From Lachnospiraceae bacterium (GTDB lineage: Bacteria > Bacillota > Clostridia > Lachnospirales > Lachnospiraceae), in NCBI GenBank assembly GCA_024690265.1, contig JAILCW010000087.1, positions 1 to 40,829 of the forward strand: a stretch of DNA of 40,829 bases, given 5' to 3'. The position numbers and the translations under genes were made by a program. Each line of letters begins with the position of its first letter. The first letter of the stretch is position 1. Of the stretch, positions 1-40,829 are shown one piece after another. The notes below the pieces were generated by a model. That model worked only from the letters and a program-made list of their open reading frames with translations, did no database searches and had not been told where the DNA came from.

Positions 1-1
1 G

Positions 2-1393
2 TTTTATCTGTTATGCTATTGCATTAAGAATAAGGATGTTGCGTTGGTGCTCCTTAGTGTGTTTGCCCTTGCTATCATCCGTTATGCGTTCTTTACGGGT
101 CATGATCCAACCAGCCAGAATGCTACCTGGTTCCGAGGAGAATGGTGGTACAACGCAACCATCATGTTTGTAGTGGGACTGTGGTATGCAAGGTTACGAG
201 ACAGGATAGATGAACTGTTGGAACGGGGGTACAAGGTAATCTTTCCGCTGGTAGCTGTACTAACGGTAGCTTCGATGTACACCTCACGCTATGTGTTAGG
301 ACGCTATGGATACTATCATGAACAGCTAGCCTTTGGCCATCGTGATGCACTGATTACACTATTGGTACAAGGCATCTCATGCGTGATTTTTACGTTGATG
401 ATTGTGCTGCTAAATATGCGAATAACCATCGGAAATCCGATACTTCGATACTTGAGCAAGATTTCCGTGACGTTGTTCTTAGTTCATGGGTTCTTCGTGC
501 ATCGGGTGTTTGCCGAGGTGCATATGAGCGATTTTCTTCGTTATGCAGTGATTCTTGCAACTGGCATTGCATGTGCATCTATCGTTGCACCTGTCACACG
601 ATTCTTATCAAAACAGGCAATTGAATATCTAACTTATGAAAAGCCTAAGAATGATACCCTGGAGGCTGCCATACTAGAAAAGAAAGTGGCTAAACGGAAG
701 CGGCAGAAGAAGGTGGCCCTTGCAACTGTACTTGTAGTGCTGGCGGTATACGTTGGATATCTGACCTTATTCCGGGATATGATTCGTCAGAGAGAGTATC
801 GGGAAGAATCTGAGATGATTGCAACGGCCCAGGTGGGCGACGTGGTGACCTTTGGCCGATTTGACCAGACCTATCGATGGCCGGGCAAGGAGCGTATGCA
901 CTGGATTGTGTTGCAGGATGGTGGCGATAAGCTGTGTCTCATAAGTGAACAGGGCATCGAAGGCAGTTCCTACCATAGGAAGCACGAGGTAGTGAGCTGG
1001 AAGAAATCCGACCTACATGCCAGATTGAATTCCGATGAATTTACCACCATGTTCAGTGCTTATGAGTTGGAACGTCTGGAAATGGTGGATGGAGATCTAA
1101 TCACGCTTTTGACACCGACTCAGGCGGAGAAGCTTTTTGATAGCCCAGAGACACGCGAGCTTGTGATTACAGCAGTAGCCATCCAGCATCGCACCAATAT
1201 CAATGAACTGAGCAAGGACAACAACTGGGATATGAAGGGTTATCGCTCTTCCTGGTGGTGGCTACGTTCCGATACCGGAGTCGAGAGCCTCTATGCACCA
1301 ATCGTAACCGTAGACGGCGAAATCAGCCTCGAAGAGAAAGAGGTCAATCGGCCGAGAGGCGCAATTCGACCGGTGATATGGGTGAAGAAGTAA
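2..1393 (+). CDS. Acyltransferase-3-like membrane protein fused to a DUF6273 domain, 5' end missing
   Basis: The reading frame is open to the left edge of the window, so the start codon lies upstream and only the C-terminal 460 or so residues are seen. The first part has about six hydrophobic segments, with a segment SVTLFLVHGFFVHRVF typical of the last helices of acyltransferase-3 (OafA-like) membrane enzymes that acylate surface sugars. After a Lys/Arg-rich stretch (KKVAKRKRQKK) there is one more membrane span, then a soluble domain of about 170 residues ending SSWWWLRS...AIRPVIWVKK, which is the hallmark of DUF6273. Family knowledge: DUF6273 domains occur in secreted or anchored Firmicute proteins and have no established function. 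The acyltransferase assignment rests on the C-terminal half alone. No gene follows closely; the terminator-like hairpin at 1563 ends the unit. Confidence 0.7.
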   Translation, partial: FYLLCYCIKNKDVALVLLSVFALAIIRYAFFTGHDPTSQNATWFRGEWWYNATIMFVVGLWYARLRDRIDELLERGYKVIFPLVAVLTVASMYTSRYVLGRYGYYHEQLAFGHRDALITLLVQGISCVIFTLMIVLLNMRITIGNPILRYLSKISVTLFLVHGFFVHRVFAEVHMSDFLRYAVILATGIACASIVAPVTRFLSKQAIEYLTYEKPKNDTLEAAILEKKVAKRKRQKKVALATVLVVLAVYVGYLTLFRDMIRQREYREESEMIATAQVGDVVTFGRFDQTYRWPGKERMHWIVLQDGGDKLCLISEQGIEGSSYHRKHEVVSWKKSDLHARLNSDEFTTMFSAYELERLEMVDGDLITLLTPTQAEKLFDSPETRELVITAVAIQHRTNINELSKDNNWDMKGYRSSWWWLRSDTGVESLYAPIVTVDGEISLEEKEVNRPRGAIRPVIWVKK

Positions 1394-1562
1394 GTATTGG
1401 TGATTCGTTGACGCATAGGATAGAACGTGTTAATATAATGATCCAAAAAGTGCTACCGATAGACGGTTAGCCGTTGCAAAAGAATTTGTTAAAAGGAATA
1501 ACCGCTTCAGTTTGCTAGGCCGGGGCGGTTATTGTTCTGAAAGTCAATATAAAATGAACTGA

Positions 1563-1597
1563 AACGTCCGGTATTTACCGGGCGTTTTAATTTTGGA
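1563..1597 (+). terminator. Rho-independent terminator-like hairpin
   Basis: AAACG-t-CCGG pairs with CCGG-g-CGTTT around a TATTTA loop (1563-1588) and is followed by a T-rich stretch TTAATTTT. A second, looser inverted repeat, AATAACCGC with GCGGTTATT (1497-1505 and 1525-1533), lies just before it. The intergenic stretch 1394-1767 otherwise holds the promoter and leader of the next gene and no coding frame I can support. Confidence 0.55.
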
Positions 1598-1629
1598 ATT
1601 TTGACATGTGTCCAAAGATTGATAAATTC

Positions 1630-1656
1630 TTGACGAGGGGGGAGACGTGGTAAAAT
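1630..1656 (+). promoter_or_regulatory. Putative promoter of the DUF4214 gene
   Basis: An extended -10 element TGgTAAAAT (TG at 1648, hexamer 1651-1656) sits 15 bp after TTGACG (1630-1635). This leaves a leader of roughly 105 nt containing a perfect small hairpin AGACGA-AATA-TCGTCT (1691-1706). Another TTGACA at 1601-1606 has no equally good -10. Confidence 0.45.
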
Positions 1657-1767
1657 CCTACGGCTAAAAGGAAAAGCTTAAAACCAAACGAGACGAAATA
1701 TCGTCTTATAAACAGAAACAAATATTATGTACCGGGAAACAGATTCCGACAGGAAGGAGTAAATAAT

Positions 1768-2817
1768 ATGAAAAGAAAGATGGTAACGAAATTATTAGCA
1801 CTAATGGTATTTGCATTTGTTGGAGCAGGTGCAATGTCACCGATGATGGTGCATGCGGAAGGATTAGAAGAAGCGCCAATTCGAGCTGAGTATGATGCTA
1901 TTGCTTCGGATGGTTCAACAGTACATGTTATTGATCAAACTACGGAAGGTGGTCCGCAGGTGATATCAGATCAGGGACATGGGATGACTTATGAAGAGGC
2001 AGAGGCATTGGATCGACTACTTCATCCGGAAAATTATCCTGAAGTGAATCAAGAGCAGGGGGCTACGATAGAAGATCCAGAAGGATTAGTTAGATTTGTG
2101 TCGCGAATGTATTCCGTGGTGCTTGGTCGTAAAGCAGACCAAGAGGGATTAAATGATTGGGTTACAAAACTAGCTTCCGGACAGGCTCAGGCAGTAGACA
2201 TCGTACAAGGATTTATGTGCTCTGAAGAGTACGTGAATAAGTGTAAGTCCAATGTTGAAATTGTAAATGATTGCTATCATGCAATGCTTGATCGTGATGC
2301 AGATGTGGACGGATATAATGATTGGGTATCAAAGCTAGATACCGGTATGTCTGTTAATGCAATTCTGGCGGGATTTGTAGGCAGTCAGGAGTTTGGAAAT
2401 CTGTGCCAGACTTATGGTATTGAGCCGGGCTCATACACTAGTGGTGAAGCACGTGACCAGAATGCAGGCGTGACTTCTTATGTGGCACGCTTGTATACCC
2501 AGGCATTAGGACGTAATTATGATGCTGAAGGATTAAATAGTTGGTGTGGAGTAATTGTTGCTGATACTAGTCGTGATAATATTATCCAAGTTGCGGCTGA
2601 CGGATTCTTTCACTCTCAGGAATTTGTGAACAAGAACTTAGATGATACCGAGTATGTTAAGGTTCTGTATCGTACGTTCCTTGGACGTGAGTGCGACGAA
2701 GAAGGTCTTGGTCACTGGATTGGTCAGTTAGATGCAGGCGCAAGCCGTGATGATATCTTACCAGGATTTGCAAACTCTCAGGAGTTCAGCGATATCATGG
2801 CACAATATGGTCTATAA
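1768..2817 (+). CDS. Secreted protein with four DUF4214 repeats
   Basis: The 349-residue product begins with a classical signal peptide (MKRKMVTKLLALMVFAF, cleavage probably after VHAEG or nearby). After a linker of about 75 residues come four copies of the DUF4214 pattern, recognisable by Y-x-x-x-L-G-R-x-x-D-x-x-G-L-x-x-W. They start near residues 110, 165, 235 and 295 and each contains a sequence such as GFxxSQEF. Family knowledge: DUF4214 is found in extracellular and surface proteins of Firmicutes and other bacteria, often in tandem; its role is not settled, and carbohydrate or surface-layer association is only a guess. The start is set by a strong GGAAGGAG ribosome-binding site. There is no transmembrane anchor or sorting motif at the C-terminus, so the protein is probably released or loosely wall-bound. 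It stands alone between terminators. Confidence 0.85.
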   Translation: MKRKMVTKLLALMVFAFVGAGAMSPMMVHAEGLEEAPIRAEYDAIASDGSTVHVIDQTTEGGPQVISDQGHGMTYEEAEALDRLLHPENYPEVNQEQGATIEDPEGLVRFVSRMYSVVLGRKADQEGLNDWVTKLASGQAQAVDIVQGFMCSEEYVNKCKSNVEIVNDCYHAMLDRDADVDGYNDWVSKLDTGMSVNAILAGFVGSQEFGNLCQTYGIEPGSYTSGEARDQNAGVTSYVARLYTQALGRNYDAEGLNSWCGVIVADTSRDNIIQVAADGFFHSQEFVNKNLDDTEYVKVLYRTFLGRECDEEGLGHWIGQLDAGASRDDILPGFANSQEFSDIMAQYGL

Positions 2818-2830
2818 AAAGTAAAACTAA

Positions 2831-2857
2831 GGGCTCCATGTATTGTACATGGAGCCC
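2831..2857. terminator. Bidirectional terminator between convergent genes
   Basis: A perfect 12-bp stem, GGGCTCCATGTA with TACATGGAGCCC, closes on a TTG loop. The flanks AGTAAAACTA and TAGTTTACT extend the symmetry, so it can end both the DUF4214 transcript and the convergent LacI transcript. Confidence 0.8.
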
Positions 2858-2869
2858 GTCTAGTTTACT

Positions 2870-3883
2870 CTACAGACTCTCCTTAATCTTGATATTGATG
2901 TCTGTATAGTTCGTCGCCTCATCGGGCAACTTCCCCAAAACGAGAACATCTGCCAGCAAAGAGAGGGCACGAGACCCTTGCGAGACAGGATCCTGACAGA
3001 TGGTAGCTGTAATAATATCAGAGCGAATATATTCTCTGGTGGTTTCGATGTCGTCAAAGGTGATGACCTTGTAATCACCCTCAGCAGCCGCAATGGCTTT
3101 GCAACCGCCGTACACACCGCCGGCAGTAAAGAAAAATGCGGTAATATCCGGATCATCGGATAACATCTTCTGAACAATCTCATAGGAACGATAATCATCG
3201 TCCTTGCATTCCTCAATATCAGAAATGACAAGTCCAGGGAACTTGCGACCAAGAATCTCAGTAAAGCCCTGGACTCTGGCTTCGTGGCCCTGAAGCTCGT
3301 GAGAACCGGTAATGATGCCGACGCGGCCGCTACCTCCGGTAATCATACCCATCAGACCACCGGCAACCTGCCCGCATTTGAAGGGGTTCGAACCCACATA
3401 AGCCAGACGATGGGAATCGTTGATGTCGGTGTTAACCGTGATGACCGGAATGCCATCAGCCTCCAGCTGCAATAGCTCCTTTTTCACTGATTCGTGGTTG
3501 CATGGAGCAATGATTAACCCGTTGATGCCAGACTCAACAAGCTCGCGAATGCCTGCCACTTGGGCCTTCTCATCGAAATCTGTCTGTCGGTATAAAAGCG
3601 AGATGCCGTAGACAGAAAGCTCTTCATTCTTCTCGGCGAGTCCTTTCTTGATGTCCTCAAAAAACAAGCCGGACTGCTCGAAAAGCAGAACACCAATCTT
3701 GAGGTTACGCTTCTGAACCGCCAAGGCAATGCCGGCCTTGTTGGGCTCGTAGTTGGACATCTCGGCAATCTCTAATATTTTCTTTTTGGTTTCTTCGCTG
3801 ACTCCGCCGCGGTTATTCAGCACACGGTCCACAGTTCCTCGGGACACACCGGCGAGAGCAGCAATTTCTTGCATAGTTGGCAT
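2870..3883 (-). CDS. LacI-family transcriptional repressor of the xylose genes
   Basis: The 337-residue product has an N-terminal LacI helix-turn-helix (MQEIAALAGVSRGTVDRVLN, hinge around residues 45-60) and a periplasmic-binding-protein-like effector domain (IGVLLFEQ, GLIIAPCN, VNTDINDS, YVGSNPFKCGQ, ITFDD). This layout resembles the ribose/xylose-binding branch of the family. I chose the ATG at 3883 because an AAGGAG lies 7 nt upstream and the helix-turn-helix follows at once; a longer frame upstream runs through the operator. It is divergent from xylB, and the two intergenic palindromes at 3968 and 4084 are its likely operators, implying repression of the xylose genes and autoregulation. 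The inducing sugar is inferred from the neighbours, not seen. Confidence 0.88.
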   Translation of the reverse strand: MPTMQEIAALAGVSRGTVDRVLNNRGGVSEETKKKILEIAEMSNYEPNKAGIALAVQKRNLKIGVLLFEQSGLFFEDIKKGLAEKNEELSVYGISLLYRQTDFDEKAQVAGIRELVESGINGLIIAPCNHESVKKELLQLEADGIPVITVNTDINDSHRLAYVGSNPFKCGQVAGGLMGMITGGSGRVGIITGSHELQGHEARVQGFTEILGRKFPGLVISDIEECKDDDYRSYEIVQKMLSDDPDITAFFFTAGGVYGGCKAIAAAEGDYKVITFDDIETTREYIRSDIITATICQDPVSQGSRALSLLADVLVLGKLPDEATNYTDINIKIKESL

Positions 3884-3967
3884 ATTTATACTCCTTTGGG
3901 CTCCCTGCGGGATCACCCGGATGCGATAAATCAGTGTAATGGTAACATATATACAAGTGTAAAAAAA

Positions 3968-3979
3968 GTGCACGTGCAC
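3968..3979. promoter_or_regulatory. LacI operator, regulator-proximal
   Basis: A perfect 12-bp palindrome GTGCACGTGCAC lies 84 bp upstream of the repressor start codon. The same core recurs at 4084-4097. It fits the usual LacI-family operator form with a central CG. Confidence 0.75.
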
Positions 3980-4044
3980 GGAATAACATTTTTTTTGTGA
4001 AAATGCTCCAAAAAGTCGCCTCATATTTCTTATATTTTGATTCA

Positions 4045-4073
4045 TTGCAATTCATTTTTTTACAAGCTATATT
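4045..4073 (+). promoter_or_regulatory. xylB promoter
   Basis: TTGCAA (4045-4050) and TATATT (4068-4073) are separated by exactly 17 bp. The predicted start point near 4080 places the operator at 4084-4097 at about +5 to +18, an arrangement that blocks transcription when the repressor is bound. Confidence 0.7.
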
Positions 4074-4083
4074 TAGATTGTAA

Positions 4084-4097
4084 CGTGCACGTGCACG
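4084..4097. promoter_or_regulatory. LacI operator, xylB-proximal
   Basis: A perfect 14-bp palindrome CGTGCACGTGCACG lies just downstream of the xylB promoter. Its centre is 117 bp from that of the copy at 3968. Confidence 0.8.
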
Positions 4098-4126
4098 AAT
4101 GATGTGATTCGGGGGAAGGAGATGCT

Positions 4127-5596
4127 ATGTTATACGTAGGAATTGACCTTGGTACCTCTTCCGTCAAGCTGTTATTGATGGATGAGAAGGGGGATATCAA
4201 GAAAATTGTAACAAGAGAATATGACTGCCAGTTCCCACATCCAGGCTGGTCCGAGCAGGATCCATACGTCTGGTATGAAGAGTCCATGAAGGGCTTGAAA
4301 GAACTTGTGGCAGATTGTGATAAGAGCCAGGTAGCAGGCATCAGTTTTGGCGGACAGATGCATGGCTTGGTAATCTTAGATGAGAATGATGCTGTGATTC
4401 GTCCGGCGATTCTATGGAATGACAGCCGTACTACAGAAGAGAATGACTATTTGAATAATGAGATTGGCAAGGACAAGTTGTCTAAGTATACCGCCAATAT
4501 TTCATTTACCGGATTTACCGCATCCAAGATTCTGTGGGTGCGCAACAAGGAACCAGAGAATTTTGCAAGAATTAAGAAGATTATGCTTCCGAAGGACTAC
4601 CTGGCATACCGCCTGACCGGTGTGAACTGCACTGATTATTCTGATGCATCAGGTATGTTACTTCTGGATGTTGCCAACAAGAAATGGTCCAAGGAGATGT
4701 GTGAGATTTGTCACATCACAGAGGATATGCTTCCAACTCTTTATGAGAGTTATGACAAAGTCGGGACCCTCCTTCCTCACGTTGCCACGGAGCTTGGTCT
4801 TAGTGATCAGGTTATCGTGGCAGCTGGTGCCGGCGATAATGCAGCAGCAGCTGTTGCTACCGGAACAGTAGGCGAGGGCAATTGTAACATTTCTATGGGT
4901 ACCAGCGGTACCGTATTTATTTCATCCGAGAAGTTCGGAGTAGATGAGCACAATGCGCTGCATTCCTTTGATGCTGCTGATGGTGGTTATCATTTGATGG
5001 GATGTATGCTTTCCGCTGCCAGCTGCAATAAGTGGTGGATGGATGAAATCATTGGAACTAAGGATTACGCCGCTGAACAGAAAGACATCACCAAGTTGGG
5101 TGAGAATCACGTGTATTTCCTGCCATACCTGATGGGGGAGCGCTCTCCTTATAATGACCCCTACGCCAGAGGCACCTTCATCGGTATGACAATGGATACA
5201 ACCCGTGCAGATATGACCCAGGCTGTATTAGAGGGCGTTGCTTTTGCATTCCGTGATTCCATTGAAGTTGCCAGAAGTCTTGGAATCAAAATTGAAGCAT
5301 CCAAGATTTGCGGTGGTGGTGCCAAGAGCCCATTGTGGAAGACCATTATGGCTAATGTATTGAACATCCGACTGGATGTGCTTAAGACCGAAGAAGGTCC
5401 ATCCATGGGCGGTGCAATGCTTGCGGCAGTCGCCAATGGTGAATATGCCTCCGTTGCAGAAGCAGCCCAAGCTATCGTTGAGGTTGTAGACCATGTGGAT
5501 CCAACTCCAGAACTGGCTGCCAAGTATGAGGCTCGTTATCAGCAGTTCCGTCAGGTATATCCAACGGTTAAGGAATTGTTTCCAAAGTTGCATTAA
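4127..5596 (+). CDS. xylB: Xylulokinase (FGGY family)
   Basis: The 489-residue product phosphorylates D-xylulose to D-xylulose 5-phosphate in the cytoplasm, feeding the pentose phosphate pathway. Diagnostic features are the N-terminal phosphate-binding motif GIDLGTSSVK, the substrate loop GGQMHG, the catalytic Asp of GAGDNAAAA (about D237), the ATP-binding ISMGTSGT and the C-terminal GGGAKSPLWKTIMANVL. Length matches the usual 480-500 residues of XylB. GAAGGAG lies 5 nt before the ATG. It is the first gene after a LacI-controlled promoter and is followed 66 nt later by the isomerase. FGGY kinases differ in sugar specificity; xylulose is the best fit from sequence and partner. Confidence 0.88.
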   Translation: MLYVGIDLGTSSVKLLLMDEKGDIKKIVTREYDCQFPHPGWSEQDPYVWYEESMKGLKELVADCDKSQVAGISFGGQMHGLVILDENDAVIRPAILWNDSRTTEENDYLNNEIGKDKLSKYTANISFTGFTASKILWVRNKEPENFARIKKIMLPKDYLAYRLTGVNCTDYSDASGMLLLDVANKKWSKEMCEICHITEDMLPTLYESYDKVGTLLPHVATELGLSDQVIVAAGAGDNAAAAVATGTVGEGNCNISMGTSGTVFISSEKFGVDEHNALHSFDAADGGYHLMGCMLSAASCNKWWMDEIIGTKDYAAEQKDITKLGENHVYFLPYLMGERSPYNDPYARGTFIGMTMDTTRADMTQAVLEGVAFAFRDSIEVARSLGIKIEASKICGGGAKSPLWKTIMANVLNIRLDVLKTEEGPSMGGAMLAAVANGEYASVAEAAQAIVEVVDHVDPTPELAAKYEARYQQFRQVYPTVKELFPKLH

Positions 5597-5597
5597 G

Positions 5598-5619
5598 CGC
5601 CAGGGGGCAATCCCCGGCG
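5598..5619 (+). other. Intercistronic stem-loop
   Basis: CGCC-ag-GGGG pairs with CCCC-GGCG around a CAAT loop directly after the xylB stop. There is no T-run, so it is more likely an mRNA-processing or stabilising hairpin than a terminator. The isomerase has its own AGGAGG site downstream. Confidence 0.4.
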
Positions 5620-5662
5620 TCAAGATATGAAAATGAAGTATGTATGTTAGGAGGAAAACAAC

Positions 5663-7147
5663 ATGAACAACATTCCAAAAGTTAAAATCGGTTTGGTTGC
5701 AGTCAGCCGTGACTGTTTCCCGGAAAGTCTTTCCGTTAATCGCCGCAAGGCATTGGTAGAGGCTTACAAGGCTAAGTATGATGCAGCAGACATCTATGAA
5801 TGCCCAATCTGCATCGTAGAGAGCGAGATTCATATGGTACAGGCTCTTGAGGATATCAAGAAGGCTGGATGTAACGCACTGTGCGTATATCTTGGTAACT
5901 TTGGACCTGAGATTTCCGAGACCTTGCTTGCTAAGCACTTTGATGGACCTAAGATGTTCTGTGCCGCTGCAGAGGAGAGCCAGAACGACTTGATTCAGGG
6001 CCGTGGTGATGCATACTGTGGTATGTTAAATGCAAGCTACAACTTGAAGCTTCGTAACACCAAGGCTTACATCCCGGATTATCCGGTAGGTGATGCTGAG
6101 GATTGTGCAGACATGATTCATGAGTTCTTACCAATCGCTCGTGCAGTTATCGGCCTTACCAACCTTAAGATTATTTCCTTTGGACCACGTCCAATGAACT
6201 TCCTTGCATGTAACGCTCCAATTCAGCAGCTTTACAACTTGGGTGTTGAAATCGAAGAGAACTCTGAGTTGGATCTTTTCGAAGCATTCAACAAGCATGC
6301 TGGAGATGCTCGTATTGCTGACGTTGTTAAGGATATGGAAGCAGAGCTTGGTGCTGGCAACAAGAAGCCGGAAGTACTTGAGAAGTTAGCTCAGTATGAG
6401 TTGACCTTGTTAGATTGGGTTGAGGAGCACAGAGGCTATCGTGAGTACGTATGTATCGCTGGTAAGTGTTGGCCTGCATTCCAGACTCAGTTTGGCTTTG
6501 TTCCATGCTATGTTAACAGCCGCTTGACCGGTCGTGGCATTCCTGTATCCTGTGAAGTTGATATCTACGGTGCATTGTCCGAGTACATTGGTACTTGCAT
6601 CAGTGATGACATCGTTACCCTCCTTGATATCAACAACTCCGTACCTAAGGATATGTACAAGGAATCCATCGAGGGCAAGTTCCCATATACGCATACTGAT
6701 ACCTTCATGGGCTTCCATTGTGGTAATACCTGCTCTAAGAAGCTTGCAGCTTGTGAGATGAAGAATCAGCTCATCATGGCTCGTTCTCTTCCGGTTGAGG
6801 TTACCAACGGAACACTTGAGGGAGACATTGCTCCTGGAGATATCACCTTCTATCGTTTGCAGTCTACATCTGACAACAAGCTTCGTGCTTATGTTGCAGA
6901 GGGTGAAGTCCTTCCGGTTGCAACCAAGTCCTTCGGTGGCATCGGTGTATTCGCTATCCACGAGATGGGACGATTCTATCGCAACGTATTAATCGAGAAG
7001 AACTACCCACATCATGGTGCAGTAGCATTTGGACATTACGGCAAGGCATTGTTTGATACCTTCAAGTACATTGGAGTTCCAATGGAAGACATCAACTACA
7101 ATCAGCCAAAGTCTGTTCCATATCCAACAGAGAATCCGTTCTCATAA
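5663..7147 (+). CDS. L-fucose/L-arabinose isomerase-family protein, probable XylA-II type xylose isomerase
   Basis: The 494-residue product has the fold pattern of the L-fucose/L-arabinose isomerase superfamily, with an N-terminal Rossmann-like region (KIGLVAVSRDCFPES, GCNALCVYLGNFGPE) and a C-terminal catalytic half with VSCEVDIYGALSEY (E298 and D300 are candidate metal ligands), HCGNTCSKK and GHYGKALFD. It shows no resemblance to classical XylA. From memory of comparative work on Firmicute xylose regulons, a non-orthologous xylose isomerase of this superfamily (called XylA-II, with a Clostridium acetobutylicum member once annotated as fucose-isomerase-related) is partnered with XylB, exactly the arrangement here. 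D-xylose to D-xylulose is therefore the likely reaction; D-arabinose or lyxose remain possible. AGGAGG precedes the ATG. It shares the LacI-controlled unit with xylB and ends at a strong terminator. Confidence 0.75.
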   Translation: MNNIPKVKIGLVAVSRDCFPESLSVNRRKALVEAYKAKYDAADIYECPICIVESEIHMVQALEDIKKAGCNALCVYLGNFGPEISETLLAKHFDGPKMFCAAAEESQNDLIQGRGDAYCGMLNASYNLKLRNTKAYIPDYPVGDAEDCADMIHEFLPIARAVIGLTNLKIISFGPRPMNFLACNAPIQQLYNLGVEIEENSELDLFEAFNKHAGDARIADVVKDMEAELGAGNKKPEVLEKLAQYELTLLDWVEEHRGYREYVCIAGKCWPAFQTQFGFVPCYVNSRLTGRGIPVSCEVDIYGALSEYIGTCISDDIVTLLDINNSVPKDMYKESIEGKFPYTHTDTFMGFHCGNTCSKKLAACEMKNQLIMARSLPVEVTNGTLEGDIAPGDITFYRLQSTSDNKLRAYVAEGEVLPVATKSFGGIGVFAIHEMGRFYRNVLIEKNYPHHGAVAFGHYGKALFDTFKYIGVPMEDINYNQPKSVPYPTENPFS

Positions 7148-7170
7148 AGAAAGATTGAATTAGGACCAAG

Positions 7171-7202
7171 AGGCCTCCGTGCTAGTACGGGGGCCTTTTT
7201 TT
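7171..7202 (+). terminator. Rho-independent terminator of the xylose operon
   Basis: A 10-bp stem, AGGCCTCCGT with ACGGGGGCCT (one G-T pair), closes on GCTAGT and runs into seven consecutive T. Confidence 0.9.
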
Positions 7203-7237
7203 ACAAAATAATCCTAGTCTTTTCTTAAAATAGGCGA

Positions 7238-7266
7238 TTGTACGTTGGTGAGAACTACAGTAAAAT
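7238..7266 (+). promoter_or_regulatory. Promoter of the chemoreceptor gene
   Basis: TTGTAC (7238-7243), a 17-bp spacer and TAAAAT (7261-7266) form a good vegetative promoter. I looked for a motility-sigma promoter (TAAA-N15-GCCGATAA) and did not find a convincing one. Confidence 0.6.
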
Positions 7267-7336
7267 ATTAGTGGGGAAAGCTATGTACATACTTTACATA
7301 AGCTAATAAATATGACTGGAGGAAACTAGAGAGGAA

Positions 7337-9094
7337 ATGACAAAAGCAAAGAAAAGAAACTTTTTTCAAACCGTTCTGTTCCAGAACGTTGGAATTAACG
7401 TTGCCATTTTAGTGTCTTTTATGGTGACGATTTCCATTGTTACCCTATCTATTAATTCAATGATTGCCAAGGCGAATCAGACCACGAACCAGGTAGTACA
7501 GCTCCTTAGCGCAGAAAAGGAACTTCGTGAGGATGTGGTATCCATTCGTGGTAACATTTCCTACATTATGGGTTTGTGCCTGGGTGGTAAGAACTATGAT
7601 TATGGTGATGCAGTCGTAAGCATTCAAGAGAAGACTGCTGATATCAACGAAAAGTACGATTACATCGCCAATAAGAGTATTGTGGCAGGCTCCCAGGAGA
7701 CAGCGCAGTTAGGTGAAGCCATTAGCGTTGCCAATGCACAGTTTGACAAGATGGGGAAGGCTGCAGAACTGAAGAATTTTTTGGTATTTACTTCTGAGTA
7801 CAATCAGAATACCTATGATGACAACGGCGAGGCTTTGTTTGAAGCATTAGATGCCATGGATAACAAGGTAGATGCGATTGTTGCTTCCAACGAGAAGAAT
7901 ATGTTGAAGCTACGTCGTGAAACCACTGTGAAGATTTCTATTTGCTTTATTGCAGTGATGGCAATTGTTATTATTGGAATCATTTTGAATTATCTTCGTA
8001 TCAACAAGAAGGTGAATGCTATCACCAAAGAAATCCGCGGAATCATTACGAAGATTCAGGCCGGTGAGGGAGATTTAACATCTCGTATCAAGACCAGAAC
8101 TAACTCAGAAATTGGTGAAATCGTTGATGGATTCAACCTCTTTGTAGAGACCCTTCAAATGATTATCGCAGATGTTAAGCAGGGAAGTACCGTATTGGAT
8201 CACACCACAGAATCTATGTCCGGCAAGCTTTCCATTGCCAGTGATAGTGTTACCAATACTTCTGCGGCATTACAGGAATTGACGGCAAGTATGGATACAT
8301 TAGAAGAGACCGCACAGCGCATGCAGGAGAAGTTAGATGATGTTCGCCGTGCAGCAGATGAGATTTTAGAGAATGCTTCTGCCGGTGAGATGACAGCTCA
8401 GGAAGTTAAGAGCCAGGCAAGATCCATGAAGCAGACAGCCATCGAGAAGAAGGAACACACCGGTGATCGCATTGCTGAGATGAGTGCTGTTTTGGAAGTA
8501 TCCGTTAAGGAAAGTGCTAAGGTATCTCAGATTGATGAATTGACCAATGACATCTTAAGCATTGCAAGCCAGACCAACCTCTTGGCATTGAATGCTTCCA
8601 TTGAGGCTGCTCGTGCAGGTGAGGCAGGACGTGGATTTGCGGTCGTAGCGGATGAGATTGGTAACTTGGCTTCCAACAGTAAGAACACAGCAAGCCGTAT
8701 TCAGGAGATTAGTAGTGAGGTTACGGAAGCAGTCAATGCTTTGGCAGCCAATGCCAGTGAGATGGTAACCTTTATCAATGAGACTGTATTAACGGATTAT
8801 GATGCATTCGTTTCTTCCGGTGAGAACTATGACTTGACTGCAGATATCATGGATGATTTGTTACGCGAGTTTACCAAGCGAGCAGACCACTTACATGAGA
8901 TTATGAAGGATATGGGTATCGCAGTAGAGGCCATCAATTCTTCCGTAAGCACAAGTACCAAGGCGATTAACGAATCTGCCAATAATGCAACTGAGATTGT
9001 AGAGCAGATTAATGGAATCACAGAGCATATGGGCGTTACCCGTCAGGTAAGTGAAACCTTGAATGAAACCTCTGCAGTCTTTGCAATCGTATAA
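7337..9094 (+). CDS. Methyl-accepting chemotaxis protein
   Basis: The 585-residue transmembrane receptor relays ligand binding to CheA/CheW. It has a first membrane span at about residues 17-38, an extracytoplasmic mostly helical sensor domain of about 150 residues (like the four-helix-bundle MCP sensors), a second span at about 198-218 ([20 protein letters not shown]), a HAMP region and a long coiled-coil signalling domain. The highly conserved hairpin tip reads [20 protein letters not shown] followed by [18 protein letters not shown]. The C-terminus lacks the WxxxF CheR-tethering pentapeptide. GGAGGAA lies a little upstream of the ATG. It is monocistronic between terminators and no other che gene is in the window, so the ligand cannot be inferred from context. 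Confidence 0.92.
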
Positions 9095-9120
9095 TATATA
9101 TTGTTTGAAATCCAACACAG

Positions 9121-9150
9121 AGCCACACCCTTGCGGTGTGGCTTTTGTTT
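9121..9150 (+). terminator. Terminator of the chemoreceptor gene
   Basis: A perfect 9-bp stem AGCCACACC with GGTGTGGCT closes on CTTGC and is followed by TTTTGTTT. Its right part overlaps the -35 region of the next gene's promoter. Confidence 0.85.
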
Positions 9151-9158
9151 GCTATAAT
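9131..9158 (+). promoter_or_regulatory. Promoter of the DUF1275 gene, probably giving a leaderless mRNA
   Basis: A consensus TATAAT (9153-9158) lies 16 bp after TTGCGG (9131-9136). Only 6 nt separate the -10 box from the ATG at 9165, so transcription should start at or next to the start codon. Confidence 0.55.
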
Positions 9159-9164
9159 GGGGTC

Positions 9165-9830
9165 ATGAAAACGAAACGAGTACAAACATCAGAAACATTT
9201 CTTGTTGGAGCCATTCTTTCTTTGTCCGGTGGCTTTCAAGATGCATATACGTACTGCTTGCGCGATCATGTTTTTGCCAATGCTCAGACCGGCAATATCG
9301 TCCTTATGAGCCAGCATTTTATGTTGGGTGAATTTGTGGAGGGACTCAAGTATTTATTGCCGGTATTCTTTTTTGCACTGGGAATATTGATTGCAGAACA
9401 GTTGGGCGCTCGTCGCAAGAAGCTATCGGTGCATTGGCGCCAGATTATTGTTGTGGCAGAGATTATAATCCTAGGCGTTGTTGGCTTTGTACCGCAACAG
9501 TACAACATCATTGCCAACGTGTTGGTGTCCTTTTCCTGCGCTATGCAGGTACAGACCTTCCGTAAATTAAATGGATATGGATATGCCACTACCATGTGCA
9601 TCGGCAATTTGCGTAGCGGAACAGAAAGCTTGTCAGAGTATCTACGGAACCATGATCGAGGTGCACTGGTTAAGGCAATGCATTATTATGGTATTATCTT
9701 TGTATTTGCCATAGGTGCAGGCATTGGAGGCTTAGTGTCCATGCAATATGGATATGGCGCCATCTGGATTTCTTGTGGGTTATTGATTGTGGCATGCATT
9801 TTGATGAATCGTAAATACTTGGAACCGTAA
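9165..9830 (+). CDS. DUF1275 (YoaK-like) membrane protein
   Basis: The 221-residue product is an integral membrane protein with about six hydrophobic segments. It carries the DUF1275 signatures GFQDAYTY near the N-terminus, FANAQTGNIVLMS, and the paired FRKLNGYGYATTMCIGNLR. Family knowledge: DUF1275/YoaK proteins are widespread, probably transport-related, and lack a proven substrate. I place the start at 9165 because upstream codons run through the preceding terminator and the -10 box; there is no Shine-Dalgarno, which fits a leaderless message. It is convergent with the ligase-like gene and shares its bidirectional terminator. Confidence 0.85.
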   Translation: MKTKRVQTSETFLVGAILSLSGGFQDAYTYCLRDHVFANAQTGNIVLMSQHFMLGEFVEGLKYLLPVFFFALGILIAEQLGARRKKLSVHWRQIIVVAEIIILGVVGFVPQQYNIIANVLVSFSCAMQVQTFRKLNGYGYATTMCIGNLRSGTESLSEYLRNHDRGALVKAMHYYGIIFVFAIGAGIGGLVSMQYGYGAIWISCGLLIVACILMNRKYLEP

Positions 9831-9833
9831 AAG

Positions 9834-9860
9834 GGCGTCACCACTGGGTGACGCCTTTTT
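9834..9860. terminator. Bidirectional terminator
   Basis: A perfect 9-bp stem GGCGTCACC with GGTGACGCC closes on ACTG. TTTTT follows on the plus strand and TTTT on the minus strand, so it serves both convergent genes. Confidence 0.88.
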
Positions 9861-11552
9861 CTAATCTTGTTTGTAATATGCAAGGATTTCCAAACTTAAA
9901 TCACTGAGCTGGTATGCATCGTCTTTGGCGATGCTATTGGAAAGCTCATCCTGAGCCAAACGGAACTCTATGATTTCTTCCGGAATGGCCTCTAGCTGTT
10001 CTATCCATTTGTTGGCTACGGTTTCGTTCCCGTCGGCCAATGCGCTTTCAATTCCTCGACCATAGAAAAGAATCAGATTGTCATAATTGGCAAAGTCATA
10101 TCTATGGTACTTTACAGCATTTTTGGCACGGTCAATGGCAAAGGTGTAATTGTTTTGCTTGTCATAATAAATGCTTAACGCGTTGTAGGCGGTGGGGTTC
10201 CATGGATTCTGTTTCAGCAATTCCTCCGCACGGGCGGGAATCGTCTCTAGCGTCATGTCGGAACTAAGGTCATACATTCGAACCTGCCAATTCCAAGGAT
10301 ACATGGCCATGGAAGTCTTATAGTGTCCCGTTAGAGACGCAAGGTCTGCAACTGCAAGCCAACCTAGGCCAAGACAGCAAATGGAGGTTGCAACCACTAT
10401 GCCAATTGGCTTGCGAGGCAATGGAACTGTGACAGCGGGGCTTTGCTCCGTCTCCCAGGGAATCAGAAGTAGGAATACCAGAACTATACTTTCGTACTGC
10501 ATATTAAAATCAACAAACATGATGATGCCGATGGTAATCAAAAGCCACCGTTTCATGCTGCGTTGTTTCCACAGACACATAAGTATAAATGTTGTAAAAC
10601 CAACAAAACCTATAATGCCATGATCTAATGCGATTTGTAACCAATCGTTATGAACGAACTGGACGGAGTAGGGGCCTGTTTGTATAGCGTTTTCCATCAT
10701 GGTAAATCCCTTATATCCCAAGCCCAGAGGGTTTGCTAATAGTACAGTCCATCCATCTCGCCAACAAATGATTCGTTCAATGAGGGTGCCGGAATGGAGC
10801 GACGTGGTGACGAATCGCCCAAAGCTTGTGGTATTGCCTGTGAGAAATACGTAGCAGACAAAGGATAATAGTATCGCAATGGAAAATAGTAACAGAAAAA
10901 TCCGTTGTTTGGTCATACGTGCAGCGATGAAGCAGATGCTTGGAACCAACAACATAAAGGCGCTACGGCTGCCGGTCCAAAAGATACCGCAGAGCAGACA
11001 AACAAATTGGAGATAAAACAAAACTTTAGGATATTGCTCGCGGTACTGAAATACCAGAATGACCCAGCCTATTAGCAGATATAGGCCCAATGCATTGGCA
11101 TAGAAGAAGTGTCCACCCAATCGTTGCAACACAAAGAACTCCCGTTGCAGAGCCGGAATGAAAAAGGTGATACATCCGGTAATCACGATACCGCAACCAA
11201 TGGCCGGAATCAGCTCTAGTACGTGGTCTCGTTCTTCTGAAGAAACTTGCAACAGGAATAACACAAAGAGTCCATCACAAACAAGACGCAGGATTCCAAG
11301 AATTGCCATGCCATGGGAAGGTGTGGAAATGACGGCAATGATACTTCCAATCAATAGAACCAAGGGGCCAATTACCATCTCCCGGGAACATAGCACAATC
11401 TTGCTTTGTCTCCAGATAAGAAGCAGGAAACCAGTGGCAGATAGAATACCCAGGAAATACATGACAGAAAGCTGATTGCTGCGCTGCAAAAGGACAGAAA
11501 GCAATAGCAATCCGCCCAATAGAATACGCGAAATAGAAGTGTTTGTATGCAT
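9861..11552 (-). CDS. O-antigen ligase / Wzy-like polysaccharide polymerase with C-terminal TPR-like repeats
   Basis: The 563-residue product has about ten or more predicted membrane spans over its first 400 residues, with a cytosol-exposed or loop region containing the Wzy_C-type GSRSAFMLLVPS and the later loop FVHNDWLQIALDHGIIGFVG, which is typical of the O-antigen ligase family. A soluble tail of about 150 residues (NPWNPTAYNALSIYYDKQ and following) looks like TPR repeats. Such proteins join or polymerise surface glycans, or in Gram-positives attach sugars to proteins. The ATG at 11552 is preceded by GGGGAGAG; a longer in-frame extension with a TTG start runs into the neighbouring promoter region and is less likely. 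It stands alone, divergent from the FecR operon, and no glycosyltransferase is adjacent. Confidence 0.78.
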   Translation of the reverse strand: MHTNTSISRILLGGLLLLSVLLQRSNQLSVMYFLGILSATGFLLLIWRQSKIVLCSREMVIGPLVLLIGSIIAVISTPSHGMAILGILRLVCDGLFVLFLLQVSSEERDHVLELIPAIGCGIVITGCITFFIPALQREFFVLQRLGGHFFYANALGLYLLIGWVILVFQYREQYPKVLFYLQFVCLLCGIFWTGSRSAFMLLVPSICFIAARMTKQRIFLLLFSIAILLSFVCYVFLTGNTTSFGRFVTTSLHSGTLIERIICWRDGWTVLLANPLGLGYKGFTMMENAIQTGPYSVQFVHNDWLQIALDHGIIGFVGFTTFILMCLWKQRSMKRWLLITIGIIMFVDFNMQYESIVLVFLLLIPWETEQSPAVTVPLPRKPIGIVVATSICCLGLGWLAVADLASLTGHYKTSMAMYPWNWQVRMYDLSSDMTLETIPARAEELLKQNPWNPTAYNALSIYYDKQNNYTFAIDRAKNAVKYHRYDFANYDNLILFYGRGIESALADGNETVANKWIEQLEAIPEEIIEFRLAQDELSNSIAKDDAYQLSDLSLEILAYYKQD

Positions 11553-11645
11553 GAATTCTCTCCCCAATACGATATGCGGCCGATTGCCGCTTCTCACATA
11601 GATGTTCTTATTATATATCATAATGAACAAAATATGTCGAATTGT

Positions 11646-11674
11646 TTGAAAATACTAGCCGAAAAGTGTAAAAT
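11646..11674 (+). promoter_or_regulatory. Promoter of the FecR/CHASE2 signalling operon
   Basis: TTGAAA (11646-11651), a 17-bp spacer and TAAAAT (11669-11674) lie 35 nt before the start codon. This is the only convincing promoter before 18639, supporting one transcript for five genes. Confidence 0.65.
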
Positions 11675-11708
11675 ATTGGTGAATATATATCTTGAGAGGG
11701 GAGTCATT

Positions 11709-14078
11709 ATGCAAGAAAAGAAGCTAAAGGGGAAAGCTATACTTGCAATTGTAATTGCGGCACTCGCGATTGTAGCGGTAATTCTGGCCGTAGTTCTCAT
11801 GAATCAAAACAAATTAACAGCCATGGTAATGCGTCTAATCCGCCAGGATGGTACGGTTGCGTTGCTGGACGAAAGTGGACAGAGCGTAACCATTATGGAC
11901 AATATGAAGCTATATTCCGGTAATGCATTAGAGACCGGTGGTGACGGATTGGTGGATTTGTCCTTGGATGAAAGCAAGTACCTGACGGTTGGAAATGATA
12001 GTAAAGTCGGCTTTGAGAAAAACGGTAAAGCTTTGAAACTGAATGTTGAAGAAGGCCGTCTGTTTTTCAATGTAGCTGAAAAGCTGGAAGCAGATGAAAC
12101 CATGGATATTAGTACATCCACTATGGTGGTTGGCATTCGTGGTACCAGTGGTGAAGTGGATATCATAACCGGCAATTTGTATGTGGGTGACGGAACATTG
12201 CATGTTACAGGTTATGATGAGGCGACCGGTGACACCGTCGAAGGGGACTTTACGGCGGGACAGGTGATCCATGTCTATGTTGGAAAACAGGTCAATGGTA
12301 AGAATGTTGCATTTGAATGGTCTAATTATACCGAGAAGGAAATGCCGGATGAAATGGTTCGGAACATGGTATTGAATCCGGAATACTTTGAGACCGTGTT
12401 AAGTGAAACGGATTTCTCTGCAAAGGAAATCATTAAGGAAGCAATTAAGCGTGAGATTCTTCCTCCGGAACAAATGGTGCTGTCCGAGGCAAATCAAAAG
12501 TTAGTTGAGGAAGCCAAGGCGGAAATAGAGGAAGAGAATAACAAGACCACGCAGACAACAGAGACCACCACTACAGAGCAAACCACAGAGACTGAGGAAG
12601 AAGAGGACGATACGACTACAACGCAGACCACGAGACGTCGTACCACCACTCAGCCTCAGACCCAGGAAGAAGCCCCAGCCCCAGCCCCGGCTCCGGCACC
12701 GGCTCCAGCCCCGGCCCCAGCACCGGATCCGGCACCGGCACAGTCCGATAGTAGTGATACACAGCAGACCACAGAAGAGCAGCAGGAAGAAACGACCTAT
12801 TCCATCACCATTGGAAGTGCTACCGGTGGAAGCGCATCTGCCAGTGCAACAACCGCTGCAGCAGGTACACAGATTACTCTGACCGCTTCTCCGTCCGAAG
12901 GATATGAGTTTGATAGTTGGAACGTAACAAGCGGTGGTGTCACCATTGAAAACAATGCATTTACCATGCCGGAAAGTGATGTATCTATTACACCGGTATT
13001 TAAGGAAACAGAGAAGCCTACCTACAGCGTAACCATTGGTTCTGCAACGGGAGGTAGTGCATCCGCAAGTGTTACCAGTGCAATCGCAGGAACAGAGGTA
13101 ACCCTTACCGCAACACCGGATACGGGCTATGTATTCGATAGTTGGAGCGTCACAAGCGGTGGCGTAACCATTACGGATAATGCATTTACCATGCCGGAGA
13201 GTGATGTTTCCATTACACCGGTATTTAAGCAAAATGTATTTAGCATTACCGTGAACCAGGCTGAGGGTGGAACCGTAACCGCCAGCGCAACGGAGGCAGA
13301 AGCCGGTACACAGATTTCACTTACCATTACACCGGATACCGGATATCGATTTGAGCGTTGGGCAGGAGTATCTCCGGAAGACGTTCTCATCGAGGATAGT
13401 TCCTTTATCATGCCGGAAAGCGACGTTACTATTTCACCTGCATTTATTGTAAAGAGTCCACATAATGTAACAGTTTCCTGGTTCGTTGGTGCAGATGAAA
13501 ACCCGCTTGATACATGGGGTACTGCTTCTGTTTCACCGGAAACCGATAGAACCACAGAAGGTCCATCTACAGGAAATGCTTACCGTTCATCTATTACGAT
13601 TACAGCATACGAAGGTGATGAGATAACTATTACGGCAACGCCGGAGGATTGGTATATCTTTAATGGTTGGACAATTGAAGGTAATGCAGAAGGATTGGAT
13701 AGTGGACAGGCAACCAATACCTTTATCATGCCGGATGAGGATGTTGTAGCCAAGGCAGACTTTATCGAAAAGACGTATCATATAACGCTTATATATGACG
13801 AAGTTATGTTAGGTGTATATTATTCGGATGATGAAGAACATGAAAATGTGATAACAAGCGGTACCGTCATTGATTGGGTTGGTGGTGTTGATGTGTCGGG
13901 ACTGAACTTTGACGTAGATATTCATGAAACAGGCGGCAATTCAAGCTACATGATTAATTCTATAACGACAAGCACCGGACAAACCATAGAGGTAGATGAC
14001 AATATGTTCTACTTCCATCCGAATGCGGATGATCCTGTTGACATAACCATTACCATCTCTTCAGCAGAAGTACATTAA
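11709..14078 (+). CDS. Membrane-anchored FecR-domain protein with InlB B-type repeats
   Basis: The 789-residue product has an N-terminal membrane anchor (about residues 9-31), then a FecR-like domain (about 45-190: DGTVALLDESGQ, GDGLVDLSLD, TSTMVVGIRGTSGEVD). A helical segment, a Thr/Glu/Gln-rich linker and a Pro-Ala stretch (APAPAPAPA, about 320-345) follow. From residue 364 come divergent InlB B-repeats, each ending in a variant of FTMPESDVSITPVF: two near-identical copies, a third, a longer fourth, and a degenerate tail. The membrane anchor and repeats indicate export, with FecR outside the cell. In proteobacteria FecR is a sigma regulator, but stand-alone FecR domains also occur in surface proteins. 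The ATG at 11709 follows GAGAGGGGAG. It is the first gene of the operon with the MBL, HD-GYP, CHASE2-cyclase and PH genes. Confidence 0.8.
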   Translation: MQEKKLKGKAILAIVIAALAIVAVILAVVLMNQNKLTAMVMRLIRQDGTVALLDESGQSVTIMDNMKLYSGNALETGGDGLVDLSLDESKYLTVGNDSKVGFEKNGKALKLNVEEGRLFFNVAEKLEADETMDISTSTMVVGIRGTSGEVDIITGNLYVGDGTLHVTGYDEATGDTVEGDFTAGQVIHVYVGKQVNGKNVAFEWSNYTEKEMPDEMVRNMVLNPEYFETVLSETDFSAKEIIKEAIKREILPPEQMVLSEANQKLVEEAKAEIEEENNKTTQTTETTTTEQTTETEEEEDDTTTTQTTRRRTTTQPQTQEEAPAPAPAPAPAPAPAPAPDPAPAQSDSSDTQQTTEEQQEETTYSITIGSATGGSASASATTAAAGTQITLTASPSEGYEFDSWNVTSGGVTIENNAFTMPESDVSITPVFKETEKPTYSVTIGSATGGSASASVTSAIAGTEVTLTATPDTGYVFDSWSVTSGGVTITDNAFTMPESDVSITPVFKQNVFSITVNQAEGGTVTASATEAEAGTQISLTITPDTGYRFERWAGVSPEDVLIEDSSFIMPESDVTISPAFIVKSPHNVTVSWFVGADENPLDTWGTASVSPETDRTTEGPSTGNAYRSSITITAYEGDEITITATPEDWYIFNGWTIEGNAEGLDSGQATNTFIMPDEDVVAKADFIEKTYHITLIYDEVMLGVYYSDDEEHENVITSGTVIDWVGGVDVSGLNFDVDIHETGGNSSYMINSITTSTGQTIEVDDNMFYFHPNADDPVDITITISSAEVH

Positions 14079-14098
14079 TCGTTTATAGGGGAGAATAC

Positions 14099-14908
14099 AT
14101 GAAACTTACCGTACGCGGAGCCAGAGGCTCCGTGCCGGTAGCTGGAGCAGCCTTTGCTACCTATGGAGGGCAGACCTCCTGCTACCAGCTTGATATTGGA
14201 GGAAAACAGATTTATTTGGATGCCGGAAGTGGAATTATTCCGGCATCCTTCGACGTGGCGAAGAGTACCTACATTCTGTTGAGCCACCTACACTTGGATC
14301 ATATTCAGGGACTTCCATTTTTCTCTGGATTGACTCACGGGGAATCTCGTATTCATATCTATGGCAACGTTGGAGATGGGGCAGAGTATTCCGGTATCCA
14401 GGAGGCAATTAACACCGCATTTGGCAAGCCTTTCTGGCCACTGACTATTGATGAGTACCCTGCTACCGTAGATTGGCAGGATATTCGTGTAGGGGATTGT
14501 CTCACCTTTGAACCCAATGTAGAGGTGACTACCATGGCATCCAATCATCCTGGCGGAAGTATCATCTATGGTATCCGTGCAGAGGGATATTATGTTGTAT
14601 ATGCAACGGATTTTGAACATGGAAGTGCCAAGGATGAGGAACTGATTGAGTTTGCCAGAGATTGCGATGTGCTCATTTATGATGGTCAGTACACCCGGGA
14701 GGAATACAAGAAGTTTCAGGGGTATGGTCATTCTACCAAGGAACGGGGACTAGAGATACTAGAGGCCTGCGGGGGCAGGCAGATTCTGTTTAGTCACTAT
14801 CACACCACCCATACCGATGCTTTTCTTGCAGAGGAGGAAAAGCGCTTAGTAGCTATGGATGGACGTGTTCGTTTTGCAAAAGTGGGAGAAGTCATCGATT
14901 TTCCGTAA
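14099..14908 (+). CDS. MBL-fold metallohydrolase
   Basis: The 269-residue cytoplasmic product is a metallo-beta-lactamase-fold hydrolase. The dinuclear metal motif H-x-H-x-D-H is intact (LSHLHLDHIQG), and further likely ligands are seen in SNHPGG, YATDFEHG and the final SHYHTTHTD. YDGQYTREEYKKFQGYGHST is like the RNase Z/PhnP-related branch. The first motif also partly resembles the class II cyclic-nucleotide phosphodiesterase signature HxHLDHxxG, which is noteworthy two genes upstream of an adenylate cyclase, but the rest of that signature is not kept. It begins 20 nt after the FecR gene and ends 18 nt before the GAF-HD-GYP gene, each with a GGGG-rich ribosome-binding site. The substrate is unknown. 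Confidence 0.85.
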   Translation: MKLTVRGARGSVPVAGAAFATYGGQTSCYQLDIGGKQIYLDAGSGIIPASFDVAKSTYILLSHLHLDHIQGLPFFSGLTHGESRIHIYGNVGDGAEYSGIQEAINTAFGKPFWPLTIDEYPATVDWQDIRVGDCLTFEPNVEVTTMASNHPGGSIIYGIRAEGYYVVYATDFEHGSAKDEELIEFARDCDVLIYDGQYTREEYKKFQGYGHSTKERGLEILEACGGRQILFSHYHTTHTDAFLAEEEKRLVAMDGRVRFAKVGEVIDFP

Positions 14909-14926
14909 CGACGAGGGGGTACAACC

Positions 14927-16381
14927 ATGAAGGAAATGACCAAAGAACGCCTGATGCAAATTGCAATTGCAATTACAGCGGAAAAAGACATCAATGTCGT
15001 ATTAGAGAATATTTTGACCGAAGCCATGGACTTCGTGAATTGTGATGGAGGGACAATCTATGTGGTGAAACCGGATTGTCTTGCGTTCCATACTGCAATC
15101 ACGAGGTCCAAAAACTTTTTTATGGGCAAAAATCAGGGAAACATGACCCTGCCACCGGTTCCTTTTTCCAAGAACCATGTATGTGCAGTATGTGCCATGG
15201 ATGATCGGCGTATCAATATCCCAGACGTATATGAAGCAGAGGGGTTCGATTTTAGCGGAGCCAAAAAGTACGATGAAATGAACAATTATCGTACCAAGTC
15301 CATGATGGTACTACCCATGGAGGATGATCGCGGCAAAGTAATTGGTGTGCTGCAGCTTATCAACGCCATGGATGATCATGGCGAGATTGTTCCATTTCCA
15401 ACAGAAGCAGAGAAAACGGTATATGCCCTTAACTCCCTTGCCGGCGTTAGCCTGCGGAACAAGAAACTGACGGAACAGGTTAAGGATTTGCTTCACAGCT
15501 TCGTGGGAGTTATGGCTACAGCCATTGATACCCGAAGCCCTTATAATGCCAACCATACCAAGAATATGGCCCGTTACGGCGAGCGTTTTATCACTTGGCT
15601 CAATGCCCAGGATTACGATTGGAAGTTCCCACAGGAGGAGATTGATCCTTATATCATGAGCATCTGGCTGCATGATGTGGGCAAACTGGTTATTCCGCTG
15701 GAAATCATGGACAAGCCGGATCGTATGGGAGACCGCATGGATGCGTGGCTCCACAAGATGGATATCGCTGCATTGATGAATCGTGTGGCAATCTTAGAAC
15801 ACCCGGAGTCTGCTGCTGAGGTGGAAGCCCTTCAGAAAAAGATGGATGAGGCCAAAGAGCTGATTCTTAAGTCCAATACGGCGGGATTTTTACCTAATGA
15901 AACACTAGAGGCTATTCGAGAGGCCGCAACCATTATGGTGACTACGGCAGAGAATGAGCAGGTACCGCTGCTGAATGCTGACGAATTGCATGCCATGCAG
16001 ATTCAAAAGGGAACACTGACGGCGGAAGAACGTGACATCATCCAGAGCCACGTGGTACATACCCATCGCCTATTGAATGAAGTGCACTTCGAAGGAGATT
16101 ATGAGATGGTTCCGGCCTGGGCCAGTGCCCATCATGAGTTCCTGGATGGAAGCGGATATCCGAATCATGAGACGGCAGATACCATCCCAAAGGAAGTACG
16201 CCTTTTGACCATTCTGGATGTTTACGATGCATTAACGGCGGAGGATCGACCCTACAAGCCACCAATGCCGATTGAAAAGGCATTTGGAATCTTAGATGCC
16301 ATGGTTGGTGAGGGCAAGTTGGACGGAGAGATTCTTCAGATGTTTAAGGATAGTGAGGCCTGGAAAAAGGAGGGTGTATGA
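14927..16381 (+). CDS. GAF-HD-GYP protein, putative cyclic-di-nucleotide phosphodiesterase
   Basis: The 484-residue cytoplasmic product has a GAF domain (about residues 10-180) and an HD-GYP domain. The HD pair is H249-D250 in IWLHDVGKLVIP, and the GYP motif is at 410-412 in HHEFLDGSGYP, followed by RLLTILDVYDALTAEDRPYK. All landmark motifs of active HD-GYP enzymes, which cleave c-di-GMP, are present. The spacing between HD and GYP is about 160 residues, some 90 more than the family norm, because of an extra helical segment between IMDKPDRMG and LTAEERDIIQSH. Its stop overlaps the next start (ATGA), so it is translationally coupled to the CHASE2 cyclase. Activity on c-di-GMP is inferred. Confidence 0.85.
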   Translation: MKEMTKERLMQIAIAITAEKDINVVLENILTEAMDFVNCDGGTIYVVKPDCLAFHTAITRSKNFFMGKNQGNMTLPPVPFSKNHVCAVCAMDDRRINIPDVYEAEGFDFSGAKKYDEMNNYRTKSMMVLPMEDDRGKVIGVLQLINAMDDHGEIVPFPTEAEKTVYALNSLAGVSLRNKKLTEQVKDLLHSFVGVMATAIDTRSPYNANHTKNMARYGERFITWLNAQDYDWKFPQEEIDPYIMSIWLHDVGKLVIPLEIMDKPDRMGDRMDAWLHKMDIAALMNRVAILEHPESAAEVEALQKKMDEAKELILKSNTAGFLPNETLEAIREAATIMVTTAENEQVPLLNADELHAMQIQKGTLTAEERDIIQSHVVHTHRLLNEVHFEGDYEMVPAWASAHHEFLDGSGYPNHETADTIPKEVRLLTILDVYDALTAEDRPYKPPMPIEKAFGILDAMVGEGKLDGEILQMFKDSEAWKKEGV

Positions 16382-18189
16382 ATTTTATAACCCATAGCAG
16401 ATTGGTAAAACTTGGTGTGGCTGCCATTACGGCAGTAGTGATTACGCTGTTGGCGGGCCTGGGTGTATTTCGCTGGTTGGATAATCGCGTGGCAGATATG
16501 GTTTATCAGAAGCAGGAACTTACCTCCGGTAAAGTGCTGGTTATCGGTATTGATGAGAAGGCATTGCAGCAGTATGGCCCATTCCAATCCTGGGACCGCA
16601 GCATTATGGCCAAGGCCTTGGAACAGTTGGCTTCGGATACAGAGCGTCAACCGGCTGTAGTGGCTATTGATACCCTCTACAGTGGACTGCGACAAGATGC
16701 CAGTGATGATATGTTGGCTGCGGCAGCAGGCAAGTTGCCATGTGTGGTAACCGGTGCGTCTGCTGCCTTTGGAACTACCAGACAGTTTGATGAATCCGGC
16801 AAGGTCATCATCAACGATTATGCCATTACCGCATACGAGGAATCCTATGATGCGCTAAAGGCGGTTTCGAATATCGGCCACATCAACGCTATGTATGATG
16901 GGGACGGTGTGTTACGTCATAGCATCCTATACATCGACACTCCAAACGGAGAACGAATCTATTCCATGGCAGCGGTTGCTGCCGAGGAATATCTGAAACA
17001 GCAGGGCGAGTCCGTTGTATATCCAACAACAGATAGTCGCGGAAGATATTATGTGGCATACACGGGAGCGCCGGGAGACTTCTATGATGGCGTATCCATC
17101 TATGACCTTATTGAGGGCAACGTAGATCCTTCATACTATGCGGACAAAATCGTATATATCGGACCTTATGCGGCAGGCCTTGCAGATAATGTGATTACGC
17201 CGATTGATCGTTCCCGCAACATGTTTGGTGTGGAGTATCAGGCCAATGTGGTAGAACAGCTCCTGGCAGAAAATTACAAACAGGAAGCGCAGGATGGAAT
17301 TCAGTTGTTGCTTCTGTTTGTTATAACGTTTTGCACCATGGCGCTGTTTATTAAGTTAAAACTGGCACCATCCAGTGCTCTCGCATTTGTGCTCATTGGC
17401 GCTAGCCTGGGTATTGCAATCCTTTTGTATGGACGGGGATTGGTGGTACATCCGCTGTGGATTCCGCTTGGAATCTTTATCGTGTACATTCTTGTTATTA
17501 TCTGGGAATTCCTGCGACAGCGCGAAGCCAGAAAACAGATTACCAAGACCTTCGAGCGATACGTGGACTCCTCCATCGTAGCAGAGCTGTTAAAGGAAGG
17601 AACCGATGCCTTAGGACTGAATGGTAAGTCCTGCGAGATTGCCGTTTTATTCGTTGATATTCGTGGGTTTACCACTATGTCAGAACATATGACGGCGGAG
17701 CAGGTCGTATCTATTTTGGATGAATATCTTGGTATGTGTAGCGATTGCGTTCACAAGAATCACGGTACCCTGGATAAGTTTGTGGGTGACTGTACCATGG
17801 CTTTTTGGGGGGCACCTCTTCCTATGGAGAATCCGATGTTGCATGCGGTAAAATGTGCCCAGGACATCATTGATGGTGCAGCCCGAATCTCGGCAAGCTT
17901 GCAGGAGCGCATGGGTGTGCCGTTGAATGTGGGAGTTGGTGTTAACTATGGACATGCCGTTGTTGGTAATATCGGTGCGCCGGACCGTATGGACTACACC
18001 GCCATCGGAGATACCGTCAATACCGCTGCTCGATTAGAGGCCAACGCACCGGCTGGTCACATTTATATCAGCCGCGTGGTTGCTGATCAACTGAAGGATG
18101 ACATTTCTGTGGAGTCGCTGGGCGCCACCATCAAGCTCAAAGGTAAGGCTGAGGGCTTTGAAGTGCTCGACGTCACAGGGTGGAAGTAA
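16378..18189 (+). CDS. CHASE2-sensor class III adenylate cyclase
   Basis: The 603-residue membrane enzyme should make cAMP. An N-terminal span (about 10-32) is followed by an extracytoplasmic CHASE2 domain (about 35-300; VLVIGIDEKAL, YIGPYAAGLADNVITPID, FGVEYQANVV), three closely spaced membrane spans (about 306-385), and a C-terminal class III cyclase domain (about 415-600). Catalytic residues are intact: metal ligands D427 (LFVDIRGFT) and D471 (DKFVGDCTMAF), adenine-selecting K467 and T541, and transition-state N548 and R552 in IGDTVNTAARLE. Thr at 541 in place of Asp marks the class IIIb group. No cAMP receptor is encoded in the window. It lies last but one in the operon, overlapping the HD-GYP gene by 4 nt. 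Confidence 0.9.
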   Translation: MNFITHSRLVKLGVAAITAVVITLLAGLGVFRWLDNRVADMVYQKQELTSGKVLVIGIDEKALQQYGPFQSWDRSIMAKALEQLASDTERQPAVVAIDTLYSGLRQDASDDMLAAAAGKLPCVVTGASAAFGTTRQFDESGKVIINDYAITAYEESYDALKAVSNIGHINAMYDGDGVLRHSILYIDTPNGERIYSMAAVAAEEYLKQQGESVVYPTTDSRGRYYVAYTGAPGDFYDGVSIYDLIEGNVDPSYYADKIVYIGPYAAGLADNVITPIDRSRNMFGVEYQANVVEQLLAENYKQEAQDGIQLLLLFVITFCTMALFIKLKLAPSSALAFVLIGASLGIAILLYGRGLVVHPLWIPLGIFIVYILVIIWEFLRQREARKQITKTFERYVDSSIVAELLKEGTDALGLNGKSCEIAVLFVDIRGFTTMSEHMTAEQVVSILDEYLGMCSDCVHKNHGTLDKFVGDCTMAFWGAPLPMENPMLHAVKCAQDIIDGAARISASLQERMGVPLNVGVGVNYGHAVVGNIGAPDRMDYTAIGDTVNTAARLEANAPAGHIYISRVVADQLKDDISVESLGATIKLKGKAEGFEVLDVTGWK

Positions 18190-18231
18190 TATAATTACAT
18201 ATAGTTAGACATCAAAACCTAGGAGGGGAAC

Positions 18232-18639
18232 ATGGAGAAATATAAGAGAGATAGTATTTGGCGTGATCGCAAGCGTACATTTTTAGGATTGCCTTGGAGT
18301 TTTACGGTTTATGAGTTGACGGAGGATCGCCTCTTTGTGAAGACCGGATTCTTCACAATTAATGAGGAAGAAATTCGCTTATACCGCGTAATGGATGTTC
18401 AGTACAAGGCGACCTTTGGTCAGCGCTTGTTTGGAGTGGGCTCCATTTATTTGACTACATCGGATAAGAGTGCACATGATCTGGAAATCCGAAGCGTAAA
18501 GCGTCCACGTGATGTAAAAGAGCTTTTATCCAGCAAGGTTGAAGAGCAACGCTTGAAGAATCGTGTGGTTGGACGAGAGATGATGGGCATGGCTGACGGT
18601 GACAACGATGACCTAGATGATGAAGTAACGGAGAATTAG
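18232..18639 (+). CDS. Small bacterial PH-domain (bPH2/YdbS-like) protein
   Basis: The 135-residue product shows a bacterial PH-like domain over most of its length: FTVYELTEDRLFVKTGFFT, EEIRLYRVMDVQ, FGQRLFGVGSIYLTTSDKSA. It ends in an acidic tail (DGDNDDLDDEVTEN). There is no membrane span or signal peptide. Family members of this type are often membrane proteins of unknown role; this one is soluble. It starts 42 nt after the cyclase with GGAGGGG before the ATG and probably ends the operon, though it could have its own weak promoter. No clear terminator follows until the hairpin at 18827. Confidence 0.7.
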   Translation: MEKYKRDSIWRDRKRTFLGLPWSFTVYELTEDRLFVKTGFFTINEEEIRLYRVMDVQYKATFGQRLFGVGSIYLTTSDKSAHDLEIRSVKRPRDVKELLSSKVEEQRLKNRVVGREMMGMADGDNDDLDDEVTEN

Positions 18640-18745
18640 TCAGGAATATTCAGGCGATAAGTGAATCTACCTACTTTTTGGGCGAAAAAGCTGAAAAAAA
18701 TGCAAATTAGGCGATTTTTTTGTTTAATTTGTTCAGAAAGTGCGT

Positions 18746-18751
18746 TATAAT
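18746..18751 (+). promoter_or_regulatory. -10 box of the DAHP synthase promoter
   Basis: A consensus TATAAT lies 17 bp after a poor -35 (TTTAAT, 18723-18728). The leader from about 18758 to 18937 is 180 nt and contains the large hairpin at 18827. Confidence 0.5.
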
Positions 18752-18826
18752 AACATTGTGATGAAGTAGTAATGAAATAGAAGTTTATCGTTTACCTTTT
18801 TTCCTTTCAATCCTTTCTTTTTTGAG

Positions 18827-18886
18827 AACGGGGTATCCTTTAGTACTTTTCCTTTGAAAAGTGTTGAAGGATGCCTCGTTTTCGTT
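18827..18886 (+). terminator. Long leader hairpin, possible attenuator of the DAHP synthase gene
   Basis: Bases 18827-18850 pair with 18857-18880 in an uninterrupted 24-bp stem (including several G-T pairs) around a CCTTTG loop, followed by TTTTCGTTTATT. It lies downstream of the TATAAT and 52 nt upstream of the ribosome-binding region, so it could be a transcription attenuator or simply the terminator of the preceding operon. Confidence 0.6.
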
Positions 18887-18937
18887 TATTCTACTTGTTA
18901 GGAAAAGGACGAAAAGGAAGATAAGGAGTTTACTAAC

Positions 18938-19975
18938 ATGGATATGGATATGGAATTTATACGGAAGCTGCCGACTCCTAAGGAGTTGAAGGAGCAGCAT
19001 CCGGTGAGCAAAGAGATTCAGCAGTTGAAGGAATCTCGTGATGCGGTGATTCGCAATATCATGGAGGGCAAGGATGATCGATTGATGTTGATTATCGGAC
19101 CTTGTTCTGCGGACCATGAGGATCCGGTCATCGAGTATATTTCTCGTCTGGCGAAGGTTCAGGAGAAGGTGGCGGATAAGATTTTTATTGTGCCACGTAT
19201 TTATACGAATAAGCCTCGTACCATTGGTAAGGGCTACAAGGGTATGTTCTCTCAACCGGATCCGGAGAAGAAGGAAGACTTGCTGAAGGGTATCATAGCA
19301 ATCCGTGCCCTTCATATGCGTGCAGCCACTGAGTGTGGATTTACCTGTGCGGATGAGATGTTGTATCCGGAGAATCACAGATACCTGTCGGATTTATTAT
19401 CTTATGTAGCCGTTGGTGCTCGTTCTGTAGAGAATCAGCAGCATCGACTGACCGCCAGTGGTGTTGGTATTCCGGTTGGTATGAAGAATCCAACAGGTGG
19501 AGACTTAACCGTCCTTATGAACTCTGTAGAGGCTGCTCAGAGTGGTCATATGTTCAACTATCGTGGATGGGAAGTATCTACCCCAGGCAACCCGTTAACA
19601 CATGTGATTTTACGTGGTTGGGTAGATAAGTATGGACGTAACGTAGCCAATTATCACTACGAGGATTTGCGTGAGGTCCAGGCGCTCTATGCCAATCGTG
19701 AGTTGGCCAATCCAGGTGTTATCGTAGATTGTAACCACTCCAACTCCGGCAAGAAGTACAAGGAACAGATTCGTATCAGCAAGGATGTTCTTCATTCTTG
19801 TCATGTATCCGATGATATTCACAAGCTGGTGAAGGGGCTTATGATTGAGAGTTATCTGGAGGATGGCGCACAGAAGTTAGACGAGCACATCTATGGTAAG
19901 TCCATTACCGATCCTTGTCTTGGATGGAAGAAGACCGAGAAGCTGATTTTAGAGTTGGCTGACTTGTGGGATTAA
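18938..19975 (+). CDS. aroF: 3-deoxy-7-phosphoheptulonate (DAHP) synthase, class I
   Basis: The 345-residue enzyme condenses phosphoenolpyruvate and erythrose 4-phosphate, the first step of the shikimate pathway. Class I (AroF/G/H-like) signatures are LIIGPCSADHE, VPRIYTNKPRTIGKGYKG, GIPVGMKNPTGGDL, VDCNHSNSGKKY and YGKSITDPCLGW. The length matches the AroF/G/H type, which is usually feedback-regulated by an aromatic amino acid through the N-terminal region present here. AAGGAG lies about 10 nt before the first of three closely spaced in-frame ATGs, so a start 6 or 12 nt later is possible. It is monocistronic, with an unusual leader hairpin upstream and a terminator downstream. Confidence 0.92.
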   Translation: MDMDMEFIRKLPTPKELKEQHPVSKEIQQLKESRDAVIRNIMEGKDDRLMLIIGPCSADHEDPVIEYISRLAKVQEKVADKIFIVPRIYTNKPRTIGKGYKGMFSQPDPEKKEDLLKGIIAIRALHMRAATECGFTCADEMLYPENHRYLSDLLSYVAVGARSVENQQHRLTASGVGIPVGMKNPTGGDLTVLMNSVEAAQSGHMFNYRGWEVSTPGNPLTHVILRGWVDKYGRNVANYHYEDLREVQALYANRELANPGVIVDCNHSNSGKKYKEQIRISKDVLHSCHVSDDIHKLVKGLMIESYLEDGAQKLDEHIYGKSITDPCLGWKKTEKLILELADLWD

Positions 19976-19987
19976 TAAGAATAGTAG

Positions 19988-20017
19988 AAGCCCAGGGCAT
20001 TATGCTCTGGGCTTTTA
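19988..20017. terminator. Bidirectional terminator, first copy of an identical 28-bp hairpin
   Basis: AAGCCCAGGGCA pairs with TGCTCTGGGCTT around TTA, followed by TTTT on the plus strand. The same 28 bases recur exactly at 24348-24375. It separates the DAHP synthase from the convergent PucR gene. Confidence 0.85.
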
Positions 20018-20024
20018 TCATGGA

Positions 20025-21380
20025 TTAACCTAAGAATTCCAAAATCTGAACGGAACGTTCCAGGCGGATGAGTTCGGAGATATTCTCCAGATTCACCCCA
20101 GTTAGTTCCGTTATTTTTTTGAGACGATAGGTTAGGGTGTTGCGGTGTACAAACAGTGCTGCAGCGGTGTCCTTGACGCTAAGACCACACTTGATGTAGC
20201 TGGTAAGGGTCTCTAGTAATTGTCCGTCCTTGGTTGTATCATATTCCATCAAACGAAAGATGGCAGGATGAACATAGCTCTCCAATAAATCCCGGTTCTT
20301 GCATTCATTCAAAATATGGAAGAATTCATAGTCCCTCCAATCGTGAAAGATTTCCTGGCGTCCGAGCTTGGCAGCAATGGAAAAGGTTGCTCTGGTAAGG
20401 CGGTATTGCCGTGGAATCTCGTCGATGTAATGGAAGACGTTGCTGCTGGCTGCATCGTATATCTGCTCTTTGAGATTCGAGGCACGGAATTGCTCATCAA
20501 GAGAGGCTTCGTCCTCTTCTTTGATAAATGCCACAATGTAATTATGGTACACAAATACATGCAACAATTGTGGAAACGCATGAAACTGGTTACGAAGATA
20601 GGACACGTCATGCAGGGTGTTTAAGCGCCCGCGAATCAGGTACATCTTGAGATTACATGGGGCCATTAATGTCTTGGCCAAAAGCTGAGTCTCGCCCTCT
20701 TCGATGGGATTGCCATTAAGCAGGTTCGTAAGAATCTCTGAGGAGGCACTGATGAACATATCGCTGTACTCTACGTGAAAACGCAGTGCCTTAGCCAACT
20801 TCTTGCTGATACGAGGCAAGAATTGCTGGTGATAAGGCTCGATTCCCTTCTTGTTATCTAACAGAATCACATAACCGATGGGATGCTTCTTATAATACAA
20901 CAAACTGCAAAGCTTCAACTCATCAGAAATCGGGCAGGTGACGAAAAAGGCATCGGAATTCTTGGGAAGACGCTCACTCGGAAGCATCTCTGTGATGGCT
21001 TCGATGAATTCATAGGTACAGCTTCCGCGACGGATATTGGCGGTCCACAGTGTATCGGTGACCTTGGGGTTACGTGAATAATCAATCACATGAAATCCTA
21101 AGTCAATGATGACAATGGAACGTTCCAAGAACTTGGCGGTACGCTCCACCAATGTGTGAAAATCTTCATTCTCAAACAATGGCGGGAATACGTTGCGATA
21201 ACCGGTCTCATAGGCTGTTGGGGCAGAGGGGTCCTCCTTCTTGTTCTCTGCTAATCGTTGTGCCATATCCAGCACATAGCTCTCCAATTGGTCCGGTGAA
21301 ATCTGTATCTGGTTTTCCTTGATGGTTGCGTCATATCTGGTGGTTAGGAGATCACGCAAATCTAAATTTTGAATATCCAT
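20025..21380 (-). CDS. PucR-family transcriptional regulator
   Basis: The 451-residue regulator has a C-terminal PucR/CdaR-type helix-turn-helix (LSVKDTAAALFVHRNTLTYR followed by LKKITELTGVNL). A long N-terminal half has no membrane span and could be a GAF-like or GGDEF-like sensing region (IIDLGFHVIDYSRNP, HPIGYVILLDNKKG). Family members respond to small metabolites. The ATG at 21380 is chosen because a consensus -10 box (TATAAT, 21392 to 21387 on this strand) ends 6 nt upstream. An in-frame ATG at 21395 would precede transcription start. It is divergent from the flavin reductase and dehydrogenase genes and probably controls them. Confidence 0.85.
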   Translation of the reverse strand: MDIQNLDLRDLLTTRYDATIKENQIQISPDQLESYVLDMAQRLAENKKEDPSAPTAYETGYRNVFPPLFENEDFHTLVERTAKFLERSIVIIDLGFHVIDYSRNPKVTDTLWTANIRRGSCTYEFIEAITEMLPSERLPKNSDAFFVTCPISDELKLCSLLYYKKHPIGYVILLDNKKGIEPYHQQFLPRISKKLAKALRFHVEYSDMFISASSEILTNLLNGNPIEEGETQLLAKTLMAPCNLKMYLIRGRLNTLHDVSYLRNQFHAFPQLLHVFVYHNYIVAFIKEEDEASLDEQFRASNLKEQIYDAASSNVFHYIDEIPRQYRLTRATFSIAAKLGRQEIFHDWRDYEFFHILNECKNRDLLESYVHPAIFRLMEYDTTKDGQLLETLTSYIKCGLSVKDTAAALFVHRNTLTYRLKKITELTGVNLENISELIRLERSVQILEFLG

Positions 21381-21386
21381 ATATTC

Positions 21387-21414
21387 ATTATACATATTTG
21401 TGCACGGCGCACAA
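21387..21414 (-). promoter_or_regulatory. pucR promoter with overlapping inverted repeat
   Basis: On the minus strand TTGTGC (21414-21409), a 16-bp spacer and TATAAT (21392-21387) precede the ATG by 6 nt. The -35 box is one arm of an inverted repeat TTGTGC-N5-GCACAA (21398-21414), a good candidate operator. Confidence 0.55.
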
Positions 21415-21446
21415 TACACACCTGTGTTTTTTATGCTCCAAGTCTG

Positions 21447-21475
21447 TTTAAAATTTCACAATCCTTCTCTATAAT
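21447..21475 (+). promoter_or_regulatory. Promoter of the flavin oxidoreductase operon
   Basis: TTTAAA (21447-21452), a 17-bp spacer and TATAAT (21470-21475) lie 31 nt before the start codon. It is divergent from the pucR promoter and about 35 bp downstream of the inverted repeat. Confidence 0.6.
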
Positions 21476-21506
21476 TTTCTTAAAAGTATGTAGAGGAGGT
21501 ATGAAA

Positions 21507-23456
21507 ATGTCATACGAGAAACTATTCGAGAGAGGCAGAATTGGCTCTTTGAACTTAAAGAACCGCGTTGTCATGCCAGCTATGGGTGTGTCTCTTGCAC
21601 AACAGAATGGTGAAGCAAATGAGCACATCATTCGTTACTATGAAGAGCGTGCTAAGGGCGGCGTTGGTTTGATTATCACTGAGATTTGTAGAGTGGAGCC
21701 GGTATATGGTACCGCTATTCCAAATCAGCTCGGTGCTTATGAGTTGGGCCAGGTGCCTCATTTGGAGAGACTTGCAGAGCGCGTTCATAAGTATGGAACG
21801 AAGATTTTCCTTCAGTTACAGCATCCGGGACGCGAGAATAAGTCTGCCATGATTGGTGGAAGACAGATTGTTGCTCCAAGTGCTGTTATGTGTAAGGCAA
21901 CACAGGAGATGCCAAGAGAGCTTACCACAGAGGAAGTTCAGGACTTGGTAAAAGCATTTATTCGCGGCGCTGTTTTTGCAAAGATTGCTGGGTTTGACGG
22001 TGTCGAGTTACATGCAGCTCATGGATACTTATTAAATGAGTTCTTGTCTCCATATACCAATAAGAGAACCGACCGTTACGGCGGAAGCTTTGAGAATCGC
22101 ATCCGTATTTTAGAGGAGATGATTACCGGTATCCGCTTTATGTGTGGTCCGCAGTTCGCTATCTCTGTTCGTATCAGTGCTGATGAGTTCGTAGAAGGTG
22201 GCTTGAAGTTAGAAGACGGTGTCAAGATTGCTCGCACATTAGAGAGCTTTGGCATCGATGTTATCAATGTCAGCAGCGGTATCTATGAGAGTTCTACTAC
22301 CATCGTTGAGCCTGCAAGCTTTGCACAGGGCTGGAGAAGACACTTGGGAACTGCTGTTAAGAAGGCAGTTAAGATTCCTGTAATTGCTGCAAACAATATC
22401 AAGGATCCGGATGTGGCTGAAGAGTTGTTAGAGACAGATGTATGCGATTATGTTGCTATTGGTCGTGCAAACCTTGCTGATCCGGAATGGGTGAAGAAAA
22501 CCAAGGAAGGCCGCGCTGACGAAATCAATAAGTGTATTGGATGTCTGTACTGCTTTGGTAGCCTGAGTGAAGGCGGTCATATTAAGTGTGCAGTAAACCC
22601 TCGCTGTGGTCGTGAAGTAGAGTATTCAAACGTTGTTAAGAACGGAAACGGAAGAAAGGTTGCAATCATCGGTGGTGGTCCTGGCGGAATGCAGGCTGCA
22701 CTTACCTTAAGTGAGCGTGGATTTGCACCGGTCTTATTTGAAAAAGAAGATCACTTGGGTGGTCAGTTGAACGTTGCTGAGAAGCCGTTGTTAAAGGAGA
22801 AGCTGGGAGCTTACAAAGATTCCTTGATTGCCCGAATTAATAAAGATTCCAACATTGAAGTTCGATTATCCTGCGCAGCTACCGTAGAGAATGTAAAAGA
22901 ATTGAACCCGGTAGGTGTATTTATTGCAACCGGTGGAACACCAATCATCCCGAATATTCCTGGTATTGATGGTGCCAATGTTATGACTGCAGAAGATGTA
23001 TTACTTGGCAAGAAAACTCCTACCGGCAAAGTAGCTGTTATCGGTGGAGGAATCACCGGTCTTGAGACAGCAGAAACCTTAGGTGATAAGGGTTGCCAGG
23101 TAACATTGGTTGAGATGATGAAGGATGTCGGAAGAGGTCTTTACAAGTCTGTATTGGTGGATGTCATGATGCGTTACAAGAAGATGGGCATTGAAGTGAA
23201 GACTTGCGAGCGTTTGATGAATATCGGTGAAAAGGACATTACCCTTATGAACACCGTAACAACACAGTTGTCCAAGGTAGAAGCAGATTCTGTAGTTGTT
23301 GCATTGGGTGTTCGTCCGGTAAATCAGTTGGTAGACCCATTCTATGACAACTTTGAAAATGTATTTGTTATTGGCGATGCAGATCGCTCCGGTAGAATCG
23401 TGGATGCTACTTTTGCAGCGAACGGCCTTGGCTCTACATTTTTAGCAGATGAATAA
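21507..23456 (+). CDS. NADH:flavin oxidoreductase (Old Yellow Enzyme / 2,4-dienoyl-CoA reductase family)
   Basis: The 649-residue flavo-iron-sulfur enzyme has an N-terminal FMN-binding TIM barrel of the Old Yellow Enzyme type (about 1-340). Its signature runs from HAAHGYLLNEFLSPYTNKR to DRYGGSFENR. A cysteine cluster follows (C343, C346, C349 and the Cys of IKCAVNPRCG) for a 4Fe-4S centre, then an FAD/NAD(P)-binding half with IIGGGPGGMQAAL and VIGGGITGLETAE. The family reduces activated C=C bonds (dienoyl-CoA, cinnamate-type acids, bile-acid enones). AGGAGG is 7 nt from the ATG at 21507; the ATG at 21501 is too close. It forms an operon with the dehydrogenase 16 nt downstream. The substrate cannot be read from sequence. 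Confidence 0.88.
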   Translation: MSYEKLFERGRIGSLNLKNRVVMPAMGVSLAQQNGEANEHIIRYYEERAKGGVGLIITEICRVEPVYGTAIPNQLGAYELGQVPHLERLAERVHKYGTKIFLQLQHPGRENKSAMIGGRQIVAPSAVMCKATQEMPRELTTEEVQDLVKAFIRGAVFAKIAGFDGVELHAAHGYLLNEFLSPYTNKRTDRYGGSFENRIRILEEMITGIRFMCGPQFAISVRISADEFVEGGLKLEDGVKIARTLESFGIDVINVSSGIYESSTTIVEPASFAQGWRRHLGTAVKKAVKIPVIAANNIKDPDVAEELLETDVCDYVAIGRANLADPEWVKKTKEGRADEINKCIGCLYCFGSLSEGGHIKCAVNPRCGREVEYSNVVKNGNGRKVAIIGGGPGGMQAALTLSERGFAPVLFEKEDHLGGQLNVAEKPLLKEKLGAYKDSLIARINKDSNIEVRLSCAATVENVKELNPVGVFIATGGTPIIPNIPGIDGANVMTAEDVLLGKKTPTGKVAVIGGGITGLETAETLGDKGCQVTLVEMMKDVGRGLYKSVLVDVMMRYKKMGIEVKTCERLMNIGEKDITLMNTVTTQLSKVEADSVVVALGVRPVNQLVDPFYDNFENVFVIGDADRSGRIVDATFAANGLGSTFLADE

Positions 23457-23472
23457 AGGAGGATTATCATAG

Positions 23473-24330
23473 ATGAAAGAGTTCGAAAACAAGGTAGCGC
23501 TGATTACCGGTGCAGCCAACGGATTTGGTAAAGAATTTGTAAAAGAAGCTTGCATGCGCAAGATGCGAATTGCAGCAGTTGATATCGAGGGTGCAGAGCT
23601 TGACGCTGTAGTAAATGATGCAAAGGCTGCTGGCGCAGAGATCATTGGTATCACTGCAGATTTGACAAAGTTTGAGGAAGTTGAGAAGGTTGTAGCTAAG
23701 GTTATGGATACCTATGGCCAGATTGACTTGTTGATGAATAATGCGGGAATTGCTCTTCCTGGTGAAGTATGGAAGTTGCCGGTACGCGATTGGGAGTGGA
23801 TTTTCCACATCAATGTCATGAGCCATGTTTACTTCATGAAGCTGGTTATTCCAATTATGATGGAGCAGAAGACCCATTGTCATATCGTTAATACGGCTTC
23901 TGTTGCAGGCTTGTTGACTTCTAATGGTATGCCTGCTTATCACACAACCAAGCACGCTGCAGTTGCATTGGCTGAGAGTACTTCTTATGACTTGCAGGCA
24001 GCAGGTGCAGATATTGTGGTTAGCGTATATTGTCCAGGCTTCGTACAGACAGACTTACATCACTGCGAGAGACATAGACCGGAACAGTATCGTGATGATT
24101 CTGATCCATACTACACCAGCCCTGATTTCTATGCAGGACAGAAGCGTGCTGAGAACGTAATTGTAACCGGTATGCCAATTGATTCTGTTGGTATGCGTGT
24201 ATTTACCGCCATTGAGGACGAGGATTTCTATATTCTGACTCACCCAATCTACACCACCATTATCAAGGATCGTGTTGCAGATATGCTTGGCGGCAAGGGT
24301 CCGGACTTGGTGAAGTTAAGAAAACGCTAG
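23473..24330 (+). CDS. Short-chain dehydrogenase/reductase
   Basis: The 285-residue NAD(P)-dependent oxidoreductase is a classical SDR with TGAANGFG nucleotide-binding motif (near residue 13), LMNNAGIA, the catalytic Ser in NTASVAG and the YHTTK active site. The segment after PGFVQTDL carries an unusual acidic, Tyr-rich substrate loop (HRPEQYRDDSDPYYTSPDF). It follows the flavin reductase by 16 nt with AGGAGG before the ATG. Together they could interconvert a hydroxyl or keto group and an adjacent C=C bond, as in bile-acid, steroid or phenylpropanoid transformations. That is inference from the pairing only. Confidence 0.85.
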   Translation: MKEFENKVALITGAANGFGKEFVKEACMRKMRIAAVDIEGAELDAVVNDAKAAGAEIIGITADLTKFEEVEKVVAKVMDTYGQIDLLMNNAGIALPGEVWKLPVRDWEWIFHINVMSHVYFMKLVIPIMMEQKTHCHIVNTASVAGLLTSNGMPAYHTTKHAAVALAESTSYDLQAAGADIVVSVYCPGFVQTDLHHCERHRPEQYRDDSDPYYTSPDFYAGQKRAENVIVTGMPIDSVGMRVFTAIEDEDFYILTHPIYTTIIKDRVADMLGGKGPDLVKLRKR

Positions 24331-24347
24331 GATTTTTCCCATAATAA

Positions 24348-24378
24348 AAGCCCAGGGCATTATGCTCTGGGCTTTGTT
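24348..24378. terminator. Bidirectional terminator, second copy of the identical 28-bp hairpin
   Basis: The same 28 bases as at 19988 form a 12-bp stem, here followed by GTTTTT on the plus strand and TTTT on the minus strand. It separates the dehydrogenase from the convergent ATPase gene. Confidence 0.85.
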
Positions 24379-24379
24379 T

Positions 24380-25459
24380 TTAGATTCCTAAGCGGTCCGG
24401 ATTCACTGCAAAGGTAAGTGCAGTCTCCTTGGTAATACGACCTCTCTGGTACAGGGACTTGATACTGTTGTCCATGGAAATCATGTTGTCGTTACCGGAA
24501 GTGGAGTAGATTACACCATCAATCTGGTAAATCTTGTTATCACGAATCATATTACGAATCGCCGGCGTGATGGTCATAATCTCGAAGGCAGGAACAATAC
24601 CACCATCAACGGTAGGTAGCAACTGCTGTGAAACAACGGCATTCAAAACGCAGGATAACTGTACTGCAATCTGATGCTGCTGGTTGGCCGGGAATACGTC
24701 CACGATACGGTTAATGGTGTTACTAGCACCAATGGTATGCAAGGTGGATAAGAGCAAGTGTCCGGTCTCTGCAGCGGTCATAGCAACGGAGATGGTCTCA
24801 AAGTCACGCATCTCACCAAGAAGGATAACATCCGGGCTCTGACGAAGGGCTGCACGAAGTGCGGAAACAAAACTCTCGGTGTCAACGTTTAACTCACGCT
24901 GAGAAACAATACTCTGATTGTGACGATGCAGATACTCAATTGGGTCCTCCAAGGTAATGATGTGAGAATTCTGTGTCTGATTGATGTGATCAATCATGCA
25001 GGCAAGGGTGGTAGACTTACCACTGCCGGCAGGACCGGTTACAAGAACCATGCCGTTGGTATCATTGCCCATCTCAATAATCTGAGGCGGAATGCCAAGC
25101 TCGTTCGGATCAGGCAACTGGAATGCGATGATACGAAGAACAGCGGACATAGAACCACGCTGCTTGTAAGCGCTGACACGGAAACGTGCAATACCGGGAA
25201 GTGCAATAGAGAAGTCGTCATCACCACACTCTAACAGGTTAATGTCTCGATTGTTTGCCAAGCGATATAAAGATTCTACAAATGCGTTGGTGGCATCCGG
25301 CATAAGACGATCATCATTCAACGCACAAATCGAACCGTGTTTACGATAGGAAATAGGACGGCCTGCAACAATAAAGATATCTGACGCATGGGCGTCAACG
25401 GTAGCTTGCAAGGTGTCCATTGTTTTTTTGTCAAATTGTTCCATTTCTTCCGGTGTCAT
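24380..25459 (-). CDS. pilT: PilT-type ATPase of a type IV filament system
   Basis: The 359-residue hexameric-type secretion ATPase has the Walker A motif GPAGSGKSTT, Asp box ITLEDPIEYL, Walker B DVILLGEMRDFETI and His box HLLLSTLHT. The AIRNMIRDNKIYQI element is the PilT hallmark. The N-terminal domain (ASDIFIVAGRPISYRKHG) matches the PilT/PilB fold. PilT proteins normally power pilus retraction. Here it is the only such ATPase in the operon, so it may drive both steps or work with a PilB encoded elsewhere. GAGGGAGGG lies just before the ATG. It is the last gene of the ten-gene minus-strand operon. Confidence 0.88.
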   Translation of the reverse strand: MTPEEMEQFDKKTMDTLQATVDAHASDIFIVAGRPISYRKHGSICALNDDRLMPDATNAFVESLYRLANNRDINLLECGDDDFSIALPGIARFRVSAYKQRGSMSAVLRIIAFQLPDPNELGIPPQIIEMGNDTNGMVLVTGPAGSGKSTTLACMIDHINQTQNSHIITLEDPIEYLHRHNQSIVSQRELNVDTESFVSALRAALRQSPDVILLGEMRDFETISVAMTAAETGHLLLSTLHTIGASNTINRIVDVFPANQQHQIAVQLSCVLNAVVSQQLLPTVDGGIVPAFEIMTITPAIRNMIRDNKIYQIDGVIYSTSGNDNMISMDNSIKSLYQRGRITKETALTFAVNPDRLGI

Positions 25460-25476
25460 ATGATCCCTCCCTCTAT

Positions 25477-25911
25477 TTATTGAATCAATGTTACCTGGTC
25501 AACAGCTTCCCACTCTACAGTGTCTACTGTTTTCCAACCAATGATGCGATAATCATGTCCGTTATCTGCAGGCTCTACAGTGACCTGTAATTCTTGGGTG
25601 TCACTCATTGGAAAATGCAGGGTCTGGGTGATGCTCAAAATAGAGGCACCACTATCTAATTCAACGCTTAAATCCCGAAGACTGACTTCAGCCTGATTGC
25701 AAGCGTTGTAATAGGCTTCTTTGCGGGCAATAAAGTCTGTGGCCTGTTTGGATTCGTTCAGTGCCGAAGACAGGGCAATGGCAGCAAATGTAAACAGGCA
25801 CAAAGCTAAGAATACCACAAGTAACAGGGAAATACCCATATTTACCGGCGGTAGTTGCCGTGTGTTTTTGCTATGTTTAATTTTGGTAAAACCTTGTTGT
25901 TCATTGTACAT
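25477..25911 (-). CDS. Pilin-like single-span protein
   Basis: The 144-residue product has a basic N-terminus, one membrane span (about residues 26-48, GISLLLVVFLALCLFTFAAI) and an extracytoplasmic domain that is helical then beta-rich. No family is recognised with confidence. Layout and place suggest a minor pilin or pseudopilin, but there is no clear G/FxxxE cleavage site; a weak candidate is Gly after VNM. Its ribosome-binding site (GGAGAA) overlaps the end of the upstream gene and the gap is 2 nt, so the two are probably translationally coupled. Confidence 0.6.
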   Translation of the reverse strand: MYNEQQGFTKIKHSKNTRQLPPVNMGISLLLVVFLALCLFTFAAIALSSALNESKQATDFIARKEAYYNACNQAEVSLRDLSVELDSGASILSITQTLHFPMSDTQELQVTVEPADNGHDYRIIGWKTVDTVEWEAVDQVTLIQ

Positions 25912-25913
25912 AA

Positions 25914-26426
25914 TTATTCTCCGGCCATATTATGGAAAAAGTGTTCAATGGTTAAATCATATACATGGGCAGTATTTCCACCGATGCGTACGCCAATATC
26001 GGCGGTTAACAGGCGGCTGTCCATGCCAAGTGTTACTTCTGCACAATAAGCAGCATCACTGTGTGCACATGGATGAAATGCATCATCATAGTAAATGTGA
26101 AGGATTGCCGGCAGGTCCGTCTCTTTTATTTTGGCTTTGGAAAGAGCAACTTCTTCTGTGCCGTCTCCCACAAGTATTACTGCGTCCGGATAGTAAGTCC
26201 CGAAACTGGAAATGGTATCTTCTACCGTCTCTCCGGAGCGAATAATCTCTGCAATGTTGCTGGCAATGGTTACATAATGTGTTTGTAAACTAGCATCGCG
26301 ACTAAGTGTGTGTGACTTAACGAATCCCACGATACAGATGGTTGCGATAATGGTAAATAGTAGGATGGAAAAAATCAGTTCCATCAGGAAAAGGCTTCCG
26401 TGAGAGGCCCGATGTCGTTGTGCCAT
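25914..26426 (-). CDS. Prepilin-like protein
   Basis: The 170-residue product starts with a short polar, basic leader (MAQRHRASHG) followed by SLFLMELIFSILLFTIIATI. This is the arrangement of a type IV prepilin (Gly, then a hydrophobic helix with an early Glu). The Glu is at +6 rather than the canonical +5 if cleavage follows the Gly. The rest is a soluble domain with two Cys (PCAHSDAAYC) that could form a disulfide. It is the most pilin-like of the four small genes. The start is 13 nt after the upstream gene's stop. Confidence 0.65.
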   Translation of the reverse strand: MAQRHRASHGSLFLMELIFSILLFTIIATICIVGFVKSHTLSRDASLQTHYVTIASNIAEIIRSGETVEDTISSFGTYYPDAVILVGDGTEEVALSKAKIKETDLPAILHIYYDDAFHPCAHSDAAYCAEVTLGMDSRLLTADIGVRIGGNTAHVYDLTIEHFFHNMAGE

Positions 26427-26439
26427 GTTACCCTCCCAA

Positions 26440-26928
26440 TTATTCTGTACAAACAGCTACCATAGCATCTGAGGTGTTGCCGGAGGAATCCGTGCAATGG
26501 AATGAGATTAGGTGAGCTGCATCTTCTTGAATGGTAAAATCAACCAGGTCGAGGATTGCGGTACCGCTACCGATGGCCATGTCACTGACACGAGAGGCAT
26601 CTGCGGTCATCTCGTAGAGCTTGCCGTCTGCAAAGTAGATGTACGTAATATAATCGACGTCGTTGATGTTGTTATGCAATAAAAGGGCGTCAGCATCATG
26701 GAACTTGCCTACTTCTATGCCGTCTGAATCATCTGCCTGACGAACCTTTTCGGTAACGTAGGCCAGGGCGGTGTTAGCACTGTAGTTCCGTGAGGAATTG
26801 TCTACAATCTTTTGATAGATCTGCGCTGCAAACAAAATGATAAACAGCGCTGACAAGGTAAAAATCAGAAACAGTAAGATTGGAAACACATATTCCATTG
26901 GCCCGGATTTCTTTTTGTCATTTCGCAT
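26440..26928 (-). CDS. DUF4860-like pilin-type protein
   Basis: The 162-residue product has a basic N-terminus (MRNDKKKSG), a membrane span with PMEYVFPILLFLIFTLSALF (about 10-36), then an exported domain of beta character (ALAYVTEKVRQADDSDG, YITYIYFADGKLYE). It resembles the Firmicute DUF4860 family from memory; this was not confirmed by search. A Gly immediately before the hydrophobic segment and a Glu three residues later could be a modified prepilin cleavage site. It is tightly packed (11 nt) behind the next pilin-like gene. Confidence 0.6.
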   Translation of the reverse strand: MRNDKKKSGPMEYVFPILLFLIFTLSALFIILFAAQIYQKIVDNSSRNYSANTALAYVTEKVRQADDSDGIEVGKFHDADALLLHNNINDVDYITYIYFADGKLYEMTADASRVSDMAIGSGTAILDLVDFTIQEDAAHLISFHCTDSSGNTSDAMVAVCTE

Positions 26929-26939
26929 GTCTGTGACTC

Positions 26940-27281
26940 CTAATTTGTTTTCCGCTCGAGAATCGTTACGTCAGGATAGACGTTGGTTCCCTGAACATGA
27001 TAATCAATGAAAAACAAGTCCTCATCATAGGTCAGGCCGTACTCGGATTTGATGAAATCCAAATCTGTAGGATAACGACCGGTGGTTGCGTAGCAATAAA
27101 TGATGTCGTTCTTGAGCGCATTCTCTAAGCTTTCACGCTGACGTGAAGTGGTACCACTGGATAGGATATTGGTTGCAAACGCAAACAATCCGATGATACC
27201 GGCAAACGCCAACAGTGGAAGAAACATCATAAACCCTTTGCTACGGCTCCGATGGGAATCGTTGTACTCAAATCGTGCCAT
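26940..27281 (-). CDS. Small pilin-like protein
   Basis: The 113-residue product has a polar, basic leader ending SRSKG, then FMMFLPLLAFAGIIGLFAFA (about 17-38). This matches a prepilin leader with cleavage before Phe, but there is no Glu at +5. The short exported domain contains RYPTDLDFIKSEYGL, a pattern often seen in pseudopilins. No named family is assigned. It lies 15 nt downstream of the GspF-like gene, like a major or first pseudopilin. Confidence 0.6.
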   Translation of the reverse strand: MARFEYNDSHRSRSKGFMMFLPLLAFAGIIGLFAFATNILSSGTTSRQRESLENALKNDIIYCYATTGRYPTDLDFIKSEYGLTYDEDLFFIDYHVQGTNVYPDVTILERKTN

Positions 27282-27296
27282 AGTGCATCACCTCTT

Positions 27297-28352
27297 TTAC
27301 AAGCTGGCCATGATGCCCAACAGTGGGAACATAACGGATAGCAAAATAATACCTACAATAACGGACAGAACAATGATTAATGCCGGCTCTAATACCGCCA
27401 GACGATTGTTAATCTTGTTATCGATGTCTTCCTGATACAAATCGGAAATCTGGCTCATTACCTGGTCTAAGGCACCGGTCTTGTTACCGATGGAAGTCAT
27501 ACGGGAGTATACGCCACCGAAGATACCAACTTCCTTTAGGGCATCTGCCATGGTAAGACCTTCCATCATCTTGGTGTTACATTCTGTAAGCTCCTTTTTG
27601 AATGTCGGGTCTTCACTTAATTCACTAACCAGCTCAAAGCACTGGTCCGGAGTTAGACCACTTCGAAGCGTGATGGCCATACCACCTGCAAAGTGGCAAG
27701 CGTTGATGCGATTGTTCAGCTCACGGAAGAACTTGAACTTGTTCAGGAAGCTGTGGCTCATCTGTCGACCCTTTTCGGTGCGGGCACCAAGGAATGCAAT
27801 TACCAACAAAACAGCCAGAATCAGAATCAATGCCATGGAATAACGACCAATGGCGGTTCCTACATTCAACAAGCCTGCTGCAAAACCGGTCATCTCGGTA
27901 CCTAACTGCTGGAATACCTGATTGAAGATAGGCATAACCTTGACCAATAGAATGAGGATAACGATGATAATCATGCCGGCCATAATGAACGGATAAATCA
28001 AAGCATTTTGAATGGAAACACGAATGCTTTCTTCACGCTCATAGTGCTCCTGCAGAGATACCATAACTTCGTCTAAGTTACCGGTCTGCTCACCGATGCG
28101 AACCATGTGCAACATGTAATTCGGGAAAAGTCCGGTGTTTTGCATGGATTCGAACAGGCTGCCGTTTTGTAACATATCGTTTTTGATGGCATCTAAGATA
28201 GCCCGATCCTCTTCAGTGGAGTTGTCATCCTTCATCATATCGATACCTTCCAGAGAGGAGATACCGGACTTAAGGATGAGGGCCATTTGTCCACAGAAGT
28301 AGGACAGTTCATTATTGTCGAGTTTTCTTCCGATTTTCTTTTCTTGTTCCAT
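27297..28352 (-). CDS. Type II secretion/type IV pilus inner-membrane platform protein (GspF/PilC family)
   Basis: The 351-residue product has the two-fold repeat of GspF/PilC: a cytoplasmic helical bundle (LSYFCGQMALILKSGISSLE...MVRIGEQTGNLDEVM), a membrane pair (about 124-145 and 170-190), a second bundle (ACHFAGGMAITLRSGLTPDQ...TSIGNKTGALDQVM) and a final span (about 325-348). It forms the membrane platform that works with the PilT-type ATPase to move pilin subunits. Length is slightly below the usual 400 residues, mainly at the N-terminus. It anchors the identification of the operon as a filament or secretion system. Confidence 0.88.
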   Translation of the reverse strand: MEQEKKIGRKLDNNELSYFCGQMALILKSGISSLEGIDMMKDDNSTEEDRAILDAIKNDMLQNGSLFESMQNTGLFPNYMLHMVRIGEQTGNLDEVMVSLQEHYEREESIRVSIQNALIYPFIMAGMIIIVILILLVKVMPIFNQVFQQLGTEMTGFAAGLLNVGTAIGRYSMALILILAVLLVIAFLGARTEKGRQMSHSFLNKFKFFRELNNRINACHFAGGMAITLRSGLTPDQCFELVSELSEDPTFKKELTECNTKMMEGLTMADALKEVGIFGGVYSRMTSIGNKTGALDQVMSQISDLYQEDIDNKINNRLAVLEPALIIVLSVIVGIILLSVMFPLLGIMASL

Positions 28353-28390
28353 ATATAACTCCCTTTAGTTATGCTTGAAATCCAACAGAA

Positions 28391-29398
28391 TTAGTAATTA
28401 TATTTTACGGTGTAATTGCTACCGTCGCCAACGTATTCCTTAATGGCGGAACTGCTGTTGGCTTTATTGGCGGCAAGAGTAGGATCCATCAGGGACCAGG
28501 TGCTGCCGTCAAATTGAATAATGTTATCAACCCAACCAATTTCATCCAGGTAAACGCTAATCCATGCATGGTAGGCTGTTCCGGAGTATCCAACTACTAG
28601 CTTGGTAGGAACACCTTGGGAACGAAGCAGGGCACTCATCAGAGATGCATAGTCAAAACAGATGCCCTTTTTGGAAGCCAACGTTGATGCAGGATCCGGA
28701 ATGTAATTGGTTCCGATATTAGCGGCCAATTCCTCGTCATAAGTTACGTTATCAATTACGTAATTGTAGACGTTGGTGACATAGCCCAAATCATCTGCAG
28801 ACTTGTCGGATAACTGTACACCCAAGGTTGTAGTACTGGAGGATGCAGTATAGTCCACGTATTGGTTCGGATACAAAAACGGTCGAAACTCATCGTTGAT
28901 GGATACGGAAATGTTGTCGGAGTATCCCAGCGAATACATATTGTCGGATACATGCTCTAACACATCCACCTTGTAGGAACCGCTACCGCCGGTCAGAGGA
29001 AATACACGAGGTGCTCCGAGATTCAGCGGATACGGATACATGGTGCCATCCGGGTAAGTGATTTGAACCTGAACCTTGTCTGCACCGCCGGTATAAGTCA
29101 GTGTCAGATAACCCTCCGAGGTATTGGAAATATCCAAGGAAATGGTTTCGTTCCCGAGGACTTCCTGGCCTGGTGCTTCCGGCATGAGAAAGTCATGTAC
29201 TGTGGCTCGCCCGCCTTCTTCTACAACGGCAGAAGATGTGGAGGAAGTAGATGCAGAGCTGTTTTCGGAACTACTGCTGCTGGGAAGAGGGAAACCTCCG
29301 CCACCACCATCATCGGAACCGCAGCCTCCCAGGATTAATCCCGCACTCAGGAGACATACCGCCATGAGTTTTTGCATAAGAATGGTTTGTTTTTTCAT
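28391..29398 (-). CDS. Lipoprotein with transglutaminase-like domain
   Basis: The 335-residue product has a lipoprotein signal peptide with lipobox LGGC (Cys26), a Ser/Thr/Gly-rich linker and a beta-sandwich-like middle region. A transglutaminase-like cysteine-protease-fold domain follows with a complete triad: Cys247 in KKGICFDYASL, His277 in YHAWISVYL and Asp305 in LMDPT. It should sit on the outer face of the membrane. Family members act as proteases, peptidases or cross-linkers of cell-surface proteins. Its position 38 nt before the platform gene suggests a role in processing or cross-linking the filament or in wall passage; that is inference. Confidence 0.85.
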   Translation of the reverse strand: MKKQTILMQKLMAVCLLSAGLILGGCGSDDGGGGGFPLPSSSSSENSSASTSSTSSAVVEEGGRATVHDFLMPEAPGQEVLGNETISLDISNTSEGYLTLTYTGGADKVQVQITYPDGTMYPYPLNLGAPRVFPLTGGSGSYKVDVLEHVSDNMYSLGYSDNISVSINDEFRPFLYPNQYVDYTASSSTTTLGVQLSDKSADDLGYVTNVYNYVIDNVTYDEELAANIGTNYIPDPASTLASKKGICFDYASLMSALLRSQGVPTKLVVGYSGTAYHAWISVYLDEIGWVDNIIQFDGSTWSLMDPTLAANKANSSSAIKEYVGDGSNYTVKYNY

Positions 29399-29412
29399 AA
29401 TCTAGTTCTCTC

Positions 29413-30456
29413 TTAATCGTGGGATAGCAGCAGGTGTAAACGATTGCCTGCCATATCCGGAATAACAATATCAATATTGCCACCGGGATAATCAAAGGAA
29501 AATGATTCCTGGTCCTCGGTAATATTCGTCGTAATGGAAAGTCGCTCCCCAGTCAGGGTCATAATGCTGACGTTATCGTAGTCCACACCACTGCCTGCAT
29601 CGTCGACCACCAGGGTTACCACGCCGGAGCGCAGATGGGATTCCGTTACCTGCGGTGCTTCACGGTCCACTTCGGTTACGGTTAGCTGCTGCTGTCTGGT
29701 GGTGTTATTAAAATAGGTGACGCACACATCCATTTCACCGTTGGTTGTGGGCTTGATGTCAAAAAGACTTCGACTGTCCTGAGTCACCGGCATCATCTGG
29801 CTATCTATTTGGGCAACTACGGACTTGACCCGAATCAGGCTGCTGACATTGACATGGTAGGTCACGATCCCATGCTCCACTTCCTCGGATATATGGAAGT
29901 TGGGCGAAATAAACCATAGTGGGGATGCACAAATAAATGCAATCACCACAATCAATGCCAATCGCTGTACATGCAACTGGTTCAGTCGGTATTCATGGAA
30001 CTCAGCCAGCGAATCCAGCGGAAGGGTGTTGGGCTCTTTTCCAATTTCAAAAAACAGGTATTCCAACATTTGGCCGGCAATGTCCATCTTCATGCGAGGT
30101 GCTTTATGCCCAAAAATCTTACGACGCATCCGCGGTGTATTTGTCGGCAGGGCAACTACAGAGTTCCACTTGTCCGGATCTTGCTTACGAAGGGACAACA
30201 GCAGGTGCTTTTCTTCGATGTTGCGCAACCAAGCATGAAAACTACGTGGTGACAGCATCTGATCCAATGTGGTAAATGCCTCGGCATAGGTGTCGGTCAC
30301 AATGTCCTGGGTTAGATATTCACTTTGTGTGTAGTAGTATGCCCGCTGATAAAGCTTCTGGTAAGTGGCAACGTAGAGAATCGCGTATGCGTTGGAATCT
30401 CCACCGAGGGCTTCCTCTATCAGACGCTTATAGTAGGCGGCTCTGCCTCTATCCAT
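29413..30456 (-). CDS. Membrane protein with ECF-sigma region-2-like N-terminus and extracellular C-terminus
   Basis: Residues 20-92 of this 347-residue protein read like region 2 of an ECF sigma factor (AILYVATYQKLYQRAYYYT, DIVTDTYAEAFTTLDQ, FHAWLRNIEEKHLLLSLRK). Region 4, the -35-recognising half, is absent. A cytoplasmic linker, one membrane span (about 165-184) and an extracytoplasmic beta-rich domain of about 160 residues follow; it contains the Ig-like segments VDREAPQVTES and VVDDAGSGVDYDNVS. The start follows AGGAGA by 6 nt and lies 1 nt after the upstream gene's stop. It may be a membrane-held sigma-like or anti-sigma-like regulator of the operon; I know no described family of this layout. 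Confidence 0.75.
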   Translation of the reverse strand: MDRGRAAYYKRLIEEALGGDSNAYAILYVATYQKLYQRAYYYTQSEYLTQDIVTDTYAEAFTTLDQMLSPRSFHAWLRNIEEKHLLLSLRKQDPDKWNSVVALPTNTPRMRRKIFGHKAPRMKMDIAGQMLEYLFFEIGKEPNTLPLDSLAEFHEYRLNQLHVQRLALIVVIAFICASPLWFISPNFHISEEVEHGIVTYHVNVSSLIRVKSVVAQIDSQMMPVTQDSRSLFDIKPTTNGEMDVCVTYFNNTTRQQQLTVTEVDREAPQVTESHLRSGVVTLVVDDAGSGVDYDNVSIMTLTGERLSITTNITEDQESFSFDYPGGNIDIVIPDMAGNRLHLLLSHD

Positions 30457-30457
30457 G

Positions 30458-31195
30458 CTACGTCTCCTCTAATGTTGAAGCCTCCGTTGTTTCATCATCA
30501 CGATACAGAGACTTTACCATCTCCAAACGACGATTGGAGAGAGCAACCAGCTCTGTAATCTGTTTCACGTGCTGCTCATGAAAAGCCATGCCATAGGAAT
30601 AGGTCATACGAGGATTCTGTGGGTCACCATTGTGATCCATGACTTTTTGGTCAATGCGTGCCAGAAACTCATCCATAATTTCCCGGCTGGAATCCTCGAA
30701 GATTGCCAGAAATCGATTACCTCCGTTACGTCCAACGAAACAGGTATTTACGGATGCCATTTTAAGAATGATGGAAAAATTGCGAATCTGACGATTACCC
30801 GCCATACGGTTATAGTTGCGGTTGGTCTCTTCTAAGCTGGTCAATTCAAACATAATGCATCCCATATCCGGTGGTAACGGTTGGTCGATGTACTGCTCAA
30901 TCAATTCGTCACAGCCATTGCGGTTGGCAATCTTGGCCAGAGGATCGGAGTGAGCGGCATAATCCAAAGCGCGATAGTCACGCTTCTGGGTAATGTACAT
31001 AGAAAAATCGATAAAGATAAATAAAAATGAGAAAAACAGGCATATCCATAGAAGGACAGAAAACAGACGGACAGAATGACTGATGGCGATGGATGGTGCA
31101 ACGTCATCATCGGTTACAATTAAAAGAAAGCAAACGATGGCCAGTGCTGTAAAGATAAACAATTGAACCGTCTTAAGAATGTCCAACTTTTTCAT
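30458..31195 (-). CDS. Membrane protein with degenerate GGDEF domain
   Basis: The 245-residue product has two membrane spans (about 8-27 and 42-66) and a GGDEF-like domain. AAHSDPLAKIANRNGCDELI corresponds to the DxLTGLxNR start, and GRNGGNRFLAIF is at the active-site loop. The signature is GGNRF (158-162) instead of GGDEF, and the first metal-site Asp is replaced in MFELTSLEETN. It should therefore not make c-di-GMP; a receptor or scaffold role is more likely. It is the second gene of the filament operon, 32 nt after the LytTR regulator, with GGGGAGG before the ATG. Confidence 0.8.
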   Translation of the reverse strand: MKKLDILKTVQLFIFTALAIVCFLLIVTDDDVAPSIAISHSVRLFSVLLWICLFFSFLFIFIDFSMYITQKRDYRALDYAAHSDPLAKIANRNGCDELIEQYIDQPLPPDMGCIMFELTSLEETNRNYNRMAGNRQIRNFSIILKMASVNTCFVGRNGGNRFLAIFEDSSREIMDEFLARIDQKVMDHNGDPQNPRMTYSYGMAFHEQHVKQITELVALSNRRLEMVKSLYRDDETTEASTLEET

Positions 31196-31227
31196 AAAAA
31201 CCTCCCCGTCAATATGAAAAACGATGT

Positions 31228-31938
31228 CTACTTGTGACTGCGATAATCCTGTATCTTTTGGCTAATCTGTGATAACTCACGAATCTTCACCGGGAACTGC
31301 TGTCCATCCGTAAGGATGCACACCCCGTCCTCGATGCGGTCAATATAGTCCATGTTAACGACGACTCCCTTGTTGATGGCAAGGAAACGTTCGTCCTGTT
31401 CCAACTCATCCATAAACTGAACCAGGGTATTGCGGGATTGAAACTCCTCGTCGTCCATATTCGTAATAATCAGATAGTGGCCCTGAGTCGTAATGGAAGT
31501 GATGTCACTGCGCTTCAAGGTATACTTCTGACGATTCACAGAAATGGTGACATAGTGTTCTACCTCTGGCAACACACGGGTGGCGTCAGATAATAATTGA
31601 TTGATTCGATCGGGCTTGGGAGGCTTGACGATGTAATCGAAGGCGTGCAATGTAAATGCCTGTGGCATGTTGTCTACACTGGTGGTGCAGAAGATAATCA
31701 TGACCTCCGGCTCCTTGACACGGATGGCTTCTGCAACCTCGATTCCGGTGATATCCCCCATGTAGATGTCGAGAAAGACGATGGTATATCGGCCGGGCTG
31801 GAATTCACGAATGAATGCCTGCGAATCGGTATAATAACTGGTGGCAATCTCTACGTTGTGTTCTGTGGCATAGCCACGAATCAACGCCTGCAACTGCATG
31901 CAGCTAATCTTTTCGTCGTCAACAATTACGATGTTCAT
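31228..31938 (-). CDS. LytTR-family response regulator
   Basis: The 236-residue product has a receiver domain (IVIVDDEK at the start, phospho-acceptor Asp57 in VFLDIYMGD, conserved Lys in YIVKPPKP) and a C-terminal LytTR DNA-binding domain (from about residue 130; KYTLKRSDITSI, ERFLAINKGVVVNMDYID). It probably activates the operon it heads or other surface genes. No histidine kinase is encoded next to it, so its partner must lie elsewhere. The start follows GGGGAC; a TATAAT-like box lies at 31995-31990 on this strand. Confidence 0.9.
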   Translation of the reverse strand: MNIVIVDDEKISCMQLQALIRGYATEHNVEIATSYYTDSQAFIREFQPGRYTIVFLDIYMGDITGIEVAEAIRVKEPEVMIIFCTTSVDNMPQAFTLHAFDYIVKPPKPDRINQLLSDATRVLPEVEHYVTISVNRQKYTLKRSDITSITTQGHYLIITNMDDEEFQSRNTLVQFMDELEQDERFLAINKGVVVNMDYIDRIEDGVCILTDGQQFPVKIRELSQISQKIQDYRSHK

Positions 31939-31989
31939 AAGTCCCCATTACTCCGTTTCGAGTCTTATAATAAGTATATCCTTCTCCAA

Positions 31990-31995
31990 ATTATA
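31990..31995 (-). promoter_or_regulatory. -10 box upstream of the LytTR-led operon
   Basis: A perfect TATAAT on the minus strand (31995-31990) lies 52 nt before the LytTR start. No good -35 is present at 16-18 bp, so an activator may be needed. Confidence 0.4.
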
Positions 31996-32069
31996 CCTCT
32001 ATTTTATTAAAGTGCCCTATGGAAGTCAACGCATTCATCCCATTGGACAGGTGGATAAAAACATGGATA

Positions 32070-32098
32070 TTGCAATCTTTTTCACATAGGGGGATAAT
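32070..32098 (+). promoter_or_regulatory. lepB promoter
   Basis: TTGCAA (32070-32075), a 17-bp spacer and GATAAT (32093-32098) lie 31 nt before the lepB ATG. Confidence 0.6.
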
Positions 32099-32129
32099 TA
32101 GAAAAAGAGATTACTATGAGGGAACACTT

Positions 32130-32645
32130 ATGCCGTTGACATCACATCGTAAGGATCCAATTTATCAAAAATACAAGTCCGGAGAGCAGAACCTATTTAC
32201 GCTGGTACTTTTGTTGGTAGCGGTGTTACTTGTTCTGTTTTTTTTGTTGCAATTCGTATTTGGCAGTTCCAGGGTAGAAGGACAGTCCATGGACCCTACC
32301 CTAGTGGACGGACAGACCATCTTTTTTACCAGAATTCATCCTTCCTACCGTGTGGGAGATATTGTCTGCATCAGCATGCCGAATGGCGACAATTACGTAA
32401 AACGTGTGGTGGCGGTTCCGGAAAATGTGGTAGAATTAAAGGATGGAACGCTCTATGTCAATGGAGAAGCACAGACTTCCTATGGTCACGGTTCGACGGC
32501 AGCCCAAGAGGCTAGCATTACCTATCCTTATACCGTAGAGAAGAATAAGTATTTTGTATTAGGAGATAATCGAGAACATTCCGTAGATTCTCGTAGTTTT
32601 GGTGCAGTATACCGAGGCCAGATTCTCGGACGAGTGATACATTGA
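32130..32645 (+). CDS. lepB: Signal peptidase I
   Basis: The 171-residue membrane protease removes signal peptides on the outer face of the membrane. A single N-terminal span (about 23-44) is followed by box B with catalytic Ser53 (VEGQSMDPTL), box D with general base Lys91 (NYVKRVVAVP) and box E GDNREHSVDSRSFG. Size matches Gram-positive SipS-type enzymes. The ATG at 32130 is preceded by GAGGGA at 7 nt; longer in-frame versions lack a ribosome-binding site and start before the promoter. It lies divergent to the filament operon, which it may serve, and 17 nt before the GH78-like gene. Confidence 0.92.
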   Translation: MPLTSHRKDPIYQKYKSGEQNLFTLVLLLVAVLLVLFFLLQFVFGSSRVEGQSMDPTLVDGQTIFFTRIHPSYRVGDIVCISMPNGDNYVKRVVAVPENVVELKDGTLYVNGEAQTSYGHGSTAAQEASITYPYTVEKNKYFVLGDNREHSVDSRSFGAVYRGQILGRVIH

Positions 32646-32662
32646 CCCTGCGGAGGGAATTT

Positions 32663-35278
32663 ATGAAGGCGATAGCACTAAGAACCGACAATCGAATAGA
32701 CCCTATGGGTATCGATAATACGCGACCGGTGTTTCGCTGGGCGTGTGAGGGCGGTATCTATCAGAAGTCTTATCAGGTCACGGTATGGGATGAGGACAAT
32801 GGCGATGCCTTGATCTTTGATTCCGGTTGTGTTGTGACCAGGGACTCTTTTTGTGCTTTTGAGGGGACGCTTCAGTCCTTACATCGTTATCGCTGGGTGG
32901 TTACGCTGACGGATGAGCAGGACCGACAGATGTCCTCGGATGCAGCTCATTTTGAAATGGGAATTTTGATGCCGACTGAGTGGAAGGCTCGCTGGATTTC
33001 CGGTGTGGGGACTTCAACCTTGGATCGACTTCCGGCAGATTATTATCGTGCTCATTTTTCGTTGCACGGCAAGGTGGTTCGTGCGCGGCTCTACGCGTCT
33101 GCCCTTGGCGTCTATTATGTTCGAATCAATGACAAACGTTTATCAGGAACTTTATCCCCCGGATTTACCAACTACAATAAGCGTGTATATTATCAGACCT
33201 ATGATATTTCCAAGTTCCTTTTAGATGAGAATGATTGGGAAATCGTGGTAGGTGATGGCTGGTACAAAGGCAAAATCGGTCGTCATAACAGCGAGGGATT
33301 CTTTGGTGGCCAAACCATGACCATTGGAGAAATTGTGCTGACCTATGAGGATGGCTCAAAGGAAATCCTGGGCACCGGTGCACATTTTGACTGGTGCAAT
33401 GATGGCCCAATTCGCTATAACGATATGAAGGATGGCCAGTTGTTTGATGCACGTATGATTCCTACTTATGGTATGAAGGCGATTGAACAGAAGCCGGATG
33501 TGGAATTGTATGCTCAGGTGGGGCCTATGGTTACGGAGCATGAGGCCTTTGCGCCTCAGATTACCCAGAGTAACCTCGAGAAAACCATTCTGGATTTTGG
33601 CCAGAATATGGCGGGATATATTCGCTTCCGTATTCGTGGGGAGTTTGGACAGGAAGTATCCTTCCGGATGTGCGAGACTCTGGATGAGAATGGCGACTAC
33701 AGTGACAGTACCTTTTCCTTTGAACAGCCCAATCACCAGAAGCTGGATTATATCTGCAGCGGTATTGAAGAAGATTATCAACCGGAGTTTTACTACTGCG
33801 GATTCCGTTATGTCGTGGTGGAAGGCTGGCGTGATATCAAGCCGGAGAATATTCGCGCCATTGCGGTGTACTCCGATTTGGATTATTCCGGGCTGTATTT
33901 TAACACCTCGGACAAGCGGTTGAATCAATGGTTCTATAACGCCAGATGGACCATGAAGAGCAATTTTGTCAGCGTGCCGACGGACAATGCGGCAGGCAGC
34001 AGAAGTGCTCGTACCGGTGATGCCTATGTATTTTTGGAGGCCGCCAGCTTATTGGCGGATACGGCTCCTTTTTACGATAAGTGGATGCGAGATATTGCAG
34101 ACGAACAGCGCAATGACGGTCGTATCAATAATTTCTGTCCGAATGATTGCAACCAGGAGGACCGTGAGGCAATTAACGGTGCCGTTGGATGGGCAGATGT
34201 GGCAGTAGCTATTTGCTATCGGATGTGGCAGGTATATGGTAATCCATGCCTAGCAGATAAGTATCGTGATGTTCTTCACCGTTGGAAAGATTATGTGGTA
34301 AAGTGCGGATTGGACAAGGCGATTTATCATTTGCCCAAGAATCACCCATTACAGCGCAAGGTCATGACCTGTTTGCTTCGCCCCTCACCATTCAATCAGT
34401 ATATTGTGGAATCCGGTATGCAGTGGGGTGAATGGTCCGATCCGGAGGGTGAGGATGCACTGGGTGAGGATGCAGTTGTGATTCGCCCAAGGCAGGAATT
34501 GAATGCGGCCATTACCACCAATTCCATGAATCAAATGGGTGAACTTATGGAAGAACTGGAAGAATACGATGATTCCGACGAATGTTATGAGGTGGCCTAT
34601 GGTGCCAGTAGGGCTTATCGTTACCATTATTTGAGTGAAAATCATCACCACATGGAACAGAAGCGTCAGGCGCCGCTGATTCGTGCGTTGAAGTATGGAT
34701 TGGCAGAGCAAGCTGCAGAACGTGCAATTATCGCCAGAGACCTAAATAACATGCTGTCAGAGAACCAGTATCGCGTTGGTACCGGCTTTTATTCAACGCC
34801 TTATGTATTGCAGGTTTTGGCAGAGTTTGGCTTTGAAGACACGGCTTACAAGGTCTTGTTGAATGATGCATCACCAGGCTGGATGCGGCAAATCTCTCAG
34901 GGAGCAACCACCGCCTGGGAACGGTTTGTGGGCTATGATGACATGGGCAAACCATTGAATCGTTCCATGAACCATTGTGGATCGGCAGCAGCTATCCTGT
35001 TTGCTATTGAGGATATTGCAGGAGTGCATGTGGTATCTCCCCAAATGTTTCGGATTGCTCCGATTCCAGGCGGACCTTTGGAATTCTGTGATTTGGAGTA
35101 TAACAGCCCTTATGGCATGGTGAAGGTTCATTGGGAAAAGACCGCCCATGGCTATGCCTTTGAATTTGAAATTCCATCCAACACAGAGGCAATGATTGAA
35201 CTATTGGATGGACAGCAATATCACGTGACTGCTGGGATACATAAGTATTCTTATGATTTGGATAAGAAACTCTACTAA
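32663..35278 (+). CDS. GH78 alpha-L-rhamnosidase-like protein with altered active-site motif
   Basis: The 871-residue protein has the GH78 layout: N-terminal beta domains (WKARWISG, YKGKIGRHNSEGFFGGQ), the Bac_rhamnosid region (LDFGQNMAGYIRFRI), an alpha/alpha-barrel catalytic domain and a C-terminal beta domain (GGPLEFCDLEYNSPYGMVKV). GATTAWERF and SMNHCGSA in the late barrel are typical. The stretch that normally reads TDCPQRxERxGWTGD is TDNAAGSRSARTGD (about 440-453), so the Glu usually taken as catalytic acid is not in its place. No signal peptide is seen, so it would act on imported oligosaccharides. GGAGGG precedes the ATG at 32663. Rhamnosidase activity is uncertain. Confidence 0.8.
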   Translation: MKAIALRTDNRIDPMGIDNTRPVFRWACEGGIYQKSYQVTVWDEDNGDALIFDSGCVVTRDSFCAFEGTLQSLHRYRWVVTLTDEQDRQMSSDAAHFEMGILMPTEWKARWISGVGTSTLDRLPADYYRAHFSLHGKVVRARLYASALGVYYVRINDKRLSGTLSPGFTNYNKRVYYQTYDISKFLLDENDWEIVVGDGWYKGKIGRHNSEGFFGGQTMTIGEIVLTYEDGSKEILGTGAHFDWCNDGPIRYNDMKDGQLFDARMIPTYGMKAIEQKPDVELYAQVGPMVTEHEAFAPQITQSNLEKTILDFGQNMAGYIRFRIRGEFGQEVSFRMCETLDENGDYSDSTFSFEQPNHQKLDYICSGIEEDYQPEFYYCGFRYVVVEGWRDIKPENIRAIAVYSDLDYSGLYFNTSDKRLNQWFYNARWTMKSNFVSVPTDNAAGSRSARTGDAYVFLEAASLLADTAPFYDKWMRDIADEQRNDGRINNFCPNDCNQEDREAINGAVGWADVAVAICYRMWQVYGNPCLADKYRDVLHRWKDYVVKCGLDKAIYHLPKNHPLQRKVMTCLLRPSPFNQYIVESGMQWGEWSDPEGEDALGEDAVVIRPRQELNAAITTNSMNQMGELMEELEEYDDSDECYEVAYGASRAYRYHYLSENHHHMEQKRQAPLIRALKYGLAEQAAERAIIARDLNNMLSENQYRVGTGFYSTPYVLQVLAEFGFEDTAYKVLLNDASPGWMRQISQGATTAWERFVGYDDMGKPLNRSMNHCGSAAAILFAIEDIAGVHVVSPQMFRIAPIPGGPLEFCDLEYNSPYGMVKVHWEKTAHGYAFEFEIPSNTEAMIELLDGQQYHVTAGIHKYSYDLDKKLY

Positions 35279-35325
35279 TTTTTTTCTTGCCAATCTCGGG
35301 AGACTTCCTTACAATTACATTCGTG

Positions 35326-35356
35326 GGGAGAATGATGAGTGCATTCTCCCTGTTTT
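35326..35356 (+). terminator. Weak terminator-like hairpin
   Basis: GGGAGAATG pairs with CATTCTCCC around a 7-nt loop and is followed by TGTTTT. It lies between the GH78-like gene and the acetyltransferase gene, so it may partly separate the two. Confidence 0.55.
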
Positions 35357-35389
35357 ACTATTTATTATTTATGTTGGAGGCGGACTTGC

Positions 35390-35881
35390 ATGGACTTGCG
35401 TAAGGCGATGGTCAATGATTTGCCGGAGATGTTGGATATTTATAATTATGAGGTTGAGAATACGAATGTAACCTTTACCTTGATTCCCATGAGCATGGAG
35501 GATGGTAAGCGCTGGTTGTTTGACCACAATATTCGTAATCATCCCATGATTGTTGCAGAAGAGGGCGGCGTGGTAATTGGCTATGGTAGTTTATCTGCTT
35601 ATCGCAGCCACGAAGCTTATGATTCTACGGTTGAGCTTAGTGTGTATGTTCATCGTGACCATCGTAAGGACGGCGTTGGACGCAAGATTATGGAAGAGTT
35701 GATTCGCCTTGCCAAGGCAGATGACAAGACTCATGCCATTGTTTCTGTGATTACCGCAGACAACGAAGTGAGTATCCGGCTTCACGAGAAACTGGGATTT
35801 TCCTGCAGTGGTACCTTGCATGAATGTGGGCTCAAGTTTGGAAAGTATCACAGTGTTGTGAACTATGAGATGATTGTTTAA
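35390..35881 (+). CDS. GNAT acetyltransferase, phosphinothricin-acetyltransferase-like
   Basis: The 163-residue product is a GCN5-related N-acetyltransferase. VYVHRDHRKDGVGRKIMEEL carries the acetyl-CoA-binding R/Q-x-x-G-x-G/A element, and ITADNEVSIRLHEKLGF is the C-terminal motif B. ELSVYVH and the early YNYEVENTNVTF resemble the PAT/bar branch, which acetylates small amines. TTGGAGG lies 9 nt before the ATG at 35390; an in-frame extension upstream runs through the hairpin at 35326. The true acceptor is unknown. Confidence 0.85.
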   Translation: MDLRKAMVNDLPEMLDIYNYEVENTNVTFTLIPMSMEDGKRWLFDHNIRNHPMIVAEEGGVVIGYGSLSAYRSHEAYDSTVELSVYVHRDHRKDGVGRKIMEELIRLAKADDKTHAIVSVITADNEVSIRLHEKLGFSCSGTLHECGLKFGKYHSVVNYEMIV

Positions 35882-35899
35882 AATTGGTGAAAATGTTGA

Positions 35900-35935
35900 A
35901 AACCCCGACGAAACTGTTTCGTCGGGGTTTCTTTA
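35900..35935 (+). terminator. Terminator of the acetyltransferase gene
   Basis: A 13-bp stem AAACCCCGACGAA with TTCGTCGGGGTTT closes on ACTGT and is followed by CTTTAT. Confidence 0.85.
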
Positions 35936-35985
35936 TGTACGAATTGCACGAATACAATTTATGGGTTTTGTATATTTTAAAATAC

Positions 35986-36003
35986 ATGATAATTTTTTAA
36001 CAA
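35986..36003. promoter_or_regulatory. Possible Rex redox-repressor site
   Basis: ATGATAA-TTTT-TTAACAA matches the Rex consensus TTGTTAA-N4-TTAACAA at 12 of 14 defined positions, with a perfect right half. It lies 7 bp upstream of the pflB -35 box. Rex senses NADH/NAD and often controls fermentation genes in Firmicutes. The surroundings are AT-rich, which raises the chance of a fortuitous match. Confidence 0.4.
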
Positions 36004-36010
36004 AATGACG

Positions 36011-36040
36011 TTGACACCTATTGGGATTGTCACGTATACT
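36011..36040 (+). promoter_or_regulatory. pflB promoter
   Basis: A consensus TTGACA (36011-36016), an 18-bp spacer and TATACT (36035-36040) give a leader of about 55 nt with a small GTTAG/CTAAC hairpin (36053-36068). Confidence 0.7.
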
Positions 36041-36100
36041 ATTTGACGTAGAGTTAGATTAGGCTAACGTATATTGTATACCAATTTTTAGGAGGATATT

Positions 36101-38368
36101 ATGTCTAGAGAAGAATGGCGTGGATTTGAGAACGGACATTGGAATGACGATGTCAACGTTCGCGACTTTATCCAGAGAAACTACACCCAGTATGACGGTA
36201 ATGAGGACTTCTTAGTTGGACCTACTGAGGCTACTGACAAGCTTTGGGGTGAATTACAGAAATTGCAGGCTGCAGAGCGTGCGAACAAGGGTGTCCTTGA
36301 TATGGAGACTGAGATTGTTTCCAGCATCACTGCTTATGGCCCTGGATATATCAACGAAGAGATGAAGGATCTTGAGAAGGTAGTTGGTCTTCAGACTGAT
36401 AAGCCTCTGAAGAGAGCATTCATGCCATTCGGTGGAATTAAGATGGCTGAGGAGGCTTGCACCACTTATGGTTACACTCCAAATCCTCGTTTCCACGAGA
36501 TTTTTACTAAATATCACAAGACTCACAATCAGGCAGTATTCGATGCTTATACTCCTGAGATGAGAGCTGCTCGTCACAGCCACATCGTAACTGGTCTTCC
36601 AGATACTTATGGTCGTGGACGTATCGTCGGCGATTATCGTCGTGTTGCTTTGTATGGTATTGACTTCTTGATCGAGAAGAAGGAAGAGGACAAGGCTAAC
36701 TGTGGATGTGGCGTTATGACTGACGCTGTTATCCGTCAGCGTGAGGAGATTTCTGAGCAGATTCGTGCACTTCGTGCAATGAAGGAAATGGCTGAGATCT
36801 ATGGTTTCGATATTTCCAAGCCTGCTAAGAACGCTCGTGAGGCTGTTCAGTGGTTATACTTCGGTTACCTTGCAGCTATCAAGTCCCAGAACGGTGCGGC
36901 TATGTCCGTAGGACGTATCTCCACTTTCTTGGATATCTATATTGAGAGAGATATGAAGGAAGGTACTTTGACTGAGTCTGAGGCTCAGGAGCTTATTGAT
37001 CATATGGTTATGAAGTTCCGTATGGTTAAGTTCGCTCGTATTCCTTCTTACAACGAGCTCTTCACCGGTGATCCGGTATGGGCTACTTTGGAAGTTGCTG
37101 GTCTTGGTATGGACGGACGTCACATGGTTACCAAGAACGATTATCGTTTCTTACATACCTTGGAGAACATGGGACCATCTCCAGAGCCGAACCTTACTGT
37201 ACTTTACACCAGCCAGTTGCCTGAGAACTTCAAGCTTTACGCTTCCAAGATCTCTGTTACAACAAGCTCTATTCAGTACGAGAACGATGATGTTATGCGT
37301 CCAATCTGGGGCGATGACTACAGCATCTGCTGCTGTGTATCCGCTACACAGACCGGTAAGGAGATGCAGTTCTTCGGTGCTCGTGCAAACCTTGCTAAGT
37401 GCTTGCTTTATGCAATCAACGGTGGTAAGGATGAGAAGTTTATGACTAAGGACGGCAAGCACATGCAGGTTGGTCCTGAATATGCACCAATCACCGGTGA
37501 TGTTCTTGACTTCGATGAAGTTATGCATAAGTATGACATGATGTTAGATTGGTTAGCAGGTTTGTATGTTAATATCTTGAACCTCATCCACTACATGCAT
37601 GATAAGTATTACTATGAGGCTGCTGAGTTAGCATTGATCGATACTGACGTACGTCGTACCTTCGCTACCGGTATTGCTGGTTTCTCTCACGTAGTAGATT
37701 CTCTTTGTGCTATCAAGTACGCTAAGGTTTCTGTAGTTCGTGATGAGGAAGGTGTTGCTGTTGATTACAAGATCGACGGAGACTTCCCTAAGTATGGTAA
37801 TGATGATGAGCGTGCGGATGAGATCGCTGTTTGGTTGCTTAAGACCTTCATGAGCAAGATTGAGAAGTACGATACCTATCGTGATTCCGAGCCTACAACC
37901 TCTATCCTTACTATTACTTCTAACGTTGTTTACGGTAAGGCTACTGGTGCACTTCCTGACGGACGTGAGGCTTACAAGCCATTCGCTCCTGGTGCAAACC
38001 CAGCTTACGGCGCAGAGAAGAACGGACTGCTTGCTTCCTTGAACTCTGTAGCTAAGCTTCCTTACGAGTATGCATTAGATGGTATTTCTAATACTCAGAC
38101 CATCAACCCAGGTGCTCTTGGACATGATGATGACGAGCGCAAGGCTAACCTTGCTAACGTTCTTGATGGATACTTCGATCGTGGAGCTCATCACTTGAAC
38201 GTTAACGTATTCGGTGTTGAGAAGTTGAAGGACGCTATGGAGCATCCTGAGAAGCCTGAGTACGCTAACTTCACTATCCGTGTATCCGGATATGCTGTTA
38301 AGTTCATCGACTTGACTCGCGAGCAGCAGTTAGACGTTATTAACCGTACCTGCCACGAGAGAATGTAA
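36101..38368 (+). CDS. pflB: Pyruvate formate-lyase (formate C-acetyltransferase)
   Basis: The 755-residue glycyl-radical enzyme converts pyruvate and CoA to acetyl-CoA and formate, the main anaerobic pyruvate route. The radical Gly730 lies in [12 protein letters not shown], 25 residues from the C-terminus as in Escherichia coli PflB. The active-site cysteines are C411 and C412 in ICCCVSATQ; the residue before them is also Cys, where E. coli has Ala. Length is typical. Codon choice is strongly biased, as expected of an abundant protein. TAGGAGG precedes the ATG. It is followed 111 nt later by its activating enzyme, with a terminator between. Confidence 0.97.
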
Positions 38369-38404
38369 TTCGATTTTTTCAAGCTACGAATATACTTTTC
38401 ATAG

Positions 38405-38433
38405 AAGGTCGGGGTTTTATACCCCGACCTTTT
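38405..38433 (+). terminator. pflB terminator
   Basis: A perfect 10-bp stem AAGGTCGGGG with CCCCGACCTT runs into TTTT. A TATAAT at 38438-38443 just downstream probably belongs to a separate pflA promoter with a poor -35. Confidence 0.85.
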
Positions 38434-38479
38434 CTACTATAATGATGTTGTTTCTATTGATTTGAGAATGGAGATTTTT

Positions 38480-39205
38480 ATGATCAAAGGATATATTCAT
38501 TCCACAGAGAGTTTTGGTTCTGTTGACGGCCCTGGCGTTCGTTTTCTTATCTTTTTAAAGGGATGCGATATGCGCTGTAAGTATTGCCACAACCCGGATA
38601 CCTGGGAGAAGAATTGCGGCGAAGAGATGACAGCGGATGAGCTGCTTGAGAAGGCTCTGCGTTACAAGTCCTACTGGCGCAAGGAAGGCGGCATTACCGT
38701 TAGCGGCGGCGAGGCACTGCTTCAGATTGATTTCTTGATTGAATTGTTTGAGAAAGCCAAGGAGAGAGGCATTAACACTTGCCTGGATACCTGCGCACAG
38801 CCGTTTACCAGAGAGGGTGAATTCTTCGAGAAGTTTGAACGTTTGATGAAGAGTACGGACCTGGTTTTGTTGGATATCAAACATATCGATTCTGCAGAGC
38901 ACAAAGAGTTAACGGGCCATGGTAATGAGAATATCCTGGACTGTGCCCGTTACTTGGATGAGATTGGCAAGCCAGTCTGGATTCGCCACGTGTTGGTTCC
39001 GGGTATTACGGATAACGATGACTATTTGAAGCAGACCCGTGCTTTTATCGATACATTATCCAACGTACAGAAGGTAGAAGTGTTGCCTTATCACACGTTG
39101 GGAACCTTTAAGTATGAAGAGATGGGCATTCCTTATCGCTTGGAAGGCGTGGAGCCGCCAAGTGCCGAGCGAATTGCCAATGCAAAAGAGATTTTAACAA
39201 AATAG
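38480..39205 (+). CDS. pflA: Pyruvate formate-lyase activating enzyme
   Basis: The 241-residue radical-SAM enzyme installs the glycyl radical on PflB. The CxxxCxxC cluster is C29, C33, C36 (GCDMRCKYCHNP), preceded by the family motif STESFGSVDGPG and followed by GGITVSGGEALLQ and LLDIKH. The ATG at 38480 follows GGAG at 6 nt; two upstream in-frame starts lack a site. Placement after pflB with its own -10 box allows low-level expression compared with pflB. Confidence 0.95.
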   Translation: MIKGYIHSTESFGSVDGPGVRFLIFLKGCDMRCKYCHNPDTWEKNCGEEMTADELLEKALRYKSYWRKEGGITVSGGEALLQIDFLIELFEKAKERGINTCLDTCAQPFTREGEFFEKFERLMKSTDLVLLDIKHIDSAEHKELTGHGNENILDCARYLDEIGKPVWIRHVLVPGITDNDDYLKQTRAFIDTLSNVQKVEVLPYHTLGTFKYEEMGIPYRLEGVEPPSAERIANAKEILTK

Positions 39206-39234
39206 CAATTGTACGGATTAAAGGGGGACATTGG

Positions 39235-39999
39235 ATGCATCATAAGATTGCATTAATCACCGGCGCCAGTTCCGGTATGGGTCGTGAATGCGTGTTACAG
39301 ATTGCTGCTAAGTATCCGGAGCTGGAAGAACTCTGGGTCATTGCCCGCAGAGCGGATCGTTTAGAGGCTCTGGAGGAGATGGTTGGTAACATGGTTGTGC
39401 GTGCATTACCCTTGGACTTAACCCAAAAGAAGGATCTCCAAAAGTTGGAAAAACAACTGGCGGAGGAACAGCCGGATGTTTGCATTGCGGTGATTGCTGC
39501 AGGCCGCGGTAATTATGGCAATTTTGCGGACCTGGACTTTGAGGATATTCGTACCATGGTGCGCCTCAACGATGAGAGTTATGCGTTGACGACGCATCTG
39601 GTATTGCCTTACCTGTCACAGGGGAGTCAGTTGATTCTGTTTGCCAGTTCGGCGGCGTTTTTGCCACAGCCCGGGTTTGGAGTTTATGCGGCCAGCAAGT
39701 CCTTTGCACTGTCTTTGGCACGGACGCTGCACTATGAGCTTCGCTGCCAGGGGATTCATGTGACGGCGGTTTGCCCGGGACCGGTTCGGACGGAGTTTTT
39801 TGACATTGCCTGCGAGGGGATGGAAAGGCCGGCCTACAAGGACCGCTTTATGGTGGAGGCTCGCGATGTTGTGGCGCTGGCGCTCAAAGATGCCGCTCGC
39901 AACAAGCAGTTGTCAATCTACTCGGCGGCCATGAAAGGGCTTTACTTTGCTAGCAAAGTGATACCACATAGGTGGATACTCAGTTTTATGTGTCGCTAA
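39235..39999 (+). CDS. Short-chain dehydrogenase/reductase
   Basis: The 254-residue classical SDR has TGASSGMG near residue 9, an NAG-equivalent IAAGRG, the catalytic Ser in FASSAAF and the active site YAASK. A C-terminal extension (AMKGLYFASKVIPHRWILSF) is hydrophobic and could touch the membrane. The sequence is closer to general DltE-like or YqjQ-like oxidoreductases than to the dehydrogenase at 23473. GGGGG precedes the ATG. It starts 29 nt after pflA and may share its transcript. The substrate is unknown. Confidence 0.82.
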   Translation: MHHKIALITGASSGMGRECVLQIAAKYPELEELWVIARRADRLEALEEMVGNMVVRALPLDLTQKKDLQKLEKQLAEEQPDVCIAVIAAGRGNYGNFADLDFEDIRTMVRLNDESYALTTHLVLPYLSQGSQLILFASSAAFLPQPGFGVYAASKSFALSLARTLHYELRCQGIHVTAVCPGPVRTEFFDIACEGMERPAYKDRFMVEARDVVALALKDAARNKQLSIYSAAMKGLYFASKVIPHRWILSFMCR

Positions 40000-40021
40000 C
40001 TTAGGGCGCGCCTGCGATCCC

Positions 40022-40072
40022 GTCAACATTTTTCCCGCGTGCGTAGAAGGCACGCTACAGAAAAACGTTGAC
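40022..40072. repeat. Large imperfect inverted repeat upstream of the GH31 gene
   Basis: GTCAACaTTTTT (40022-40033) pairs with AAAAAcGTTGAC (40061-40072), and within it GCGTGC (40037-40042) pairs with GCACGC (40050-40055). The right arm contains the TTGACA (40068-40073) that could be the -35 box of the next gene. It may be an operator, or a transcript hairpin of the preceding gene. Confidence 0.55.
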
Positions 40073-40118
40073 ACGTTCTCGGCGCGAGAAATTATGGAAC
40101 AATAAAGGGGAATTGGAA

Positions 40119-40829
40119 ATGAAGAGATATGTTTTTGGACAGCCTATTGATACGGAAGCGGTGCTTAGCAAGCCACAGGCAGAGGTGGGGGACATTGTAG
40201 GAATTAGTGTCCTTGAGGACGAGCGCTTTCCATTGAGTTTTGGTTTGGACCTAAGTGACGAGGATATCGTCTATGGTTTGGGTGAGAATGTCCGTGGCAT
40301 CAACAAGCGCGGTTGGATTTATACCAGCAAGAATGCGGATGATCCGGTGCATGATGAAGGCAAGCACAGTTTATATGCCTCGCATAACTTTATTTTGTTG
40401 AGTGGCGAGAAACATGTGGGCTTCTTCTTTGACACACCGGGGGAAGTGATTTTTGATATTGGTTACAGTCACTATGACAAGTTGGTGGTTTCCTTGGTGG
40501 ATCCGGATGTTGAGGTTTACGTTATCGAGGGTGATAGTGACTTAGATGTGATTCACGAGTTTCGTAAGCTCATTGGTAAGAGTTAGTGTGCTCCGAAGTG
40601 GGCCTTTGGCTATGGCCAGTGTCGTTGGAGTTATATGACTTCCGATGAAGTGCGTGATGTGGTTCGCAAGCATCGCGAGGCTGGTATTCCGCTGGATATG
40701 TTATATCTGGATATCGACTACATGGATGCTTACAAGGACTTCACCCTGAATCCGCAGACCTTCGCAGATTTTGATCAGTTGGTGTCGGAGATGAAGGCCC
40801 AGAAGATTCATCTGGTTCCAATCATTGAT
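40119..40829 (+). pseudogene. GH31 alpha-glucosidase-like gene with in-frame TAG, truncated by the window edge
   Basis: From the ATG at 40119 (AAAGGGG upstream) the first 155 residues match the N-terminal beta domain of GH31 glycosidases (VYGLGENVRGINKRG, HNFILLSGEKHVGFFFD). A TAG at 40584-40586 stops the frame. The same frame then continues without another stop to the window end, and resumes at once with PKWAFGYGQCRWSYMTS, IPLDMLYLDIDYMDAYKDFT and IHLVPIID, the typical start of the GH31 catalytic barrel. The two halves are therefore one gene with a nonsense codon. TAG is a normal stop for several genes here, so recoding across the genome is unlikely. A sequencing error is possible. Confidence 0.75.

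Follow-up and report, generated by a model that had tools for sequence, protein, structure and literature searches.

The window analysed here is a stretch of 40,829 nucleotides from a Lachnospiraceae bacterium (assembly GCA_024690265.1, contig JAILCW010000087.1, positions 1 to 40,829). Its minus strand carries a run of genes encoding, in order, a LytTR response regulator, a two-span GGDEF protein, a fused sigma protein, a transglutaminase lipoprotein, GspF, four pseudopilin-like proteins and PilT (Table 1). The third gene of this run encodes a protein of 347 amino acids and is the subject of this study; an earlier note had given its coordinates but not its strand, and the open reading frame that it claimed is matched exactly in the sequence.

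Table 1. Features of the fused gene and of the surrounding operon in the window
Feature	Position	Strand	Basis
Whole gene: single-span membrane protein with an N-terminal sigma region 2 and no region 4	29413..30456	-	ORF, Pfam, NCBIfam
ECF sigma region 2, residues 8-97, with apparently eroded 2.2 and 2.3-2.4 contacts (D51, T54, D55)	30166..30435	-	profile and structure-sequence matches
Short linker, residues 98-117, at the place of region 4 in relatives	30106..30165	-	alignment with region-4-bearing relatives
Conserved cytosolic juxtamembrane segment, residues 118-165 (A-x-x-L-L-x-x-I-F-x-x-x-G-x-x-P-N-T)	29962..30105	-	
Membrane span, residues 166-188	29893..29961	-	hydropathy scans and alignment
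Outer module 1, residues 191-267	29656..29886	-	boundaries approximate
Outer module 2, residues 268-347 (SGVDYDNV...IPDMAGNRLHLLL)	29416..29655	-	boundaries approximate
LytTR response regulator, operon head	31228..31938	-	
Protein with two spans and a degenerate GGDEF domain (GGNRF), which regularly accompanies the sigma or fusion gene	30458..31195	-	
Transglutaminase-like lipoprotein	28391..29398	-	
GspF/PilC-type platform protein	27297..28352	-	
Four pseudopilin-like membrane proteins (one matches DUF4860)	25477..27281	-	
PilT-family ATPase	24380..25459	-	TIGR01420, 410 bits

The resemblance of the N-terminal part of the protein to sigma region 2 exceeds chance. Residues 8-97 match the NCBIfam sigma models TIGR02954 (E 7.7e-11), SigY (5.4e-9) and SigW (4.1e-8), and the region 2 patterns quoted in the earlier note are all present, namely YQKLYQRAYYYT (residues 32-43), DIVTDTYAEAF (51-61) and FHAWLRNIEEKHLL (73-86). 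As a single-sequence query the window protein reaches the SigW structure 5wuq in the PDB with an E of 2.9e-5, and a profile built from seven region-2-only proteins finds SigW (5wuq) and other ECF structures with a best E of 6e-8. The Pfam model Sigma70_r2 scores 17.9 bits on the window protein, which is under its 24-bit cut-off. Region 4, which the note had claimed to be missing, is indeed absent from the window protein and was found in none of the seven region-2-only proteins scanned, as compared with 22 of 22 separate relatives and five of five other fusions. A hidden or split region 4 was considered and rejected: the 20-residue linker leaves no room for one, the neighbouring genes abut, and the only region-4-only match above cut-off in G000 and G002 is YlxM-like.

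After region 2 the note had described a membrane span and a beta-rich outer domain. A single hydrophobic span at about residues 166-188 bears out the former, and the part beyond it, of about 155 residues, is judged to be beta-rich from its sequence. The juxtamembrane segment is equivalent to the N-terminus of a separate partner protein in relatives, and the sole outer module of the short separate partners corresponds to outer module 2. The same-genus orthologue in genome G002 is 58% identical to the window protein and has an identical layout, which is also seen in G001, where the gene is present as two pieces at contig edges. A contig scan with the single window protein as query returned no match. 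Weak Pfam matches to CytochromB561_N, CarbopepD_reg_2 and GldM_3rd were below cut-off or isolated and were disregarded.

The GGDEF protein is present at 36 of 38 sigma loci, whether pilus genes are present or missing. Because its motif is degenerate (GGNRF in the window; GGNKF or GGNEF in most relatives), a catalytic role is doubtful. A LytTR gene upstream in the operon was found only in the window genus and in G205, both with the region-2-only form, and this restriction suggests that in the window lineage the LytTR response regulator may have taken over operon transcription. No histidine kinase gene is seen among the genes read next to it. In congeners a small divergent membrane protein (VEISDVETPLSQTT) is encoded between LytTR and LepB (L031:7717-8142); the corresponding site in the window (31938-32019) is just 81 bases long, so that this gene seems to have been lost. 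The Pfam N_methyl signature is absent from the four pseudopilin-like proteins of the window, and no N_methyl pilin was found in genomes G000 or G002. The set has the appearance of an unusual minimal filament or secretion machine.

Separate and fused relatives

Within the family, a profile of the membrane part has matches in 63 of 396 genomes. Many of the weaker ones are ectodomain-only proteins (L012, L023 and others), which have no sigma module nearby and were set aside. The common state at sigma-module loci consists of GGDEF, ECF sigma, a separate single-span partner, transglutaminase, GspF, pseudopilins and often PilT. The separate ECF sigmas are about 160-215 amino acids long and comprise regions 2 and 4; among the 22 scanned, Pfam recognises region 4 in all and region 2 in 21. 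Fusions that include region 4 occur in L032, L033, L079, L081 and L085, and no pilus genes were found near any of these. Fusions lacking region 4 occur in the window genus and in L082, L090, L103, L131 (titled Solobacterium sp.) and L137 (titled Erysipelotrichia), the last two from a second collection, and all of them adjoin pilus genes.

On a tree of the neighbouring GGDEF protein the fused state implies at least four changes and the loss of region 4 at least two, and L090 clusters with L084, which has separate genes, away from the window group. A tree of GspF and transglutaminase also requires two losses of region 4. Some inner branches of these trees are weak, and L131 and L137 are not placed on them.

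Other sigma homologues depart from both states. Proteins of 500-700 amino acids in several relatives (L006, L013, L014, L015, L018, L030) have a sigma-like N-terminus, then a hydrophobic stretch and varied C-terminal parts; since by eye a stretch resembling region 4 is retained in them and their C-terminus differs, they were classed separately. Fusion of sigma factors to membrane proteins may thus be common in Lachnospiraceae. Homologues of the separate sigma at L127:4228-4733 and L151:3591-4176 have regions 2 and 4 in two overlapping frames, which would reflect a frameshift or else a natural split of the gene; an intact second copy of the sigma is present in L151 as well. In RUI302 (L113), whose GspF is 88% identical to that of the window, the fused gene and most of the GGDEF gene are gone in one deletion, and the first part of the GGDEF gene is joined in frame to the transglutaminase gene (L113:5306-6463) with the pilus genes intact; as the genome is a MAG, this could be an assembly error.

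Separate and fused proteins also differ within region 2. The D..Q(E/D) motif of region 2.2, which binds core polymerase, is kept in 24 of 27 separate sigmas and in none of the 11 fused proteins counted (Fisher p 3e-7, a value that ignores relatedness; there are just three to four independent pairs, too few for significance). The Q-E pair of this motif presumably contacts the core as in sigma70. The window protein has D51, T54 and D55 at these positions. When the comparison is limited to positions that 80% or more of 39 separate sigmas conserve, the region-2-only proteins have retained a mean of 69% of those in the scaffold helices, 41% of those in 2.2 and 33% of those in 2.3-2.4. The contact residues for core RNA polymerase and for the -10 element appear to be eroded in the fused form. 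Acidic residues of region 2.2 are reported to be required for core binding in ECF sigma factors (EcfP, PMC8999054).

The promoter of the separate sigma factors

An ECF-like element consisting of TGARCC, 18 bases and GTCTTTA is conserved upstream of the GGDEF gene in separate-sigma loci. As TGARCC-N18-GTCTTW it is seen before this gene in L036, L037, L078, L080, L084, L088, L089, L091, L094, L096-L102 and others, and it is often oriented outward from the operon, facing a gene for a divergent small membrane protein or for a giant secreted surface protein. A search of 1.70 Mb of loci with a relaxed form of the element gave 20 occurrences at spacing 18, as compared with 2-9 for every other spacing between 12 and 25. 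The genes immediately downstream of high-scoring sites encode the divergent small membrane protein (IEDEETPLA-like), very large secreted surface proteins, the partner or the GGDEF protein; no site in the fused loci scores above 14.

In a set of 32 genomes, TGARCYNTTTTN13GTCTTW was matched exactly 19 times, and these copies fall in 10 of 20 separate-sigma genomes and in none of 12 fused genomes or congeners (G000-G003, G205, G359, G414, G039, G386, G029, G266 and G120, among which G003, of the window genus, counts only as a congener, because the gene itself has no match there). The reversed pattern, as a control, occurs once in the 32 genomes. When one mismatch was allowed, the contrast between separate and fused genomes was lost in background. 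Because the pattern was learned from separate-sigma loci, its copies within the operon are partly circular evidence, which does not apply to the eight exact copies outside it. Two of these eight stand in front of genes for type IV pilins with a Pfam N_methyl match (G410, G230), two precede large secreted proteins, one a CAP-domain protein and one, by eye, a GGDEF-like membrane protein, and no clear target is evident for the remaining two. On the operon side, one copy lies before a weak PilZ match. The targets of this promoter form a candidate regulon of the intact sigma, with putative control of pilus and surface proteins in Lachnospiraceae; no report of such a sigma, promoter and regulon was found in the literature searched.

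Role of the retained region 2

At the level of sequence, the comparisons establish an origin of the window protein by fusion, the loss of region 4, the erosion of contacts, the lack of exact promoter copies and the maintenance of selection on region 2. The protein is probably a retired ECF sigma factor whose region 2 now serves as the cytosolic interaction head of a membrane sensor on the filament machine. The earlier note had offered three readings, of which a former sigma domain turned scaffold fits best, because relatives with an intact ECF sigma and a separate partner gave way to fusion and then to losses; the note's interpretation as a whole is thus partly supported. Its membrane-released regulator is weakened, since release in the manner of IutY would free a region 2 without core contacts and with no promoter to use, and its sigma decoy gained no specific support. 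Control of the filament operon, which the note also proposed, is consistent with gene order, but a LytTR response regulator and not a sigma factor heads the operon in this lineage.

Alternatively, region 2 may be an evolutionary remnant left from the fusion, with only the membrane partner part still of consequence. This is unlikely, although region 2 erodes at its former sigma-function sites, and the deletion in RUI302, together with the many pilus operons that lack the module, indicates that the module is accessory and dispensable for the machine. In the comparison of G002 with G001, region 2 has a dN of 0.08 and a dS of 0.71, and the ratio of 0.12, similar to that of the outer modules of the same protein (0.11), argues that it is not drifting freely and is under purifying selection. 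Region 2 has moreover kept its reading frame throughout the fused lineages seen, among them two or more that lost region 4 separately. The window protein and that of G002 are 62% identical in region 2, 50% in the first outer module and 65% in the second, with synonymous sites saturated.

Less likely still is a sigma mimic or decoy, in which region 2 would titrate an anti-sigma factor or the polymerase clamp, with access gated by a membrane signal, comparable to PhyR and NepR. A sigma-like domain whose contacts have degenerated has a precedent in PhyR (PMC8103513), the juxtamembrane segment derives from an apparent sigma partner, and another ECF-type sigma is present in the genome (L202). However, the polymerase contacts are eroded, no exact cognate promoter is left to regulate, and the original sigma is the fused protein itself, so that there is no obvious sigma to release. 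That proteolysis frees region 2 as one half of a two-subunit sigma, to pair with a separate region-4 protein as RsoA does with SigO, is very improbable: IutY is a fused ECF released by proteolysis (PMC8999054) and SigO-RsoA a working split sigma (PMC8103513), but the only region-4-only match above cut-off in G000 (77% complete) and G002 is YlxM-like, the core contacts are eroded and there is no exact cognate promoter.

According to the favoured reading of a retired sigma factor, the genes for an ECF sigma and for its single-span neighbour merged, after which region 4 was deleted and the polymerase and -10 contacts eroded, leaving a protein that presumably no longer starts transcription. Region 2 would then be a protein-contact head facing the cytosol, held or presented by the conserved juxtamembrane segment; the ectodomain would read a signal outside the membrane and the head would relay it by protein contact. 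The most likely contact, judging from gene neighbourhood, is the membrane protein with the degenerate GGDEF domain, whose gene lies 2 bp upstream, and the output would be a tuning of the transglutaminase/pseudopilin/PilT filament machine rather than of transcription. Evolution has preserved the protein despite the loss of its promoter-finding half, which suggests that it probably signals to the pilus-like machine and not to RNA polymerase.

A broader proposal, toward which we lean slightly doubtful, is that ECF sigmas of Lachnospiraceae have repeatedly been converted to membrane-anchored signalling heads that act directly on the GGDEF/pseudopilin machine, with region 2 a reusable interaction domain outside transcription. 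If true, sigma region 2 would be a protein-interaction domain with uses beyond transcription. The relatives, mostly of one family, form a natural series from separate genes through fusion, loss of region 4, loss of contacts and loss of the promoter to a protein that is nonetheless kept, and this series turns the role of sigma region 2 besides polymerase binding into a testable question.

Comparison with known systems

Fusions of a sigma factor with a membrane anti-sigma factor, thought to be released by proteolysis, are known from IutY of P. putida (ECF243) and from ECF52 SCO4117 (PMC8999054). PhyR of Alphaproteobacteria is a soluble response regulator whose sigma-like domain, with degenerate contacts, titrates NepR, and RsoA of B. 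subtilis is a soluble region-2 subunit that works with SigO (PMC8103513). A recurrent, membrane-anchored form with region 2 only was not reported in the literature searched, in which fusions (IutY, ECF52) and mimics (PhyR) are known.

The window protein resembles IutY and ECF52 in its N-terminal ECF domain, its C-terminal span and outer domain, and its origin by fusion with a membrane partner, for which separate-gene relatives exist. IutY and ECF52 have retained region 4 and function in transcription once released, whereas the window protein lacks region 4 and the promoter, appears to lack the core contacts, and could not yield a complete, transcriptionally competent sigma; its partner segment is furthermore not a recognised anti-sigma domain. 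With PhyR it has in common a sigma-like domain in which the contacts to polymerase and promoter are degenerate and which presumably does not start transcription, but PhyR is soluble and the window protein is membrane-anchored with region 2 only. Like RsoA it has region 2 without region 4; unlike in the SigO-RsoA pair, no region-4 partner was found for it in G000 (77% complete) or G002, nor any exact cognate promoter, and RsoA is soluble.

A further likeness is to the separate sigma and partner of related Lachnospiraceae (for example L036, L037 and L075), which have homologous region 2, juxtamembrane segment, span and outer module and the same operon position. Those systems consist of two genes; region 4 and the D..Q(E/D) motif are present in their sigma, and most of the loci also carry a promoter that matches it. 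By the measure of an ECF (group IV) sigma factor, the window protein has the region 2 homology, lacks a region 4 with helix-turn-helix, seems to be without the core polymerase contacts of region 2.2 and has no copy of the exact cognate promoter pattern, a different promoter being possible. It is therefore filed as a derived variant of the sigma/membrane-partner fusions rather than as a sigma factor.
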